The notes beneath the pieces were generated by a model. The model saw only the letters and a list, made by a program, of their open reading frames with translations. It had not been told where the DNA came from and did no database searches. From Pegethrix bostrychoides GSE-TBD4-15B (GTDB lineage Bacteria > Cyanobacteriota > Cyanobacteriia > Elainellales > Elainellaceae): a stretch of 64,000 nucleotides of DNA. The position numbers and the translations under genes were made by a program. The stretch lies in contig JAHHHV010000083.1 in assembly GCA_019359155.1 (NCBI GenBank), positions 1-64,000 on the forward strand, read 5' to 3'. Every line of letters starts with the position of its first letter. Position 1 is the stretch's first letter. Positions 1-64,000 of this stretch are shown one piece after another.

Positions 1-80
1 CGTTGATAATCCTCTGTCGCAAATCCATGGAGAGTGGCTTCATTTGTGACCTACTTTTGCACTGCTCTATTGTCCTCTAT

Positions 81-581
81 CTAACTGCAATCCGCTGTAA
101 CTTGAAGCCCACCGGCTCCGCTCGGTATAGGAATCTCTTTCAACCGAGTGTTTCCACCACCGCCACCAGTATCAGTATTGCCATTGCCACCACCACCATC
201 ATTACCCCCGTTGTCAGTACCGCCACCCGGTTTTAATATTGCAGACAAACTTAATCGATAACGAGACGAAGGAAAAGATGTACGAGCTTTTACCTGTACA
301 TAGAATATACCTGTACCTAAAGTTCCGGCTACTGACTCTGATTTCCTACCTGGCCTGCGTGATTGAGCAAGAATATTACCATTCTTGTCACGAATTGCTA
401 AATCCACATTGCCTTTCAACCCAGTCAATGTTGCAGAAAAGCTACTAGACCCAGAGACAGAGAACTTGAGGAAATCTACCTTATCTTTTTGTCCTATTTT
501 TCCACCGACTACTAGAGAGCTACCTAATGTGCCAAGGTTTTGAGCTTTTCCAAGCGAGTTGTCGTTTTTGCTTGATGGCAT
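81..581 (-). CDS. PPC (pre-peptidase C-terminal) domain protein
   Basis: The protein has about 166 residues if started at the internal ATG (MPSSKNDN), which puts the PPC-like beta domain near the N-terminus. A longer reading starting at 674 adds an unconvincing leader. The core runs from a sequence like NLGTLGSSLVVGGKIG through DKVDFLKFSV, LKGNVDLAIRD and GIFYVQVKA. This is the usual order of a pre-peptidase C-terminal beta-sandwich, commonly found on secreted cyanobacterial proteins. A Gly/Asn/Asp-rich linker follows, then a short tail (LKEIPIPSGAGGLQV). No catalytic domain or clear signal peptide is visible, so any binding or targeting role is inference. It is transcribed leftward and stands alone at the window edge. 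Confidence 0.7.
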   Translation of the reverse strand: MPSSKNDNSLGKAQNLGTLGSSLVVGGKIGQKDKVDFLKFSVSGSSSFSATLTGLKGNVDLAIRDKNGNILAQSRRPGRKSESVAGTLGTGIFYVQVKARTSFPSSRYRLSLSAILKPGGGTDNGGNDGGGGNGNTDTGGGGGNTRLKEIPIPSGAGGLQVTADCS

Positions 582-749
582 GGTGATAATGGTATTAGAG
601 AAATATTCAAAGATTTGAGACGTTAGAGAGTACAAGCCTAGCTTTAGATTTTTCTTTAAGCTTGAGCAAATCAACTAAAGAGTGCTTAGTGTTAAGAAAA
701 GCTTTGGAAGAACGATGCAATGTATTCTGTCTCATCCTCTGCTAATATA

Positions 750-1481
750 TTAATGATTTGTTCGGCACTCTTGGGCTACGCTTAGAACAAACCGTAAAAG
801 AGTAGAGCATATGCTATTCTGCTTAACAGTATCCATCCGTGCCTGAAGAATTTGAAGTCTCCGCTGATTTCGTTCAGCTTCTTCTGGACGACCATCAGCC
901 GAAAAACTCCAAGTACCTTCGGTGCAGTTTTTTTGAGATTGACTATTGGTTGCTGATTGAATGCAATGAATCATACCTTGAAGTTGCTCAACTGAATTGA
1001 TGCCTGAAATCCACCATTCTAAGTTTCTTACCGAATTCTCTCGTTCTTTTTCATCAGCTTGACGTTGCTGCTCTAGGGCTTGGCTCTGCTGAGCTTCGAT
1101 ATATCGATTCACATTGTCGATTGCCCGTAAAGCATAGCTATCATCAGGTCTTAAGCTCAATGCAGCCGTAAAGCAATTCAAAGCAAGCGGATAGTTTTTT
1201 TGCTCAGTGAAGATGTAACCACACTGCATGTAATCATTGTAGGTATACTCAATGTCGTTACGGTAGCTTGGATAAGTTCGATAAGTTTGAGTTGGGGGTG
1301 AGTATGGAGGAGTTTCGTATGGCCCCGTATCACGCATACCGTCATTGTCAATGTCATACGGATCATCATCATACTGAGCTTCAGTACCGTACTGTGCAAA
1401 TCCTGGTTGCTGAAAAATAACTGCCACTAAACTCCATGCGACACAGACCATCCAAGCTAGTCTATTAAAACGAAAATGCAT
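750..1481 (-). CDS. Secreted or periplasmic TPR-containing hypothetical protein
   Basis: The ATG at 1481 is preferred over the one at 1487 because an AAGGAG Shine-Dalgarno lies six bases before it and directly abuts the other. The N-terminus is a signal peptide: basic residues, a hydrophobic run (WMVCVAWSLVAVIFQ) and a possible cleavage after GFAQ. An acidic, Tyr/Pro-rich low-complexity stretch follows (residues about 30-75). Next is one recognisable TPR-like unit (YIFTEQKNYPLALNCFTAAL, about 90-110), and then a Gln/Glu-rich coiled coil (EAQQSQALEQQRQADEKE). Several C-terminal cysteines could form disulphides outside the cytoplasm. No enzymatic motif is seen and the function is unknown. It is divergent from the NB-ARC/WD40 gene. 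Confidence 0.7.
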   Translation of the reverse strand: MHFRFNRLAWMVCVAWSLVAVIFQQPGFAQYGTEAQYDDDPYDIDNDGMRDTGPYETPPYSPPTQTYRTYPSYRNDIEYTYNDYMQCGYIFTEQKNYPLALNCFTAALSLRPDDSYALRAIDNVNRYIEAQQSQALEQQRQADEKERENSVRNLEWWISGINSVEQLQGMIHCIQSATNSQSQKNCTEGTWSFSADGRPEEAERNQRRLQILQARMDTVKQNSICSTLLRFVLSVAQECRTNH

Positions 1482-1803
1482 CTTCATCTCCTTCTTCTAG
1501 CCAAGCTTTGAATAGACACTGAAAATTACATCACTAAATTTTTCAGCTCTTTATCAGTCAACGTCAACTCAGAGTCTACAAAGTCTGAGCGTAATGAAAA
1601 ACAAGAAAATACTAAGCAATGCGGGTAACTGGTTGACAGAGAGTTTCATAGAACGTGACTTTCGTGCAGTGCAACACAAGAGGTTCGCCTCTGCATGTGA
1701 TTAAACCATTAGAGTAGGCAAATTCTCCAGTACAAACCTGGATCACTTGCAAATGAAGGAAAATGATCCGAAAATGATCTTGACAAAACCTAAAGCTTAG
1801 GCG
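1482..1803. other. Intergenic region between divergent genes
   Basis: About 320 bp separate the leftward secreted TPR gene from the rightward STAND gene, so promoters for both should lie here. A repeated AAAATGATC word occurs near 1760-1780. No convincing sigma-70 promoter pair, operator or RNA gene could be picked out. Confidence 0.4.
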
Positions 1804-4800
1804 GTGCCCGTGCGGATAGTGAAAGCCTCTGAAGAAGGACTGGAAAAGATTAGACAAGCAAGGGATAGGCTGACGCAGGAGAACGGCTGGGCAGTTGATA
1901 ACGAGCACTGGTTAGAGGAAGCAGCTAAATTCCTACCTTTGGATAAGCTAGGTAACAGAGCAGTTACGGGCACTGTCTCGATTGGCACCTGGAAACGGTT
2001 CTTGAGCGGCAAAGGAGTTAAAGCCACGAGCTTTAGAGCATTTTGTTCAGTTTTAGGATTAGACTGGCAGCAAGTTAGTGAACCAAATAAAATTCCATTG
2101 TCAGAACTATCAACCTCCCCAACTTCTAATACAGAGGCTGAGCAGAGGCAGATTAGCTCAATCCAGGATTGGGAGAAAGCACCTGAAGTTTCTGCCTTCG
2201 TCGGTCGCACCACAGAACTGATAATGCTAGAACAGTGGATTGTTGAAGAACAAGCACAGCTAGTAGCAATCGTCGGTATGGGCGGAATCGGAAAGACAAA
2301 CCTATCAGTCAGACTAGGTAAGGGAGGAATCGGTAAATCTGAACTTAGCCTAAGATTTGCACGCAGTGTTCATGATGAGTTTGAATACGTGATCTGGCGT
2401 TCTCTTCTTAATACCCTGCCATTTACCGATCTACTGTCAGATCTGATCAGGTTTCTATCTAACCAGCAGGAAACCGACCTGCCAGAGACTACAGAGGCTC
2501 AACTCGCTCGCTTATTGTTTTATCTAAAAGAACATCGCTGTTTACTTATACTTGACAACGTGGAATCCGTCTTATCTGGAGACACCTCTACAGGGCAATA
2601 TCAAAAGGGATATGAAGCATACGGTCAGCTATTTAACCAGATTGGAGAACTTTCGCATCAAAGCTGTGTGTTATTGACCAGTCGAGAAATACCTAAAGAA
2701 GTTGCTTTATCAGAAATTCGCAGTGAAAATAACCAAGTGCGGTTACTTAGATTAACTGGGCTAGGGACATCTGATGGGCGACAGATGTTGGAGCAGAGTG
2801 GCTCATACATTGGCTCTGAGGCAGAATGGGAAGCTTTAATTAAGCTTTATGATGGCAATCCATTAGCACTTAAACTTGTTGCTAAATATATTCAAGTAGT
2901 TTTCTTTAGCAACATAGCTGATTTCCTAGAAGCAGGACAGCCTATGTTTAGCAATATTGAAAATCTGCTAGATTGGCACTTCAACCGTCTTTTGAAGGAA
3001 GAAAAAGAAGTCATGCACTGGCTAGCAATTAATCGTGAACCCGTTTCTCGTCTAGCATTGATTGAAGATGTCTTCTCCTCTGAGTCTAAAAAACAGGTTG
3101 CCTCAGTACTGTTCTCGCTCAGCGAGCGATCCCTGCTAGACCAGGCAGCACGAAGCTTTACACTCCAGCCAGTTCTGATGGAATACATGACTGAATGCTT
3201 TGTGAAAGAGATTACAGAGGAAATTAAAACTCAAAATATCTACTGTTTGCATCACTATGCTTTATCCAAAGCTCAAGCAAAAGACTATATTCGAGAGATG
3301 CAAAATCGGCAAATTCTTCAACCCGTAGTCAGTCAGCTAATTGACGAATTTGGCGATCAATCAGGATTATTGACTCAACTTAAGAATCTTCTCGATCTCT
3401 CACGAGATCAAGCTTGGCGACAAGGATACATAGGTGGCAACATTTTGAATCTTCTTTGCCAATTACAATCAAATGTGACTGGCTATGATTTTTCGCATCT
3501 AACAATTCGACAAGCCTATCTCCAGAACATAACTTTAAATAATGTCAGTTTTGCCCATAGTGAATTTGTTCAGGCTGTTTTTACGCAAACCTTTGGCAGT
3601 ATTCAGACTGTAACGTTTAGTCCCGATGGTAAGCTGTTAGCTGCATCAAGTGGTTCGGATGCGGAAATTCGCATCTGGAGAGTTGCAGATGGTCAGGAGC
3701 TGGCGACCTTTAGAGGGCATACTAACTGGGTCTGTTCCCTCAAGTTTAGCCCTGACGGGAAAATTCTTGCTAGCGGTAGTGATGACTCCACCATAAGATT
3801 ATGGGACATTCATCAAGGGCAATGTTTAAAGGTCTTGACTACTGAAACTGGAGGATTGCGTTCAATTGCCTTTAGAACAGATAATCAGACTCTGATCAGT
3901 GGCAATGTAGACTGTACGGTGAGATTATGGGATTTTCAGACCGGAGAATGCCTTAAGACCTTCGCTGGGCATACTCAATGGGTTGTAACAGTAGACTGTA
4001 ATTTTAACGGTCAATTCGTTGCTAGCGGAAGTAGCGATCGAACAATTCGACTGTGGGACACCTCTTCTGGTGAATGTCTTAGAGTTTTAGTGGGCCACAC
4101 AAGTTCTGTCTTAGCAGTTGCCTTTAGTCCTGATAACCGGATACTTGCCAGCAGTAGCCACGATGGCACTATTAGATTTTGGGATTTCCAAACTGGGCAA
4201 TGCCTCAAATTATTAGGTGGACAAAACAAAACAGTATGGGCTATTGCGTTTAGTCCCGATGGTCAAGCATTAGCGAGTTGTCATGATGATGGAAGCTTAA
4301 GGCTCTGGAACATTCAAACAGGAGAATGCTTACGAGCATTCAAAGGGCATACAAGCTTCCCTTCTTCAATAGCATTTAATCCGGATGGACAAACCCTTGC
4401 TAGTGGCAGTGATGACCTCTCTGTCAGATTATGGGAAATTGAAACAGGTCGGTGTCTTAGAACGTTTCGAGGATATACAAACTCATTGTCTTCAATCGCT
4501 TTAAGCCCAGCTAATAATCATTCCTCTGAGGTTTTCAATCAAATCTTAGCAATTGGAGGTAGTACTCCAAATATCCAGCTATGGAATCTCCAAACAGAGA
4601 CCTATAAAATATTGTCAGGGCACACAAGAGGGATCTGGGCAGTAGCCTATAGTCTTAATGGGCAGATGCTTGCTAGTGCCAGTGATGACAAAACAGTGCG
4701 TCTTTGGGATGTTCGTACAGGTCAATGTCTTAACGTCCTTAAAGGGCACTCACAATGGGTGTTATCGGTAGCTTTTAGCCCAGACGGGCAAATACTTGCT

Positions 4801-5490
4801 AGTGGTAGTGACGATAGAACCGTCAGGCTATGGGATGTCCAAACAGGGCGTTGTATTCACATTATGCGTGGTCATACTGGTTTGGTCTGGTCAGTGGCAT
4901 TTAGTCCAGATGGCAAGACGCTTGTAAGCTGTAGTCAATCGCCAACTGTTAGCAAGGAGGGGATAAGGCTGTGGGATGTTCAAACAGGTCAGTGCATTAA
5001 AGTATTTCACGAAGAAACTGGTACTGTTTTATCGGTAATCTTTAGTCCAGATGGTCAGATCTTAGCTAGCTGCAACATGGACTCAACTGTAAAGCTTTGG
5101 GATACTCAGACAGGAGAATGCATTAAAACTCTACTAGGACATACAGATAAAGTATGGTCAGTTGCCTTTAGCCAAACCGAGAAAATCATAATCAGTAGTG
5201 GGGATGATAAAACTATAAAAGTATGGGATATGGATACTGGACAAAGCTTAAATGTACTATATGGGCATACTGACTCAGTTCGATCTGCCATTTTTAGTCG
5301 AAACGGTGATGCCATCATAAGTTGTAGCCACGATGGCACAATTAAATTTTGGGATACTAAAACGAGTAACTGTACTAAAACATTGAGTGCCTCTACTCCT
5401 TATAAGGGGATGAACATTCTGGGAACAACAGGTTTAACGCCTGCTCAAAGAGAGTCTCTTAAGGCACTTGGGGCAATTGAGAAAATTTGA
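1804..5490 (+). CDS. HTH-like / NB-ARC / WD40 STAND NTPase (14 WD repeats)
   Basis: GTG start, 1228 residues. Residues 1-95 form a helical, XRE-like domain seen at the front of cyanobacterial NB-ARC/WD40 proteins (VSIGTWKRFLSGKG, FRAFCSVLGLDW). The NB-ARC NTPase follows with P-loop GMGGIGKT (158-165), a Walker B-like LLILDNVE, a sensor-type VLLTSRE and a GNPLALKL box. A helical STAND region continues to about residue 590. From there to about 1200 there are 14 WD40 units, each ending in LWD-like words, enough for two seven-bladed propellers. Such STAND proteins usually sense a ligand with the repeats and oligomerise on nucleotide binding; many act in signalling, cell death or phage defence. 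Oddity: a second P-loop copy, GKGGIGKS (172-179), follows the first. Context is accessory DNA near a restriction system. Confidence 0.93.
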   Translation: MPVRIVKASEEGLEKIRQARDRLTQENGWAVDNEHWLEEAAKFLPLDKLGNRAVTGTVSIGTWKRFLSGKGVKATSFRAFCSVLGLDWQQVSEPNKIPLSELSTSPTSNTEAEQRQISSIQDWEKAPEVSAFVGRTTELIMLEQWIVEEQAQLVAIVGMGGIGKTNLSVRLGKGGIGKSELSLRFARSVHDEFEYVIWRSLLNTLPFTDLLSDLIRFLSNQQETDLPETTEAQLARLLFYLKEHRCLLILDNVESVLSGDTSTGQYQKGYEAYGQLFNQIGELSHQSCVLLTSREIPKEVALSEIRSENNQVRLLRLTGLGTSDGRQMLEQSGSYIGSEAEWEALIKLYDGNPLALKLVAKYIQVVFFSNIADFLEAGQPMFSNIENLLDWHFNRLLKEEKEVMHWLAINREPVSRLALIEDVFSSESKKQVASVLFSLSERSLLDQAARSFTLQPVLMEYMTECFVKEITEEIKTQNIYCLHHYALSKAQAKDYIREMQNRQILQPVVSQLIDEFGDQSGLLTQLKNLLDLSRDQAWRQGYIGGNILNLLCQLQSNVTGYDFSHLTIRQAYLQNITLNNVSFAHSEFVQAVFTQTFGSIQTVTFSPDGKLLAASSGSDAEIRIWRVADGQELATFRGHTNWVCSLKFSPDGKILASGSDDSTIRLWDIHQGQCLKVLTTETGGLRSIAFRTDNQTLISGNVDCTVRLWDFQTGECLKTFAGHTQWVVTVDCNFNGQFVASGSSDRTIRLWDTSSGECLRVLVGHTSSVLAVAFSPDNRILASSSHDGTIRFWDFQTGQCLKLLGGQNKTVWAIAFSPDGQALASCHDDGSLRLWNIQTGECLRAFKGHTSFPSSIAFNPDGQTLASGSDDLSVRLWEIETGRCLRTFRGYTNSLSSIALSPANNHSSEVFNQILAIGGSTPNIQLWNLQTETYKILSGHTRGIWAVAYSLNGQMLASASDDKTVRLWDVRTGQCLNVLKGHSQWVLSVAFSPDGQILASGSDDRTVRLWDVQTGRCIHIMRGHTGLVWSVAFSPDGKTLVSCSQSPTVSKEGIRLWDVQTGQCIKVFHEETGTVLSVIFSPDGQILASCNMDSTVKLWDTQTGECIKTLLGHTDKVWSVAFSQTEKIIISSGDDKTIKVWDMDTGQSLNVLYGHTDSVRSAIFSRNGDAIISCSHDGTIKFWDTKTSNCTKTLSASTPYKGMNILGTTGLTPAQRESLKALGAIEKI

Positions 5491-5851
5491 GGAACTTCAG
5501 CCGTTTGAAGGTAAAATCATCCAATGTCACCAGTTCATGATGAACTGGCCTAGTTCCAGGCACCAGACTTGCATTTTTCAAGGTTAGCTGTAAAAATCTT
5601 GAGATAAGGCTTCAAATACAGTTCCTGAGAGCAAAGATAACAGAATCTTAATCTTTAGCAGTGCAGAATGCTTTTCCTTTTTTCATAGCTTTCAGCCATT
5701 ATTCAGTCACCTGTTATTGGTAAAGCTAACTGGGTAAAGGTTCGCTGTGAGCTTGGGAGATTGTGAAAACGTGAGTCAAGTCGTCGCTAGTCCAAACCAG
5801 ACTTTCTAGCCTTGAGTGACACCTACAATATCAAAGGGGCTGTACATCCAT
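5491..5851. other. Intergenic region with a short hairpin
   Basis: This 360-bp AT-rich spacer contains the inverted repeat CCAGTTCA-TGA-TGAACTGG at 5530-5548, shortly after the STAND gene stop. It lacks a T-run, so it is not a classical terminator. The 13 bases at 5525-5537 also match the T-arm of the tRNA-Phe fragment at 11662-11674. Nothing else is recognised before the next gene. Confidence 0.4.
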
Positions 5852-7213
5852 ATGAAATCTAACCTGCCGGAAGATTTTTCTCTGGATAAGCAAGAACAGA
5901 AGCTAGATGTGAGTCCGCAACAAGATTCCTTACGTGAGGAACCTCGGCTAACCAGCTCAACTCCTCATCCAGAAGAAGATGAGTGGGACAAATTTTCTAG
6001 GAAAGTACAGCAGAAACGAGAGTCTCAGAGAGATGGCAAGGAAGAGGCATTTAAGGTAAGGGATGTTAAACCTGTTGCTCCAAGCTCAATCAGATTGCGA
6101 GCAAATTGGGTAGGAGAAGTTTGGAAACCTCGATCGCTAAGTCTTTTAGCCATAGCCCTATCTGTCCTTGCCTTGTCTACTCAGCTTTTGAGAGTGCAGA
6201 GCAATAATACGTCCATTTCCCCTCAAAGCTACAGCAGTCCTGAGAACTCGCCTACTCCAGAGACTGCTCAGCCTGATCCCCTTAGTGAAGCGAGAGACTG
6301 GTTTGAGCAGGGTAACGAAAAACTTGCGGCTAAAAACTATCAAGAGGCAATCGCAGACTACGATAGTGCTATTGATCTCGATCTCAAAGACGCTAAGATT
6401 TACAACAATCGAGGATGGGCTTACTACAATTTAAAGGAGTATTCAAAGGCAATTGAAGACTATGAAAAAGCAATTAAGCTAAGTCCTGTTTTTGCTACTG
6501 CTTACAATAACCGAGGCTTAGCGTACTACAAGTTAGGGAAGTATGAAGAATCAATTGCCGATTACAATACTGCAATCAGCATGGAGCCTGACTTCATAGC
6601 TGCAACTTACGCTGACCGAGGTAACGCCTATTTTGCTTTGGATGAGAACCAAAAAGCGATTGAGGATTATACAAAAGCGATTAGCCTTGGTTCTGATTAT
6701 GATGAAGTCTATAGCATGAAAGCAAAAGCCGAAAGGATTTTAGCCCCCACTGTAGAGCCTGCTAAGCCTTCAATCCCTGAACCACCGCTTCCGATCTCAT
6801 CTGAAAATCCTCAACGATTTGACTCAGAAGTTCCCTCTGTGCCATTGGCTAAAACCTGGAAAGGTGAGTGGACAGACTCTGCGGGAGTCATTTTCGATTT
6901 TGAAATGCGACTTGACACTACGGCAAATAACAATGTACGTGGTTCGATCTACTGGACAATAAAAACTCCAGCTAATCGCCCAGAGCTGCAATCTAAAACA
7001 GAATTTTCTGCAACTGAACATATCCAAGGATCATATGATCCAGACTCCCGAAGTCTAAATGTTGCGGGTTACGGTAAAGACGATCCTAATTCAGTCATTA
7101 TTCTAGATAAGTACAAAATACGCATATCCGCAGACGGAGATACTTTCGACGGTGAAACCGCTGCTTCTGGAGAAACTTGGGAAGGGCGAATCTCTGGACG
7201 ACGAGTGTTATAG
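5852..7213 (+). CDS. Membrane-anchored TPR protein
   Basis: The start is taken at the ATG opening MKSNLPEDF, with AAGGGG a little upstream; an in-frame GTG at 5816 would add 12 residues. A charged, probably disordered cytoplasmic segment (about 1-95) precedes one transmembrane helix (SLSLLAIALSVLALSTQLL). After it come a Ser/Pro linker and three consecutive TPR units around residues 150-270, with words such as AIADYDSAIDLDLKDAKIYN and AIEDYEKAIKLSPVFATAYN. The C-terminal 110 residues, starting WKGEWTDSAG, look like a small beta-rich domain ending GETWEGRISGRRVL. TPRs mediate protein contacts, but no partner can be named. It lies between the STAND gene and the restriction operon, separated from the latter by a hairpin. 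Confidence 0.8.
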   Translation: MKSNLPEDFSLDKQEQKLDVSPQQDSLREEPRLTSSTPHPEEDEWDKFSRKVQQKRESQRDGKEEAFKVRDVKPVAPSSIRLRANWVGEVWKPRSLSLLAIALSVLALSTQLLRVQSNNTSISPQSYSSPENSPTPETAQPDPLSEARDWFEQGNEKLAAKNYQEAIADYDSAIDLDLKDAKIYNNRGWAYYNLKEYSKAIEDYEKAIKLSPVFATAYNNRGLAYYKLGKYEESIADYNTAISMEPDFIAATYADRGNAYFALDENQKAIEDYTKAISLGSDYDEVYSMKAKAERILAPTVEPAKPSIPEPPLPISSENPQRFDSEVPSVPLAKTWKGEWTDSAGVIFDFEMRLDTTANNNVRGSIYWTIKTPANRPELQSKTEFSATEHIQGSYDPDSRSLNVAGYGKDDPNSVIILDKYKIRISADGDTFDGETAASGETWEGRISGRRVL

Positions 7214-7296
7214 AAAGAATCTGTAAAGCAGCTTTTCGCTGTAGCACCAGTTCCCACTTTACACCGTACTAAAGCCGTACTACATTAAAACCTAGT

Positions 7297-7334
7297 CAAA
7301 GAATAGCACAGCTAGCGTGGTGTGTTATTCTTTG
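7297..7334. terminator. Hairpin between TPR gene and restriction operon
   Basis: CAAAGAATAGCACA (7297-7310) pairs with TGTGTTATTCTTTG (7321-7334) over 14 bp with one G-T pair and a 10-nt loop. It sits in the spacer before the XamI operon and could terminate the upstream transcript, although no long T-run follows. Confidence 0.5.
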
Positions 7335-7443
7335 GTGCTGTAAGTAGCGTCAACTGGATGAGAACTCTCTCTACTCGTCTGTCGTTACTAATAGCATATT
7401 AGTTTAATGGAGCTTTGAGTTGAGTAGTGAGGAGCAGAAATGC

Positions 7444-8406
7444 ATGGCAGTGAACAGGGATAAGCCTGATCGCTGGAAAGTCGATATCGCACAATCAGTT
7501 GATCTATATAACGACTGGTTCATGCACTTTGCACCGCAGGCTTTCCGTGATACTCGCATTCAAACAACTCAGCAAGTAGAAGATGCCCTAGCACAAACTG
7601 GAAATCTTCAAGACCTGCGTCCTGAGCTACTTGCAGCCCATCCAACTGTTCTACCAATCCTAAGAATGGCAACATGCCCACCGATTGCACGAGATCGGCT
7701 AATTGGTTTGTCCAAAGCCTCTCCAACCCTAGTTCGGACTATGGAAGGGGAAGGTCGCTTACCCAGACGGATGCCTGAAGCTCTTATTTATGCCGAGCTT
7801 GAAAAAGTCATCCGAATTATTCGTACCATGATCGACCCAGACATTTTTATCTGGTTAAATCGCTCCACCCCGTTGCTTGAAGAGGAACTGCATCGTGCTG
7901 CTACAGTTGTGGCAGATAGACTATGCGGGGCTGTTGCCGATCCAATCATCCGAAATGCCCAGGAACGAAGGCAGCTCTCTTTGATTGCTTCCTGGCTAGA
8001 ACAGCGGGGATATCGATTGCTACCACCTACCGAAAGAGTCACGTTTAACGCCCTTTTACCTGGAACCTTCAGTTTTCGGCTCAATGTCCCCGTTACACTT
8101 GAAGGCGGAGTTCAGCAGGTCAACATTCCAGTGGACGTAGCGATTATGCCAAAAACTGCTGCTCTAGGTGATTTCCCTCTATTTATTGAAGCAAAATCTG
8201 CGGGTGACTTTACCAATGTAAATAAGCGTCGTAAGGAAGAAGCAGTTAAAATGGCACAGCTAAGAAGCACCTACGGGAGCAGAGTAAATTTTATCCTGTT
8301 TCTTTGCGGCTATTTCGATACTGGCTATCTGGGCTATGAGGCGGCTGAAGGGATCGATTGGGTCTGGGAGCACCGCATTGATGATTTAGCCCTGTTTGGA
8401 GTGTAA
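7444..8406 (+). CDS. XamI-family type II restriction endonuclease
   Basis: The ATG opening MAVNRDKPDRWK is preferred because GGAG lies nine bases upstream; a TTG at 7420 is the alternative. The whole 320-residue protein has the XamI family pattern: VDLYNDWFMHFAP near the start, RMATCPPIARDRLIGL, DRLCGAVADPIIRNAQE in the middle and FILFLCGYFDTGYLGYEAAE at the end. The PD-(D/E)xK nuclease site is visible as D231 (NIPVDVAI) and E249-x-K251 (LFIEAKSAGDF). XamI cuts GTCGAC; the same specificity is likely here but is inferred from family. The cognate methylase starts three bases after the stop, so this is a two-gene operon. It lies in the AT-rich island. Confidence 0.95.
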   Translation: MAVNRDKPDRWKVDIAQSVDLYNDWFMHFAPQAFRDTRIQTTQQVEDALAQTGNLQDLRPELLAAHPTVLPILRMATCPPIARDRLIGLSKASPTLVRTMEGEGRLPRRMPEALIYAELEKVIRIIRTMIDPDIFIWLNRSTPLLEEELHRAATVVADRLCGAVADPIIRNAQERRQLSLIASWLEQRGYRLLPPTERVTFNALLPGTFSFRLNVPVTLEGGVQQVNIPVDVAIMPKTAALGDFPLFIEAKSAGDFTNVNKRRKEEAVKMAQLRSTYGSRVNFILFLCGYFDTGYLGYEAAEGIDWVWEHRIDDLALFGV

Positions 8407-8409
8407 CCA

Positions 8410-10014
8410 ATGGATTTGCCTTCAACGCTTGAACAAAAACGGTTGCTACTGCTGACAAGCTTTGAGGCGACTAAGACCAAAGAAGCTCGAAATAAGCTAG
8501 GACAATTTGCAACTCCTCCTGCCCTAGCTCGTGCGATCATCAAGCAGGCTATCTCTTTCTTACCCCCTGAAACCCAAATTCGGTTTCTAGAACCTGGCTT
8601 TGGTACAGGAGCATTCTACTCAGCACTCCTAGAAACCGTGCCTCATACTAGAATTGCTGCTGCAACCGGGTTTGAGATCGATAAAGCCTATGGAGCTTGT
8701 CAAATTTGGTCCGATCTAAACCTGTCGTTACATCTTGAAGACTTCACAAAAGCTTCTCCGTCGCTGGATAAACCTGAGAAGTTTAACCTGATTCTCTGCA
8801 ATCCGCCTTACGTCAGGCATCATCACTTAGAAAACGACACCAAAAAGCGGTTGCAGAGTAAAACTGCTGAAGTAAGCGGCATGGAATTGTCTGGTTTAGC
8901 AGGACTGTATGGTCATTTTCTAGGACTCTCACACCCGTGGTTATCAGAAGACGGCATCGGGGCTTGGCTGATTCCAAGCGAATTTATGGATGTCAACTAC
9001 GGTAAAGCCATCAAAGATTATCTCCTCAGTCGTGTCACGCTCCTTCAGGTTCATAGGTTTGACCCAAACGATGTCCAGTTTGACGATGCCTTAGTCTCCT
9101 CAGCCGTACTCTTTCTTAAAAATGGAGCACCGCCAAAAAACCATCAGGTCACATTTACCTTTGGTAGTAGCCTTGCCACACCCCGCCTGGAAAAGAGAGT
9201 TAGCGTTGAAGCTCTACGCACTGAGCCAAAATGGACTCGCTTTCCTGCCCTTGATGCAAAGATTCTAACCGATTGCCCCCTATCCTCCTTTTTTACAATC
9301 AAGCGAGGTATTGCGACTGGCGACAACAAGTTCTTTACTCTATCAAGCGATGTTATCGCTCAAAGAGGTTTACCCCTTGAATGCTTTCGCCCGATTCTTC
9401 CGAGTCCTCGCTACTTAAAGACAGATATTATTGAAGCCCACCCTGACGGAACCCCTATCTTAGAAAATGGCTTATATGTCCTAAACTGCCGATTACCAGA
9501 ATCTCTTCTGCGTGAGCGTTATCCATCTCTTTGGGCATATCTGGAAGAAGGTAAAGAGCAGGAAGTTCACAATCGGTATCTCTGCCAGCACCGAACGCCC
9601 TGGTATGCTCAAGAACAGCGTCTGCCTACTCCCTTTATTTGCACCTATCTAGGACGTAGTGACAGTCAAAGCGGACGCCCTTTTCGATTCATCTTAAATC
9701 ACTCAAAAGCAATTGCTAGCAACGTGTATCTGTTGCTCTATCCTAATCCAGCCGTTTCTAAGCTACTCGAACAGAAACCAGCTCTACTAACAGCAGTCTG
9801 GGAAGCACTAAACGCAATCTGCCCAAATGCTTTATTAGAAGAAGGAAGAGTGTACGGCGGAGGGCTGCACAAAATGGAGCCACGGGAGTTAGGAAACGTC
9901 TCAGCCTTGACTATCAGAGATCTGTTGATTAATGAAGAGCGTGAAATGCCAAAATTCTACTCGTCTCCTAATCAAGATCCAGAAATAACGCAGCTACGGC
10001 TAGCTCTTGGCTAA
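8410..10014 (+). CDS. N6-adenine DNA methyltransferase of the XamI-type system
   Basis: A 534-residue class I SAM-dependent methylase. Motif I is FLEPGFGTGAF (from residue 59) and the catalytic motif IV is NPPY (131-134), typical of adenine methylation by Eco57I-like enzymes. The C-terminal half carries a target-recognition type region (FFTIKRGIATGDNKFF, CQHRTPWYAQEQRLP). It follows the endonuclease gene by three bases, so the two are very likely cotranscribed. Its role would be to protect GTCGAC sites by methylating the adenine; the exact site is inferred from the partner. The sequence looks complete, with no broken motif. Confidence 0.93.
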   Translation: MDLPSTLEQKRLLLLTSFEATKTKEARNKLGQFATPPALARAIIKQAISFLPPETQIRFLEPGFGTGAFYSALLETVPHTRIAAATGFEIDKAYGACQIWSDLNLSLHLEDFTKASPSLDKPEKFNLILCNPPYVRHHHLENDTKKRLQSKTAEVSGMELSGLAGLYGHFLGLSHPWLSEDGIGAWLIPSEFMDVNYGKAIKDYLLSRVTLLQVHRFDPNDVQFDDALVSSAVLFLKNGAPPKNHQVTFTFGSSLATPRLEKRVSVEALRTEPKWTRFPALDAKILTDCPLSSFFTIKRGIATGDNKFFTLSSDVIAQRGLPLECFRPILPSPRYLKTDIIEAHPDGTPILENGLYVLNCRLPESLLRERYPSLWAYLEEGKEQEVHNRYLCQHRTPWYAQEQRLPTPFICTYLGRSDSQSGRPFRFILNHSKAIASNVYLLLYPNPAVSKLLEQKPALLTAVWEALNAICPNALLEEGRVYGGGLHKMEPRELGNVSALTIRDLLINEEREMPKFYSSPNQDPEITQLRLALG

Positions 10015-10128
10015 TAGTGCAAACATTGTCTGCACAAAATCTTTATTTTTAAAGTTCTAAATAAGTCTTGATATCACTTAAAAAATATGAATTAACTAAT
10101 GCTTATGACAAGTCATTAAAAGCAATTT

Positions 10129-10821
10129 ATGGATGTAAGCAACTGCTATCATCTCGCACAAGATCTACAGCTTTGTGTTGAATACAATGAACAGCATAAT
10201 GCTTATACAGCCTCAATTTTACAAGAAGGAAGAGATACTGAAACTCTTGTTAAGCTAGACCCCTCTTTAAGCGATTCTAATCATTGGTTTGAGACAATTG
10301 ATGCCATTTTACCTTACATTAACAGAAGCCTTGAAGCACTAAATATTGAATTTACTATTCCTGATGAAGACCTAGAAGAGTTTCGCAGTCAAGGTGAATA
10401 TAACGATTATGATTTTGTTCCCTGGATTGAGCCAATCGAAGACCTGGAAATGACTGACTCAGAATACACATCCTTTATTGCTTCAGGATATGATCCTATG
10501 ACTCAATCTAGGCTGTGGAGAAAAGAAGAAATAAAACAAGAGCTTATTTACCTTGTAAGTCAGATCTCACAGGCAGAAAATAAAGAAGAGGTCGAACATA
10601 TCATCCAGATGGGTGCAGTCAAAATTGCCAGTGAAGCCAAGGGGCTTTTAGCTGAAAGCTCTGTAGAAGACGCCTTGTTAAAAAGCTCTTACCTTTCAAA
10701 AAAGGATTTTATCTTTCTAAATGATTGGGTTAAGGATCATTTTGGAGTAGCGTTAACAGATTTTCCTAGCCTAATTGATTCTGGGGTTAATCCAATGTCA
10801 ATAAAAGATGATTCTACATAA
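10129..10821 (+). CDS. Hypothetical acidic protein downstream of the restriction operon
   Basis: A 230-residue, strongly acidic protein without signal peptide or membrane segment and with no family I recognise. The N-terminal third contains NHWFETIDAILPYINRSLEA and the acidic IPDEDLEEF; the C-terminal half is predicted helical (EEIKQELIYLVSQISQAENK, FIFLNDWVKDHFG). A 114-bp AT-rich spacer separates it from the methylase gene, so it probably has its own promoter. Its position in the defence-bearing island suggests an accessory role, but no function can be assigned. Confidence 0.65.
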   Translation: MDVSNCYHLAQDLQLCVEYNEQHNAYTASILQEGRDTETLVKLDPSLSDSNHWFETIDAILPYINRSLEALNIEFTIPDEDLEEFRSQGEYNDYDFVPWIEPIEDLEMTDSEYTSFIASGYDPMTQSRLWRKEEIKQELIYLVSQISQAENKEEVEHIIQMGAVKIASEAKGLLAESSVEDALLKSSYLSKKDFIFLNDWVKDHFGVALTDFPSLIDSGVNPMSIKDDST

Positions 10822-10836
10822 CTTGTAATAATTCAA

Positions 10837-11430
10837 TTACCAAATTTTTGCCATCTGTAAAACAAATCCTGGTAGTTCTGGCTCAGCACTTACAGAGTTT
10901 GGAGCGTCTAAAACCTCAGGCGTTTGGCTTGGGCGATAAACATGAACCGTCTGATTCTTACGATCAATGAGTAACCCCAACAACGCCCCATTATCAATAT
11001 ACTCCTGCATTTTGTCTTGTAAGCTGCTAAGCGTATCGCTAGAAGACCGAAGCTCTATGACAAAATCTGGGCAAATCGGTGCAAAGGAAGCTTTCTGCTC
11101 CTCGCTTAAAGCATTCCAGCGATCATGCTTAATCCAGGAAGCATCAGGCGATCTAGTGGCTCCATTGGGGAGAGTAAAGCCTGTGCTTGAGTCAAACGCT
11201 TCACCTGTGCCTGACTCATCAGCCCAGTTTGCAAGCTGCTGAGAAATTTTGATGTTGCGGTTACCTGTATCAGAGAAAACAGGTGGCATGATAACTACTT
11301 CCCCAGTGGCGGTGCGTTCAATCCTCAGTTCTCGATTCGCTAGGCAGAACTCGTAAAACTGCTCCTGGCTCATCGAGGCGATCTGAATCGTCAAAGGGAT
11401 ATTTTCAGCTTGGATGAGTAACGTTGTCAT
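10837..11430 (-). CDS. Uma2/DUF820 family putative endonuclease
   Basis: A 197-residue protein of the Uma2 family, which is greatly expanded in cyanobacteria and has a PD-(D/E)xK-like fold. Family marks are the Phe-rich opening SQEQFYEFCLANRELRIERT, GEVVIMPP, FTLPNGATRSPDASWIKHDRW, the acidic active-site words CPDFVIELRS and the ending VHVYRPSQTPEVL. Biological targets of the family are unknown. It is convergent with the orphan gene to its left. Two other Uma2 genes lie at 55.4 and 60.2 kb, in the second accessory zone. Confidence 0.9.
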   Translation of the reverse strand: MTTLLIQAENIPLTIQIASMSQEQFYEFCLANRELRIERTATGEVVIMPPVFSDTGNRNIKISQQLANWADESGTGEAFDSSTGFTLPNGATRSPDASWIKHDRWNALSEEQKASFAPICPDFVIELRSSSDTLSSLQDKMQEYIDNGALLGLLIDRKNQTVHVYRPSQTPEVLDAPNSVSAEPELPGFVLQMAKIW

Positions 11431-11644
11431 GGGGATGGGGTTCTACTACCTCGCCTCAGATGCAAGCGTAATACCCTTAATTCTAATCAGGGCAGAGCAA
11501 TTGTGCGAAAAAAGTCTAAACCGGCTCTAGTCCTCTTACTTTGAAGTACAGCTAAAAAGCCCCCAAAATTTTCAGCTATTGGTGTAAAGATGGTGTAATC
11601 TCAAGCCAAAAACGCTCAAAACCCTTATATATGCGGCTTCTTAT

Positions 11645-11690
11645 AGGACTGAAAATCCTCGTGTCACCAGTTCAAGTCTGGTTCCTGGCA
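11645..11690 (+). tRNA. 3' fragment of tRNA-Phe(GAA), integration scar
   Basis: Forty-six bases match tRNA positions 28 to 73: most of the anticodon stem and the loop CTGAAAA (anticodon GAA), variable GTGTC, a perfect T-arm (ACCAG TTCAAGT CTGGT), the 3' acceptor strand TCCTGGC and discriminator A, without CCA. The D-arm and 5' acceptor strand (GCCAGGA expected) are absent upstream, so it is not a functional tRNA. Such fragments are left at the distal end of elements that integrate into the 3' half of a tRNA gene. The intact tRNA-Phe should lie elsewhere, probably left of this window. Confidence 0.88.
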
Positions 11691-11733
11691 TATTTTATTC
11701 TGACTAAAAACCTCTGAAACTGTCTAGCTGCTT

Positions 11734-11758
11734 AACTTACAGGCTTAGTCTGTAAGTT
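11734..11758. terminator. Hairpin beside the tRNA-Phe fragment
   Basis: AACTTACAG (11734-11742) and CTGTAAGTT (11750-11758) form a 9-bp perfect stem with a 7-nt loop, followed by TT. It could be a terminator for transcription through the tRNA scar or part of an attachment-site architecture. Confidence 0.45.
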
Positions 11759-11765
11759 TTGATTG

Positions 11766-11798
11766 TACATGAGTGTACTTAAGCATACGCGAGTATAC
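11766..11798 (+). repeat. Paired 13-bp direct repeats before the recombinase gene
   Basis: TACATGAGTGTAC (11766-11778) and TACGCGAGTATAC (11786-11798) share the pattern TACnyGAGTrTAC with starts 20 bp apart, about two helical turns. Each is itself partly palindromic. Position between the tRNA scar and the recombinase start fits arm-type recombinase sites or an operator; this is inference. Confidence 0.45.
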
Positions 11799-11828
11799 CG
11801 ACAGATTTAGGCAAGTTTTAGTCAAGTG

Positions 11829-12962
11829 ATGATTGACGGCAAAATCTCTCAGGCTAATGGGCGGCTTTCTCTAGGAAAGATTGGAGTAACAATCGAACGG
11901 ATAGGAGATCGCCTCTATTTACGGGCTACTTTGCCGCCGCGCCCTGGCGCTAGCCGCAGTGAGCCACATCAGCAGCGCTTGGCGCTGGGCCTCTGGGCTA
12001 ATCCCGCTGGAGTCTCGCAGGCTGAGAAATTGGCGCGGCGGATCAGCGCCGATCTAGCCTGCGGAACGTTCGACTGGTCAGGGTATGTCGCCGCGAGTAG
12101 TAAAAAAACGAGTATCAGCGCCCTAGAAAATGTGCTGGCTGAGTTTGAAAAATCAGCCCGATCCTGCATTAGTGACACAACTTGGAAAACAGAATATGAG
12201 CGCGTTTTCAGTCGCTTCGGAGCTGGCGACCAGGAGCTAACTGCTGAGCTGCTGGAAAGAGTCATCTTGCAGACTGCGCCAGATTCACGGCAGCGCCGCC
12301 GCTTCTGTGTCAGTTTGGGGCGGCTGGCTGCATTCGCTGGGCTAGAAGTTGACTTTGGGCGGTTGCGCGGGAAATACAGCGCCAGCGCTCTGGAGCCGCG
12401 TGATCTGCCCAGCGATGAGCAGATCTTGCAGCAGGCCGCCGCGATTAAGTCTGACGGCTGGCGCTGGCTCTACGGAATGATGGCGGCCTATGGCCTGCGA
12501 AACCATGAGCCATTCTTTCTAGATTGCGAAGTGATGAGATCCGGGGGCTATCAGATTCGCGTTTTGGCCGGCAAAACTGGCGCTAGAAATGTTTGGCCGT
12601 TTTATCCTGACTGGGTTGATCTGCTGGATCTGCGGTCGGTAGTGCTGCCAGCAGTCACAGGGAAGACTCACGCAGACTATGGGAGCCGCGTGAGTCAATA
12701 CTTTGGGCGTAATCTCAGCCTACCGTTTCAGCCCTATGATTTGCGTCACTGCTGGGCAGTGCGAACGCTGAAGCTAGGGCTAGATCTGAGTCTGGCAGCT
12801 CAGCAGATGGGGCATAGCTTGAAAGTTCACTCTGAGACTTACCACCGCTGGATTTCAGATGAGGTTCATCAGCAGGCTTTTAATCGGATTCAGCAGCGCG
12901 ACGGCGGCGGCGCGGCGGCGGCGGCTCCCTCAGAAACGGTGAGGTATGCAGATGATCTGTGA
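11829..12962 (+). CDS. Tyrosine recombinase/integrase (full length)
   Basis: About 377 residues, taken from the ATG at 11829 (a GTG lies one codon earlier). Residues 1-95 form an arm-binding-like N-terminal region (GKIGVTIERIGDRLYLRATL, QQRLALGLWA). Then come a helical core-binding domain and the catalytic domain. Visible catalytic residues are R224 (YGLRNHE), a lysine in the AGKTG hairpin, R306 in YDLRHCWAVR, H329 (MGH) and the nucleophile Y338 (SETYHRW). The usual first His of the HxxR box is Tyr303. It lies about 140 bp beyond the tRNA-Phe scar, so it probably uses a tRNA-like site. It is a full-length relative of the recombinase at 18.3-19.2 kb. The last 80 bases overlap the antisense HTH gene. 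Confidence 0.9.
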   Translation: MIDGKISQANGRLSLGKIGVTIERIGDRLYLRATLPPRPGASRSEPHQQRLALGLWANPAGVSQAEKLARRISADLACGTFDWSGYVAASSKKTSISALENVLAEFEKSARSCISDTTWKTEYERVFSRFGAGDQELTAELLERVILQTAPDSRQRRRFCVSLGRLAAFAGLEVDFGRLRGKYSASALEPRDLPSDEQILQQAAAIKSDGWRWLYGMMAAYGLRNHEPFFLDCEVMRSGGYQIRVLAGKTGARNVWPFYPDWVDLLDLRSVVLPAVTGKTHADYGSRVSQYFGRNLSLPFQPYDLRHCWAVRTLKLGLDLSLAAQQMGHSLKVHSETYHRWISDEVHQQAFNRIQQRDGGGAAAAAPSETVRYADDL

Positions 12963-13143
12963 TGCGATCCGGTTGCCATTGGTAGGTAGGGCGAGCGGCG
13001 CAGGTGCGACCAATTACCCGATAGTGAAAGCCAAATTTTAGATCCTCTCGCAGAAACCGCAGCTGGCGCTGCGAGATGCCCAGCACTGCTGCGGCTTCTG
13101 CGGTATAGAGCCAGACCTTATTTTTAGCGCCGATTGGCCTCAT
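12880..13143 (-). CDS. Excisionase-like / MerR-type HTH DNA-binding protein
   Basis: An 87-residue basic protein. LYTAEAAAVLGISQRQLRFL matches the winged-helix opening of AlpA/excisionase-like and MerR-type DNA-binding proteins, followed by FGFHYRVIGRTCA and WQPDRITDHL. The C-terminal 27 residues are Pro/Arg-rich and are encoded antisense to the recombinase 3' end, so that tail may carry little function. Position next to a recombinase, on the opposite strand, suggests a recombination directionality factor; this is inferred from context. It heads away from the recombinase and may be the last gene of a leftward run starting with the XRE repressor. Confidence 0.7.
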   Translation of the reverse strand: MRPIGAKNKVWLYTAEAAAVLGISQRQLRFLREDLKFGFHYRVIGRTCAARPTYQWQPDRITDHLHTSPFLREPPPPRRRRRAAESD

Positions 13144-13167
13144 GATGCATCCCTGATTACTGACTGA

Positions 13168-13407
13168 CTATTCGCTCTCTGGCGGCTCCAATTCGCGGCT
13201 ATATTGCGCCAGCCGCGCTCGCCATTCTCTGATCCGCTCTAGCTCGCTCTGTCCATACAGCGCCCGCAGCAGTTGCGCCGCTACAGCCATCTGTATGCAG
13301 AAGTCTTCGGCTGTCGTGAATCTGTCGTTAGAGAGTTCAGACAGAAGGCTGCTCAATTCCCTAACGGCGCAGCGCTGCCAGACTTGCTCCATCGGCTGAT
13401 CATCCAT
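13168..13407 (-). CDS. Small hypothetical protein of the mobile element
   Basis: A 79-residue helical protein (MEQVWQRCAVRELSSLLSEL, LERIREWRARLAQYSREL) ending in an acidic tail. No family is recognised. It lies in the leftward gene series between the repressor and the excisionase-like gene, 24 bp before the latter, and is probably cotranscribed. An overlapping rightward frame (13273-13533) was judged a shadow. Confidence 0.5.
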   Translation of the reverse strand: MDDQPMEQVWQRCAVRELSSLLSELSNDRFTTAEDFCIQMAVAAQLLRALYGQSELERIREWRARLAQYSRELEPPESE

Positions 13408-13562
13408 TGGCTTCAGCTCCTACCCAAACGACTTCAACCGCTGCATGGCGAGGCAAACAGCGCCTATACTTCCCAGCATCTCTCTCTGCATTCTCTCTGC
13501 TGGTATAGATGCCTAACTCAGCGCGTTTTGTAATGTCAAACGTTGCGTACACTGCCCAAGGT

Positions 13563-13790
13563 TTATATCTCATCTTCACGGCTCACAATGCTTTGATAAA
13601 CTGTAAAATTTCGCTCTTGATCTAACAGCCCTGCTTCAACGCGATCCGCCAGCTCTCTCCGCGCCACTGCTTTAATCCTGCGCGCCGCTGAGAGTTGATC
13701 TAGGCTGAAAACTCTCAGCTTTGGATTGTCTGAAATCCAACCAATCCAGCCGCCGTCAGGGTTTGGGCTGATTTTTGTGTTTAGATACAT
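13563..13790 (-). CDS. Small hypothetical protein of the mobile element
   Basis: The ATG at 13790 (MYLNTKISPNPDGGWIGW) is preferred because it starts five bases after the stop of the preceding gene; a longer frame reaches 13838. It encodes 75 residues. The N-terminus resembles the short beta-strand opening of HicB-like folds (PNPDGGWIGWISDNPKLRV), followed by a helical region (LSAARRIKAVARRELADRV). The resemblance is weak and no toxin partner is seen, so no function is claimed. Confidence 0.5.
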   Translation of the reverse strand: MYLNTKISPNPDGGWIGWISDNPKLRVFSLDQLSAARRIKAVARRELADRVEAGLLDQERNFTVYQSIVSREDEI

Positions 13791-13794
13791 CGCG

Positions 13795-14088
13795 CTATTT
13801 GCGATCCTCCTGAGCCATGAGGAGATCCAAAAACCCATTCATTCGCTCTAACGACTCATTGAGCAGTTGGATCGAGTTGTTGAAGTTGTGGCGCTCAATG
13901 CTCTGATCCTCTAGCATCTCGAATGATCGTTCGTTAAGCGTTTGGATTAACTGATTGTTTAGATCGATCTGGGTTTGAGCCTGCGCTATCTGCAAGCCGA
14001 TCTGCGCAATCTGAATCTCTAGCAATTTAGTGATCTGTCTGGAGGGGTGAGCCGTTAGATCTGGGCTGCTGCCTTCTGAATTAGTCAT
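13795..14088 (-). CDS. Small coiled-coil protein of the mobile element
   Basis: A 97-residue protein, Gln/Leu/Ile-rich with a heptad pattern over most of its length (KLLEIQIAQIGLQIAQAQTQ, NNSIQLLNESLERMNGFL), so a coiled coil is very likely. No enzymatic motif is present. It follows the XRE repressor in the leftward series, with a spacer of about 85 bp, and its stop is five bases from the next start, consistent with cotranscription. Such short coiled-coil genes are common filler in phages and satellites. Confidence 0.6.
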   Translation of the reverse strand: MTNSEGSSPDLTAHPSRQITKLLEIQIAQIGLQIAQAQTQIDLNNQLIQTLNERSFEMLEDQSIERHNFNNSIQLLNESLERMNGFLDLLMAQEDRK

Positions 14089-14173
14089 GATCTGTACTGT
14101 CTCCTTAGTTCTTACTCAACTTTGGGGATAAAGCCGGGGTGGTCTTCAGCCGCCCTGGTCTGAGATTTTCAGC

Positions 14174-14419
14174 CTAGCAATCGTCAGGAACGTCTGAAAC
14201 GTCTAGCTCAAGCTCCTGAGCCAGACGTTTTAGGGAAACATTCAAGACTTTAGCCATAGCGATAGCTTTATCAAAGGCTGGAATCGCGCCGCCGTTCTCC
14301 CAGTCCCTAACTGTCTTCTCAGTTGCTCCTACCGCAAAAGCAAAACGAGCTTGAGTTAGTTCAGCCTGCTTTCGTAAAGTTTTCAAACCTTCTCTCCGCT
14401 TAGCGTTCTTCTCATTCAT
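14174..14419 (-). CDS. XRE-family HTH repressor of the element
   Basis: An 81-residue lambda-repressor-like protein, taken from the ATG opening MNEKNAKRREG; a TTG at 14446 would extend into the operator region. The HTH is clear: LRKQAELTQARFAFAVGATE, TVRDWENGGAIPAFDKAI, followed by a short acidic dimerisation-type tail. It is transcribed leftward, divergent from the rightward replication block. Two copies of GGTAGyCAACTACC lie just upstream in the divergent promoter region. By analogy with temperate phages and satellites it should repress the rightward genes and itself; that is inference from layout. Confidence 0.85.
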   Translation of the reverse strand: MNEKNAKRREGLKTLRKQAELTQARFAFAVGATEKTVRDWENGGAIPAFDKAIAMAKVLNVSLKRLAQELELDVSDVPDDC

Positions 14420-14437
14420 ATTAGGTACTTGACGTGC

Positions 14438-14476
14438 GGTAGTCAACTACCTAATATTTTAGGTAGCCAACTACCT
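14438..14476. promoter_or_regulatory. Paired palindromic operators upstream of the repressor
   Basis: GGTAGTCAACTACC (14438-14451) and AGGTAGCCAACTACCT (14461-14476) share the palindrome GGTAGyCAACTACC, centre to centre about 24 bp, with an AT-rich TAATATTTT between. Location in the divergent control region makes them the likely repressor binding sites. Confidence 0.7.
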
Positions 14477-14594
14477 GTGAGTTGGTGAAAGTGAGCAGGG
14501 TGCATCTACCGGGTCAGTGGAGGATCGCGCCCTGCTCATCCCCATATCAACAGCCCTAGCGGCTTTCTCGTCAATCAATACAGAGGAACTACAC

Positions 14595-14807
14595 ATGAAT
14601 GAGTCTGCTTTTCCGTCCGTCGTGCCTGATGTCAGTCTTGAGTTTTCGGCAGAGTCAGGGCTAACCAAGCGCGAGCTATTCGCTGGGCTGGCGCTGGCTG
14701 GGCTGCTGGCGGCTGGCGGCGATGCACATGTTGGAATTGTGCGAGATGCCGTTAATACAGCCGATCTACTGATTGCATACCTCAGCGGCAATTGGATCGA
14801 CCAATAA
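14595..14807 (+). CDS. Small phage-type hypothetical protein
   Basis: A 70-residue protein from the ATG at 14595, with AGAGGA eight bases upstream. The centre GLTKRELFAGLALAGLLA resembles a short protein common in bacteriophages, where it is written roughly G(L/M)T-R-FAA-A-QG-LA; its function there is unknown. The C-terminal half is helical (ADLLIAYLSGNWIDQ). It is the first rightward gene after the operators, so it is probably an early gene under repressor control. A short GC hairpin (AGCGGC/GCCGCT) follows at about 14811. Confidence 0.55.
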   Translation: MNESAFPSVVPDVSLEFSAESGLTKRELFAGLALAGLLAAGGDAHVGIVRDAVNTADLLIAYLSGNWIDQ

Positions 14808-14870
14808 AAAAGCGGCCTGCAAGCCGCTCTAGTTCGTATCAGATTGCTCAAGCCGAGAGAGATTCACACA

Positions 14871-15110
14871 ATGCTAATTCAGGTCAAAAACAAAATTCTG
14901 CTGCTCGAAGCGGTGTCCTATGCGGCGATCGCTTTCCCAGATCGGGCTGATTCCGATGACTTCGTTACGCTCGATCTCATTATAGACGGGCATAGCCTGA
15001 AGCTCACTGGACAGCCAGCGCTCACCATTTGGCTAGCCATCCAGCAGCAGTCCGACTGCCTGGTTCCAATGGCTGAGAATAGCCAGATTGCTCACGCCCC
15101 ATTCCAGTAG
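14871..15110 (+). CDS. Small hypothetical protein of the mobile element
   Basis: A 79-residue protein from the ATG at 14871 (MLIQVKNKILLLEAV); the frame extends upstream to 14844. It has mixed alpha/beta composition with an acidic middle (DRADSDDFVTLDLIIDG). No family is recognised. It lies between the phage-type small gene and a terminator that precedes the primase-helicase gene. Confidence 0.45.
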   Translation: MLIQVKNKILLLEAVSYAAIAFPDRADSDDFVTLDLIIDGHSLKLTGQPALTIWLAIQQQSDCLVPMAENSQIAHAPFQ

Positions 15111-15186
15111 GGCAGCACGATGTTTAACTCGCCTCAAACAAACGGGCTGGAATTCCTGACGATCGCTCACTAAAGCGAAGACTTAG

Positions 15187-15209
15187 AGCTGCTTTCGGGC
15201 AGCTTTTTT
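15187..15209 (+). terminator. Rho-independent terminator
   Basis: AGCTGC (15187-15192), loop TTTCGG, GCAGCT (15199-15204), then five T. It ends the early small-gene transcript 43 bp before the primase-helicase gene, implying separate or attenuated expression of that gene. Confidence 0.75.
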
Positions 15210-15251
15210 CTGAGCTGATTTTTCGTTCCCCAAATCTTACAGGTATTACCC

Positions 15252-17738
15252 ATGTTCAAAATTACCGAGCACGTTGAGTTCAACGCATCAGGCCGTGCGG
15301 TCTGCCCCAGCTGCGCCCAGGACGGCAAAAGCACAAAGCTAAATCTTTCACTCATCCCCGATACCGACGGCGCATACAAATGCTTTCGCGGATGCAGTCC
15401 AGAAATGATCCGATCGGCGCTCGGTGCGAGCAAGCCCCAGCAAATTCCTCAAGCACTGGCGACCCCAGTAAGAGTCACGACCGTTTCTCCCTCGCAGGTA
15501 AAAACAGCGAACCAGCAGCTGCTAGACAGCGCTGGCCCCGCGAAACAGTGGCTGCATGATCGGCTGATCACAGATGAGATGATCAGCCGCTATCAGCTGG
15601 GAAAAGCCAGGTCAGCCGCTGGGAATCGGCATCTCCCAGCCATATCCATACCCATTCCCGCGAACGCTGACGGCACTGCCTACTATCAGAAGAAACGAGT
15701 TGCGCCGTGGGACGCGACGGCCAGCGAACTGCCTGGATATATGGCCTGGTCACAGAAGGGATTACCCGCGCTGGTCTGGTTCAGCTATCTGCCAGCTGAA
15801 GCCAGCCAGACTTGGCTATGCGAGGGTGAATGGGATGCCATGCTGCTGGGCTGGCACGTCCGGCAGGCAGATCTGCCCGTCGCAGTCGCCAGCTTCACCT
15901 GCGGCTGTAAAAATGTGCCACCGGCTGACCAGCTGGAGCTGCTGCCGGGGGACGTGACGATCTTCTACGATCGCAATGACAAGCCGCTCAAAGATGGAAG
16001 CCGGCCAGGGGACGACGGCGCGCTGAAAGCAGCCAAAGCGCTGGGCGACCGGGCGAAGCTGGGCAAAGTGCCGATGTTTCTAGACAGCGAAGCTCAGGGC
16101 TGGGATGTTACCGACGCATTCAAGGCTGGCTACACCCTAACTCACTTCGTGGCAGCGGCAGCAGCAGCCACAGCACCGCCCGCACCGCCAGAAGTCAAGA
16201 AACACAACCCGCTCCGCGAGCGCCTGGTCTGGAATGATGAGCTAATGGCGCGCGCCCCGGACTATACCGAGTGGCTCGTCGATGAACTGCTGACAGCTAA
16301 CGAGCTGTTTCTACTGGCAGCGGGGCCGAGGGCAGGCAAGTCACTCATGGCCATGACGCTGGCCAAAGCAGTGGCCGAGGGGGGCGAGTTTCTGGGCAGG
16401 CCAGTCACACAGGGCACGGTGATCTATGTCTGCATGGAAGACGGAGAGAATAAGCTCAAGGCCAGAGAGACGGCACAGGGATGGAGTGAGGGTCTGCCGG
16501 TTGTCTGGCTTCAGAAATTTAAGCTCAGCGAGCTGCCCTATCTAAGGGAGCTGGTAGAAGAGCTAGACCCCAGGCTCGTCATCATCGATACGCTTTCGCG
16601 GGTCAAGGATTCCGGCGTATCAGAATCATCGGCTGAAATGAGCCAGCTTTTAGATCCGATTCAGGAGATGGCGAAGGATCTAGAGTGCTGCTGTCTATTA
16701 GTACACCACACCGGAAAAGTGAACCTAGACACAGCAGATCAGATCGATGTTTTCGACACGATCAGAGGTTCAAGTGCGATCAGAGCAGTCTGCCGAGGCA
16801 CGATGGTGCTGGCTGCTGGAGAGCGAAATTATCGGCTCTGCGTTGAAAATGGCTGGGGAAAACATGACCTAAACATCATTTTGGATGCCAATACACTCAC
16901 CTGGAGACTGATCGGAGAGTGGAAACCGACGATCAACGGCGATCAAAAGTCGCGGGTTATCCAATACCTCAAGCAGACTCAAGAGGCATCTCTGGAGCAA
17001 ATGCACGCTGATTTGGACATACCCAGGGACAGTCTTTACAAAGTGTTAAGCAAGCTAGCGACAGCCGAAGTTGCTGAAGAAAAGGTGGTCAAAAAAGGCC
17101 GCAGGCGTTGCTACGTATACACTTTGGAGCTTTTTCACAAGGCAGAATCGCTATTGGACTATATTGGACAGAATCCAATACAGTCCAATAGGCCAAACCC
17201 AGACACAGCAAGCGATAGATGCCCTATTGGACAGAATTTACTTTTTTCTTCTGACGCTTCAGGATCGATCATCGATCAAAGTGTCACATGTGCCAGTTTG
17301 ATCGATGATCGATCCGATTCTCTAAGAGAAGTTGTCCAATATAAGCTAAAAAGAGGCTCAAACCCAGGCAGGGCAAAGGTTTTGCCTATTGGACAGCTAT
17401 TGGACAGCACTTTTTCAGAAGTGCCTCAAAGCCAGACAGAGCAAGCATCTCAGCCTATTGGATCGCTATTGGACTCTATTGGACAGCGCGATAAATCAGA
17501 ATCCAGGATCGATCAAAGTGGCACATGTGCCAGTTGGGAAAATCTGAAGCAAGGCGATTGGGTTGAATTTCTGCACAAGGGGAAATGGTTTTTAGCTGAA
17601 TTTGTGCGGCAGCATCCCAATATGAAATACTCTCGCCATTCGAGATCACTTGAAGCCGCGATAGTAGTACAGCTGGCAGATGAATCGACGGCAACGATCA
17701 CTTTTGACCGCTTGCGGCGGCCTGTGGAGGGTGAGTGA
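15252..17738 (+). CDS. Primase-helicase (zinc ribbon / TOPRIM / RepA-like AAA) replication protein
   Basis: 828 residues. A zinc-ribbon opens the protein (CPSC at 18-21, CFRGC at about 44-48), as in DnaG-type primases. A TOPRIM-like region follows (WLCEGEWDAMLLG near 192, TIFYDRNDKP near 235). Next is a RecA-fold helicase of the RepA/AAA_25 type: P-loop AAGPRAGKSL near 355, LVIIDTLSR near 440 and a CCLLVHHTGK sensor. A winged-helix segment follows near 570-620 (SLEQMHADLDIPRDSLYKVL). The last 200 residues are repetitive (PIGQLLDS and IDQSxTCAS words), because the DNA carries iterons and a large palindrome. Together these mark a replication initiator of a phage satellite or integrative plasmid. 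The next gene overlaps its stop (TGATG). Confidence 0.88.
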   Translation: MFKITEHVEFNASGRAVCPSCAQDGKSTKLNLSLIPDTDGAYKCFRGCSPEMIRSALGASKPQQIPQALATPVRVTTVSPSQVKTANQQLLDSAGPAKQWLHDRLITDEMISRYQLGKARSAAGNRHLPAISIPIPANADGTAYYQKKRVAPWDATASELPGYMAWSQKGLPALVWFSYLPAEASQTWLCEGEWDAMLLGWHVRQADLPVAVASFTCGCKNVPPADQLELLPGDVTIFYDRNDKPLKDGSRPGDDGALKAAKALGDRAKLGKVPMFLDSEAQGWDVTDAFKAGYTLTHFVAAAAAATAPPAPPEVKKHNPLRERLVWNDELMARAPDYTEWLVDELLTANELFLLAAGPRAGKSLMAMTLAKAVAEGGEFLGRPVTQGTVIYVCMEDGENKLKARETAQGWSEGLPVVWLQKFKLSELPYLRELVEELDPRLVIIDTLSRVKDSGVSESSAEMSQLLDPIQEMAKDLECCCLLVHHTGKVNLDTADQIDVFDTIRGSSAIRAVCRGTMVLAAGERNYRLCVENGWGKHDLNIILDANTLTWRLIGEWKPTINGDQKSRVIQYLKQTQEASLEQMHADLDIPRDSLYKVLSKLATAEVAEEKVVKKGRRRCYVYTLELFHKAESLLDYIGQNPIQSNRPNPDTASDRCPIGQNLLFSSDASGSIIDQSVTCASLIDDRSDSLREVVQYKLKRGSNPGRAKVLPIGQLLDSTFSEVPQSQTEQASQPIGSLLDSIGQRDKSESRIDQSGTCASWENLKQGDWVEFLHKGKWFLAEFVRQHPNMKYSRHSRSLEAAIVVQLADESTATITFDRLRRPVEGE
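17152..17484. repeat. Iteron array TATTGGAC inside the replication gene
   Basis: Nine exact copies of TATTGGAC or its complement start at 17152, 17162, 17183 (inverted), 17225, 17334 (inverted), 17387, 17398, 17467 and 17477; a variant TATTGGAT is at 17456. Pairs are spaced 10-11 bp, one helical turn, as in plasmid iterons. They lie within coding sequence in the 3' part of the primase-helicase gene. Confidence 0.8.
17263..17314. repeat. 52-bp palindrome with CACATGTG centre, plus a partial copy
   Basis: The 18-bp arm at 17263-17280 (GATCGATCATCGATCAAA) is perfectly complementary to 17297-17314. The 16-bp centre holds TCACATGTGCC. A shorter related copy at about 17507-17536 contains the perfect palindrome GGCACATGTGCC. 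It is embedded in the iteron array and in frame. Confidence 0.8.
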
Positions 17739-18061
17739 TGAGTCTCCCTGATCCGGTTCACTTTGCAAAGTCGCTTAGCCTGACTTCAGACAGAATCATG
17801 GAGATCCAGCGAGACCTCAGAAGATGGCTAGATCTTCATCCTGATGCTCTTGAGGCTGCTGAGACTGTCAAAAGTTTAGGGCTGAGACTCTCAGCTCTGG
17901 CAAACAACGAAAACAATGAGCTTGATGCGTTCCTCTCTGCCCATTCGCCTGTGAGTCTGAGCGATTTGCATGGCGCTCAGGTTCGCTATGTGATCGCTCA
18001 CTGGATAACCGACCTGCTTTTATTTCACTGTGCATTGAGCTACCGGGAGGTCGATCCATGA
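17738..18061 (+). CDS. Small hypothetical protein, paralogue A
   Basis: 107 residues from the ATG that overlaps the stop of the primase-helicase gene. It is helical, beginning LPDPVHFAKSLSLT and ending AQVRYVIAHWITDLLLF. It is a clear paralogue of the next gene, sharing PDP, SLxLT, a W in the first third and QVRYVxxHWxxDL near the end. No known domain is recognised. Tight coupling to the replication gene suggests a role in replication or copy control, but this is only contextual. Confidence 0.65.
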   Translation: MSLPDPVHFAKSLSLTSDRIMEIQRDLRRWLDLHPDALEAAETVKSLGLRLSALANNENNELDAFLSAHSPVSLSDLHGAQVRYVIAHWITDLLLFHCALSYREVDP

Positions 18062-18369
18062 GACATCCTGATCCACTCACTTTATCCAGCTCGCTCTGGC
18101 TAACACCCCAAAAAATCGCAGGGCTGCAAACCTCTCTGGCTACCTGGATGGGGCTAGACCGTGAGACGCTCTGGGCGGTCGCGTTCCATTCCAGCCTGAT
18201 CGACGTTCTGGGCGAGCTGCTGGAGCCAGAGAGCAGCGGCCTGCTGGATTACGTGGCAAACCATTGCCCCAGGGTAAATCGAACGCTACGGGCGCAACAG
18301 GTGCGATATGTCGCGCTGCACTGGCTCGCAGATCTCGCACTCAGCCAGGGAGATACCCGGCTTGATTAA
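18058..18369 (+). CDS. Small hypothetical protein, paralogue B
   Basis: 103 residues; the start overlaps the stop of paralogue A by four bases (ATGA), a translational-coupling arrangement. It begins HPDPLTLSSSLWLTPQKIAG and ends AQQVRYVALHWLADLALS, matching paralogue A over its full length at low identity. Its 3' end overlaps the possible start region of the second recombinase by about 60 bases. Function is unknown; tandem retention of both copies suggests a heteromeric pair or recent duplication within the element. Confidence 0.65.
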   Translation: MRHPDPLTLSSSLWLTPQKIAGLQTSLATWMGLDRETLWAVAFHSSLIDVLGELLEPESSGLLDYVANHCPRVNRTLRAQQVRYVALHWLADLALSQGDTRLD

Positions 18370-19180
18370 AGGGAGCTGCCGCTACTGGATCGAGCGCTTC
18401 AGGGATGACTTCTACCAGCGGGGCCGCTCTGAGACTACCTGGCAGACTGACTACCTGAAGATCCTGAAAAAGCTGCCGCCAGATTCCTCGCTGACGGCAG
18501 CAGTCTTGCATCAAATCGTGCTGGAGACGATACCCAATACTAAATCACGCCGGAGAGCCTGCATGGTCACTAAACAGCTTGCAACGTTCGCAGATATCAA
18601 CTATGACCCCAAGCCATACCAGGGCAACTACAGCCCCAAGCGACCGCAGCCCAGAGACATCCCGACAGATGCCGCAATTGCTGCTTACTGGATCACACTC
18701 AAGAATCCCGGCTGGCGGTTCATCTATGGCCTGATTGCCACCTATGGCCTGCGACCGCATGAGGCGTTTCAAGTCGATTACGATAGGCTCGCCGTCGGCG
18801 ATCGTGTTCTCTGGGTTTTAGCAGGCAAAACCGGATCGCGCCGGGTTTGGGCGTTCCATCCAGAATGGTTCGATCAGTTCGAGCTGGCCTCACCAGTGCT
18901 GCCAGCAGTCAACCTCAGCCGCCGCAATGATCAGATCGGCCATAGCGCCACGCGCCACTTTTGGGAGCTGAAGGCTCCATTCAAGCTCTATGACCTGCGC
19001 CACGCATGGGCAATCAGAACGCTCGAATATGGGTTAGAAGACGCGCTGGCCGCTCGTCAGATGGGTCACAGTGTCGAGATTCACAACTCGATCTATCAGC
19101 ACTGGCTCGACGAGAAAACTCAGCAACGGGCTTATGATCGCCTGCTCAGTCGAGCCGACCGACCGAAGCCGCCGCAGTGA
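18308..19180 (+). CDS. Tyrosine recombinase/integrase lacking the N-terminal arm domain
   Basis: Up to 290 residues; the true start is unclear (ATG at 18308 inside the previous gene, or a later alternative codon near 18363). It aligns with the recombinase at 11.8-13.0 kb from the core-binding domain onward: YWIERFRDDFYQ, TTWQTDYLKILKKL, ATYGLRPHEAF (catalytic Arg), VLAGKTGSRRVW, YDLRHAWAIRT, ARQMGHSVEIHNSIYQHW (His and the nucleophile Tyr). All late catalytic residues are present, but about 100 N-terminal residues are missing compared with the other copy. Its stop lies 64 bp from the 3' end of tRNA-Glu, the classical position for an integrase using that tRNA as its site. Confidence 0.85.
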   Translation: MSRCTGSQISHSAREIPGLIKGSCRYWIERFRDDFYQRGRSETTWQTDYLKILKKLPPDSSLTAAVLHQIVLETIPNTKSRRRACMVTKQLATFADINYDPKPYQGNYSPKRPQPRDIPTDAAIAAYWITLKNPGWRFIYGLIATYGLRPHEAFQVDYDRLAVGDRVLWVLAGKTGSRRVWAFHPEWFDQFELASPVLPAVNLSRRNDQIGHSATRHFWELKAPFKLYDLRHAWAIRTLEYGLEDALAARQMGHSVEIHNSIYQHWLDEKTQQRAYDRLLSRADRPKPPQ

Positions 19181-19243
19181 GAGGGTACAAATGCCCTACT
19201 CATGACAAAACCTCGAACCGTTATGGCTCAAGGCTTTTAGTGA

Positions 19244-19316
19244 TACCCCCAGGGGAATTCGAATCCCCGTCGCCTCCGTGAAAGGGAGGTGTCCTAGGCC
19301 TCTAGACGATGGGGGC
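19244..19316 (-). tRNA. trnE: tRNA-Glu(UUC)
   Basis: On the minus strand the 73-nt gene begins GCCCCCATCGTCTAGAGG and ends CCCTGGGGGTA, with a typical G1-U72 first pair. The anticodon stem-loop CTCCC-TTTCACG-GAG gives anticodon UUC. The T-arm is GGGGATTCGAATTCCCC, and CCA is not encoded. The cloverleaf is complete. Its 3' end faces the mobile element, so it is the probable attachment gene for the adjacent recombinase. It is also expected to supply glutamyl-tRNA for protein and tetrapyrrole synthesis. Confidence 0.96.
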
Positions 19317-19383
19317 GCATCGCTTGCCTTACTTAAGATAGCGAGCCAGAGCCGCGTTTGTCAACCGTCGCCGATTAACCGGA

Positions 19384-20190
19384 TCACCCCTTTAATTGGG
19401 CTGGATTGGGCTGAAGAGACTGCGGGGTTGGCGATGGCGGTTGGAAAAATTGCTGCACGTTGCTGTTCATGACTCGCCAGATTAGATAGCCTGCCACCGC
19501 CAGTCCAGCGGCAGCCAAAAGCAGCGAAACCAAATCGGGCAACCAGTCTGGAGTTAGCGATACGTCACGCTTGCGAGAGCGCTGCGGTTTCGCTGAAGTA
19601 GAAGCCGCAGCACTGCGAGTTGGGGTGGTGCGCTGGTAGCTCTGGCTCGTGCCAGTTGTGCCAGTTGGCTGGATAATGCCGTGCGTCGCCCGAAACTGCT
19701 GAAGCTTTTGGCTGACTGGAATGGGTCGCTGTCCGGTGCGGCTCCATTGCAGCAAGTTTTCGATCGTGATGCCGCAGAGATTGACCGCTGGAATCTCATA
19801 GAGCCGCTGAAGCAAGCCCCGGTCTTTGGTCACCAGCACCACCATGCTGCCAGGATTCTGTTCAGACAGTCCATAGGCACAGCGGCCAACAGCCACCGAA
19901 ACGCGGCTCCGCTGGGTGAGCGCCTGCCCTGCTCCCACTTTGAGCGACGCATGATGGCCACTCACATCCGTAATCCGCCAGCCGCTAGTCGCATAAAACC
20001 GATTGAAGGCTTTAGCAATCCGCTCCAAATCTGGGTCTGGAGAGCGGTCAAACTTCAGCTTCATCTCTTCGTAGACCACCTGCGGCACGTAGCAGCTCCC
20101 GGCTCTGGAAAACTCCCGCCATTCGCTGGGAGTCGCGGCTGAGAGCGCACTAATGTCTAAAACCAGGATCACCGGAGGCACAGCAGCCAT
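19384..20190 (-). CDS. PIN-domain protein with C-terminal membrane anchor
   Basis: 268 residues. Residues 1-150 form a PIN-type nuclease fold: ILVLDISALSAATP (first acidic residue), VPQVVYEEMKLKFD, and VVLVTKDRGLLQRLYEIPA (later acidic residue). A Ser/Thr/Arg-rich linker follows and then a single transmembrane helix near the C-terminus (LVSLLLAAAGLAVAGYLIW), with a short Gln/Pro-rich tail. It would therefore place a putative ribonuclease domain at a membrane surface. Unlike VapC toxins it has no antitoxin neighbour and is larger, so a housekeeping role is more likely. It begins the core region beyond tRNA-Glu. Confidence 0.8.
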   Translation of the reverse strand: MAAVPPVILVLDISALSAATPSEWREFSRAGSCYVPQVVYEEMKLKFDRSPDPDLERIAKAFNRFYATSGWRITDVSGHHASLKVGAGQALTQRSRVSVAVGRCAYGLSEQNPGSMVVLVTKDRGLLQRLYEIPAVNLCGITIENLLQWSRTGQRPIPVSQKLQQFRATHGIIQPTGTTGTSQSYQRTTPTRSAAASTSAKPQRSRKRDVSLTPDWLPDLVSLLLAAAGLAVAGYLIWRVMNSNVQQFFQPPSPTPQSLQPNPAQLKG

Positions 20191-20273
20191 AATTGACCTC
20201 AGTGGATGTTGATGGACAGTGTTGATGGGCAGAGTTAATAGACAGTGTTGATAGACCGGGTGTTTGACTCAAG

Positions 20274-21830
20274 CTAGCCGCCTAGTCCAATTCCTAAGCG
20301 ACCAGCCAGACTTGGCGTTAAGGGTAGCAAAATTGCAGCCATTATGAACAAAAGTAGCAAACCGATTGCGGCTCTGCGATCATCAGGTTCGAGCAGTTCG
20401 TTTAGCGCCGGACGCTCCAAGTCGCGCTGCAAAAACAAAATTATGATCGCCCAGTAGAGCGACAGCGGATTTATCAGCGCCGCCAAACCCAAGAGGATTA
20501 GCGTGATGATGGTAGTGCGGCCAGCCGTTCGCCGTCCGTAGATCGCCTGGACAATTCTGCCGCCGTCTAGCTGTCCGGCAGGCATCAGGTTGATGGCGGT
20601 AATCACCAGCCCCAGCCAGCCGACGACGACCAGCGGATGTACATCCACAATTTCGGCTTGAACTGTGCTGCCTAAGAAGAGGCGAGCCAGCGTCCCGACC
20701 AAAATTGAGCTACGCAGAAACTCGACGGGCACCTGAAAAAGGCTGCCGCTGTGAGACAGCAATAGACCCATCATTAGCATCCCCAGCGCCAGCAGTCCGC
20801 CCGCCACTGGCCCAGCCGCCGCAATGTCAAACAGCGCCGTGCGGTTAGGCAACAGCGATTCAAACCGCATCAGGCTCCCAAACGAACCAATCTGCAAAGC
20901 GGGCAGAAAGAACGGCGGACTAAGCCGCACCTGATAGCGCCGAGCCAGCAGCCGGTGCCCCAGCTCATGCAGCAGCAGCACAGCCAAAATGCCGCCAGCA
21001 ATCGGCAAAACCTCGGCGTAGCGCTCTGGGGCGCTGAAAAAGTCGAAGCCCAGCATCAGCCCACCCACTTCCAGACAGGTGGCCAGCGTGGCCAGCGCCA
21101 GAATCAGCGCCAGGATTTTTTGAGCAGCGGTTGTCGGCTGAGGATCGTTGCTGCTGGGCAGCACAACCACAACCGGCTTCTCTTCCACGCCCTCGACGAG
21201 AAACAGGCGGTAGCGCTCGCCCAAGCGCTGCTGAAGTGCCGCAGAAAGCGCCTTGTGGCTGGCTTCAGGGTCGCCGCGTAGATTGCCCTTAAAGATTGCT
21301 CCGTTTTGGTAGGGGACGGTTTCAGTTGCAAAAAAACTGTCGATGCCAAAGATCTCTTTGACGCTCAGCAAGTCTGCTGCGTCCATGGGCGGCAAGCTAG
21401 GTGAGGCTGGTCGAGTCGAGGGACGGGTGGCGCGAAGCTTTGATGCGACGGTTGGCTCGGTGGGAGATGGCTGGGAGGACTGTGGAGCTTGAGCAGCAGA
21501 CGAGGACAATTCGCCGTCTTTTGAAGCGGCAGATTCTGGAGCAATTGATTCTGGAGCAGCAGATTCTGAAGCGGCAGATTCTGGAGCGGCTGAGCGCAGC
21601 TGCCGCCCTAGCGCAATGTAGAGCACAATCGAGGCCAGCAGCAAAAACAGAACGCTAACCGCGTTGAGATAGATACCCAGCCCCAGTAGGCCGAAGAAGG
21701 CCAGCCAGGGCAACATCAGCACCACAGACTGAAGCCAAGCCAGCAGCCCCAGCTTGCCATGCGGTCTAGCTCGATAGAAGCCCCAGCCCAGCGTTCCGGC
21801 TGCTGTGATCAACATGAGAACCGTAATCAT
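20274..21830 (-). CDS. Site-2 protease, EGY-like M50 metalloprotease
   Basis: 518 residues, an intramembrane zinc protease. Three hydrophobic segments lie in the first 90 residues. A Ser/Ala/Glu-rich linker of repeated ESAAPESA words follows, then a soluble domain (LLSVKEIFGIDSFFATETVP) typical of chloroplast EGY1 and its cyanobacterial relatives. The active site is HELGH at 288-292 within a membrane helix, with the third ligand in NLMPAGQLDGGRI near 415. The C-terminus has further membrane helices. Such enzymes cleave membrane proteins, for example anti-sigma factors; the substrate is unknown here. It lies on the same strand as the PIN gene and the DUF3110 gene. Confidence 0.93.
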   Translation of the reverse strand: MITVLMLITAAGTLGWGFYRARPHGKLGLLAWLQSVVLMLPWLAFFGLLGLGIYLNAVSVLFLLLASIVLYIALGRQLRSAAPESAASESAAPESIAPESAASKDGELSSSAAQAPQSSQPSPTEPTVASKLRATRPSTRPASPSLPPMDAADLLSVKEIFGIDSFFATETVPYQNGAIFKGNLRGDPEASHKALSAALQQRLGERYRLFLVEGVEEKPVVVVLPSSNDPQPTTAAQKILALILALATLATCLEVGGLMLGFDFFSAPERYAEVLPIAGGILAVLLLHELGHRLLARRYQVRLSPPFFLPALQIGSFGSLMRFESLLPNRTALFDIAAAGPVAGGLLALGMLMMGLLLSHSGSLFQVPVEFLRSSILVGTLARLFLGSTVQAEIVDVHPLVVVGWLGLVITAINLMPAGQLDGGRIVQAIYGRRTAGRTTIITLILLGLAALINPLSLYWAIIILFLQRDLERPALNELLEPDDRRAAIGLLLLFIMAAILLPLTPSLAGRLGIGLGG

Positions 21831-21883
21831 CTTGCCAGTCCTCTTATCGCGATCCGATTTGCATATTCCCCTATTTTATCGCC

Positions 21884-22270
21884 TTAGAGTAGACCTTCCA
21901 GCTTGCGACGCATCTGATCTAGCTCTGTCTCTGAAAACTCGCCACTCTGGTCAGGCTGCGGCTGCTCTTTGGGTTGGCCTTCGGGGCTCCAGTCCGTTTC
22001 CTCAACGTTGGTTTCTGGCGGAATTGCCAGCGTGCCCTCTGGAACTAGCTTGCATTCATAGCTGCCGCTCTCGCAAAATTCTTCAATCTCAGCCTGGTCA
22101 AAGCGCTCTACCGTGGGATTCGTAAAATCTTGCGCTTCCAGCAGCAGGGCATAGCGGGTCGCATCCTCCTCTGATTCAAACATCAGCACCAGATCTCGGC
22201 CTTCGACTTTGAGCGTATGGATTCCTTCATTTTCGGTTCGCGCGTTGAACAGCAACACAAACACCTGCAT
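21884..22270 (-). CDS. DUF3110 domain protein
   Basis: 128 residues from the ATG opening MQVFVLLFNARTENEGIHTL; AGGAG lies seven bases upstream, which excludes the longer frame to 22294. The compact DUF3110 domain covers residues 1-80 (DLVLMFESEEDATRYALLLE, FDQAEIEEFCESGSYECKLV). This family is found in cyanobacteria and chloroplasts and has no established function. The C-terminal 45 residues are acidic and low-complexity. It is 53 bp upstream of the site-2 protease gene on the same strand, so the two may be cotranscribed. Confidence 0.88.
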   Translation of the reverse strand: MQVFVLLFNARTENEGIHTLKVEGRDLVLMFESEEDATRYALLLEAQDFTNPTVERFDQAEIEEFCESGSYECKLVPEGTLAIPPETNVEETDWSPEGQPKEQPQPDQSGEFSETELDQMRRKLEGLL

Positions 22271-22446
22271 CAGCAACTCTCCTTGAAATCTCATCTTTTT
22301 AGTGCTTGCCTCAGATCCCTAGCAAGTTTATTCTGCTATGAGCTATCGCAAACAGTCTAAAAGTTCTGGCACAACTTTTCCAAGCTGGTGTTTAAGCGAG
22401 TATCTAGAGCAATCTCCTGGCTCCAGAGTGAATTGGCGAGGTATCT

Positions 22447-25400
22447 ATGACCCATTCCAACTCAAATCCAGATCCAGGACAGAACCGTCCCGCGCGTCCC
22501 TGGCGGCGACTGCTCTGGCTGAGCGCTGGCGTGACCTTGCTGGGCGTAGCGGCAGCGGGCTGGTGGGCCTGGCGGTTTATCAATACTCAGCTCGCGCCCT
22601 TGGTTTCAGAAAATCTGGCTAAGACGTTTGATCGTCCAGTTGAGGTTGGCCCAGTCACAGCTGTCTGGCTGAATCAGCTCAGCTTTGGCTCTTCCACCGT
22701 TCCGGCAACGGCCACCGACTCAGATCGCGTCCAGATTGAGGCCGTGGATGTCCACTTTAATCTGCTGGAGCTGCTCTGGGATCGCACGCTCAGCCTAGAT
22801 GTGACGCTGGTGCGACCCGATATTTATCTGGCTCAAGATGAAGACGGGCTGTGGATTGCTACCGAAATCCAGCAGTCTGACGAAGAGCCGGGACCGATCA
22901 AAATCGAGCTGGACAGCCTCAGTATCCAAGACGGCACAGCCCAGCTAGCCGCCTATGGAGAAGTCGAGTCTTCCAATCCCGTCGAACCAGATGGCGTAGA
23001 GTCTGCGCCCCTTGAGGAATCAGCTCCGGCGACGCTGCCCCGCGCGCTAGCGGTCAATTCAGTGGTGGGGCTGCAAGATCTCAACGGCACGGTGACGTTT
23101 CGCAATGACAACAAGCTGATTGCCTACGACTTTCTGACGCGACCCGATACGGGCGGCAATTTGCGGGTGGCGGGCAGCACTGACTTGAGCGATCCAGATG
23201 CCACGCTAACGAATCTAAAAGTAATCAGCAGCGGCTTGCTGGCTCCAGACATCAGCCTGCTCGTGCCCCTGCCGCTGAAGCTTCAGGCCGGACGGCTCGC
23301 CACCAACTTAGCTGTGCAGTTTCCGCCCAACAACCAGCCGCTGCTGCTGGATGGCCAGGTCAGCCTGCAAAATGTGGTGGGGCGGCTAGAGGGTGCGCCG
23401 AAGCTGTTTGAGCAGATCAACGGCGATCTGCTATTTCAAGGGCAGCAAATTGCCTTTCAAAACTTTCGGGGGCAGTACGGGGCGATTCCGGTGCGGGTCG
23501 GCGGGCAGCTAGATACCCAAAAAGGCTATGATCTGACCGCAGAAATACCCAAAGCCAGCATTGGCGAGGTCTTGACTACGATCGATCTCAAGCTTGCTGA
23601 TCTGCCTGTGGCCGTGGCTGGCGTCTTCGCAGCTAGGGCAAAAATTACTGGCCCGATTGACAACCCGCTCATAGCCGGAACCGTTCGCAATTTAGAAACC
23701 GTCCAGCTCGACCAGCTCCGCTTTGCCCAAACCCAGGCGGAGTTTAGCGTCACGCCTCAGGCCGTGGTGGTCAATCGCTTCCGGGCGGTGCCGACTGACG
23801 GCGGCCTGATCACGGCAGAGGCGGCGGTAAAGCTGGGCGAATCGGGCGGCGTGGTGGCCGATATCCAGGCGAGCAATCTGCCTGGAGATGCGATTGCTCG
23901 CGCCTATGGAGCCAGCGCTGCCAACTTTACGGTCGGGGCTGTAGACGCGACGGCTCAGGTGTTTGGGCCGCTAGATAATGTCCAAACGCGGGTGAACTGG
24001 CAGGCTCCGCAGGCTACCTATCCAGGACGAGGCCGCATTGAGATTGCGGGCAGCCAGATCAGGTTTGAGGATACAGCGGTGCTGGCGGCTGGCGGCATCG
24101 TCCGGGGCAGCGGCCAGATCCAAAACGGCAGCTTTCAGGCATTTCTCAACCCCGAAGGCATTCAGCTTGCTCAGCTAAACCCAGAGCTACGCGGCCTGTT
24201 TGGCGGCAGTTTTCGGCTGGGTGGCAGTTTGGATAACCTGAACCCAGCGGCAATTCAGGCTGAGGGCGAGCTGCGGCTGTCGCAGGGGATTGCGATTATT
24301 GAGCAGCCGCTGACGGCCTCGGTACGCTGGCTGGGCGACAGGCTCCAGATCTTGCAGGCGGAGGCAGAAGGCTTTCGGGCTAGCGGGCTAATCTTCGCGC
24401 AGCTGGAGGGCAATCCCGGCATCGAGCGACTTGAGCTGAATGTTGACCTCAACAACTACCGCTTGAGCGATCTGCCCGTGGAGATCCCGTCGCAGCTTCA
24501 GGTCGCAGGCACGACGGACTTTAGCGGCAAAGTCACCGGCCCGCTGGACGCGATCACGGTGGCCGGACGGCTGGGGCTGAACAATCTGGCGGTGAATACG
24601 CTGGCCTTTGAGCAGCGGCTGACGGGGGAGTTTCGCTATGCTCTGAATCGTGGTCTGAGCCTGGATGTGGCGGGCGGACAAGATCAAATTGCCGTGACGC
24701 TCGATGGGCGCAACTTCCCGCAGTCGTTCTATGTGAGGCAGCAGGACACGATTGCCGAAGGTCGCAGTCAGGGCGAGCGACTGCTGGCCTCACTCACCAA
24801 CTTCCCGCTGACAGCTTTGAATCTACGCCCGGTCGAAAACTTGGGGCAGGTCAGCGGCCAGCTTAACGGCAAGTTTGACATCAACCTGGCCAACTTGAGT
24901 AGCCCAGCGGTGATTGGCAACGTGGCAATTCGCCAGCCCGCGCTGGACTATATCCAGGCCGATTCGTTTACGGCTCGCTTCCGCTATGCTAACGGTGCGG
25001 CAGTGCTGGAAGATGGCGCTGAGCTGGCTTTTGGCAACAGTCTGTATCTGCTGGGCGGTCGCTACAATCCGGGCAGCGAGCCGCAGTTACAGGCATCGGT
25101 GCGGACTGAGCAGGGGCGCGTCGAAGATATTCTGGCTCTGCTACAAGTCTTTGAGCTAGCTGACTTGAGCCGATCAGGTGCGCCAGTCTACAGCGGTCGT
25201 ATGGCTGACCTTACAACCGTCAGCGTCGGCAGCACTACCGCGCCCCTCATCAATCAGCTGCGCCGCTATTCGGAAATCAACGCCCTCAAGCAGCAGCAGG
25301 AAACCGCCCGCGTCAATAGCTCGCTGCTGCCGGAATTGACGACGCTGCGCGGTGACTTTACTGGCCAGGTCGATCTGGCCTATTCCGCAAAAACTGGCCC

Positions 25401-27621
25401 TGCGGTAGATTTCTCGCTCAGGGGGCAAGACTGGCTCTGGGGCGGCTGTCCAGTTGCAGATCCTGGCACGAGGGGCAGCAGATGCCTAGCGCGGAATCAG
25501 GAGCCGTATCGGGTGAATCAGGTGATTGCTCAGGGCAACTTCCGCAACGGCATTCTTACCGTCCTGCCTGTGCGTCTGGAGTCGGATCAATCGCTGCTGA
25601 CTTTCTCTGGACAGGTAGGTGGGCCACAGCTCTCAGGTCAGCTTGTGGCTCAAAACGTGCCTGCTGCTGCGGTGCGCGATCTGTTGCGGCTGCCGATCGA
25701 CGTGACAGGAGATCTCGATGCGCGGGCGCAGCTGGGCGGCACGGTCGCCAATCCGCAGTTTGACGGCGAGCTGAGCCTAGTCAATGGCGCGGTGAATCAA
25801 ACCGAGCTGGATGCCACGCTTCGTACCCTGTTTGGCTACAACAACGCAAGACTCAACCTAAACAGTCGCTTTGTAGCGGCTGAAGCTGACGAAAATCCTG
25901 AGCGGACGGGTGAAGCTGCCGTGGCGATAGTGCCCGAAGTAGTGCCCGAAGCATCCCCAGAAGCAGCATTAGAAAACTCTGCTAGTCCGGCTGAGTCTCC
26001 AGCTGAATCTCCGGCTGAACCCCCGCCCAAACTCCTCACCGAGAATGCGTTTCTGTTTACGGGCAGCATTCCCTACAAGCTGCCGTTTGCCAGCGTTGAG
26101 CCAGAGAGCTATCAGGCTACCTTCGATCTAGATGTCCGGAATGATGGCCTCAGCCTGATCAGCTTGTTTACCGATCAAGTGGCCTGGAAAGGTGGCGATG
26201 AAGGCATCGTTGAGCTGCAAGTCGCAGGCGAACTACCGCCTGACAATTTTGATTTAGTGGCGCTGTTTCGCACCGCCAACGGCAGAGCCACCTTCACTAA
26301 CGGTCGGATTGCTGCCAAAGCCCTGCCGCAAGAGCTAACCAACGTCAACGGCACCGTGCTGTTCGAGCGGGATCGGATTCGGATTGCCGAGCCGCTGGTT
26401 GGCTATCTAGGCAGCAGTGAAGCCTCTGAGCCAGCTGCCCAGATAGCCGATCTCAGCAGCCAGCGCATTGTCGTGACGGGCGTGCTGCCAATTCAGTACG
26501 CGCTGAGTCCTAACGATCCAGATAGAAATAATCCAATCGAGATTCAGCTTGCGGATCTGTCGCTTCAGTTCGCCGATCTCTACGACGGTAATGTGACGGG
26601 GCTAGTGCAGGTAAGGGGAGCTGCCTTTGCGCCCACAATTGGCGGACGGCTAACGCTGAGCAATGGCCGTATTCTAATTCCCAATCCTGAGGCCAGTCTG
26701 CCTACCGCCGAAACCTCTACCGATCTAACGGCCAGTTCAGCAGCCAGCACGCTCTCCCTGGCTGGTTTTGACAAGCGCAGCGGCGCAATCAGTCCACCCG
26801 AATTTGATGAATTGCAGGTGACGCTGGGCGAACGGCTGCGAGTCACCTATGACCCGGTGGTGAGCTTTCTGGTGCAGGGCGATCTGCTCGTCAGCGGCAC
26901 CCAGCCCGATCCGCTGCTCGATGGCGTGGTGCGGCTGCGGAGCGGTCAGGTGAATCTGTACACTACGCAGTTTAATCTGGTGCGTGGCTATGACAACAAG
27001 GCGCTGTTTGATGCGAGTCGCGGACTCGATCCAACTCTCGACATTCAGCTAGTCACCTCTGTCCCTGAAGTCACGCGCTTTCCCAGTCAGCCAGAATCAC
27101 CCTTTCCAGCCTCAGAAATTGTGGACAACGACGTAGCTGGTGACTTCGGGGCGATTCAAACCGTGCGAATCGAGGCCAACGTCACAGGGCCAGCCAGTCA
27201 GCTCTTCGACAATTTGGAGCTGACCAGTAGCCCACGCCGGACTCGAACTGAAATTCTGGCGCTGTTGGGTGGCGGACTGGGTGGCGGCAATGCCACAGCT
27301 GCGATTGCCAGCTTGGTGGGTTCGCCTTTGCTCTCCGGCATCCAGACTTTCGTCAGCAATCAGTTCGGCATCACCGATTTTCGGCTGTTTCCGACAACGA
27401 TTATCTCTGAAGATTCGCAGACGACGAGTTTGGCGCTGGCGACCGAGCTAGGGGTGGATATCACCCGCGATCTGTCAGTCTCGGTGCTGCAACTTTTGAC
27501 CGTACGCGAGTCGCCGCAGTTTAGCCTACGCTATCGCCTCACCGATCAGCTGTTGCTGCGCGGTTCCAGCAACTTTAGCGACGAGAGTCGGCTGATCTTA
27601 GAGTTTGAAACCAGATTTTAG
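22447..27621 (+). CDS. tamB: TamB/DUF490 translocation and assembly module protein
   Basis: 1724 residues. A short basic N-terminus leads into one membrane anchor (LLWLSAGVTLLGVAAAGWWAW), followed by a very long beta-helical, AsmA-like body. The conserved DUF490/TamB C-terminal domain is plain: RLRVTYDPVVSFLVQGDLLV, RTRTEILALLGGG and a final FSLRYRLTDQLLLRGSSNFS region ending in FETRF. TamB family proteins span the periplasm from the inner membrane and work with Omp85 proteins or in lipid transport; the plastid homologue is Tic236. An Ala/Glu/Pro-rich repeat (ESPAESPAEPPP, near residue 1185) is inserted in the body. It is monocistronic by spacing. Confidence 0.93.
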   Translation: MTHSNSNPDPGQNRPARPWRRLLWLSAGVTLLGVAAAGWWAWRFINTQLAPLVSENLAKTFDRPVEVGPVTAVWLNQLSFGSSTVPATATDSDRVQIEAVDVHFNLLELLWDRTLSLDVTLVRPDIYLAQDEDGLWIATEIQQSDEEPGPIKIELDSLSIQDGTAQLAAYGEVESSNPVEPDGVESAPLEESAPATLPRALAVNSVVGLQDLNGTVTFRNDNKLIAYDFLTRPDTGGNLRVAGSTDLSDPDATLTNLKVISSGLLAPDISLLVPLPLKLQAGRLATNLAVQFPPNNQPLLLDGQVSLQNVVGRLEGAPKLFEQINGDLLFQGQQIAFQNFRGQYGAIPVRVGGQLDTQKGYDLTAEIPKASIGEVLTTIDLKLADLPVAVAGVFAARAKITGPIDNPLIAGTVRNLETVQLDQLRFAQTQAEFSVTPQAVVVNRFRAVPTDGGLITAEAAVKLGESGGVVADIQASNLPGDAIARAYGASAANFTVGAVDATAQVFGPLDNVQTRVNWQAPQATYPGRGRIEIAGSQIRFEDTAVLAAGGIVRGSGQIQNGSFQAFLNPEGIQLAQLNPELRGLFGGSFRLGGSLDNLNPAAIQAEGELRLSQGIAIIEQPLTASVRWLGDRLQILQAEAEGFRASGLIFAQLEGNPGIERLELNVDLNNYRLSDLPVEIPSQLQVAGTTDFSGKVTGPLDAITVAGRLGLNNLAVNTLAFEQRLTGEFRYALNRGLSLDVAGGQDQIAVTLDGRNFPQSFYVRQQDTIAEGRSQGERLLASLTNFPLTALNLRPVENLGQVSGQLNGKFDINLANLSSPAVIGNVAIRQPALDYIQADSFTARFRYANGAAVLEDGAELAFGNSLYLLGGRYNPGSEPQLQASVRTEQGRVEDILALLQVFELADLSRSGAPVYSGRMADLTTVSVGSTTAPLINQLRRYSEINALKQQQETARVNSSLLPELTTLRGDFTGQVDLAYSAKTGPAVDFSLRGQDWLWGGCPVADPGTRGSRCLARNQEPYRVNQVIAQGNFRNGILTVLPVRLESDQSLLTFSGQVGGPQLSGQLVAQNVPAAAVRDLLRLPIDVTGDLDARAQLGGTVANPQFDGELSLVNGAVNQTELDATLRTLFGYNNARLNLNSRFVAAEADENPERTGEAAVAIVPEVVPEASPEAALENSASPAESPAESPAEPPPKLLTENAFLFTGSIPYKLPFASVEPESYQATFDLDVRNDGLSLISLFTDQVAWKGGDEGIVELQVAGELPPDNFDLVALFRTANGRATFTNGRIAAKALPQELTNVNGTVLFERDRIRIAEPLVGYLGSSEASEPAAQIADLSSQRIVVTGVLPIQYALSPNDPDRNNPIEIQLADLSLQFADLYDGNVTGLVQVRGAAFAPTIGGRLTLSNGRILIPNPEASLPTAETSTDLTASSAASTLSLAGFDKRSGAISPPEFDELQVTLGERLRVTYDPVVSFLVQGDLLVSGTQPDPLLDGVVRLRSGQVNLYTTQFNLVRGYDNKALFDASRGLDPTLDIQLVTSVPEVTRFPSQPESPFPASEIVDNDVAGDFGAIQTVRIEANVTGPASQLFDNLELTSSPRRTRTEILALLGGGLGGGNATAAIASLVGSPLLSGIQTFVSNQFGITDFRLFPTTIISEDSQTTSLALATELGVDITRDLSVSVLQLLTVRESPQFSLRYRLTDQLLLRGSSNFSDESRLILEFETRF

Positions 27622-27735
27622 TAGCTGCTAGGCGAGTTTTGGGCAATATCTCAGCAGTATCTCAGTGCAAACTTAGCGCCGCAGGTGCGGTAAGATAGCA
27701 AGCGATATACTTTTGTAAAGACTTAACAATCGACT

Positions 27736-28062
27736 ATGACTTCCGTGACTTCAGAGCCGACTCTCATTGCTATGGCTACTGCGCCGGTTGCTCCTGAGCG
27801 AGCCAGTCAAGTGGTTCAGAAGCCTTATCCGAAGTACCGCGTCATCGTGCTCAACGATGACTTCAATACGTTTCAGCATGTCGTGGACTGCCTGACAAAA
27901 TATATTCCGGCCATGACCAGCGACAAAGCCTGGGACTTAGCCAATCAAATTCACAACGAAGGTCAAGCGATCGTCTGGGCAGGGCCACAAGAGCAGGCTG
28001 AGCTATACCATCAGCAGCTCAGCCGTGCCGGACTGACGATGGCTCCCCTGGAGTCCGCTTGA
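27736..28062 (+). CDS. clpS: ATP-dependent Clp protease adaptor ClpS
   Basis: 108 residues. After a variable N-terminus of about 35 residues comes the ClpS fold: YRVIVLNDDFNTFQHVVDCL (the NDD/D-N-T-F binding-site words), MTSDKAWDLANQIHNEG and the end QAELYHQQLSRAGLTMAPLE. ClpS binds ClpC/ClpA and delivers N-degron substrates with destabilising N-terminal residues. The next gene starts within its stop codon (TTGA overlap), so the pair is translationally coupled. Confidence 0.95.
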   Translation: MTSVTSEPTLIAMATAPVAPERASQVVQKPYPKYRVIVLNDDFNTFQHVVDCLTKYIPAMTSDKAWDLANQIHNEGQAIVWAGPQEQAELYHQQLSRAGLTMAPLESA

Positions 28063-28349
28063 CTGCTGCCAAGGGCAGACTTGTCTGGAACCACTCAACC
28101 CATCTGCCGGGGCTGATTCCAATTCTGGAGCGCTTGACCCACCAAAGCGGGGTTGAGACTGTTACGCCTGCGGTGATTGGTAAAACTAAATCAAATGCCC
28201 AAAAGCTGCAAATCAAAGTCTCGGTGCCGATTCGCGGCGGCTTCAAGTTGATTGCCCGCAAGAGCAAAACGTTTCAGGAGGTCTTTGTGATTACGCCGCT
28301 CAGCCGTTCGGAGCTAGAGCTGCTGATTGCGGCAGTCTTGGATGCTTAG
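28059..28349 (+). CDS. DUF2103 family protein
   Basis: 96 residues from a TTG start that overlaps the clpS stop. The family pattern is visible: GRLVWNHSTHLPGLIPILERL, VTPAVIGKTKSN and LQIKVSVPIRGGFKLIARKS, ending in EVFVITPLSRSELELLIAAV. Members are described as predicted metal-binding proteins, and the clpS-DUF2103 order recurs in cyanobacteria. A link to ClpS-dependent proteolysis is suggested by coupling but is not established. Confidence 0.85.
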   Translation: MTAAKGRLVWNHSTHLPGLIPILERLTHQSGVETVTPAVIGKTKSNAQKLQIKVSVPIRGGFKLIARKSKTFQEVFVITPLSRSELELLIAAVLDA

Positions 28350-28385
28350 CGGATTTCTAGAGGATGCTTAGAGCTGCCCTTGCAG

Positions 28386-29381
28386 CTAGTCGCTAATGCG
28401 GCCATCTGGCAGAGTGCAGCCCTGGAGCAGTGCCCCTGTGAGGTTAGCGCTGCTGATTTCGGCGCGGGTCAAAATCGCGTCCCGCAGGTCGGCATTGGTG
28501 AGATTGGTGCGCGCTAGATAGGCATCCGTTAGGTTGGCCTCTTGCAGCACAGCCTCCCGGAGATTGGCACGGCTCAAATCTGCCCGCCCCAAGCGCGCCT
28601 GCGTCAAATTGGCGCGCGCCAGATGCGCCTTGGTCAGCTTGGCATCCGAGAGCAAGGCTCCCTGGAGATTGACGCTGGCCAAATCGGCTTCAGTCAAGAC
28701 GGCGCGTTCTAGCTTGGCGTTCTGGAGATTGGCCGCGCGCAGATTGGCCTGCATCAGGTTCGCTTCGGTGAGAAGCGCCCCGCTGAGGTTCGCTTCGCTC
28801 AAGTCTGCGCCGCTCAAGTCTGCACCCCGCAGCGTCACTTCGCTCAGGTTTGCGCCCCGCAGATCAACTCTGGCCAGATCGGCTCCCGTCAAATTTGCGC
28901 CCCGCAGGTCGGCTTTGCGAAGCACTGCCCCGCGTAGATTGGCGACATAGTGGCGGTTTTCTTCGCGCAGGTTCGCGCCGCGCAGGCAGGCTCCCGTCAA
29001 GTTGGCTCCAGCTAAATCTGCATGTCGCAGATCGGCATCAATCAAGTTGACATCCAACAGATTCGCCAGCGTCAGGTCGGCACTCCGCAGATCGGCTCCC
29101 TGCAAAATCGCCCCGTGCAGATCCGCGTCGCGCAGCGTTGCGCCTACTAAGTCAGCCTGACTAAGATTGGCTCCGCTGAGCTTGGTGGCCGTCAGGTTGG
29201 CTTTGGTCAGCTTGGCTCGGTTGAGATAAGCCAGCACCAGCACGGCACTATGCAAATTGGCCTGAGCGAAGTTAATGCCAATCAGGTCGGCTTTGGCAAG
29301 GTTGAAGCCAGCGAGATTTTCAGCCTGAAAATTTGTTTCTCCAGCCTCATATTCTCTGAGCAAGATGGCGGCATTTAGCAT
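28386..29381 (-). CDS. Pentapeptide-repeat protein
   Basis: 331 residues from the ATG opening MLNAAILLREYEAG; the frame to 29465 adds a leader of low quality. From residue 15 to the end it is an almost unbroken series of A(D/N)LxX pentapeptides (for example ANLSQADLVGATLRDADLHG), about 60 units, which should fold into a right-handed quadrilateral beta-helix. One interruption, REENRHYV near residue 145, breaks the register. There is no signal peptide, so it is probably cytoplasmic. Such proteins are numerous in cyanobacteria and mostly of unknown role. The antisense frames here are compositional shadows. Confidence 0.9.
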   Translation of the reverse strand: MLNAAILLREYEAGETNFQAENLAGFNLAKADLIGINFAQANLHSAVLVLAYLNRAKLTKANLTATKLSGANLSQADLVGATLRDADLHGAILQGADLRSADLTLANLLDVNLIDADLRHADLAGANLTGACLRGANLREENRHYVANLRGAVLRKADLRGANLTGADLARVDLRGANLSEVTLRGADLSGADLSEANLSGALLTEANLMQANLRAANLQNAKLERAVLTEADLASVNLQGALLSDAKLTKAHLARANLTQARLGRADLSRANLREAVLQEANLTDAYLARTNLTNADLRDAILTRAEISSANLTGALLQGCTLPDGRISD

Positions 29382-29461
29382 GGTGAGTCTAGCATGGTGA
29401 GTCAAACCGGGGAGGAACGTTGGAGCGGCTGAATCGGCCAGCCTGCGAATGGGGCAGCCTG

Positions 29462-31051
29462 TCAATCAGGCAGCGTAATTTCAGGGCTGTTGGCTCTCAT
29501 GCCGGTAACTTCGGTCAGCGCCGTCTGAGCCTGCGGTTCGGCTATTTGCAGATCTACCGGTAGATCTGCCGGCAGATCTACTGCTGGTGCGGCCATATAG
29601 TAGGGCAGGACTGCTCTAAGCAGCGCTTCAGCGGGCTGCAAATACTCCTCTTTAGCCAGAGCAATTGCCGTTTGGCGCAGCTTGCCATCTAGCTCGGCAT
29701 ACTGGCGATATGACAAAAATAAGCCATGCAGCAGCTCGTCTAGCTCATGGGTTCGCAGCAGTGCTTCATGGTCTGCATCGGGTTGAAATGGCTCATGCAG
29801 CAGCGAAAACAGCAGAATCTTGATTCGATAGGGATTGCTGTCCTGCATGATTTCCAGCCGCAGATCAAACAGATCTGCCCGCAGATCCGCTGGCTTCTTG
29901 ACTCGTCGAGTCGCGCTCTGGGCTGGGCGAGCAGCTGGAGATGCAGAACGAGCTGGCTGCACGACCCGCAGCATAGTCCGAGTCGGCTGTTCGGCGGTGT
30001 TGAGCTGTGAGGGGATGGCGGCGGCAGAGAGATCTGCGGCGGTAGGATTCGTAGCGGTAAGATTTGTGCCCCGCACAGCAGGCTCAGGAGGTGCAAACGG
30101 CAGGACGGCAGCTTCGGCTGAGGCACAGCGTAGCTCTGTAACTGATGCGGTGACTGATGCGGTAATGGCACTGTCGTAGAGCGGTTGAAACGCCAAGCTA
30201 ATGCGATCGGCCAGCTGACTGTAGACTGCTGGCTTGTTGAGCGCCTGAGCCACCTGGGTCAAAGTCGCACTCAGGCTCGCTGCGGTCGGCGCGACCTGAT
30301 GCAGCTCTCGCACCAGCGCAGATAGGCTCAGCTCCTCTAGCCTGCTGGCTTCAGTTTCCCAGCTGCCGCGACAGGTGAGCAGCATCAGCTTTTTGACGCG
30401 GCGCTGATCCTCGGCGGCTGGCATCAGCGTTTGGAGTTGATGCATGACCGTCCAGTAAACTTCCTGTCCCGTAGCGGCAACCTGCTCTTGATGCAGTTCA
30501 GCATAGACTACCGAAAAGCGGCTAATTACCGCATGGGCAACAATTCTGTACTCAGCAGATTTATTTAGCGAAGCTGCCGCCTGATTAATCTTTTGCTGGA
30601 ATGCCTCAAAGCTGGGCGAACTCTCCAGCAAATGCTGTAACAGCACGCTCAGCGAAAGCCGCTCTAGGCGCTGCTGATCGGTTTCCCAATTCTCTGTGCA
30701 GACATAGAACAGCAGCTTTTTGATCCGCAGCAGGTTGGCATCTTGGCAGAGTTCGCTGGCAATCTGACTCAGGCGGGATGTGATGGCTGCGGGCAGAAGA
30801 GGTGAAGCGCTCAGAACCATGAGTCGGACAGCCTGATAGAGGAGATCACTGAATCTAGAATACCCTGCCGCTTCATGAAGACTAACGAGCAGCCCTGTGT
30901 TTTTTCCATCAAGCCGACGGATCAGGCGTTCAAGCCGCCGTGAAGGGTAAAACGCCTGACTAGAATTCGGGAACGCTAGGCGTAATTGCTCCCGCTTCAG
31001 CCAAGATCCAGGCCAAATGCAGACCCAATGCAGCCGCGATGCCGATATCAC
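29462..31051 (-). CDS. Hypothetical protein with three copies of an unnamed helical domain
   Basis: 529 residues, or about 452 if started at the internal ATG near 30820. I do not recognise the family. Three related blocks of about 100 residues can be aligned by eye: one with LRIKKLLFYVCTENWETDQQ, one with RRVKKLMLLTCRGSWETEAS, and a third near the C-terminus with YRIKILLFSLLHEPFQPDAD. Each continues with L-hydrophobic-L-LH helices and an AxALNK-like word, then a Tyr-containing end. A Pro/Ala/Thr-rich linker of about 90 residues separates blocks two and three. It lies 80 bp upstream of the pentapeptide gene on the same strand and may be cotranscribed with it. Confidence 0.75.
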   Translation of the reverse strand: MISASRLHWVCIWPGSWLKREQLRLAFPNSSQAFYPSRRLERLIRRLDGKNTGLLVSLHEAAGYSRFSDLLYQAVRLMVLSASPLLPAAITSRLSQIASELCQDANLLRIKKLLFYVCTENWETDQQRLERLSLSVLLQHLLESSPSFEAFQQKINQAAASLNKSAEYRIVAHAVISRFSVVYAELHQEQVAATGQEVYWTVMHQLQTLMPAAEDQRRVKKLMLLTCRGSWETEASRLEELSLSALVRELHQVAPTAASLSATLTQVAQALNKPAVYSQLADRISLAFQPLYDSAITASVTASVTELRCASAEAAVLPFAPPEPAVRGTNLTATNPTAADLSAAAIPSQLNTAEQPTRTMLRVVQPARSASPAARPAQSATRRVKKPADLRADLFDLRLEIMQDSNPYRIKILLFSLLHEPFQPDADHEALLRTHELDELLHGLFLSYRQYAELDGKLRQTAIALAKEEYLQPAEALLRAVLPYYMAAPAVDLPADLPVDLQIAEPQAQTALTEVTGMRANSPEITLPD

Positions 31052-31056
31052 CGATT

Positions 31057-31260
31057 ATGCGCTTTCAGTTACTCTCCAGCATTGCTGTCGGCCTACTGCT
31101 GGGCTGGTGTTGCCTTAGCTTTGCGGCCTTAGCATCGGTGGTAGCGCCAGCGGTAGCGCCAGCGCCAATTGTCGCACCCGTCATGCCGCTAGATTTAGCG
31201 CTGCTTCAGCAGCTCACCGTCCCGCTGCTGATCCTGGCGCTGCCGATCATGATTGTTTGA
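31057..31260 (+). CDS. Possible small membrane protein upstream of the M48 protease
   Basis: 67 residues from the ATG opening MRFQLLSSIAVGLLLGW; a slightly longer frame begins at 31039. It has two hydrophobic helices separated by an Ala/Val/Pro-rich segment (VAPAVAPAPIVAPVMP). The stop overlaps the TTG start of the protease gene by four bases, which argues for real, coupled translation. No family is recognised and the composition is simple, so it might be only a leader. Confidence 0.4.
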   Translation: MRFQLLSSIAVGLLLGWCCLSFAALASVVAPAVAPAPIVAPVMPLDLALLQQLTVPLLILALPIMIV

Positions 31261-33236
31261 CGCAGAAGGCAATATCTGCTGCAAGTCAGCGAGTCGAGGT
31301 TGAACCTGACTGGCTGAGCTATTTGAGATTGCTCAACGCGATTGCGCCCTGCATCTGGCTGGGCTGGCTGGGCTTGGGACTCTGGGCTGGACAAACTGAT
31401 CTGCTGCCGGGGTTGCTGCCTAGTCTGCTGCCTAGATTGCTGAGTGACCTGCCGCCGGGACTGCTGCGCGAAGGGCTAGGCGTGAGCCTATTTGTGCTGC
31501 CGCCGGTGGGCGCAATTGCAGGCTGCTACGCCATTTCCTATCGGCTGTTTGTGCGAGTGGGCAGCGTGATTTGGACGAAGTCCGACCTGGTGCAGCAGGT
31601 GGTTTGGGGACAGCTACGCAACTTTTTGCCGCTGGCGCTGTTTTTTAGCGGCTGTCGGCTGTTTTTCTTCGATCAGCTGGCGCTGGCCGTGCTGCTCTGG
31701 GCTGCGGCTTACCTGAGCCAAACGCTGTTGAATCAGCTGGTCGCTCAGGTCAACGATCTGTCGTCACAGGCGCTGACCACGGGCGAGCTGCATGACCAGA
31801 TCTGTGCGCGAGCTGAACAGGCTGGCGTGGCGCTGAAGCAAATCTACGTGATGCCTTCAGGCCGCAGCCAAATGGCCAATGCCTTTGCCTTGCAGGACGG
31901 CAACGTGATTTTGACCGAGCCGCTGCTGCGTCACCTCAACTGCCCAGAGGTCGATGCCGTGATAGCCCATGAGCTGGCGCATTTGCAGTATCACCATCCC
32001 CAAAAGCTGCAATTCATTCTGCTGACTGCTGTGATCGGCAATTTGCTCAGTCATCTGATGCTCACCAGCTGGCTGCCCGGACTGCCGATCATCCCGGTCG
32101 GGCTATTGCTACTGCCTGTTTACTACGGTTGCTCTCGCCAGTTTGAATATGCTGCCGATCGACAGGCTGCAAGCTTGAGCAACCCAACTGCGATGATCAC
32201 CGGGCTTGTGAAGCTGGCGCAGCTCACGGGCACGCCCCTCAACTGGGGCAAACGCGGCTGGATGATGACGCATCCTTCGATGCGGCAGCGGATTGAGGCG
32301 ATTGGTCAATGCTACGGCGTTCCAATTACGCCGCAGATGCTCAGCCGCAGCCCGTCAGATGCGGTGCCTCGCAGCCAGCACTATCAAATCTGCTCCAGCA
32401 GTCTGGTTTTTTCCAGCGGCCTCAAGCAGCGCTCCCGTCAGCGGCTGCTCTGGATCTGGATGCTGGCGCTTTTGCTGCCGCCGCTGCTGCTGATCTCTTG
32501 CCGCCCGCAGCCCGCGCTGAGCCAAATCAGCTGGCAGATAGCGGCTGGACTGACGGCTCTCGCTGGCGCACAGCTAGCTGCAAACCGACTGCCGCTCTGG
32601 GGCTACGCCAGCTTGCGGCAACAGCTCAGCCAGAAACTCAGCCGCCAGCTCAGCTTTGACCCAACGGCCTGCCAAGCTGCTTTTGTTGGACTTGCGCCTC
32701 ATCCGACACCCCGCTACTACGAAGGTATGCCCCATTGGGATCTGGGCTTTTTGTATCTGCAAGGTCAGCATCTCTGTTATGTGGGTGAACAGACACAGTT
32801 CTCGCTAGATGTCACCCAAATAAAGCTGTCGCTGGAGCCAGCACCGCAGTCGGCAATTGTGATTCGCTCGGCGGCTGGAGTTCTGCGGCTGCAAGCTTGC
32901 GAGGCGCAATCGCTCGGTCAAATGCGGAGCGCGACGGCTCGGCTCAAGCAGCGAATTCAGCGTTGGCAGCAGGCTGCGAGTCTAGATAAGAGCGCGATGG
33001 GGGCACAGCTAGCATCAATGCCCCCACCAATACCCGCACCCAAAATCGGGCAGGTCACCAGTCAATCGGTTCAGGAGCATCGCCGGTCGCAAATTGTCGA
33101 GGCTTCTACCAAACTGACTGCGATGCTGCTGGGGCTAAGCCTGATGCTACAGCTTCCCTGGAGCTGGCAGCCCGGAAGCGCCCTCTATTTACTGCTGATT
33201 GCCGTGACTGGCGCACTGCTGCGGTTTCTGCCCTGA
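31257..33236 (+). CDS. M48-family membrane metalloprotease
   Basis: 659 residues from a TTG start. Several membrane helices occupy the first 180 residues. The zinc site is HELAH (in VDAVIAHELAHLQYHH, near residue 240), with the third ligand in FEYAADRQA near 298. This is the HtpX/Ste24 peptidase order, including GQMANAF-like SQMANAFALQDGNVILT just before it. Beyond residue 370 are further membrane segments and a beta-rich region, and the last 60 residues hold another membrane helix pair. HtpX-like enzymes remove damaged membrane proteins. The long C-terminal extension is unlike E. coli HtpX and its role is unknown. Confidence 0.88.
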   Translation: MTQKAISAASQRVEVEPDWLSYLRLLNAIAPCIWLGWLGLGLWAGQTDLLPGLLPSLLPRLLSDLPPGLLREGLGVSLFVLPPVGAIAGCYAISYRLFVRVGSVIWTKSDLVQQVVWGQLRNFLPLALFFSGCRLFFFDQLALAVLLWAAAYLSQTLLNQLVAQVNDLSSQALTTGELHDQICARAEQAGVALKQIYVMPSGRSQMANAFALQDGNVILTEPLLRHLNCPEVDAVIAHELAHLQYHHPQKLQFILLTAVIGNLLSHLMLTSWLPGLPIIPVGLLLLPVYYGCSRQFEYAADRQAASLSNPTAMITGLVKLAQLTGTPLNWGKRGWMMTHPSMRQRIEAIGQCYGVPITPQMLSRSPSDAVPRSQHYQICSSSLVFSSGLKQRSRQRLLWIWMLALLLPPLLLISCRPQPALSQISWQIAAGLTALAGAQLAANRLPLWGYASLRQQLSQKLSRQLSFDPTACQAAFVGLAPHPTPRYYEGMPHWDLGFLYLQGQHLCYVGEQTQFSLDVTQIKLSLEPAPQSAIVIRSAAGVLRLQACEAQSLGQMRSATARLKQRIQRWQQAASLDKSAMGAQLASMPPPIPAPKIGQVTSQSVQEHRRSQIVEASTKLTAMLLGLSLMLQLPWSWQPGSALYLLLIAVTGALLRFLP

Positions 33237-33401
33237 TGTCCACAATCAATAAAAACCTGTCTTCAAGGGCTGTTAAAAGGGCTGTTAAAAAGGCACGTTC
33301 TGCCCAACAATAGACGCACTGCCTTGAAACTGCCTTGAAACTGTAGCTATATCCAAAGCTGCACCAAAACTGTATTGAACTATTGAAGTGGAGTAACTGC
33401 C

Positions 33402-33593
33402 ATGGCTGAAACCGAATCAAAAGCCCAAGTCTGCCCGATCTGCGGGGTCAAAATTCTGAAAATTATTGGCGGCGACCGGGTACTCTTTTCAGCAGGCCCG
33501 CCGGGAACTAGAGCAATTCTCTGGCAGCGCGTTTGTCAGCATACGCAAAAGGCTGGCTGCATCAACGCAGATGGCGCTAATTCTCGGCTCTAG
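33402..33593 (+). CDS. Small CxxC protein, cyanobacterial hypothetical
   Basis: 63 residues from an ATG preceded by GGAG. The CPIC motif at residues 11-14 and later cysteines (VCQHTQKAGC) could form a single zinc ribbon, although the second pair is not a standard CxxC. GDRVLFSAGPPGTRAILWQR forms the centre. It appears to be a complete small protein; similar short CPIC-type proteins occur in other cyanobacteria. Function is unknown. Confidence 0.65.
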   Translation: MAETESKAQVCPICGVKILKIIGGDRVLFSAGPPGTRAILWQRVCQHTQKAGCINADGANSRL

Positions 33594-33698
33594 GCGGGCT
33601 ACTGGCCTATACTAGGCTAATCGCCTCAGCCTTGATTGCAGGTGCGAAAAGCTGTAACCGGCACTTTTTGAGGCGGGGAAGCAGCCCATAATCAAACC

Positions 33699-34499
33699 AT
33701 GCAAAAAGCGGTCTTTCATAAAAAAGAGGTGGTGCGGGGACGAGCCATATTCTTAGGCGAATGCCTCGACCTCAAAGCTCTAGAAGCAACCGACTACCTC
33801 GCCAAAGCGCCGCTGGTAATCTCGGCTGGAGAGCAGGGCTGTGTCGTCCTGTTTCGGTACGGGGCGGTGGTGCTGTTTGGCCTCAGTCCGGTTGAAGAAG
33901 TTTCGTTTCTATCTCAGCTGAAGCCGCTGGTGCAAGAGCCGTTTAGCGCGCCCGAAACCGAAGAGGTGGTGCTGAAGCAAGATAGCGCCAACAGTGGCCG
34001 GATCGAGAATGGCACAATCTGGCTACAAAGCTTCAGCATAGAGTGCTTGCAGGTTGTAGCCGATATTTTGGCGAAAAGCGTGGTGCTAGCTCATTACGAA
34101 GTCGATACGGGCGAGGTGTTTGATCAAATTGAGCCGTTTGCAGAGAGCTTGCAGCGCACGACGAGAGACGAGCGTTGGGCAAAAGAGCTGCTGCGGCAGC
34201 TAGGCCGGACGCTCTCCATTCAGCACAAAATTGTGGGGCGGGTGGAAATTGTCGACAAGCCAGAGCTGCTTTGGAACACGCCTGAACTAGAGCGAATCTA
34301 TCTGCGGCTAGAAAACGAATATGAGATCCGTGAGCGCCATTTAGCGCTAGAGCGCAAGCTGGGGCTGATTTCTACGACTGCCGAAACGGTGCTGGATCTG
34401 CTGCGACATAACACCGGGCTGCGGGTGGAATGGTACGTGGTGATTTTGATTGTGGTCGAAATACTGCTCTCTTGCTACGACGTATTTTTTCAAGCCTAA
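33699..34499 (+). CDS. RMD1/DUF155 family protein
   Basis: 266 residues with the DUF155 layout. An N-terminal beta-rich part (CVVLFRYGAVVLFGLSPVEE) is followed by a helical part with FSIECLQVVADILAKSVVLA and YEVDTGEVFDQIEPFAESL. The conserved end reads LERIYLRLENEYEIRERHLA, then WYVVILIVVEILLSCYDVFF, a C-terminal membrane helix. Yeast Rmd1 and mitochondrial Rmd9-type relatives share the domain; in bacteria its role is not established. It is probably tail-anchored. It is convergent with the MgtC-like gene, with five bases between stops. Confidence 0.9.
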   Translation: MQKAVFHKKEVVRGRAIFLGECLDLKALEATDYLAKAPLVISAGEQGCVVLFRYGAVVLFGLSPVEEVSFLSQLKPLVQEPFSAPETEEVVLKQDSANSGRIENGTIWLQSFSIECLQVVADILAKSVVLAHYEVDTGEVFDQIEPFAESLQRTTRDERWAKELLRQLGRTLSIQHKIVGRVEIVDKPELLWNTPELERIYLRLENEYEIRERHLALERKLGLISTTAETVLDLLRHNTGLRVEWYVVILIVVEILLSCYDVFFQA

Positions 34500-34504
34500 A
34501 GGCT

Positions 34505-34975
34505 TTACTGAAGATAGACTTCCAGCTTTTTAATGATCCAGAGCACTAGCAGTGTCAGACCTGCCCCAGTCAGGCTCAGTAGCCACAGGCCGCATCCCGC
34601 CGCCGTACCCAGCGCTGCTGCCACCCAAACCGCCGCCGCTGAGGTTAAGCCCTTGACCCGCAGATCGGTCGGCTCTTCGCGGGTTGACGCTAGAAAAATT
34701 TCGCCTGCGCCTAAGAAGCCAATGCCTGCAACCAGCCCCTGGATAATCCGTCCCCCAACGCTGGGATCAGCCTGCACCATACCAGTCTGAATTCCGACTA
34801 AGATAAACAGCGCAGCTCCCAAACTTACCAGCATGTAGGTTCGCAGGCCAGCCGGCTTGCGGTCTAGCTCTCGCTCTAGCCCAATTAAGCCGCCGACCAG
34901 CATCGATAGCCCAATCCGCAGCAGCAGATCCAGCTCTGAAACTGGTGCGAGTAGGCTTAGCCCTGTATTGAGCAT
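34505..34975 (-). CDS. MgtC/SapB family membrane protein
   Basis: 156 residues, an MgtC N-terminal-type domain. The family signature GGLIGLERELDRKPAGLRT is followed by MLVSLGAALFILVGI, GLVAGIGFLGAGEIF, LRVKGLTSAAAVWVAAALG and a final hydrophobic helix. It has four to five membrane helices and lacks the soluble C-terminal domain of full MgtC. GGAGAAG lies upstream of the ATG. Relatives act in magnesium-limitation responses and in modulation of ATP synthase, but the exact role in cyanobacteria is unknown. Confidence 0.92.
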   Translation of the reverse strand: MLNTGLSLLAPVSELDLLLRIGLSMLVGGLIGLERELDRKPAGLRTYMLVSLGAALFILVGIQTGMVQADPSVGGRIIQGLVAGIGFLGAGEIFLASTREEPTDLRVKGLTSAAAVWVAAALGTAAGCGLWLLSLTGAGLTLLVLWIIKKLEVYLQ

Positions 34976-34993
34976 TTGATTCTTCTCCAGTCC

Positions 34994-35305
34994 CTAGCTC
35001 CAATCGTCTCGCTGACTGCCTCGGCCTTTATAAACTTGCGCCACCTGATGAATCTGACGAGTTTTGGCAAACAGATCGGCTTCGGTAAGCTGCCAGCGAC
35101 TGAGCGCTTTATCCAGATCAGCCAAAATGTCGCGCGCGCCCGGAAATCCGCGATAGCGAATTCGCAGGCGGGCTAGCTCGGCCAGGTTATAGTCAGTTGG
35201 CTGGCCTTCTAGGATGCTGTTGAGCACTTGGCGGTCATTGCTCCACTGCGGATGCTGCTGATCTTTGCCCTGTGTAGATGAATTTCCACCAGCCGCCATA
35301 GTCAA
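34994..35305 (-). CDS. DUF3288 family protein
   Basis: 103 residues; the cyanobacterial DUF3288 core is evident: KDQQHPQWSNDRQVLNSILE, PTDYNLAELARLRIRYRGFP and LTEADLFAKTRQIH. It is small, soluble and of unknown function. It ends 18 bp before the start of the MgtC-like gene on the same strand, so the two are probably cotranscribed. Confidence 0.88.
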   Translation of the reverse strand: MTMAAGGNSSTQGKDQQHPQWSNDRQVLNSILEGQPTDYNLAELARLRIRYRGFPGARDILADLDKALSRWQLTEADLFAKTRQIHQVAQVYKGRGSQRDDWS

Positions 35306-35364
35306 GCTCTCGAAAAATTTTCCCTCTTATCCTATCTGCGATTTCACTTTTCGGAAGATAAATT

Positions 35365-35820
35365 CTAGAGCAGCTTCACCATGCCAATCCAGGCAGGCTC
35401 AAACCCCAGCTTCTGATAGAGCCTGAGAGCAGGCTGATTCTGCTGAAACACCTGAAGCCCAATCTGGCCGTCGCCTCTAGCCTTTGCCCAATCTTCAGCC
35501 TGCTGCATCAAAGCTGACCCAATACCCTGGCAGCGATGCTCAGGATTTACATAAAGCAGAAAAATATGCGGGTACTGCCGCCCCGATATTTGATCAATCG
35601 CCAGCCCCAACCAGAGGCAGGCAACAGGCCAGGCGACAGGCGAATCAGCCTCAACCCACCAGAGCGGCGTTTCGGGAGACAGGTAGCGATCGACCGTCTG
35701 CGTCAGATGCTCGAAGCTGGCATCAGGATATAGCTCTTGATAGGTGCGATGCATAAACTTGGTGAGCTGTGCCCGCTCTAGCCCGCCGCCTCGCCGTATT
35801 TGGTACCCAGGAATCAACAC
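35365..35820 (-). CDS. GNAT-family N-acetyltransferase
   Basis: 151 residues from a GTG start. The acetyl-CoA binding motif A is IFLLYVNPEHRCQGIGSALM (Q/RxxGxG/A form, RCQGIG), followed by the helix AEDWAKARG and motif B QVFQQNQPALRLYQKLGFEP. The N-terminal part has a WWVEADSPVAWPVACLWLG strand typical of cyanobacterial members. The acceptor substrate cannot be told from sequence. It follows a membrane-anchored small gene by about 30 bp on the same strand. Confidence 0.88.
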   Translation of the reverse strand: MLIPGYQIRRGGGLERAQLTKFMHRTYQELYPDASFEHLTQTVDRYLSPETPLWWVEADSPVAWPVACLWLGLAIDQISGRQYPHIFLLYVNPEHRCQGIGSALMQQAEDWAKARGDGQIGLQVFQQNQPALRLYQKLGFEPAWIGMVKLL

Positions 35821-35850
35821 TGGTTTATGAATTTACAGAGCCTTATCGAC

Positions 35851-36096
35851 TTACAGCGCGCCTTCGGTATCCAGCGGAAATCCCTTAACTAGAATCTCCA
35901 AGCTTGACGGCATCCCGGCCAGAGAGGTCAGACCCGACGGCAGGCTGGCGGCAGGAGCCTGCGATAGCTCGGTTGCCTCAACTGGGGCAGGAGCCGCCAT
36001 GTCATCGGGCAGAAAAATCCTGGCTCCGGCTGCAACGAGGGCCACCACAAAGACTAAGACAATCAGCAAGGGGGCAATGTATTGACGAAAAATAGC
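35851..36096 (-). CDS. Small single-pass membrane protein
   Basis: 81 residues from the ATG opening MAIFRQYIAPLLIVLVFVVA. One hydrophobic helix at the N-terminus (residues 8-28) is followed by an Ala/Pro/Ser-rich, probably extracytoplasmic tail ending in SLEILVKGFPLDTEGAL. A run of ten or more A/T bases lies just upstream. No family is recognised. Confidence 0.5.
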   Translation of the reverse strand, partial: AIFRQYIAPLLIVLVFVVALVAAGARIFLPDDMAAPAPVEATELSQAPAASLPSGLTSLAGMPSSLEILVKGFPLDTEGAL

Positions 36097-36383
36097 CATA
36101 GCAAAAAAAAAAATAAAGTCAGTCAACAGCGCCGGAACCGGGGAATCTGAGCGGCTGGTAATTCTGAGAAACTTTCAAGATATGTAAAGCCACCTATCAT
36201 CTATCCTACATTGACTCTGAGCAGATCAGAGCAGCGATTGGGAGCATTTTGGATCAATCTGCTCGCAGAGAGAGCGGGGTGAGGCGGGAATCACCCAATT
36301 GGAGGACATCGCTAGACGAGGTGTTCTGCCCTTAGCCACTCGTAAGATGAGAAGCATCAAAGGAATAATAGCGAGGCCAAAAG

Positions 36384-36509
36384 ATGAAGCTTTTCTATAG
36401 AGGCGCGAGTTACGAAGCCAAATCGCCAGCGGTGGCAGCGCCTAAAGGCAAGGTGATTGGTAAATATCGGGGCGTTGAAATCTACGAACATACCGCCCCA
36501 GCCAAATAG
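36384..36509 (+). CDS. Short DUF4278 protein
   Basis: A 41-residue gene. MKLFYRGASYEAKSPAV and GKYRGVEIYEH match the DUF4278 motif of cyanobacteria (a YRGxxY repeat, here present twice). The family is of unknown function and its members are often this small. A rho-independent terminator follows 38 bp after the stop, supporting an independent transcription unit. Confidence 0.75.
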   Translation: MKLFYRGASYEAKSPAVAAPKGKVIGKYRGVEIYEHTAPAK

Positions 36510-36546
36510 CGCTAAATCGCTGACTGAGATGAAGTTTTGAGAGTTT

Positions 36547-36576
36547 GCCTGACAGGGGGGCTTGTCAGGCTTTTCT
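36547..36576 (+). terminator. Rho-independent terminator of the DUF4278 gene
   Basis: GCCTGACA (36547-36554), loop GGGGGGCT, TGTCAGGC (36563-36570), then TTTTCT. An 8-bp perfect stem with a T-run. Confidence 0.85.
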
Positions 36577-36749
36577 AATGTTTAGAGATTTTCCCTTGGG
36601 AATTCACTAACTTGCGACAACAGCTTGCCAAAAAAGAGGCAGATGAATACCTGCCTCATATCCCTATCTATTGACTTGATCTATCCGCTGGGAGTTAGAG
36701 TCGCCTAGCAGAAAATGAGCTAGCAACGCCACTCATCCTGAGATTACCT

Positions 36750-37241
36750 CTAGCCAACAGACTGCGCTTGAGCGACTTCATGTCCATTTAGCTCAGGGCT
36801 GTTTGGCTCATGGTTGCCTAAGCTGACCTTGATTGCCTTGTGGCGCGTTTCTTCAACTTTCGGCAGCGTCAGCGTCAGGATGCCGTCTTTGTAATCAGCT
36901 TGCACTTTGTCATTTTGGATTGCAACGGGCAAGCTGACAACGCGGCGAAATTTGCCGTAGCGGAACTCAGATTTGAAGAATCCTTTTTCCTCGGTTCTTT
37001 GCTCGTGGCGACGTTCGCCGACAATTGAGACTGCTTCCTGCGTGACTTCTACATCGAGATCTTGGGCTTCAAGACCCGGAATCTGAGCGCGTAGCACCAA
37101 GCTATTGCCTGCTTCCATCAGCTCGATTGCCGGACTCCAGACTGAGGTTGCGGTCGGCTGAGTCAGCTCATCAAAGAGTTGGTCAAACTGACGACGCACT
37201 GTATCCATTTCGCGCAAGGGTTGCCAATAGCGAACTAGCAT
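36750..37241 (-). CDS. hspA: Small heat-shock protein Hsp20/alpha-crystallin family
   Basis: 163 residues from an ATG with AGGAGGA upstream. The alpha-crystallin domain spans about 38-140: WSPAIELMEAGNSLVLRAQI, VEVTQEAVSIVGERR, the long loop FFKSEFRYGKFRRVVSLP and the C-terminal DGILTLTLPKVEE. The C-terminal extension lacks a clean IxI but has AIKVSLG. It acts as an ATP-independent holdase on unfolding proteins and thylakoid membranes. The 5' region holds TGCAC-N6-GTGCA, and a nested inverted repeat lies farther upstream. Cyanobacterial hsp20 leaders can act as RNA thermometers; that is possible here but not demonstrated. Confidence 0.95.
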   Translation of the reverse strand: MLVRYWQPLREMDTVRRQFDQLFDELTQPTATSVWSPAIELMEAGNSLVLRAQIPGLEAQDLDVEVTQEAVSIVGERRHEQRTEEKGFFKSEFRYGKFRRVVSLPVAIQNDKVQADYKDGILTLTLPKVEETRHKAIKVSLGNHEPNSPELNGHEVAQAQSVG

Positions 37242-37329
37242 CGGTTGATTCCTCCTAGAACTCTGTACTGAATCTGCACTAAACTGTGCATTTCCATGTT
37301 TCTATAATGCTCTGCCTGTCTGACTTCCA

Positions 37330-37382
37330 CAGTGAGGAGAACTGTACTACGGCAGTCGGGATTTCCCGACATTTGCTCACTG
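37330..37382. promoter_or_regulatory. Nested inverted repeat between hspA and the methyltransferase gene
   Basis: Outer arms CAGTGAG (37330-37336) and CTCACTG (37376-37382) enclose inner arms GTCGGGA (37355-37361) and TCCCGAC (37364-37370) with a two-base centre. It lies in the divergent control region, about 90-140 bp upstream of hspA and 105-160 bp upstream of the methyltransferase gene. It is likely an operator or structured leader. Confidence 0.6.
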
Positions 37383-37487
37383 AAACTTGGCTCCCCTGAA
37401 CCAGCCTGTCTGACCTACCTTAACAATTCGCAATTATTCTCTAAACTAAAGAGGTATCCAGATTAATCCTGCCGCTCACCTTAGCTT

Positions 37488-38138
37488 ATGACTTTGCTTC
37501 AGCCCAGCCAGCGCACCAAGCTAGATGATTCTGACGACTTGCAGTTTTACGATCAGCCGCGTTTTGTAACGCACGTAGACCAAGGCTTTATCGATCAGCT
37601 GACGGAGCTATATCGCCAGCAGCTTCAGCCTCAGAGTCGCGTTTTGGACTTGATGAGCAGCTGGGTGTCACATCTGCCAGCAGAGCTAGAGTTTGAGCAT
37701 ATCGAAGGGCACGGCATGAATGCAGAGGAGCTAGAGCGCAACCCTCGGCTAGATCATTATTTCGTCCAGAACCTAAACCAAAATCAGCTTTTGCCGCTGC
37801 CCGACCAGTCGTTCGATGCGGTGCTCAATACAGTTTCGGTGCAGTATTTGCAGCGCCCAGAAGCGGTATTTGCCGAGATCTATCGCGTCCTCAAGCCTCA
37901 AGGCATCTGCATCGTCAGCTTCTCAAACCGCATGTTCTACCAGAAGGCGATTCAGGCTTGGCGCGATGGCTCTGAAACTGAGCGGGTAAACCTAGTCAAG
38001 GGCTATTTTGCTGCCGTGCCGGGATTTGACCAGCCAGAGGTGATTGCGCGCACTAGCGCTTTGCCTGCTTTTATGCAGATGCTGGGGATAGCAGGCGGTG
38101 ACCCGTTTTATGCCGTACTGGCTCGCCGCGCTGCCTAA
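37488..38138 (+). CDS. SAM-dependent methyltransferase (class I)
   Basis: 216 residues. LQPQSRVLDLMSSWVSHLP takes the place of motif I, with the usual glycine-rich loop degenerate, as in a cyanobacterial subgroup. It is followed by HIEGHGMNAEELERNP, the motif DQSFDAVLNTVSVQYL and EIYRVLKPQGICIVSFSNRM, which is typical of Methyltransf_11-like proteins. The methyl acceptor is unknown. It is divergent from hspA and shares its upstream region. Confidence 0.88.
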   Translation: MTLLQPSQRTKLDDSDDLQFYDQPRFVTHVDQGFIDQLTELYRQQLQPQSRVLDLMSSWVSHLPAELEFEHIEGHGMNAEELERNPRLDHYFVQNLNQNQLLPLPDQSFDAVLNTVSVQYLQRPEAVFAEIYRVLKPQGICIVSFSNRMFYQKAIQAWRDGSETERVNLVKGYFAAVPGFDQPEVIARTSALPAFMQMLGIAGGDPFYAVLARRAA

Positions 38139-38224
38139 TTTGGCCGCCGAATCTATATTTATTGCCCTACATCTGGCCAATTTGAGCTATACCGACTACA
38201 TCAGGCACAACCTCTCTTCGGGCT

Positions 38225-38639
38225 ATGGCTCGCCAACTAAGCCGCTCTCACACCATTCTCTCTCGTGAACTTGAACAAGCCTCAAAGTCTTGGGTAGCAC
38301 AGGTGATGCCGAACTGCACAGCAGAGGTATTGAATGCGTCTACGATTAGGGCATTCAAAGCAATAGGGAAAGAGAAGGTGGAGAGAATAACGTTTGACAA
38401 CGGAAGAGAGTTCAGCAGGCATGAAGAATTAGCGTGGATACTAGATGTGAGCTATTACTTTGCCAATACCATATTCTTCCTGAGAGAGAGAATTCAATGA
38501 ACATACGAATAGATTTTTGAGGCAACTTTTCCCCAAGGGGACTGACTTTAGGGAAGTGAGACAGAAGGAAGTAGATGAAGCAGTGAAGTTGATCAATCAG
38601 CGACCGAGGAAAGCGTTAGGATATCGAACTTGGCGCTAA
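38225..38639 (+). pseudogene. IS30-family transposase remnant
   Basis: The first frame starts MARQLSRSHTILSRELEQAS, the HTH of IS30-type transposases. It then jumps to the catalytic core (FKAIGKEKVERITFDNGREF), so most of the middle is deleted. It stops at about 38,500. A second frame continues (NEHTNRFLRQLFPKGTDF, EAVKLINQRPRKALGYRT) and ends at 38639. The element is therefore internally deleted and frameshifted and cannot make transposase. No terminal inverted repeats were found. Its 3' end overlaps the end of the converging flavin-binding gene. Confidence 0.88.
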
Positions 38640-39572
38640 GAAAGGCGAGAACTCTGGCGGTGATCCACGCAGCGGCAGGCTATGTTCCACCCAGATTCCC
38701 TGCTCTAGCCGAAAGCGCAACAGCCGCTCTGCCCCGGCATAGGCGGCAATCTCCTCCCCCTGCCAAATCACTTCAGCGGTGCCGACTAAATACAGTAAGT
38801 TGCCCTGCTCAAAATCTATAAACAGCAGCCCCGCCCGAGGATTTAAGGCTAGATTGCCAAAGGTGTTGAAGTGAAGATTGCCGGAAAAGTCGGGAATTGT
38901 TAGCGTCTGGTCGCTATCAATCCGCACAAAGCCTGGGTTGCCACCCCGATGCGAAACATCGATGCCGCTTGCTGCTCCGGCTGACTCGGACTGGTAAGCC
39001 GTAGCAATAAAAAAAGTATCAGAGGCTGTAATCATCGCTTGCTCTAGCTCAGCCAACCTGTTAAACCGATGGGCGAGCTGGGGCAGAGTTAAATCAGGTT
39101 TGTGCCATTCAAATCTACGGGCTTGAATATACTGAGGGCAATTGCCAAAGCTCTGTCTCACCTGCACTTGAAAACCATCAGAGTAAACATTAGTCACATA
39201 GCCATTCAGGCGATTACGGCGACGAGTATGCAGTTCAATTCCCAGTAAGCCAATGTCAACTCCTGCTGTGAGCTGGTCTGCAAGCGGATCGCCAAACAGG
39301 GGATGAGCCGTAATGTTCAAGCGATAGGGATCAGGCGAGGCCAGAAATCCCGGTTCTCCCACCAAAATAGAAACCCAGGGACGGCCCTCTGCATCCACCG
39401 TGCCGATAATCACATAGGTAAGCTGGGCAAAGAACTGCTGATGTTGCTCCAGCAGATAGTCACGAATTACGCGCCGTCCCTGTCGATCTAGCCGTTCCTG
39501 CACCCCTAGTTGGGCTTGAATGGCGCGTTCGCCTGCATGAAACGGCGATTCAGAATATGGCCAGCCTGTCAT
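38616..39572 (-). CDS. Pyridoxamine 5'-phosphate oxidase-like flavin-binding protein
   Basis: 318 residues with two split-barrel halves. The family word is YVIIGTVDAEGRPWVSILVG, then IGLLGIELHTRRRNRLNGYV, and in the second half FIATAYQSE, ISVSHRGGNPGFV-like (IDVSHRGGNPGFVRI), and NLALNPRAGLLFIDFEQGNL. These double-domain proteins are predicted to bind FMN, and some carry a fused ferredoxin domain. Here the C-terminus ends soon after (SPPEFSPFLAPSSIS), where the IS30 relic overlaps, so a C-terminal domain may have been lost. It lies 39 bp from the GST gene on the same strand. Confidence 0.88.
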   Translation of the reverse strand: MTGWPYSESPFHAGERAIQAQLGVQERLDRQGRRVIRDYLLEQHQQFFAQLTYVIIGTVDAEGRPWVSILVGEPGFLASPDPYRLNITAHPLFGDPLADQLTAGVDIGLLGIELHTRRRNRLNGYVTNVYSDGFQVQVRQSFGNCPQYIQARRFEWHKPDLTLPQLAHRFNRLAELEQAMITASDTFFIATAYQSESAGAASGIDVSHRGGNPGFVRIDSDQTLTIPDFSGNLHFNTFGNLALNPRAGLLFIDFEQGNLLYLVGTAEVIWQGEEIAAYAGAERLLRFRLEQGIWVEHSLPLRGSPPEFSPFLAPSSIS

Positions 39573-39611
39573 TCTGTATACCTCAAAATATTTAGATTAT
39601 TCTAGATCTAT

Positions 39612-40145
39612 TTAAATCCCCACCATTGGAATGTAGCCAGGCAGCTGCTTGATACGCTCAATCCAGGCCAGCACGTTGGGATAGGCATCAAGGTCAATTT
39701 TGCCGTCAGCAGCCAAAGCGACATAGGGAAAGACGGCAATATCAGCAATCGTGGGACGCTCAAATTCTAGCCAAGTGCGGGTCTGCAAATGTTGGTTGAG
39801 CTGAGTCAGGATAAACTTCGCTTTCTGATGCGCTCGCTCAATGTTAATGCTGGTGACCCCAAAAAAGTGATACAGCCGCGCATTTTCCGGCCCCTGCCGC
39901 ACTTCTCCAGCGGCAGTTGACAGCCAGCGAACGACTTGCGCCAGCGGCAAAGCCTCCAACGGGAGCCAACTGTCGCCGCTATACTGTCGCGCTAGATAAA
40001 CCAAAATGGCTTGTGCATCGGCAATAATCGTCTCGCCATCAGCCAACACAGGCACCTGTCCAAACGGGTTTAGCGCCAGGAATTCCGCCCTCTGATGTTC
40101 GGATGCCATCAAATCCACTCTGACCCCATTCATAGTTAAAATCAC
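39612..40145 (-). CDS. Glutathione S-transferase family protein, N-terminally degraded
   Basis: 177 residues from a GTG. FLALNPFGQVPVLADGE, IIADAQAILVYLARQY (the ES/DA glutathione-contact region) and the helical C-terminal domain ending in WIERIKQLPGYIPMVGI are those of a cyanobacterial GST. The usual first beta-alpha unit, with the catalytic Tyr/Ser/Cys, is missing, and the stretch before LMASEHQRAEF is shortened by several residues compared with relatives. The upstream open frame (to a TAA near 40185) does not restore it. It may be a pseudogene or an inactive binding protein. Confidence 0.8.
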   Translation of the reverse strand: MILTMNGVRVDLMASEHQRAEFLALNPFGQVPVLADGETIIADAQAILVYLARQYSGDSWLPLEALPLAQVVRWLSTAAGEVRQGPENARLYHFFGVTSINIERAHQKAKFILTQLNQHLQTRTWLEFERPTIADIAVFPYVALAADGKIDLDAYPNVLAWIERIKQLPGYIPMVGI

Positions 40146-40761
40146 CGACTCTTCCGCCGCAATAGAAGAGAGATTGTTGAAATCCGCTTATCGTTCGGTT
40201 GTGGCTAGGCAGCGAGTTTGCATCTCAACCCTCAATTCCGGCAGTCCTTCTTGCTGGCCTGCGTAAACCGCAGTAGTGCAACTTCGTGAAAACCATTATT
40301 TTCAATAGTTTCAGGCAATTGGTAATTTCTCTGGACTAAATTTGGACTAATTTTTGCGGCTGTTGTCTGGCTATTTTGGGGCATGTGAATCCAGATTTGA
40401 GCTAGATTTCAGCGCTTAGCATGAGCATAACGCAGCAGATAATTTTTGTTCGCGTCAGGAATTTGACCGCAGTTCAACCATAATTCAACGGCAATCTAAC
40501 AGCAACCAAATCTGCTTAAACCTAGTCTTGCCACTCTACTTTTGAGACCTATATCAAGAATTTGAGTCTTGATATAAGACTGTATTCGACACTAGTACAG
40601 CAGCACATCAGCACATCAGCACATCAGCACATCAGCTTTTAATACGCCGCTCTCAGGATGAGGATGGTATTGAAGAGCAATGATTCAGGCTGAACCCACG
40701 CTTTCGCAGAACTGCTTTAATGGTTCTCTTGAACTATAATATAATTGTACTATAAACACAG

Positions 40762-40804
40762 ATAATCAGGCCAAGCAGTACATCAAACTGCTTGGCCTGA
40801 TTAT
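40762..40804. repeat. 17-bp perfect inverted repeat
   Basis: ATAATCAGGCCAAGCAG (40762-40778) and its exact complement (40788-40804) surround the 9-nt loop TACATCAAA. Strong enough to be a bidirectional terminator or part of a small non-autonomous element. Confidence 0.75.
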
Positions 40805-40820
40805 TTTCAGTCTCTATATA

Positions 40821-40918
40821 AGACTTATTTCGAGATGGTTAGAATTGAGATAATACTAATTGTCTTGAAATAAGTCTCAATTGTCTTTTATGATTCCATT
40901 GAGAAGACAATTGAGACT
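40821..40918. repeat. Overlapping inverted repeats (11 bp and 15 bp)
   Basis: AGACTTATTTC near 40821 pairs with GAAATAAGTCT near 40867-40877, while AGTCTCAATTGTCTT (40873-40887) pairs perfectly with 40904-40918. The two pairings share bases near 40875, so they are partly mutually exclusive, as in a switch or an old mobile-element end. Confidence 0.65.
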
Positions 40919-40939
40919 CAAAATAATATTAAACTTCGT

Positions 40940-42175
40940 TTAGGGGGTTCGGGCGGAGAGTAGCCTGTCAAGTCGGTCGGCATAGCCAGTTAGCTCAACG
41001 TAGCCCCTGCCGTTTAGCAAGCTTTCTCCCTGCTGACCTGCAAATTTAACTGCACCTTCCCAATAGGTTGCTGTCGCTACGTTCAGCTCTTGATTTGGCA
41101 TCAATGGCTCTGCCTGTAGCGCTATGTCCAGCTTTGGAATTTCAATCTGCCATTTTGCTGGATACAGCGCCTCATTCTGGGGACTTTTCCAACGTTCCAG
41201 TACCTTAACCTGCCAGTCTTGCCTGCTTAGAGCAGTCGTCTCACCCGAAGCCGCAATGTAGATTCCAGCTGACGTATCCTCTAGCGTTCCGTCTTCATGC
41301 CGTAGCAGATACAGCATCAGCGCTGAGCCGTTGTCGAACTGCATCGAGAACCAATCCCAGCCTACGGTTCCTGCGGTCAACGCGCTCGTAGAATATTCGT
41401 GATCTTTCCAGGTCAGACCTGTCACCGCGTAGGGTTTGCCTTGAACAGTGACTGTGCCAACGGTGGGTTGCTGCACTAGCGAGTAGTAGTACGAGGCGTT
41501 TCCTGGCTCTTGCCCCTTCTGGCTCAGTCCCCGATTCCCTTGCAGAACGGGCGGTAGGCGCTGCTCCACCAGCAGATCCAGGCTCACCTCAGCCGTTTTA
41601 GCTAGTAATCTGACTGTCCCAAGCTCACCTCCAGGCTCAGCTTCTGTCGCTGACCAGTCTTCTAGCCAGACCTTGTAAGGCTCCGCCTCTGCACCAGCTA
41701 GCCCTAAAGTTCCTCGGCTAAAGCGCTCCGCTGGATAAAACTGCCGTTCGACAATATCGCTGACCGTAAAGTGGGCTGAGTAGATCTGATTGCCTCTCCA
41801 GCCCGAGAGCGGCTCAGCTGCGTTAATCGCTACCTCAGCTTCAGGTTTGAGCGCCTGCCGAAAAAAAGTCAGCTGAAACCCGAATTCGCGTCCGGTTTCG
41901 GTCGCCAGATTGCCAGTGTAGTACCACCACTCGGTTTGGTAGCCATTATGTGCGCCAAAATCCTGCGGAAAATTCCAGTCTTTGACCGTTAGCGCTTTCT
42001 CAAATCCAGCGTTATTCGCCGTTGCAGTCTCCAGCCAGCTCAGCTCAGTTGCAGCCCAAGCAGGCTGAAGCCACAGCAGTCCAGCAATCCAGATCCAGAT
42101 CGGCAAAGTCAGCCTCAGCAGCCGACCCGCCCAGTTCATTTCGCCCATAGTCGCCTCAACTTGCGCCAATTGCAC
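40940..42175 (-). CDS. Secreted lipocalin-like protein (CrtC/AttH family)
   Basis: 411 residues; the start may be the later ATG at 42139 (MNWAGRLLRL), which still leaves a full signal peptide (LPIWIWIAGLLWLQPAWA). The mature protein has the carotenoid 1,2-hydratase/AttH pattern: FPQDFGAHNGYQTEWWYYTG near the N-terminus, GFQLTFFRQAL, SAHFTVSDI and later GLTWKDHEYSTSAL with WDWFSMQFDNGSALMLY. These are predicted two-domain lipocalin barrels exported from the cytoplasm. True CrtC enzymes hydrate carotenoids; activity in this cyanobacterial branch is not established. It is transcribed alone. Confidence 0.88.
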   Translation of the reverse strand: MQLAQVEATMGEMNWAGRLLRLTLPIWIWIAGLLWLQPAWAATELSWLETATANNAGFEKALTVKDWNFPQDFGAHNGYQTEWWYYTGNLATETGREFGFQLTFFRQALKPEAEVAINAAEPLSGWRGNQIYSAHFTVSDIVERQFYPAERFSRGTLGLAGAEAEPYKVWLEDWSATEAEPGGELGTVRLLAKTAEVSLDLLVEQRLPPVLQGNRGLSQKGQEPGNASYYYSLVQQPTVGTVTVQGKPYAVTGLTWKDHEYSTSALTAGTVGWDWFSMQFDNGSALMLYLLRHEDGTLEDTSAGIYIAASGETTALSRQDWQVKVLERWKSPQNEALYPAKWQIEIPKLDIALQAEPLMPNQELNVATATYWEGAVKFAGQQGESLLNGRGYVELTGYADRLDRLLSARTP

Positions 42176-42198
42176 TATGGCTTAGGCGGTTGAACAAG

Positions 42199-42519
42199 TC
42201 AATTTCCCCGACGCTGCATTTGCTCCAAATCTTGGTTCAAAGCCCGTTGCCGATTAAAATAAACTGTCGTAGGCAGAGATGGTTTCGGTGGCGGCTTCGG
42301 AGACGATATCAGTGAGTACACGTCGGCATTAAACTCAGGGCTGTTGAGTTCGATGACAATTGTTTCGCCTGCTGTTCCTTCAATACTGTCGATCAGTGCT
42401 TTAAATCTGAATCCAACATCCTGAATTCTTTGCAGCCATTTGTCTCCTCCTAAAATATCGCGAAAATATATGGCGTTACTGAATAACGGTATGAATTCGC
42501 CCCCTAGCCCCCAATTCAT
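42199..42519 (-). pseudogene. Probable fragment of a PPC-like protein
   Basis: The 106-codon frame contains DSIEGTAGETIVIELNSPEF, close to the strand pattern of pre-peptidase C-terminal domains, then a Pro/Ser stretch. Its first 25 codons run through an apparent ribosome-binding site (AGGAGGAGACAAATG near 42445-42460) whose ATG is in another frame and stops after 12 codons. One frameshift just after that ATG would join it to the conserved region, so this looks like a broken gene rather than an intact one. Confidence 0.4.
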
Positions 42520-42744
42520 AGCCCTGCGGTCATCTAAGAAAGGGGGATTTAGAGGGCGAGGAAACTTGCAACTCAGATAGATTCATACTTAAATTCAGCA
42601 ACGCCACCAGGCAAAGTTTAGTTGGTAGACTACTCGCAAAATCAGCCAATCTCGCAAAATCAGCCAATACTTCGAGCGAGCGTCAACAACCCGACAACTA
42701 GCTAGCAAGATCCCCAAACACTAGCGTTGCAAACCGCTCGCCGC

Positions 42745-44100
42745 TCATTCGATGGGCTTCAGCCGCCAGCCCGGTTTCACCACCTGCCGCGCCCGCGCCA
42801 CCACCAGACAGTCATCCGGCACGTCTTCGGTGAGGGTCGAGCCAGCCGCAATCGTCACGTCTTGACCAATGGTGATAGGAGCTACCAGCACCGTATTCGA
42901 GCCAGTTTTGCTGCGGTCACCAATTTGAGTGCGGTGCTTTTTCACACCGTCGTAGTTGGCCGTAATCGTACCCGCGCCCACGTTCACCTGATTGCCCAAG
43001 CTGGCGTCGCCTAGATATGACAGATGCGCCACGTTGGTGCGTTCGCCCAGCTGCGCCTGCTTGAGTTCTACAAAGTTGCCGATGCGGCAGCCTGCGCCCA
43101 CTTCCGCATCGCCGCGCAGATGGGCATAAGGCCCAATCCGGCAGTTGGCCGCCACCTGACTGTCGCTGACTACCGAATAGAGCAGCGTTACGTTCTCGCC
43201 AATCTGGCTGTTTTCCACCAGGCTTCCCGGCCCAATCCGGCAGCCGGAGCCAATTTTGGTCTGACCACGCAGGTGCGTCTGTGGTTCAATCACCAGATCG
43301 GGAGCAAGCTGCACTGCATCGTCGATGGTGATGCTGTCTGGATCAATCAGCGTCACGCCAGCCCGCATCCAGTCATCTTTGATCCGGTTTTGCAAAATCT
43401 GGGAGGCAGTAGCCAGCTGCTTGCGGTCGTTGATGCCGAAGATTTCCTGATGATCTTCTACATCCACTGCCATCACGGGTGACAGGAAGTTGACTGCATC
43501 GGTGATGTAATATTCCTGCTGCTGGTTGTTGGCTTGCAGCGTCGGCAGCACTTGAGTGAGCGCCTGCCAGTCAAAGCAGTAGATGCCTGCATTCACCCGC
43601 CGATTTTGGCGCTGAGCAGGCGTACAGTCGCGATCTTCAACAATCTGCGTCACGATGTTTTGACCATCGCAGAAGACACGCCCGTAGCCTTTAGGATCAG
43701 GCATTTGGGCGGTGAGGATGGTGGCCGCATTGCCGTGCGTTTCGTGGGTTTGCAACAGCGACATCAAGGTTTGCGAGCGCAGCAGCGGCACGTCGCCATT
43801 TAGCACCAGCAGACTGCCCTCAAAGCCTTGCAGATACGGCATCACCTGCTGAATCGCGTGGCCTGTGCCCAACTGCTGTGCCTGTTCGACAAACTCAATG
43901 GCGGGCAAATGGCTCAGCGCCTGCTGCACCTGCTCGCCGCCAAACCCCACAATCACCAGTCGCCGCTGCGGCTGCACCGATTCGGCGCAGGACAGCACCC
44001 GCTCTACTAGCGAACTGCCGCCCAGCGGATGCAGCACCTTGGGCAACTGAGACTTCATGCGACTGCCGCGCCCTGCGGCTAAAATAGCGACCGCAACCAT
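42745..44100 (-). CDS. glmU: Bifunctional UDP-GlcNAc pyrophosphorylase / GlcN-1-P acetyltransferase
   Basis: 451 residues from the ATG opening [20 protein letters not shown]; the length fits the family, so the frame to 44118 is not needed. Nucleotidyltransferase residues include the LAAGRGSRM loop and [11 protein letters not shown]. The C-terminal half is a left-handed beta-helix of hexapeptides ([20 protein letters not shown]) with [11 protein letters not shown] and [17 protein letters not shown], the acetyltransferase active-site region. It makes UDP-GlcNAc for peptidoglycan and outer-membrane polysaccharide in the cytoplasm. It is divergent from the sulfurtransferase gene. Confidence 0.97.
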
Positions 44101-44216
44101 GATTTTCCTTCCTGCCAACTCCAGAGCGCAGTATAGCGCGGATGATAGCGTTTTCAGCCTCCCAGCCCATTAAAATGAGCGCACTGCAACAACGACCACA
44201 AAGCATAACAACTCCG

Positions 44217-45053
44217 ATGGCTAATCTATTAACGCCCGATTTTGCGGCTCAAACTCACTGGTCGGTTGCGCCCAACTGGCTAGCTGCCCATCTCGACCCT
44301 CTGCAAATTGTGGTGATCGACTGTCGATTTTCGCTGGCCGATCCGCAGGCTGGTGCCGCGCAGTATGCAATCAACCATATTCCAGGCGCTCACTATTTCG
44401 ACCTGAATCAAGATCTGTCAAGTCCAGTGCAGACCCACGGCGGGCGACATCCCCTACCCGATCCGCTGGCGCTGGCGGCAAAACTCTCGGCTTGCGGGGT
44501 GAGTCACGAGAAGTTGGTGGTGGTCTATGACGACCAGCGGCTGGCTTTTGCGTCGCGGCTCTGGTGGCTGCTGCGCTACTACGGCCATGATCGGGTCGTG
44601 GTGCTGGATGGAGGCTGGAGTCGTTGGCAGGCTGAGGGACATCCGGTAACAGCAGCGCCACCAAAATCCCAGCTAGATCCTCAGCCGTTTGTGCCGCAGA
44701 TTCGCAGCGATTGGATCTGTGATATAGAAGCCATCAAAGCGACAGTGCCTCTGCTGATCGACTCACGGGAAGCCGAACGCTATCGCGGCGAGCAGGAACC
44801 GATTGATCCAGTTGCGGGTCATATTCCGGGAGCGCTCAACTATCCGTGGCAAGGCATAACGGATGCTGAAGGCCAATTGCTTTCTCCAGAATTGCAGCGT
44901 CAGCGCTGGGAGAATCTGCCTGCGGGTGAACCCGTCGTCTACTGTGGCTCTGGCGTGACGGCCTGCGTCAATTTGCTCTCGCTGGCAATTGCAGGGCGCG
45001 AGGCAGCTCGGCTCTATCCCGGCAGCTGGAGTGACTGGTGCTCTTATCTCTAG
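44217..45053 (+). CDS. sseA: Thiosulfate/3-mercaptopyruvate sulfurtransferase (tandem rhodanese)
   Basis: 278 residues from the ATG opening MANLLTPDF; earlier ATGs at 44175 and 44142 give longer versions. Two rhodanese domains: the inactive first (IVVIDCRFSLADPQAGAAQY, HIPGAHYFDLNQDLSSP) and the second with the catalytic loop VVYCGSGVTACVN, nucleophile C243. The loop CGSGVT is typical of the SseA group. It transfers sulfane sulfur to cyanide or thiols; the physiological acceptor is uncertain. The last 16 bases, including the stop, are duplicated in tandem. Confidence 0.93.
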   Translation: MANLLTPDFAAQTHWSVAPNWLAAHLDPLQIVVIDCRFSLADPQAGAAQYAINHIPGAHYFDLNQDLSSPVQTHGGRHPLPDPLALAAKLSACGVSHEKLVVVYDDQRLAFASRLWWLLRYYGHDRVVVLDGGWSRWQAEGHPVTAAPPKSQLDPQPFVPQIRSDWICDIEAIKATVPLLIDSREAERYRGEQEPIDPVAGHIPGALNYPWQGITDAEGQLLSPELQRQRWENLPAGEPVVYCGSGVTACVNLLSLAIAGREAARLYPGSWSDWCSYL

Positions 45054-45440
45054 GTGCTCTTATCTCTAGAAATTATCCAGAGAAGCTATAAACGGCTAGA
45101 GCTAAGGCAGTTGTTAAGCTATTTATACAGACTGTGCAATCAAGTTCATAATTCTATAATATTTAGAATTACATTTGATTGTCGGGAGGGAATAAGCCGC
45201 TAAATTTACCAAAAATGTTCATTCTGACGCAATCTTAAGCCTGCCTTTCAGCCGATAGCTGAGCCAGTAGAAGACCGATTTTACCGATTGGTCTGCCCCT
45301 GAGCTAAGATAGCTGGATCGCGTTTTGGGCAAAGCCTAGAACGGGCAGATAACGCAAGTCGTTAAGCCTAATTTTATTAAATGGTTATTGCCAAAATTAC
45401 TCCTAAAAACATTAAGCCTAAACCTTTTGGTATTGTCACT
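45054..45440. other. Intergenic region before the NYN gene
   Basis: It contains the second copy of a 16-bp tandem duplication (to 45068) and an imperfect hairpin AGACCGAT...ATTGGTCT at about 45271-45293, which may end sulfurtransferase transcription. The rest shows nothing recognisable. Confidence 0.45.
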
Positions 45441-45947
45441 ATGAACCGTCTTTCGATTTTTGTAGACGGGAATAATATGTTCTACGCTCAGCAGAAAAAC
45501 GGTTGGTTTTTTGACCCCAGGCGAGTGCTGGAATATTTTACCCATGATGCTGAAGTCACGCTGATGAACGCCTTCTGGTACACGGGTCTCAAGGATCCGC
45601 AGGATCAGCGTGGCTTCCGGGATGCCTTGATTAGCCTAGGCTATACGGTACGCACCAAGATTTTAAAAGAGTATTACGACGACAGCTCAGGCCGGATTTC
45701 TCAAAAGGCTAATCTAGATATCGAGATCGTGGTCGATATGTTTAACACGGTCGATCAATATGATCGGGTGATTCTGTTTAGCGGCGATGGCGATTTTGAG
45801 CGAGCAATTGAGTTGTTGCGCTCTAAAAGCACGCATATCACCGTTGTTTCCACGGAAGGCATGATTGCCCGCGAACTCCGCAACGTCACCGATCGCTATA
45901 TTGACCTCAACGATATTCGCGCCCAGATCGAAAAGCACGAAAACTAG
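45441..45947 (+). CDS. NYN-domain (LabA-like, DUF88) protein
   Basis: 168 residues from the ATG opening MNRLSIFVDGNNMFYAQQKN, which begins exactly at the conserved domain; the longer frame from 45381 adds 20 unrelated residues. Acidic residues of the PIN/NYN nuclease fold are visible: VDGNN, VDMFNTVDQYDRVILFSGDG and DFERAIELL. LabA in Synechococcus acts in negative feedback of circadian output, while others of the family are predicted RNases; orthology to LabA is not certain. It is convergent with the ferritin-like gene. Confidence 0.9.
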   Translation: MNRLSIFVDGNNMFYAQQKNGWFFDPRRVLEYFTHDAEVTLMNAFWYTGLKDPQDQRGFRDALISLGYTVRTKILKEYYDDSSGRISQKANLDIEIVVDMFNTVDQYDRVILFSGDGDFERAIELLRSKSTHITVVSTEGMIARELRNVTDRYIDLNDIRAQIEKHEN

Positions 45948-45985
45948 CCTCCCACGGTCAGGCGAGAGGCTAGTTCAGTCTGCCG

Positions 45986-46912
45986 CTACTTGAGCGCAGC
46001 TTTGGCTGTCATCGGCGCTTTGACGGTCATCGGCTTCGATTCTGTCAGCCCTTTCAGCACCATCGGCAAAAACCGCTCGAACAGGGCTTGCGGGTCGCGA
46101 TCCCAGATGCGCTGTACGGCGGTGAGGCGCGTTTGCTGAAGATCTGCGGAGATTAACGTCTGGGGCAGGCGTTCCAGCAAATACTGCGGACGCTGCCAGA
46201 GCGGCAGGGTATTGGTGATATCAACTAGATTACTGACCCGGCGCAGCTCAGCCCCCAGCGTGATATCCATGCCTGAGACAAAAGCTGCCTGTTCAATGGC
46301 CGCATACTTGCGCTTGGCCTGATTCACCTTCTCGGCATGAGCTGGACTCTTGCGCGCCAAGTTGGCCAGCCAGCGGTTGCCCCAACGCACATGACCCACC
46401 TCTTCCGGCAGGATTTTCTCGAGGGTTTCGCGGATTTTGAGATGCTCCGGCGTTGGGTCAGATTTTTTCAAGGCATAGATATGCGCCGCGAAATATTCAC
46501 AGCCGCGCTTCTCGGTAACGTTGATGGCGGCAATCGCTGAAATTACGGCATCGTCTAGGTTTTCAGAAGACATATTTTCGCGATCGAGCAGGCGTTCAAA
46601 CTCGTCGATGTAGGATGAACCGGGGGGCGTGCCGACTTTTACCCCTAAATCGACGAGTAGATCAGTCAGCCACATCGCGTGGCGGGCTTCATCTGAAATG
46701 TGGCGGGACAGGTCTTTGATCAGCTCAGGCGCTCTGCCGTCGAGCTGTTCGATCAGGTCGGTGAGGTCTTTGCAACTGCGCTGTTCGCTGTAGCGATAGC
46801 GGTTGAGCGTCAGGTAGTGGATCTCAGCATCGCGCACCACCTGCGTCAAAACGTCGCGGGCGCTAAATGTGCCAAAAGAGCTTGCGAGCTTGCGAGGGTA
46901 TACAACAGTCAT
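45986..46912 (-). CDS. Ferritin-like diiron domain protein
   Basis: 308 residues from the ATG opening MTVVYPRKLASSFG; a longer frame to 46957 crosses a repeat. Candidate iron ligands are in RDAEIHYLTLNRYRY, LSRHISDEARHAMWLTDLL (ExxH), NVTEKRGCEYFAAHIY and LPEEVGHVRWGNRW (ExxH). This four-helix pattern indicates a diiron ferritin-like protein found in cyanobacteria. Whether it is an oxidase, oxygenase or iron store cannot be said. Three copies of a 16-bp repeat lie just upstream of the start. Confidence 0.85.
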   Translation of the reverse strand: MTVVYPRKLASSFGTFSARDVLTQVVRDAEIHYLTLNRYRYSEQRSCKDLTDLIEQLDGRAPELIKDLSRHISDEARHAMWLTDLLVDLGVKVGTPPGSSYIDEFERLLDRENMSSENLDDAVISAIAAINVTEKRGCEYFAAHIYALKKSDPTPEHLKIRETLEKILPEEVGHVRWGNRWLANLARKSPAHAEKVNQAKRKYAAIEQAAFVSGMDITLGAELRRVSNLVDITNTLPLWQRPQYLLERLPQTLISADLQQTRLTAVQRIWDRDPQALFERFLPMVLKGLTESKPMTVKAPMTAKAALK

Positions 46913-46947
46913 AGCTTTTACCAAAAACAGTGCGGGTAGGTTACGAG

Positions 46948-46992
46948 AGCAAATCAAGCCGAAAGCAAATCAAGCCGAAAGCAAATCAAGCC
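46948..46992. repeat. 16-bp tandem repeat upstream of the ferritin-like gene
   Basis: AGCAAATCAAGCCGAA occurs twice in full (46948-46963, 46964-46979) and a third time incompletely (46980-46992). It lies 36-80 bp before the start codon, so it could alter promoter spacing. Confidence 0.8.
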
Positions 46993-47149
46993 AATATGCT
47001 GTTGCGGGAGATCTCTTCGTTAGACTCTATTGTAAATAAGTGTAACGAAGAACAGCGGGCTTTTTTTTGATTGCCTGAGCAACATATCCACAGGCGCAGG
47101 TTTACCGATAGGATTGGCATCGAAACCAAGAATTATCCAGCCCCAGCTT

Positions 47150-48232
47150 ATGTCAATTAAAAAACTGCTCTCGATTGGTCTGCTGATCTTTATTCCGATT
47201 TCGATTGCAGCTGAAAAGCTGGAATGGGGCGCGCTGGCTGTTTTCGGCCTGTCAGCGCTGGCAATTGTGCCTGTCGCCATCTGGCTGAGCACGGCGACTG
47301 AAGAGATTGCCGTGATTACGGGGCCGGGAATTGGCGCATTGCTAAACGCTGTGTTTGGCAATGCTACCGAGCTAATTATCGCGCTGGTGGCGCTGCGGGC
47401 TGGGCTAGTCGATATCGTCAAGGCCAGCATCACCGGCACAATCGTCAGCAACCTGCTGTTAGTGATGGGACTCTCGATGCTGCTGGGCGGACTGCGCTAC
47501 AAGGAACAAGAGTTTCAGCCTGTAGTCGCGCGGGTCAACGGTTCGAGCATGACCTTGGCCGTGATTGCTGTAGTCATGCCTGCTCTTGTGGTGGCGACTT
47601 CGGGCGGAGTCAGCCAACCTGAAATCACTAAGCTGTCGGTAGCCACAGCAATTATTCTGATGGTGGTCTATGCGCTGACGCTGGTGTTCTCGCTCAAAAC
47701 TCACAGCTATTTATATGACGTGGGAGTGGTGGAGCTTGAAGCAGAAATCAGCGAGGCCGACCATAAGCCGAACCTCTGGCTCTGGCTAGGGGTGCTGGTA
47801 GTGGCCACGGTAGCTGTCGCGTTTGAATCTGAAATTTTTGTCGGTGCAGTCGAAGAAGCCACCAAAGGGCTGGGACTATCACCGCTGTTTACGGGCGTGA
47901 TTTTGCTGCCGCTGGTCGGGGGGGCGGCTGAATATGTCACCGCCGTCAGCGTCGCGCTCAAAAACAATATGGATCTGTCAGTTTCGGTGGCGATGGGGTC
48001 AAGCCTGCTGGTGGCGCTGCTGGTCGCGCCGATTCTGGTACTGGTGGGGCAGGCAATTGGTCAGCCGATGGATCTAAACTTCAACTTATTTGAGGTAGTA
48101 GCCATCGTGGCGGCGGTAGCAATCGCCAATCTGATCAGCCTAGACGGACGCTCCAACTGGCTAGAAGGCGTGCTGCTACTGGCCACCTATGCGGTGCTGG
48201 GCGCGGCATTTTACTATCATCCGATTGTTTAA
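47150..48232 (+). CDS. cax: Calcium/proton exchanger (CaCA family)
   Basis: 360 residues from the ATG opening MSIKKLLSIGLL; a TTG at 47114 would add 12. Ten to eleven membrane helices. The two inverted alpha-repeats contain the hallmark words GNATELIIALVALRAG and GGAAEYVTAVSVALKNNMDL, whose glutamates bind the cation. It should export Ca2+ from the cytoplasm in exchange for protons. It has its own unit, 34 bp ahead of the ATPase gene. Confidence 0.95.
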   Translation: MSIKKLLSIGLLIFIPISIAAEKLEWGALAVFGLSALAIVPVAIWLSTATEEIAVITGPGIGALLNAVFGNATELIIALVALRAGLVDIVKASITGTIVSNLLLVMGLSMLLGGLRYKEQEFQPVVARVNGSSMTLAVIAVVMPALVVATSGGVSQPEITKLSVATAIILMVVYALTLVFSLKTHSYLYDVGVVELEAEISEADHKPNLWLWLGVLVVATVAVAFESEIFVGAVEEATKGLGLSPLFTGVILLPLVGGAAEYVTAVSVALKNNMDLSVSVAMGSSLLVALLVAPILVLVGQAIGQPMDLNFNLFEVVAIVAAVAIANLISLDGRSNWLEGVLLLATYAVLGAAFYYHPIV

Positions 48233-48265
48233 TCAATACCCTGACTAGAATCAGGTATTAAAGCT

Positions 48266-49486
48266 ATGCAAGGCTCAAGACTGATTCATCAACTCCAAAT
48301 CACCAACTTTTTGTCTTACGGCAGCCCAGGCGAAACGATTAATCTGGAGCCGCTGAATGTAATTATTGGTCCCAACGCATCTGGTAAATCTAACCTGCTC
48401 GAAATGTTGGGGCTGCTGCGTGCCCTGCCGCAAGATCTCTCCAGTCCAATTCGCGAAGGCGGCGGAATTAGAGAGTGGCTTTGGAAAGGGGATCAGTCAC
48501 CAACTTTGCCAGTCGCTCAGCTCGAAGCTCTGGTGTCTTACCCAGATGGCATCATGCCCTTGCGGTATCGTATTCAGATTACTGCCGCAGGACAGCGACT
48601 AGAAATTGTCGATGAGGCGATCGAAAATGCAGAGCGCACTAACCCAGATGAAGCTGATGTTTACTTTTTCTACCGCTATCAGACCGGCAACCCTGTGCTC
48701 AACGTCCGAACTGTGCCTGAAGCTAAGGCTGGAGAAGCTAGTCACAGAACTCCTCGAGGGCTCCGTCGGGAAGACCTCAAACCCGATCAGTCTGTCCTCG
48801 CGCAGCGTAAAGACCCCGATCAGTATCCAGAGCTAACCTATCTTGGCAGCCAATTTGCTGAAATTCGCCTCTACCGAGAATGGAATCTGGGGCGTTATAC
48901 TCCGCCGAGAATGCCTCAAAAGCCTGATCTGCCTGAAGACTTTCTCTCAGAGGATGCTAGCAATCTGGGGCTAGTGCTCAACAATTTGCAGAGCCAGATC
49001 GGAACGCGGAGAATCGTTAGCTACCTGAAGAAATTCTATGAGCCGATTGAAGAAATCATTCCTCGAATTTCAGGTGGCTCTGTGCAGCTGTTTATCCGGG
49101 AGGAGGGGCTGTCAGTGCCCATCCCAGCCACACGTTTATCAGATGGCACTCTGCGGTATCTTTGTCTCTTAACGATTCTTTGTCATCCCACGCCGCCGCC
49201 TCTGATTTGCTTGGAAGAACCTGAACTCGGACTTCATCCTGATGTAATTCCTACGATTGCCGAACTGCTGATCGAGGCCTCACAACGCACCCAGCTAGTT
49301 GTCACGACCCATTCTGATGCTTTGATCTCGGCGCTCAGCGAAGTCCCAGAAGCGATTCTAGTCTGCGAACGAACCCAAACAGGCAGCCATCTGCGCCGAC
49401 TGGAGCGGGAGCCGCTCAAAGAGTGGCTGGATAACTACACACTGGGTGATCTGTGGCGAATGGGAGAACTCGGGGGCGTGAAGTGA
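48266..49486 (+). CDS. AAA ATPase of the OLD/RecF-like type, partner of DUF4276
   Basis: 406 residues with an ABC-type ATPase fold. Walker A is GPNASGKSN from residue 35; the signature-like region is TRLSDGTLRYLCLL near 290; Walker B is LICLEEPELGLHPD from 313; and the H-loop is VVTTHSDALIS. The middle insertion (about 90-280) is charged and variable. It is smaller than OLD nucleases and lacks a fused TOPRIM domain; the next gene, whose start overlaps its stop, supplies a candidate. ATPase plus DUF4276 pairs are widespread in accessory DNA. By analogy with PARIS and other ATPase-TOPRIM systems this may be a phage-defence sensor, which is inference. Confidence 0.88.
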   Translation: MQGSRLIHQLQITNFLSYGSPGETINLEPLNVIIGPNASGKSNLLEMLGLLRALPQDLSSPIREGGGIREWLWKGDQSPTLPVAQLEALVSYPDGIMPLRYRIQITAAGQRLEIVDEAIENAERTNPDEADVYFFYRYQTGNPVLNVRTVPEAKAGEASHRTPRGLRREDLKPDQSVLAQRKDPDQYPELTYLGSQFAEIRLYREWNLGRYTPPRMPQKPDLPEDFLSEDASNLGLVLNNLQSQIGTRRIVSYLKKFYEPIEEIIPRISGGSVQLFIREEGLSVPIPATRLSDGTLRYLCLLTILCHPTPPPLICLEEPELGLHPDVIPTIAELLIEASQRTQLVVTTHSDALISALSEVPEAILVCERTQTGSHLRRLEREPLKEWLDNYTLGDLWRMGELGGVK

Positions 49487-50103
49487 GCGAGATCCGAATT
49501 TACGTTGAAGGGGGCGGGGACGGTAGAGAATCCAAGGCTGCTTTTCGCCGGGGTATGAGCGATTTTCTCAGCGAAATCAAGGAGCTTGCTTGTAGTCGAA
49601 AAATTGGTTGGAACTTGGTTGCCTGTGGTTCGCGAAACAATGCTTTCAGAGATTTTCAAACTGCCGTTAAAACTCACCGAGACGCATTCAACGTCCTGCT
49701 AGTTGATGCTGAAGATTCCGTTACTTCTAGCAGCATTCGCCAGCATTTGCGAACCCGCGATAGCTGGGAGAATATAGTCAACATGCAGGAAACTCAATGT
49801 CAGCTGATGGTTGAGGTCATGGAGAATTGGCTTCTGGCCGATACAGAAACTCTAGCGGAGTTCTATGGACAAAATTTTAATCGCAATGCAATTCCAAACA
49901 CTCAGAATGTAGAGTGCATTTCCAAAAGCACCGTGGAAACAGCATTAATCAATGCAACGCGCAGAACCCAAAAGGGTGAATATCACAAAATTCGACATGG
50001 CCCCGAGCTATTAGGTCTTGTAAATGTAGCAACTGTGAGAAACAGAGCGCCATATTGTGACCGGCTCTTTGTCACCCTGACTGACTTTATTGCTGAAGCT
50101 TAA
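49483..50103 (+). CDS. DUF4276 family protein, putative TOPRIM-like effector
   Basis: 206 residues from the GTG at 49483, which overlaps the ATPase stop (GTGA), so the pair is translationally coupled. The N-terminus EIRIYVEGGGDGRESKAAFR contains the invariant Glu and Asp of DUF4276. Near residue 73, NVLLVDAEDS gives a DxD-like acidic pair. That order (Glu, then DxD) resembles TOPRIM metal sites. VEVMENWLLADTETLAEFYG and a C-terminal basic helix follow. Nuclease activity is therefore plausible but not proven. Confidence 0.85.
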   Translation: MSEIRIYVEGGGDGRESKAAFRRGMSDFLSEIKELACSRKIGWNLVACGSRNNAFRDFQTAVKTHRDAFNVLLVDAEDSVTSSSIRQHLRTRDSWENIVNMQETQCQLMVEVMENWLLADTETLAEFYGQNFNRNAIPNTQNVECISKSTVETALINATRRTQKGEYHKIRHGPELLGLVNVATVRNRAPYCDRLFVTLTDFIAEA

Positions 50104-50221
50104 CTTCTAAACGCTACGAGCCAAGCAATCGTGCAGTCCTGTAAACTGTTATGGCTTGGGGCTGGCTTTGCTAGAGCCTATTGCGATGTAGTGACTCTGT
50201 AGAACTCAAAGGAAAACAGTC

Positions 50222-51097
50222 GTGAACTTTCAGTCGGTGATTGCGACGTTAAATCAGTTTTGGGGCGAGCGGGGCTGTCTGATTGTGCAGCCCTACGACA
50301 CCGAAAAAGGCGCGGGCACCAAAAGCCCCCATACATTTTTGCGGGCGCTCGGCCCCGAACCTTGGTCAGTAGCCTATGTCGAACCCTGTCGGCGGCCAGC
50401 AGACGGACGCTACGGCGACAACCCCAACCGGGTACAGCATTACTATCAGTATCAGGTGTTGATCAAGCCCTCGCCCGAAAACATTCAGGAGATCTATCTA
50501 GACTCGCTGAAGGCACTGGGGATCAAGCCGGAAGACCACGATATCCGGTTTGTGGAAGACAACTGGGAAGATGCGGCGGTGGGAGCTTGGGGCGTGGGCT
50601 GGGAGGTCTGGCTAGACGGCATGGAGGTAACGCAGTTTACCTACTTTCAGCAGTGCGGCGGGCTGGACTGTCGCCCGGTTTCCATCGAGATCACCTACGG
50701 CCTAGAGCGGCTGGCAATGTATTTGCAGGAGGTTAACTCGATTTTTGAGATCCGCTGGAACGATCGGCTCTCTTACGGCGATGTCTATCTGCAAGCCGAG
50801 ATCGAAAACTCGACCTATAACTTTGAAGCCTCCGATCCGGAGACGCTGTTTGGCCTGTTTGGCATCTATGAGCGCGAGGCCAATCGGCTGATGCAGGCCA
50901 AGCTGGTGCTGCCTGCCTTTGACCAAGTGCTGAAATGCTCGCATACGTTCAATCTGCTCGATGCCAGGGGCGTAATTTCAGTGACAGAGCGCACCCGCTA
51001 CATTGGCCGGATTCGCAGCTTAGCGCGGCAGGTGGCACAGCTCTATCTCCAGCAGCGTGAGGCGCTGGGGTTTCCGCTGCTGAAGCAGGCTGCTTGA
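50222..51097 (+). CDS. glyQ: Glycyl-tRNA synthetase alpha subunit
   Basis: 291 residues from a GTG start with AAAGGAAA upstream. The class II synthetase alpha chain is unmistakable: [59 protein letters not shown] and [14 protein letters not shown]. It forms an alpha2beta2 enzyme with GlyS, which is not in the window and is usually unlinked in cyanobacteria. It charges tRNA-Gly in the cytoplasm. Confidence 0.98.
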
Positions 51098-51359
51098 AGT
51101 TTGGCCTAGATTTTTGTCCAAATCTTTGTTCTGTCCAAGATCTTTGTCAGATCAATGTGACGTTTTGAGGCATCCCTCGTATACTGCTGGAGAAGCAATT
51201 TACACTGCGATCAACTGCTATGGGTAAAGTAGCTCAGCTTAACTGGCGCTATCTCTAGCGGTTGAGCAGCTACAGGCGGCTTGAGATCGCGAAGATCTGA
51301 AACTCTCACGATAGAAGACCTCAGAAGAAGACCTCAGAAGACATCAGAGAAGATTAAGT

Positions 51360-51854
51360 ATGGCTCCTCGTTCGGGTGAATCTGACCAGCGCCGACTCAA
51401 AACTGTCCGCTCCAAGACTGGGCGCTTATCAGAAGCTGCAAAATCAGAAGCAGCCAAGCTAGAGGGATCAAGCGCAAAACCGCGCAGCTTCCGTCCGCAG
51501 CCTCCGCTCTGGCTGAAGCTGCTGCTTTGGACACAGCGCGGCTCTTCGCTGGTGACGCTGCTGCTGGGCACAGCGCTGCTCGTCACCTATGGCTGGACAG
51601 TCTATATTCAGCAGCAGTGGGGACGCGAATTTGATCGGCTAGAGTCCCTGAAAAAGCAGGAGCGGCAGCTGGTTTCAGCCAGCGAGGTGTTAAAAAACCA
51701 GATGGCCGAGCAAGCCGAAAAGCCAACGGCGGGTCTGTTGCTGCCTGACCCCAGCAATGCTATCTTTTTGACTCCTGCCCCACAGCGACCCTCTGTAAAA
51801 GCTAGCCCAGCCCCCCCAAAAGAGTCAGCCCCCAATCACCCGCTGGGCTACTAG
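51360..51854 (+). CDS. FtsL-like small divisome protein candidate
   Basis: 164 residues. A basic cytoplasmic segment of about 55 residues leads to one membrane helix (SLVTLLLGTALLVTYGWTVY), then a short coiled coil (WGREFDRLESLKKQERQLVS) and a Pro-rich periplasmic tail. Topology, size and position directly before the division transpeptidase gene match FtsL, which bacteria place at this locus with little sequence conservation. The assignment rests on context and topology, not on homology. The stop is about 90 bp from the ftsI start. Confidence 0.7.
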   Translation: MAPRSGESDQRRLKTVRSKTGRLSEAAKSEAAKLEGSSAKPRSFRPQPPLWLKLLLWTQRGSSLVTLLLGTALLVTYGWTVYIQQQWGREFDRLESLKKQERQLVSASEVLKNQMAEQAEKPTAGLLLPDPSNAIFLTPAPQRPSVKASPAPPKESAPNHPLGY

Positions 51855-51942
51855 ATGCAGGCTGGTCACACAGGCTAGTCACCTGAGTGGGTCATCCAGA
51901 CTGGCAGCAGCTAGAGGTCGAGCAAAGTCTTGAGGTTCGCAT

Positions 51943-54069
51943 ATGGCCATCTCGTTTCGCCCCTTCCAACGTCCGCAAAAATCAAGTCGGCGATCTCAAT
52001 CTGCTAGATCTCAGCCTATGTGGCGCAGCTCGCCTGCTAGATCGGCCAGAGTTCGGACGAGGGCGGCTTCAGAGCGGCGAGAGGCCAGCGATGCTAGCGA
52101 TACCACAGTGATCCCGCTGCGGCGCTCCCGGCTTTCGATTGCCTCCCCCCGCTCCCGGCTGCTGATCGTTTGGCTGCTGATCATGGCGGGAATGCTGGCG
52201 CTGTTGATCAATCTGCTGCGGCTGCAAGTGTTTGATGCGGATATGCTGCAAGCCCGCGCCAAAGCTCAGCAGACGGTGGCGCTGAGTGCTGCTGTGCCCC
52301 GCCGCTCAATTATCGACCGTGAGGGCAACGTGCTGGCCATCGACAAGCCGGTTTACACGCTCTACGCCCATCCGATTTTGTTTCAGCAGCAGAAAGAGAC
52401 AATTGCCGTGGCGCTGGCTCCGCTGCTGAAGAAGCCGCTGGATCAGATGCAGCAAATCTTGAGTCAGGGCGAGAGCGGTCTGCGATTGGCGGATGATCTG
52501 CCGGAAGAAACCGCTAACTCGCTGCGCCGTCTGGAGCTGGACGGCTTGGAACTCGTACCGCAGCAGGAGCGCCTCTACCCGCAGCAAGAGCTGTTTGCCA
52601 ATATTGTCGGCTATGTCAATGTCGATCGGCAGGGGCAGGCAGGGCTGGAATATAGCCAGGAGGAGCAGCTAGCGCGTCCGCTGCCCGAAACCGAAATCAG
52701 CCGCTCTGGGGACGGTTCGGTGATGCCGGACGGGATCTCCAAAGACTTTGCCCAGCATGACGACCTCCAGCTTCAGCTGACGCTCGACAGCCGCCTCCAG
52801 CGCGCTACCCGCTACGCCCTGAAGCAGCAGACCGACAAATACGGCGCGAAGCGAGGCGTGGCAATTGTGATGGACGTGCAGGATGGCTCAATTTTGGCGC
52901 TGGCCGCCGAGCCGTCGTTTGATGCCAACAAATATTACAAAACTGACCTGGAAACCCTGCGCGACTGGGTGGTCACCGATGTCTATGAGCCAGGTTCTAC
53001 CTTCAAGCCGATCAATATTGCGATTGCGCTAGAGTCCGGTTCAGTCAAGCCCAAAGACACTTTCTTTGATGAAGGCGCGATCCAAATTGGCGAATGGCCG
53101 ATTCAAAACAGCGACTACGAATCGGCTGGCGGCAGAGGTAGCCTCTCTGTTAGCCAGATTTTGCAGTATTCCAGCAACGTCGGCATGGTGCATGTGATGC
53201 AGCAGCTGAATCCCGGCATTTTTTACGGCTGGCTCGAAAAGCTGAAGCTGGGCGAAGTGACCGGCATCGATCTGCCGTTTGAGGCTCCGGGGCAGGTAAA
53301 AAAATACACTCAGTTCACCAGCGTCCGGGTCGAGCCAGCCACGACGGCCTTTGGTCAGGGCTTTTCGCTCACCCCCATCAAGCTGATTCAGCTCCACGCC
53401 ACGCTAGCCAACGGCGGTAAGCTGGTCACGCCGCACGTAGTCAAAGGGCTAGTTAATGCGGAAGGTCAGCTAAAATGGCAGCCAGATCACCCCAAGCCGC
53501 AGCAGGTCTTTACGCCCAAAACCACGCAGGCCGTGCTGGAGATGATGGAGCAGGTGGTGCAGGAAGGGACGGGAGCGCCCGCCCAAATTGCCGGATATCG
53601 AATCGCAGGCAAGACAGGCACGGCTCAAAAGGCCAGTCAGTATGGTGGCTATAGCCGCGCCCGGATCACTAGCTTTATTGGCATTTTGCCCGTCGAGGCT
53701 CCCCGGTATGCGGTGCTGGCGGTAGTGGACGAACCGCAGGGCGACGATGCCTATGGCTCGACGGTTTCGGCACCGGTTGTTAAGTCGGTGATGGATGCGC
53801 TGATTGCCACAGAGCGGATTCCACCCACCCAACCCGAAGCCGTTGGCTCTAACGATGAGCTGAGCGATCTGCCCTCGGATCTACGGGAGGCGATTGATTT
53901 CCGCAACCAGATCAACCATGCGGATTCGCAGCTCGCCGATTCGTCTGAGCCGCCTCTAGGTGAAGCCAATTCCTCGCCCACTATCGCCGATCCGGCTGCC
54001 ATCGCGGACGGTTCAGATGAGAGTTTAGATGAGGGGTTAGATGACCCTGACGCAGCGGTCAACCCATAG
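51943..54069 (+). CDS. ftsI: Septal peptidoglycan transpeptidase (class B PBP)
   Basis: 708 residues. An Arg/Ser-rich cytoplasmic N-terminus precedes a membrane anchor (LLIVWLLIMAGMLALLINLL). The pedestal domain opens RRSIIDREGNVLAIDKPVYT. Transpeptidase motifs are S352-T-F-K355 (PGSTFKP), S410-S-N412 and K557-T-G559. The C-terminal 60 residues form an acidic Ser/Asp/Glu tail that many relatives lack. It cross-links peptidoglycan at the septum and is the target of beta-lactams. It is downstream of the FtsL-like gene and probably cotranscribed with it. Confidence 0.95.
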   Translation: MAISFRPFQRPQKSSRRSQSARSQPMWRSSPARSARVRTRAASERREASDASDTTVIPLRRSRLSIASPRSRLLIVWLLIMAGMLALLINLLRLQVFDADMLQARAKAQQTVALSAAVPRRSIIDREGNVLAIDKPVYTLYAHPILFQQQKETIAVALAPLLKKPLDQMQQILSQGESGLRLADDLPEETANSLRRLELDGLELVPQQERLYPQQELFANIVGYVNVDRQGQAGLEYSQEEQLARPLPETEISRSGDGSVMPDGISKDFAQHDDLQLQLTLDSRLQRATRYALKQQTDKYGAKRGVAIVMDVQDGSILALAAEPSFDANKYYKTDLETLRDWVVTDVYEPGSTFKPINIAIALESGSVKPKDTFFDEGAIQIGEWPIQNSDYESAGGRGSLSVSQILQYSSNVGMVHVMQQLNPGIFYGWLEKLKLGEVTGIDLPFEAPGQVKKYTQFTSVRVEPATTAFGQGFSLTPIKLIQLHATLANGGKLVTPHVVKGLVNAEGQLKWQPDHPKPQQVFTPKTTQAVLEMMEQVVQEGTGAPAQIAGYRIAGKTGTAQKASQYGGYSRARITSFIGILPVEAPRYAVLAVVDEPQGDDAYGSTVSAPVVKSVMDALIATERIPPTQPEAVGSNDELSDLPSDLREAIDFRNQINHADSQLADSSEPPLGEANSSPTIADPAAIADGSDESLDEGLDDPDAAVNP

Positions 54070-54096
54070 CGGCTGGCCTATAATCCCAGGACGAAA

Positions 54097-55272
54097 ATGA
54101 TCGGAGTGCCCTCTTCACAGCCCTATTCCCTCGACTGGTCTTGGCCTTACTGGTTGCCTGTACCCCTCTATCCTTACGGGCAGCGGCGCACCCTGCGGCA
54201 GGAGGTGGTTCCAGGGAAAATCTGGACGTTTGACCAAATCCAGGGGATTTTTTACGTGGTGGTGCCGATTCGGATGACGGTGGTGCGGCTAGCGGCGGGC
54301 GGGCTGCTGGTCTACGCGCCCGTGGCTCCCACGCCGGAATGTCTGCGGCTGATGCAGGAGCTAGTCGAGCAGTATGGCGCAGTGCAGCACATTATTTTGC
54401 CAACGGTTTCGGGGCTGGAGCATAAGGTGTTTGTGGGGCCGTTTGCGCGGCGGTTTAGCAGCGCTCAGGTGTGGATTGCGCCGCATCAGTGGAGCTTTCC
54501 GCTGAATCTGCCGCTGCGCTGGCTGGGGTTCCCGATGCAGCGAGTGCAGGTTTTGCCGGAGCAGAGCGCCGACGCGCCGTTTGCCGATGAGTTTGACTAT
54601 GCGATGCTGGGGCCGATTCAGCTGGGGCTGGGGCCATTTGCGGAGGTGGCCTTTTATCACCGCGCGTCACATAGCCTGCTGGTCACAGATTCGGTGCTGT
54701 CGGTGCCCAACGATCCGCCCGCAGTGGTGCAGCTCGATCCGTTCCCGCTGCTGTTTCATGCCAAAGATGACGCGCTAGATAATCCGCCCGATACGCCTGC
54801 CAATCGCCGTAAGGGCTGGTGGCGGATCGCGCTGTTTGCCTTTTATTTTCAGCCTAGCGCCCTCTCGGTGCCGGGTCTCGCTGAGCTGATTCGAGATGCC
54901 TTCAAAGCGCCTAATCGTTCTAAAAAAGCCTATTTCGGCCTGTTTCCATTTCGCTGGAACGCTAGCTGGCAGCAGTCATTTGCGGCGCTGCATCGGGACG
55001 GGCAGCTATTTGTCGCGCCAGTTTTGCAGCAGCTGATTCTCAACCGCGCTCCGCAGACTACGCTGGACTGGGTGGAGCGGGTGGCAAGCTGGGAGTTTGA
55101 GCAGATTTTGCCCTGTCATTTGGAGTCTCCAATTGCGGCTGACTCGGAGCAGTTTCGCCGCGCCTTCGCCTTCTTGCGGGGACAGCCTGATCTGCCGGAA
55201 TCAGACTTCGAGTTTCTGCGCGAGCTAGAAGCAACCCTGATCCGGCGCGGCATCACGCCGCCGACTGGGTAG
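54097..55272 (+). CDS. DUF4336 domain protein
   Basis: 391 residues. It follows the DUF4336 layout seen in cyanobacteria and plants: WSWPYWLPVPLYPYGQRRTL, QGIFYVVVPIRMTVVRL, the metallo-hydrolase-like strand pattern LLVYAPVAPTPECLRLMQEL, and HIILPTVSGLEHKVFVGPFA. Then come LLVTDSVLSVPNDPP and a helical C-terminal part. The fold looks related to the beta-lactamase superfamily, but the HxHxDH metal site is not seen, so enzymatic activity is doubtful. It starts 27 bp after ftsI. Confidence 0.87.
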   Translation: MIGVPSSQPYSLDWSWPYWLPVPLYPYGQRRTLRQEVVPGKIWTFDQIQGIFYVVVPIRMTVVRLAAGGLLVYAPVAPTPECLRLMQELVEQYGAVQHIILPTVSGLEHKVFVGPFARRFSSAQVWIAPHQWSFPLNLPLRWLGFPMQRVQVLPEQSADAPFADEFDYAMLGPIQLGLGPFAEVAFYHRASHSLLVTDSVLSVPNDPPAVVQLDPFPLLFHAKDDALDNPPDTPANRRKGWWRIALFAFYFQPSALSVPGLAELIRDAFKAPNRSKKAYFGLFPFRWNASWQQSFAALHRDGQLFVAPVLQQLILNRAPQTTLDWVERVASWEFEQILPCHLESPIAADSEQFRRAFAFLRGQPDLPESDFEFLRELEATLIRRGITPPTG

Positions 55273-55354
55273 TTATTCGAGTCAATATCTTGGGGCAATC
55301 ATTGGCTGAGCCTCCGGTTGAGTTTGGTGATTTATCTGAGAATTCAACCCGCTG

Positions 55355-56173
55355 CTAAATTAAAGTCGGATCCTCTCCCAACTCACGCAGCCGAGCCGCT
55401 AAACGTTCTGCTCGTTGATGTTCTTGCTCCGCCCGTTGGCGTTCCTGCTCTGCCCGTTGGCGTTCCTGCTCCGCCCGTTGGCGTTCCTGCTCTGCCCGTT
55501 GATGTTCTTGCCCTGCTTGCTCTGCGAGGGTTGCAATCCAAGTCCCTGTTTCGTCGCACCAGCGCAACCATTTGCCCTCAACCCCTTGATAGCTGCCTTG
55601 CCATACTCCCAACCTCAACTGAATCTCGTCAAACCACAGGCCAGATTCTAGTTGAGTGATCTCTCGATAGCGCATCCCTTCCAGCTTAAAGGCGCGCAGT
55701 TGATTCGCATAGCGGTCAAAGACAACATAATACGGCACTCGGAGAATTCGTTCATAAACCTCCCACTTGGTCGGCGGTTTGCCTAGTTCGCGTAGCGTTT
55801 GCCCCAAGTCTTCTGCTTCTGTTCCAGGCGACAGTAACTCAACCACGAGGAAGGGAGCAACGCTCTCTTGCCAAACGACATAGCTCAGCCGCATTTCTGC
55901 TTGCTCAGTCGCCTGCGAAACTCCTAAGGCTACAAACCAATCAGGGCGCTTGTACCAGAGATGATGCCGAGAGTCGTAATAGAGATTGATATCAGTGCCG
56001 ATAAACGTTTCATCTGGCAGATATCCCGCCGCTTGAAAGGTTTCCCGCAAAAGCTGAGGTTGAAAGTCATGGAATTCGTCCGGCAAACCAGGCTCCTCAG
56101 GATCTTCGCTCTGGAGATCATACATGGTGGGCAATACTTCCTGGGCAGGTCTGGGAGGATTAGTTTGATACAT
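55355..56173 (-). CDS. Uma2/DUF820 family protein with heptad-repeat tail
   Basis: 272 residues from the ATG opening MYQTNPPRPAQEV; a longer frame reaches 56200. The Uma2 core includes FIGTDINLYYDSRHHLWYKR, PDWFVALGVS, APFLVVELLSPGTEAEDLGQ, WEVYERILRVPYYVVFDRYA and LGVWQGSYQGVEGKWLRWCD. The last 60 residues are repeats of AEQERQR/AEQEHQR, a coiled coil encoded by tandem 21-bp DNA units at about 55,410-55,515. The tail ends RLAARLRELGEDPTLI. The repeat tail is common in this subfamily and can vary in unit number. Confidence 0.92.
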   Translation of the reverse strand: MYQTNPPRPAQEVLPTMYDLQSEDPEEPGLPDEFHDFQPQLLRETFQAAGYLPDETFIGTDINLYYDSRHHLWYKRPDWFVALGVSQATEQAEMRLSYVVWQESVAPFLVVELLSPGTEAEDLGQTLRELGKPPTKWEVYERILRVPYYVVFDRYANQLRAFKLEGMRYREITQLESGLWFDEIQLRLGVWQGSYQGVEGKWLRWCDETGTWIATLAEQAGQEHQRAEQERQRAEQERQRAEQERQRAEQEHQRAERLAARLRELGEDPTLI

Positions 56174-56227
56174 GATGATTTCCTGATGTGAGCCGACCAC
56201 TTCTCTATTTTAGGTTGGCCAACCGCT

Positions 56228-56422
56228 CTATCGAACCACTACGCTATTGCGGCTCTGCCCGAATCTGCGCCAGCCCGCGTCGTCGGATGGAACAATGACT
56301 TGCAGTTTCTGTTCTGCATTCCGCCATTTGCGATGACTTCCTTTTTGAGAGATCAGGGTGAAGCCATAGCGGCGTAAGATTGCTTCGACTTCAGTGGCGT
56401 TTAGCCGTCGGTCGCGAGGCAT
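56228..56422 (-). CDS. hicA: HicA-type mRNA interferase toxin, altered C-terminus
   Basis: 64 residues. LNATEVEAILRRYGFTLISQ and KGSHRKWRNAEQKLQVIVPS are typical of HicA double-stranded-RNA-binding-like toxins, with the catalytic His in GSH. The last 18 residues do not match HicA, where an LxxGTLRxIL helix is expected. They arise from a copy of the TPR-tail repeat read in another frame, so the toxin is probably truncated and may be inactive. Its start overlaps the end of the antitoxin gene by one base. Confidence 0.82.
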   Translation of the reverse strand: MPRDRRLNATEVEAILRRYGFTLISQKGSHRKWRNAEQKLQVIVPSDDAGWRRFGQSRNSVVVR

Positions 56423-56622
56423 TAGATAAAAACCTCGCGGGTAATTGCGCCTTCGATGAGTTCAATTGGATTGGGGTCGAGATAGAGTTCAATCGCTTCT
56501 TTGATATTCTCTAAGGCTTCTGCTTCGGTGACTCCAGCAGAAATACAGCCTGGTAATTCTGGACACCAGATGGCCCATTCGTGGGTTTCAGGGTCGGGTT
56601 CTAGAATGACGCGCCATTTCAT
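56422..56622 (-). CDS. hicB: HicB-family antitoxin
   Basis: 66 residues. MKWRVILEPDPETHEWAIWC is followed by PELPGCISAGVTEAEALENI and KEAIELYLDPNP, the standard partial-RNase-H HicB fold, with no C-terminal DNA-binding domain. It precedes the toxin gene in the same leftward unit. It neutralises HicA by blocking its active site; with the toxin altered, it may now be free-standing. Confidence 0.9.
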   Translation of the reverse strand: MKWRVILEPDPETHEWAIWCPELPGCISAGVTEAEALENIKEAIELYLDPNPIELIEGAITREVFI

Positions 56623-56745
56623 AGAATTGCAAAGCCCTTGCGTAAAACTGTTGATTTTAGTTTAGCCCGTCTGCTCTGCCCGAATCTGCGCCGCCCGCAT
56701 AGTCGGATGATCCGACAGTTCTGCCGCTTGCCTGCTGTGAAAAGG

Positions 56746-57150
56746 TTACTCTGCCCAGTTTTCGTGAGTCAATCCTGTAATATTCTCAAAATGGCGAGTA
56801 TTGGCAGTGATTAATAGACAGTCGTGCTCGATTGCTGTTGCTGCAATTAGGATATCCATTGGCGCAATCAGCAGTCCTTTTGCTCTGAGATCCGCATAGA
56901 TTGTGCTGGCAATGTTCATGGTGATCAGCGTCAACGGCAAGATTTCGCTATCAGCAGCTAGCTCTTGGAAGCGGGCTAATAAGGTTTTGGCATCTCGATA
57001 GAGCAGCCCGCTTCTGATTTCGTAGTAGGTCAGCAGTGAAAAGGTGAGGCTATCGTGAAATTGACCATATTGCTTGAGCTGTTCAACGACTTTGGGCTGG
57101 CCTCGAAAAAAGTATGAAATGATGTTGGTATCTAGAACGGCTTTTCTCAC
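56746..57150 (-). CDS. vapC: VapC-type PIN-domain ribonuclease toxin
   Basis: 134 residues, full length for VapC. Acidic active-site residues are in AVLDTNIISYFFRG (Asp), SLLTYYEIRSGLL (Glu), MDILIAATAIEHDCLLITAN (Asp) and the HFENI end. It should cleave a tRNA or rRNA when freed from its antitoxin. The start overlaps the end of the antitoxin gene by four bases. The motif set looks complete, so this is the one apparently intact toxin in the series. Confidence 0.93.
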   Translation of the reverse strand: MRKAVLDTNIISYFFRGQPKVVEQLKQYGQFHDSLTFSLLTYYEIRSGLLYRDAKTLLARFQELAADSEILPLTLITMNIASTIYADLRAKGLLIAPMDILIAATAIEHDCLLITANTRHFENITGLTHENWAE

Positions 57151-57383
57151 CAGTCGCGCTGCATATCTAAACTACGATTGGCTAAACTGTCGGCTTCTAA
57201 TGCTTCGAGCAGGCTGGCTTCGGCGGTGGCAATTCCGGCAAATCTCATGAAGCTGGGTTTCGGCTGAGGCTGGTTGCTCACCTGCGAGATCCAAATCTCG
57301 ACTTCTTGCCCCAGAAACTGGGAGAGTCCTTCGAGCTTCAGAGAGTCGCTGAGAATAGTTTTGCGAATCTTGATTTGCGCCAT
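57147..57383 (-). CDS. vapB: Antitoxin of the VapBC pair
   Basis: 78 residues. SLKLEGLSQFLGQEVEIWIS is a short beta-rich segment and the C-terminal helix-rich part (EASLLEALEADSLANRSLDM) would wrap the toxin. It lacks a classical AbrB or ribbon-helix-helix signature that I can name, so the assignment rests mainly on the four-base ATGA overlap with the PIN toxin. A partial, degraded copy of its coding end lies at about 61,030-61,075. Confidence 0.8.
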   Translation of the reverse strand: MAQIKIRKTILSDSLKLEGLSQFLGQEVEIWISQVSNQPQPKPSFMRFAGIATAEASLLEALEADSLANRSLDMQRDW

Positions 57384-57492
57384 TGCTCAACCTCCATATG
57401 TTTCTTCAGTTTATCCTTCTACCCGTATCTGCGTCGCCCACGTCGTTGGATGATCCGACAGTTCCACCGCTTGCCCTTCAGTCACCTAATTA

Positions 57493-57655
57493 TCAGAAGA
57501 TGCGTTCTACGAGTTGATCGCGGGTGAGTTCAAAATGTGTTGCGATGTCTCGCAAAATAGCGTTGAGGGTGCCAATTTTGACGAATGGTTTTATAGCCTA
57601 ATTGGTTCAAAATTTGCGCCAGTGCTTCACCGGATAGGTCGCGGGGCAGCTTCAT
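57493..57655 (-). pseudogene. hicA-like toxin pseudogene
   Basis: The start (MKLPRDLSGEALAQILNQLG) overlaps the stop of the HicB-like gene by ATGA, as in intact pairs. After about 27 codons the frame breaks; the C-terminal part IGTLNAILRDIATHFELTRD continues in another frame to a stop at 57493. The central block with the catalytic GSH is deleted. This second HicA is therefore dead, while its antitoxin remains open. Confidence 0.75.
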
Positions 57656-57861
57656 GAGGCGATTACTTCATCGTGGACGATATGGAGCCGAATTAGTTTT
57701 GGGCGGGTTTGCTCGTCTTCAAAGTGACAGTGAACGGCATCGCGCAGGTAGGTTTTGAGATCTTTGAGGCTGTCAGCCTGAGTGAAGATGGATTCGCCGA
57801 TGGCTCTGGCGGTATAGCCACCTTCTGGATCGTCTTCAACGAGAAAGATAATTTCGGTCAT
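57652..57861 (-). CDS. HicB-like antitoxin, second pair
   Basis: 69 residues. TEIIFLVEDDPEGGYTARAI is followed by GESIFTQADSLKDLKTYLRD and ends with LIRLHIVHDEVIAS, the short HicB-like domain common in cyanobacteria. It is followed by the broken hicA-like gene. A degraded copy of its 3' end lies at about 61,090-61,165, fused to a vapB fragment. Confidence 0.82.
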   Translation of the reverse strand: MTEIIFLVEDDPEGGYTARAIGESIFTQADSLKDLKTYLRDAVHCHFEDEQTRPKLIRLHIVHDEVIAS

Positions 57862-57886
57862 GAGAGCTGCTTTGATCTCAATGCTC

Positions 57887-58615
57887 CTAGTTTAACCCGT
57901 CTGCTCTGCCCGAATCTGTGCCAGCGCTCTCTGCGTCGTCGGATGATCCAACAATCCTGCCGGATGCTCTGCTCTGTGCCTGCTCTAACCACCAGCGAGT
58001 ACCTTGTGTATCGGTATGTGAATCGCCTAAAATTCGCTCGCGAATTGCCAAAGACTCTTGCAACAGCGGAATAGCCTCCTCAAAGTGATCGCGTTCTACA
58101 TAAGATGCACCTAAATTGTTCAGCCTGAGAGCAGTGTGATGCTCGGCACTAAGCTGGCTGCATCTGATGTTCAAGGCATTAAAATGGAACGGTTCTGCCT
58201 CACTGTAGTGGCCTTGAGCACTGTTGGTTGCACCCAGTTTAATTTGGTAATGGGTGCCGCCGTAGTTGTGCTGGATCTGGCTGCTGAAATCATTATGGAT
58301 ATTGACATGAATTTCTTCGGCTAGCTTTTGCGCTTCTGCCTTCAAGCTCGCGTCTTTATCCAAAACAGTATGTAGATATTCAGCCAGCCTTTGCTGATCC
58401 GCTGCCGAACCTGCTGCCGCGCTTTGCAGCAATTGATCCATTCCCGGCTTGCCCCGCAAACATTTCTCCCAGATTAGCTTGCCGAGCTGCTGCACCTTCT
58501 CCGGCAGCGTCTCAACTGCCTTTTTGCTCAGCTCTGAACCGATACCTTCGTAGAATTTACCGAGTACCGCCTTGGCGATCGGTGTCGCCAGCAGCAGCGT
58601 GATTTGTTCAATCAT
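57887..58615 (-). CDS. STAND N-terminal domain joined to TPR, NTPase deleted
   Basis: 242 residues. Residues 1-115 (MIEQITLLLATPIAKAVLGK, LPEKVQQLGKLIWEKCLRGK, IHVNIHNDFSSQIQHNYGG) form the N-terminal effector-associated domain that precedes NB-ARC/TPR proteins, including the one cut by the right window edge. Directly after it come two TPR units (AEHHTALRLNNLGASYVERD), with no NTPase between. The C-terminus GRIVGSSDDAESAG is read out of frame; the conserved tail DHPTTQRALAQIRAEQTG lies in another frame. It looks like a deletion derivative of a complete STAND gene and is probably non-functional. Confidence 0.7.
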   Translation of the reverse strand: MIEQITLLLATPIAKAVLGKFYEGIGSELSKKAVETLPEKVQQLGKLIWEKCLRGKPGMDQLLQSAAAGSAADQQRLAEYLHTVLDKDASLKAEAQKLAEEIHVNIHNDFSSQIQHNYGGTHYQIKLGATNSAQGHYSEAEPFHFNALNIRCSQLSAEHHTALRLNNLGASYVERDHFEEAIPLLQESLAIRERILGDSHTDTQGTRWWLEQAQSRASGRIVGSSDDAESAGTDSGRADGLN

Positions 58616-58927
58616 GGGGGATCACAGAACGCTTTCCACTGTTCTACCTCATTTGTCGGCGCTTTTCCGTAAAATTGGCAATCTTAGCCTTAAAGCATCA
58701 AGCTATCGCCCTCAACCTCCCGATATTTGACTTCAGAACTCGACCGTCGCCTCTTTTAGCTCCAGCGCCCCACTTCAAAGCTAAAATCACCAAGTTCCGA
58801 ACCCAAAGCTTGCACCTTTTTGCTCAATTCACCCAGCTCAGAACTCAAATCACCGAGCAAATTGCTCGAACAATTGACCTCTGAGCCGCAACGCTGCACC
58901 TCAAAGGCGCAACCTTCCACCTTTTTG
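58616..58927. other. Low-complexity stretch without a clear gene
   Basis: About 310 bp. Read leftward it encodes heptad-like words (SELGELSKKVQALGSELGDF) in a frame that overlaps the end of the next gene and ends at 58756. Whether it is translated is unclear; it could be the frameshifted 3' extension of the gene at 58928-59422. Confidence 0.35.
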
Positions 58928-59422
58928 CTAAATCGCTGCTCCTTCGAGCTTGATGCTAGCCGTCTGACTCTTGGGCTTGCGAGATTTGCGGGCAAAGCGC
59001 AGACCCAATTCATCCACCGCTGTCTCTAAACCCGTCCCCTCACCGCTCGCTTTGGCATAGGTATAGACCTGGAGCGCTGCCGCATAAGCCTCGCTGCCCA
59101 CCGCCAAGCAGGTATCATCTACGAGATCGTGCAACTGCGTCAGCGACATCAACACCGGGTAGAGCGCTTCAAAGAGCTGCACGTCTTTTTGCAACTCAGT
59201 CAGATCAAACGAGCGCGGCAGGAAGTCTGGGTTCTGTGTGGCTACCTCCATGGCTTTGCTGACAAAGGCGCGGCTCTTGTCGCCCATCTTGGGCAGCGAC
59301 TTGCGATCATCCGCAGAGAGATCAATCAAAAACGGCAGCTTGGCTTTAATGGTGGCAATGGCTGCCATCACGGCATCCCGGTCGGCTTGGCTCAACTGAG
59401 CGCTAATGGCTGTATTCGGCAT
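58928..59422 (-). CDS. Conserved-looking hypothetical protein
   Basis: 164 residues, soluble and helical. Words include QADRDAVMAAIATIKAKLPF, LSADDRKSLPKMGDKSRAFV and LMSLTQLHDLVDDTCLAVGS, ending in a basic segment (RFARKSRKPKSQT). No motif indicating catalysis is seen and I do not assign a family. It is followed on the same strand by a heptad-rich low-complexity stretch in another frame. A start at 59422 is natural, just upstream of a purine-rich segment. Confidence 0.65.
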   Translation of the reverse strand: MPNTAISAQLSQADRDAVMAAIATIKAKLPFLIDLSADDRKSLPKMGDKSRAFVSKAMEVATQNPDFLPRSFDLTELQKDVQLFEALYPVLMSLTQLHDLVDDTCLAVGSEAYAAALQVYTYAKASGEGTGLETAVDELGLRFARKSRKPKSQTASIKLEGAAI

Positions 59423-59473
59423 CGTAGAGACTCCTGGTAAACGTCAAATAAAGATGTCTCTAGACTTCCCGCT

Positions 59474-59722
59474 TTAGCCCAACGACAGATATTTTGTCGC
59501 CACGCTCATCCATTTGCCGGTCATTGGTTCTGGCTGTAGGGCAGTCCATTCATGGGCACTCACTACGCCGCGCAAATGTAGCGTTTGAATCATGCTGGTC
59601 ACGCCCCGTCGCGAACTCACCACAATCAATCGCACAGGTTCCTGCACAGGCACACTATCGCAATCCAACGGTGTATCGGGCGGCGGCGCTGCAAAGTGAT
59701 CTGATCGGAAATCTTCAGTCAT
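59474..59722 (-). CDS. Small hypothetical protein
   Basis: 82 residues, with a Pro/Asp-rich opening and a compact middle (PVRLIVVSSRRGVTSMIQTL, GVVSAHEWTALQPEP) ending WMSVATKYLSLG. No family is recognised. It lies 51 bp upstream of the previous gene on the same strand and is divergent from the XRE gene, so those two leftward genes may form a unit. Confidence 0.55.
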   Translation of the reverse strand: MTEDFRSDHFAAPPPDTPLDCDSVPVQEPVRLIVVSSRRGVTSMIQTLHLRGVVSAHEWTALQPEPMTGKWMSVATKYLSLG

Positions 59723-59825
59723 GAGTCTTACCTTTCAAGCATGTAGTCTACTAAGACATCATCTCATGTCTGTGGTCGCATCAGACAACATTTACTGACT
59801 CGCCATCCTTTGACAGGATTGGGGC

Positions 59826-60083
59826 ATGGGCAGGGCAAGTCAGGCACTTAAGCAAGTTTTAGAGCAATTTGGCATCAGCCAGAACAAGCTGGCGGTGACG
59901 CTTGGCATCGATCGCTCTGCTGTTTTTAAATGGGTACATGAACAGCGTGACCCCAGCGGCGAAGCGATTGCCGAGATCACCAGAGCGCTGAATCAGCTCA
60001 ACCCCGCAGCCGCCAGAGCATTCATGCAGCAATACCTGGGAAATCTGATTAGCCCAGAGCCACCCGACTCAGAAGATGGATAG
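59826..60083 (+). CDS. XRE-family HTH regulator
   Basis: 85 residues. LKQVLEQFGISQNKLAVTLG and IDRSAVFKWVHEQRDPSGEA make a clear lambda-repressor-type HTH, followed by EITRALNQLNPAAARAFMQQ and an acidic end. No other domain is present. It is divergent from the small gene at 59.5-59.7 kb, whose promoter it may control. Confidence 0.88.
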   Translation: MGRASQALKQVLEQFGISQNKLAVTLGIDRSAVFKWVHEQRDPSGEAIAEITRALNQLNPAAARAFMQQYLGNLISPEPPDSEDG

Positions 60084-60155
60084 CAGAAAGCAGTCAAGGC
60101 AATGTTAGGCTCAGCGGTAAGGTCGCAGGCTTCAGGCTTCAAGACTCTGGACAAC

Positions 60156-60746
60156 CTACGCACCGCCGCTCAAAATCTGCTCGGCGCTCAGATGCAAGTG
60201 GGGGAATTGGACAGAGATGATGCAGTCTGGACTGCGAAAAACGCCGACTTCCACGTATTGCTCAGCCGCGAGCTGCAAGATCGTGATCGTCTGCTGCTTT
60301 GAGTCAATTAGCCAATATTCCAGGACGCCAAGTTCTTGATATTGCTGGCGTTTGCGCTCATAGTCGCGTTTGCGATTGGCATCGCCGGGGCTAACGACTT
60401 CGGCAATCAAAATGGGCGGCGGCATGTCGCGAGTAATCGTCAGGCGTTTTTGGGTGAGAGCGAGATGTTCTGGACGCAGAATGACTAAGTCAGGAATGCG
60501 AGTTCTGGAATCGCCTGCTTGCAGCACAGGAACTTCGACCTCGCAGGTATGCGGATAAATTAAATTAAACGGAATGCCAGCATTGACTAGGAGCAGAAAC
60601 AGGTAGTTGGCGATGGCAACGGTTGCTCTTGACTCTGGCGGCAATTTTTTCAGCTCCCCATTGATGTACTCGTAACGCTGATCTGGCAAATTGCCTGCGT
60701 CGAGACTCAGATAGTCCTCAAACGAAATTTTTAATGCTTGAGTCAT
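60156..60746 (-). CDS. Uma2/DUF820 family putative endonuclease
   Basis: 196 residues. Family words: ISFEDYLSLDAGNLPDQRYE, YINGELKKLPPES, RIPDLVILRPEHLALTQKRL, PPILIAEVVSPGDANRKRDY (PD-(D/E)xK-like acidic centre), QQYQELGVLEYWLIDSKQQT and a C-terminal strand ending LHLSAEQILSGGA. It is full length for the family and distinct from the other two Uma2 proteins here. Confidence 0.92.
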   Translation of the reverse strand: MTQALKISFEDYLSLDAGNLPDQRYEYINGELKKLPPESRATVAIANYLFLLLVNAGIPFNLIYPHTCEVEVPVLQAGDSRTRIPDLVILRPEHLALTQKRLTITRDMPPPILIAEVVSPGDANRKRDYERKRQQYQELGVLEYWLIDSKQQTITILQLAAEQYVEVGVFRSPDCIISVQFPHLHLSAEQILSGGA

Positions 60747-61279
60747 GGCTGACCGTCCTTGCTGGGCTGCTGGTTTTGCGGGTTATAGCGTTCTGTCAGG
60801 TCTTTATGGATCATTATTCTTCAAGAATCGATGAATGTTTAACTCAGATCTTGCAGCCTTCTCAATTAGCGCCACAGTCCGCCCGCGAGTGAACTGCGGG
60901 CTAATGGGGGCAAGTCTTCTAAAGAAGACTAAATCGGCGTTTCAGTTTGTTTGAGTTCACTTCAGTGAACTTGCTTCGATAGCCCGCAGTTCACTCGCGG
61001 GCGGTTATTGCAATTGGTGCAAGATCTCAGTTAACCACCTGCGAGATCAGAATCTCAACGTCTTGCTCCACAAACTGGGAGAGTCCTTCAAGATGAAGCG
61101 CTTATTTCATCGTGGACAATCTGGAGTCGAATCAGCTTGGGGTGGGTTTGTTCGTCTTCTTTCAATCAGTCCCCTTAGTTTAGCCGGTCTGCTCTGCCTG
61201 AATCTGCGCCAACACTGCCTGCGTCGCCGGGTGATCCGACAGGTCTGCTGCTTGCCCTACGCCAATGGCCTGTTTCGAC
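60747..61279. other. Gene-free region with an inverted-repeat element and gene debris
   Basis: It holds the 127-bp inverted-repeat element (60879-61005), then a patch of joined fragments: a vapB-like end (about 61025-61075), a HicB-like end (about 61080-61165) and a TPR-tail repeat (61180-61260). No intact gene is seen. Confidence 0.7.
60879..61005. mobile_element. 127-bp MITE-like inverted-repeat element
   Basis: The first 25 bases (60879-60903, containing GCCCGCGAGTGAACTGCGGG) are exactly complementary to 60981-61005. The interior has two smaller palindromes, AGTCTTCT-AA-AGAAGACT and GTTCACT-TC-AGTGAAC. It is coding-free and would fold into a branched hairpin. It resembles short intergenic repeats found in many cyanobacterial genomes; mobility is inferred. 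Confidence 0.75.
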
Positions 61280-61513
61280 CTAATCAGGGCGATCCTCAGT
61301 AAACTGGTTGATTGCTTCGACAATACCTTCGGAGTAGGGTTCCAACACAGTTGCTGCAACATGCAGGTCGGCGAGGGCTTGGCTAAATTCTTCGGAATTG
61401 GGGTCAGCAGATTGCAGGACTTCAATGGCTCTCATCGCTTGCTCTAGCTGCGGACGGTATTCGGCGATGTGGCGTTTTAGACTGGTCAACGACTTTTCAA
61501 ATAAAGCAATCAT
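61280..61513 (-). CDS. Small coiled-coil hypothetical protein
   Basis: 77 residues, nearly all helical: MIALFEKSLTSLKRHIAEYR, QLEQAMRAIEVLQSADPNSE and ALADLHVAATVLEPYSEGIV. Its ATG would overlap by four bases the restored stop of the preceding small gene, so the two were probably coupled. No known family is recognised. It ends close to the TPR-tail repeat at 61.2 kb. Confidence 0.6.
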   Translation of the reverse strand: MIALFEKSLTSLKRHIAEYRPQLEQAMRAIEVLQSADPNSEEFSQALADLHVAATVLEPYSEGIVEAINQFTEDRPD

Positions 61514-61703
61514 CGGTTGAGCCTCCGTTCGAGTTTGGTGATTTGCTGACGACAGTTGAGACTGTCTTTTCCCAATGCAGAATCAATCCCTGATCTTGCT
61601 CCTCTATTGACTTGCTGCGTTCACGGGCAAGTTTTTCTAGATGTTCTTCGAGTGCCCGACATTGACCTTCTAACTGTTTACGATAGTCTTTATTTTTGGT
61701 CAT
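61497..61703 (-). CDS. Small coiled-coil protein, probably frameshifted
   Basis: 68 residues as read. DYRKQLEGQCRALEEHLEKL is followed by ARERSKSIEEQDQGLILHWE, a pattern of short charged helical proteins. After HWEK the frame gives VSTVVSKSPNSNGG, which looks non-native. A shift of one base yields RQQITKLERRLNR and a TGA that overlaps the next ATG. The intact gene would thus end at 61510. Sequencing error or true decay cannot be distinguished. Confidence 0.55.
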   Translation of the reverse strand: MTKNKDYRKQLEGQCRALEEHLEKLARERSKSIEEQDQGLILHWEKTVSTVVSKSPNSNGGSTDDCFI

Positions 61704-61745
61704 GTTTTACGCATCAGCCGCTCTACTAATTTTCGCAGAATCCGG

Positions 61746-63731
61746 CTATCCATTGGTCAGCTCTTTCAAAACCGCCTGCGTCGCTGGATGATCCGACAGT
61801 TCCGCTGCTCGCCCTGCCTCAACTGCCTGCTGCAACAAGTCCCGGAAATTCCCCCAAACCGTTTGCGTATTCGGATGATTCTCGCCTAACTTCTCTAGGA
61901 AAATTGCGAGCGTTTGCAGATAGAGCGGTTCTGCCTCACTGTAGCGCCCTTGAGACTCGTACAACGCTGCCAGATTGTTGAGGCTTGAGGCCGTGTCGGG
62001 ATGCTCTGCCCCAAGCTGGCTGCGTCTGATGTTGAGCGCATCGAGATAGAGCGGTTCTGCCTCTCCATAGCGCCCTTGAGACTTGTACAACAATGCCAGA
62101 TTGTTGAGGCTTGTGGCAGTGGAGGGATGCTCTGCCCCAAGCTGGCTGCGTCTGATGTTGAGCGCATCGAGATAGAGCGGTTCTGCCTCTCCGTAGCGCC
62201 CTTGTGAATCGTACAACCCTGCCAGATTGTTGAGGCTTGTGGCCGTGTCGGGATGCTCTGTCCCAAGCTGGCTGCGTCTGATGTTGAGCGCATCGAGATA
62301 GAGCGGTTCTGCCTCTCCATAGCGCCCTTGTGAATCGTACAACCCTGCCAGATTGTTGAGGCTTGAAGCCGTGTCGGGATGCTCTGCCCCAAGCTGGCTG
62401 CGTCTGATGTTGAGCGCATCGAGATAGAGCGGTTCTGCCTCTCCATAGCGCCCTTGTGAATCGTACAACCCTGCCAGATTGTTGAGGCTTGTGGCCGTGT
62501 CGGGATGCTGCTTGCCAAACCGAGCTTCGGTCATCTTCAGACAGTCACCATACCATCGCTCTGCCTGCTGCCAGAGGCTCTGTCCCGCGTAGAGTCGGGC
62601 GAGGCTGGTACGCGGCCAGAGACAATCTTCATTGCTGAGCAACGCCGAATAGAACGCAGCAGCTTCAATGTGCGGCATCGTGTTTTTGGTGCGGGCAAGG
62701 TCACTTAGCGTCACGGTCTGCGGAATCGTTTTGGCAACTTTCGTCATGGCCTGTGCAAACCCATGTTGCAGCGCTGCGGCAGTGGAGAACGCTTGCAGCT
62801 TAGCCGCAAAGAACTCACGAATCAACGAATGCAGCAGATACTCGCCCGTCTCCAGCGCCGATAGCAGCGAGCTACCCACCAGCGCTAAGTCCAGAGCATC
62901 TTCTAGGTCTTCCTCATCCCACTCTGGCAAGCAGTTCACAATCAGCGCTTTCGAGATCGGAGCCAGCCCAAACAGGCTCAGCAATCCGCCGAGCTGCTGT
63001 GCCGCCTCACTCAAGCCCTGCCAACTAATCTCAAAGGCTGCCGCCAAGCTATCGCGGTAGGGCATCTCTGGAGCCACCTGCTGAAAGGCTCTGGCGCTGA
63101 GCTTCTGGGCTTCTAGCCGACTGAGCAAGGTTGACAGCGTCAGGTTTGGATGCCGCGCCAGATGTCGCCCCACCAGCTCAATCCCCAGCGGCAACCGCCC
63201 CACCCACTCACAGAGTGTTCTGGCCGTCTCCGGTGCTGCCACCAGCCTCGCCTCACTGCCCACAAGCTGTCCCAACAGCTCTAGCGCCGCCGCCTGATCC
63301 AGCACGTCTAGCTCCAGTCGCTGCACCGGATGCCCCAACTTGGCTCTGGTGGTAATCAGCAGCCGAAACCGCGCGTCGGTGGGCAGATAAGGCCGCAGTT
63401 CTCCGTAAGCTTCAGCATCCCCCACATCATCCCAGACCAGCAATCTGGCTCCCTCTGGAATCGCGCTCAGCCACTCTCGGTAACACCACTGCACTTTATC
63501 TGCTGCATCAAAATCCTCCGGCGGAATGGATAGCCGCATTTCCTCGCTATACGCCAGCACCTTCACCACAAGCTGTGCTGCCGAGATCCACCAGATACCA
63601 CCGGGATAATCATCCCGATGTGCCTCAGCATAATGCCAAGCCAAGTCTGTTTTGCCAATGCCACCCATGCCCGTTGCTGCGGTGATTGCCAGTTGCTTAG
63701 ACTGTTGCAGCAGTTGGTGCAATTCCTGCAT
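61746..63731 (-). CDS. NB-ARC/TPR STAND NTPase, upstream part disrupted
   Basis: 661 residues from the first internal ATG; coding continues upstream in frame (SLIFVGREQK) to a TGA at 63830-63832. The NTPase has Walker A GMGGIGKT (21-28), Walker B LLVWDDV (97-103), a sensor-like RLLITTR and a GRLPLGIELVGRHL box. A helical STAND region is followed by six TPR units, four of them nearly identical (EAEPLYLDALNIRRSQLG), encoded by 126-bp DNA repeats. Similar proteins serve as ligand sensors that oligomerise, some in phage defence. The N-terminal domain is cut off by a frameshift and stop, so only a truncated form could be made. Confidence 0.85.
   Translation of the reverse strand: MQELHQLLQQSKQLAITAATGMGGIGKTDLAWHYAEAHRDDYPGGIWWISAAQLVVKVLAYSEEMRLSIPPEDFDAADKVQWCYREWLSAIPEGARLLVWDDVGDAEAYGELRPYLPTDARFRLLITTRAKLGHPVQRLELDVLDQAAALELLGQLVGSEARLVAAPETARTLCEWVGRLPLGIELVGRHLARHPNLTLSTLLSRLEAQKLSARAFQQVAPEMPYRDSLAAAFEISWQGLSEAAQQLGGLLSLFGLAPISKALIVNCLPEWDEEDLEDALDLALVGSSLLSALETGEYLLHSLIREFFAAKLQAFSTAAALQHGFAQAMTKVAKTIPQTVTLSDLARTKNTMPHIEAAAFYSALLSNEDCLWPRTSLARLYAGQSLWQQAERWYGDCLKMTEARFGKQHPDTATSLNNLAGLYDSQGRYGEAEPLYLDALNIRRSQLGAEHPDTASSLNNLAGLYDSQGRYGEAEPLYLDALNIRRSQLGTEHPDTATSLNNLAGLYDSQGRYGEAEPLYLDALNIRRSQLGAEHPSTATSLNNLALLYKSQGRYGEAEPLYLDALNIRRSQLGAEHPDTASSLNNLAALYESQGRYSEAEPLYLQTLAIFLEKLGENHPNTQTVWGNFRDLLQQAVEAGRAAELSDHPATQAVLKELTNG
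61900..62515 (-). repeat. 126-bp tandem repeats encoding TPR units
   Basis: Four near-identical 126-bp units, with more diverged units at each end, each encoding one 42-residue TPR. High DNA identity indicates recent expansion, and unit number is probably variable between strains. Confidence 0.9.
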
Positions 63732-63963
63732 CTTCTGCTCTCGACCGACAAAGATCAGAGAGCCGAGGCCGGGGGCGATGTAGTAGGGGGTGCTAATCTT
63801 TGTCTGTGCCCCTCCAGACGACTCCAGTCAATCGGAGTTTGGTGGGGCAGAGGGCGCAGGATAATAATGCTGGTTGATAGTGCCCGCTTGATTCACTGTG
63901 CCGCCAGAAATATCGTTCTGATAGTTTGTGCCGCCGTAGTTGTTCTGGACTGGGCTGCTGAAA

Positions 63964-64000
63964 TCATTTATGTATATTGACATGAATTTCTTCGGCCAGC
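63964..64000 (-). pseudogene. 3' end of the STAND N-terminal domain, frameshifted
   Basis: Partial at the window edge. It reads LAEEIHVNIH in register with the 57.9-58.6 kb protein, then hits TGA at 63964-63966 because one extra A (CATAAATGA against CATAATGA) shifts the frame. The continuing sequence in the shifted frame (FSSPVQNNYGGTNYQND) is intact until the stop at 63830. The domain was therefore once fused to the NB-ARC/TPR gene. Confidence 0.75.

Follow-up and report, generated by a model that had tools for sequence, protein, structure and literature searches.

A likely replication origin within the initiator gene of a tRNA-integrating cyanobacterial element

RESULTS

Iterons and a palindrome in the 3′ part of a replication gene

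The window (the whole stretch of DNA analysed here, 64,000 nucleotides from Pegethrix bostrychoides GSE-TBD4-15B) carries a replication initiator gene, rep, followed by two small ORFs, an integrase gene and a tRNA-Glu gene. The features of the locus are the following.

14174-14446, minus strand: HTH repressor-like gene, which recurs next to rep in related elements
15252-17738, plus strand: initiator (rep) gene, 828 aa, assigned from Pfam, PHROGs, structure model and fold matches
17152-17190, no strand assigned: first iteron block, two forward then two inverted, with TATTGGAC at 17152, 17162 and 17183 (minus) and one imperfect inverted copy between
17191-17224, plus strand: first spacer, with the CAAACCCAGACACAGCAAGCGATA motif; the divergent iterons on its two sides start 43 bp apart
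17225-17252, plus strand: inner iteron, then a T-rich tract, a candidate unwinding element
17262-17315, no strand assigned: 54-bp palindrome with centre CACATGTG, 25/27 paired, outer 19 bp perfect
17334-17341, minus strand: inverted iteron (TATTGGAC copy) beyond the palindrome
17342-17386, plus strand: second spacer, carrying CAAACCCAGGCAGGGCAA, a related motif; the iterons on its two sides start 54 bp apart
17387-17484, plus strand: four further iterons as two pairs, 17387/17398 and 17467/17477; the spacer motif occurs a third time at 17427
17496-17535, no strand assigned: partial second copy of a palindrome half, 88% over 40 nt, with a perfect TGGCACATGTGCCA centre
18308-19180, plus strand: tyrosine integrase (type B) of the element, Pfam PF00589
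19244-19316, minus strand: tRNA-Glu(TTC), 3′ end facing the integrase, probable attachment site

The octamer TATTGGAC is present in nine exact copies within 333 bp (17152, 17162, 17183 minus, 17225, 17334 minus, 17387, 17398, 17467 and 17477) and is found nowhere else in the window, for an expectation from shuffled sequences of 0.82 on average and 5 at most. Three same-strand pairs are spaced by 10, 11 and 10 bp. Several short repeats of the same motif, spaced by close to one helical turn and more numerous than expected by chance, correspond to what is called iterons. The iterons, the palindrome and its partial copy all lie within the 828-aa ORF.

These data largely confirmed a first-pass annotation made from the sequence alone. 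The nine octamers, their pairing one helical turn apart, the partial second palindrome and the location of all these inside an open reading frame held, and the palindrome proved slightly longer than the 52 bp with an 18-bp arm that had been described. Three features had been missed: the spacers of about 43 bp, in which a CAAACCCAGACACAGCAAGC motif recurs, the tRNA-Glu gene beyond the integrase, and the altered repeats of homologues. The annotation was to be rejected if the octamer was equally frequent elsewhere. This is not the case: against nine copies in 333 bp, only 40 of the 49 copies of the 5.72-Mb genome lie outside the array, and no second cluster was found among them, either in the rest of this contig or in the genome count. 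A dispersed genomic repeat is ruled out by this count.

Inverted repeats, TAGTCAACTACCT and AGGTAGCCAACTACCT, are also present at 14446-14520 in the divergent promoter of the HTH repressor gene and are probable operators.

The repeats are held as DNA and are not forced by the peptide

The peptide words PIGQ, LLDS and IDQS recur in the translated array, as the first-pass annotation had noted. They might therefore be the selected entity, the DNA repeats being a mere consequence. This explanation meets several difficulties. The TATTGGAC copies use all three codon phases and both strands, and the words starting at the nine copies are LLDY, YIGQ, QSNR, PIGQ, VQYK, PIGQ, LLDS, LLDS and SIGQ. When synonymous codons were resampled with the peptide fixed, no more than three copies appeared in any of 5000 trials; when the synonymous codons of the segment itself were permuted, no more than six appeared in 2000 trials, compared to nine observed. 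Since recoding with a fixed peptide loses copies, the repeats are maintained as DNA. Moreover, the peptide encoded here is predicted to be disordered and diverges between homologues: the window protein and that of L003, its nearest relative by identity, share 65% of residues in the catalytic part and 32% in the linker. Peptide-driven repeats are refuted as a full explanation by the synonymous recoding, and protein-level selection as the origin of the array is all but excluded. The repeats of the array are thus selected as DNA. Their presence within the coding sequence of an initiator, together with their maintenance as DNA, is what characterizes an origin inside an initiator gene, as in lambda O.

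The initiator is predicted to combine a primase-helicase with a winged helix

The rep product matches AAA_25 in Pfam (1.5e-29) and DNA primase/helicase in PHROGs (1.9e-30). Its closest solved helicase by sequence is RSF1010 RepA (1g8y, E 1e-14), and the sequence after the helicase part matches winged-helix proteins. A structure model was built from 28 homologues; the best fold matches of its catalytic part include T7 gp4 and human Twinkle. The following parts (all plus strand) were distinguished.

N-terminal part of the 828-aa protein: predicted Zn-finger/TOPRIM primase part
aa 320-490: RecA-like helicase (AAA_25), from Pfam
aa 565-625, codons at 16944-17126: winged helix, from the structure model
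aa 592-603: predicted recognition helix, in which aa 593 and 597 are tied to iteron positions -5 and -4 (see below)
aa 639-760: linker, predicted to be disordered
aa 770-817: small C-terminal beta domain, from the structure model

The modelled winged helix consists of helices 565-576, 581-588 and 592-603 and strands 612-615 and 622-625. Across 639-760 pLDDT is below 50, and the small beta domain follows. Codons 634-745, which contain the iterons (17152-17484), coincide almost exactly with this disordered linker. The model thus predicts a T7-gp4-like primase-helicase joined to a winged helix, a disordered linker and a C-terminal domain. Primase, helicase and winged helix in one protein is an arrangement like that of P4 alpha. 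Homology to lambda O was not detected, Pfam giving only AAA_25 and DnaB_C and PHROGs only primase/helicase. No homologue at 80% coverage of the protein was found in phage and plasmid records, and viral contigs gave partial matches only. L067, L068, L080 and others match aa 2-313 only, the primase part being joined there to different second halves.

Homologues carry other repeats in the same layout

Searches of cyanobacterial genomes yielded about 30 homologues with most of the protein. Besides the window, 25 of them had a definable repeat at the corresponding position of the gene. Aligned by hand on their common 3′ end, they represent 13 nonamers including that of the window.

TATTGGACA: window
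TATTCAACA: L003, L004, L044, L050, L057
AGTTCAACA: L005, L014, L048, L051, L052
AATTCAACA: L049, L063, L064
CATCTGACA: L047
AGTCTGACA: L060
AATCTGACA: L062
GCGCCAACA: L015, L059
GTCCTAACA: L054, L055
GCTCAAACA: L061, L065
TCTCCAACA: L058
TACCTATCA (weak): L006
CGCTGGACA (weak): L008

In most homologues the commonest octamer beats every shuffle; in L006 and L008 it does no better than the shuffles. No clear repeat was seen at the corresponding place of L007, and the L046 sequence ends too early to show repeats. Between the window (TATTGGAC) and L003 (TATTCAAC), the same difference is found in all copies. Over the 20 kb around each locus, repeat clusters hardly occur outside the rep tail. Neither the rep promoter nor the rest of these 20-kb loci showed another iteron cluster.

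The layout is common to most copies. Two forward iterons are followed by two reversed ones, a spacer, one forward iteron with A/T-rich DNA, and a centre; beyond the centre come one reversed iteron, a second spacer and at least two forward iterons. Across the spacers, iteron starts are 41-45 bp apart in most copies, the 54 bp of the window's second spacer being an exception, and a spacer motif close to CAAACCCAGACACAGCAAGCGATACAG is present in most. The G+C content of the region is below that of the gene body in 25/26 copies, and in many an A/T-rich tract follows the inner iteron; unwinding itself is only inferred. The centre is more variable. In many homologues it is made of AAAAGTGATCA and its reverse. 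A palindrome around CACATGTG is present in the window and L004, with a weaker one in L003, and the L060-L064 group has neither palindrome nor AAAAGTGATCA-type repeats in the centre. The palindrome is therefore not general, since most other homologues have GTGATCA repeats or neither. Direct comparison of the two dyads showed that the centre and both mismatch positions are shared by L004 and the window, while the arms are entirely different.

The first-pass annotation had suggested aligning homologous genes to see whether repeats are kept while the peptide varies. The result is in its favour, with the qualification that what is kept is the layout, with other octamers. It also bears on the possibility of chance or of an inserted repetitive element (MITE, REP or STRR type), for which the many short repeats of cyanobacterial genomes could be invoked. 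The octamer is not clustered elsewhere in the genome and homologues hold other repeats in the same layout, so that this possibility can be practically discarded.

Two further observations concern particular loci. L116 (4246-4790) and L115 (3580-4260) have frame-shifted rep genes that keep the iteron array; the frameshifts are possibly sequencing errors of these assembled genomes, and the linker frame of L116 is broken too. In L006 (~8760-8800), iteron copies overlap a promoter-like sequence downstream of rep, perhaps reflecting a regulatory use.

The predicted recognition helix covaries with the repeat

We scanned 607 protein columns for covariation with each of the six variable repeat positions. 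For position -4, aa 597 ranks first: Lys occurs with G (5/5) and other residues with A (21/21). For position -5, aa 593 ranks first, with Lys or Arg where the base is C and Asp where it is G. Both columns lie within the predicted recognition helix. A Lys with G and an Asp opposite C are chemically plausible contacts. In addition, the nine top 9-column windows by partial correlation with repeat distance, catalytic distance being held constant, all fall within aa 585-601 (partial Mantel permutation p for the helix = 0.0002). Two sequences outside the scan, L116 (PKRSLYNVL, ATTCAACA) and L115 (NSASVSTVM, GCTCAAACA), obey the -4 rule, and in L116 the -5 association holds as well, with Arg at 593 and C in the repeat. 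On a tree of the catalytic part, at least four changes are needed at position -4.

The sample has limits. It amounts to about 18 effective sequences with few independent changes, the nonamers were aligned by hand, and a sign test on well-supported branches gave 2/2 pairs, which is not significant. The Mantel test leaves some phylogeny in. For positions -9 to -6, the 607-column scan gave no clear helix signal, top columns being mostly outside the helix. Within these limits, the repeat sequence is associated with two recognition-helix residues. This covariation suggests that the repeats are read by the protein itself; no binding data are available.

rep probably belongs to an element integrated at tRNA genes

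Eleven related loci also carry an integrase gene with rep and a tRNA gene (Phe, Met, Glu, Cys or Leu), either between the two or at their side. At L085, L089 and L091, the opposite end is marked by a second copy, 43-58 bp long, of the tRNA 3′ part, which defines elements with rep of ~12.5, 10.2 and 10.4 kb, respectively. A far att copy of tRNA-Glu was searched for in the window and not found, and the left end of the window element remains unlocated. A 6.1-kb att interval at L099 was considered as an element with this rep and rejected, rep lying beyond the second att copy. L099 (2091-9593) is a tandem array at tRNA-Pro with two integrases, two att copies 6.1 kb apart and different replication genes.

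In two genomes of the window's genus, L111 (G534) and L112 (G476), a 75% identical integrase is found at the same tRNA-Glu, accompanied by other replication genes (527 and 771 aa) and no iteron cluster. Two other genomes of the genus have no integrase adjoining tRNA-Glu. Compared with L111 and L112, the replication module of the window element seems exchangeable.

The repeats might also serve the nearby integrase as arm-type sites, or form a partition site. The integrase gene is only ~0.8 kb downstream, and short direct repeats are one form that arm sites can take. Against this, the repeat sequence follows the winged helix of rep, and the L111 and L112 elements lack the cluster despite their integrase. 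No partition genes were recognised. We consider this explanation very unlikely.

As regards a phage satellite (PICI-like), which would depend on a helper for induction and packaging, no packaging gene was recognised. L085 (1342-4538), L087 (16413-19930), L086, L088, L096 and L098 share a cargo module (~100, 700-790 and 272 aa), which the window element lacks. The large L085 cargo protein has a collagen/tail-fibre-like part; the 272-aa protein gave no Pfam or PHROG match and no credible fold match. At 11645-11692 of the window, a tRNA-Phe 3′ fragment directly precedes a second integrase gene (type A, 11826-12962), while the intact tRNA-Phe is on contig C51 beside another integrase (L083). This arrangement resembles the border of a second, tandem or decayed element. 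L104 (G000:C57; 1281-3053 and 11059-11105 of the contig) is another element in the same genome, with a 590-aa AAA_25 protein, the same small upstream genes and a tRNA-Phe fragment.

DISCUSSION

A probable origin inside its initiator gene

We propose that the array is likely to be the replication origin of a tRNA-integrating element, located inside the 3′ part of its own initiator gene. DNA-level selection, the kept layout, the helix association, the predicted domains and the element context support this reading. Binding and the start of replication at this place are inferred only, and so are the unwinding element, the loading of the helicase and any role given to the palindrome, to the GTGATCA repeats or to the spacer motif. 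The first-pass annotation had suggested an origin recognised by its own initiator and lying inside the initiator gene; both suggestions are supported, with the same reservation for binding and initiation and with lambda O as a precedent for the second.

In the proposed mechanism, the initiator would unite a TOPRIM primase, a RecA-like hexameric helicase and a winged helix in one polypeptide, the winged helix binding 8-9-bp iterons within the DNA encoding the disordered linker of the same protein. Weak constraint on the peptide sequence of the linker is what allows it to hold such a DNA signal. After excision of the element, initiators would bind the paired and opposed iterons on either side of the centre. 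The A+T-rich tract or the central palindrome would open, the attached helicase would load and the attached primase would start synthesis.

The repeats could instead be bound by the initiator for copy control or autoregulation (titration, handcuffing), synthesis starting elsewhere in the element. Plasmid iterons commonly do both jobs, and the helix covariation shows binding at most, not initiation. However, the loci offer no alternative iteron cluster, in the rep promoter or elsewhere in their 20 kb, and the A+T-rich tract, the inverted symmetry and a primase-helicase as reader fit an origin. We therefore regard copy control alone as unlikely, and retain the origin as the preferred interpretation.

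A bolder reading is that these elements form a family of integrative replicons occurring across several cyanobacterial families, with initiator and origin inseparably united in a single gene and specificity changed by concerted rewriting of all iterons and a few helix residues. We lean towards this reading, by a small margin. If it is true, the family is a natural series for reading an initiator-iteron code, of which Lys597 with G at -4, and Lys/Arg593 with C or Asp with G at -5, would be the first entries. How initiator and origin specificity change jointly is an old question, since altering either alone should stop replication. Here both travel together in one gene, and the 13 repeat versions of related elements provide a ready-made test set. 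The array also suggests that a disordered linker can store a DNA signal inside a gene. In practice, such elements would offer possibly compatible small replicons for filamentous cyanobacteria.

Comparison with known systems

We found no description of this family, or of its series of repeats and recognition helices, in the literature searched, which is not proof of absence. Its separate features have precedents, lambda O for an origin inside the initiator gene and P4 alpha for a primase-helicase-initiator. The lambda origin, which includes iterons and an A+T-rich tract, is located in the coding sequence of O, the initiator by which it is bound (PMC4488673). O acts via P and the host helicase, on four 19-bp repeats (PMC4488673). 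Lambda O has no helicase or primase part, whereas the initiator of the window family is itself a primase-helicase, with 8-9-bp opposed iterons in the linker near the gene 3′ end.

P4 alpha similarly combines a TOPRIM-type primase, a helicase and winged-helix origin binding in one protein (PMC4234260). Its helicase is of the SF3 type and its origin is outside the alpha gene. The window family differs on both points: its helicase is not SF3 but of the RepA/T7-gp4 type (AAA_25), and the origin is inside the gene. T7 gp4 resembles the family in its catalytic fold, as does human Twinkle; gp4 has no winged helix and does not choose an origin. RSF1010 provides the closest solved helicase by sequence, RepA, and has its own iteron-binding initiator. 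Its RepA, RepB′ and RepC are separate proteins (PMC4234260), in contrast to the single polypeptide, with the origin in its gene, of the window family.

SaPI Rep and SCCmec Cch2 are also initiator helicases of mobile elements, and the short repeats bound by their C-terminal domain are found at the 3′ end of the gene; their origin is directly downstream of the gene, not inside it, and their helicases belong to other families (PMC7581432). In the Vibrio PLE satellites, the DNA-binding domain of RepA and the ori co-vary, specificity was shown by experiment, and a phage nuclease directed at the origin is the proposed selective force (PMC8263062). PLEs have a separate initiator, an intergenic origin and two replicon types (PMC8263062), whereas in the window family the association is between individual helix residues and individual iteron positions, across 13 nonamers. 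The window family thus brings known features together, with a different type of helicase and a broader range of specificities.
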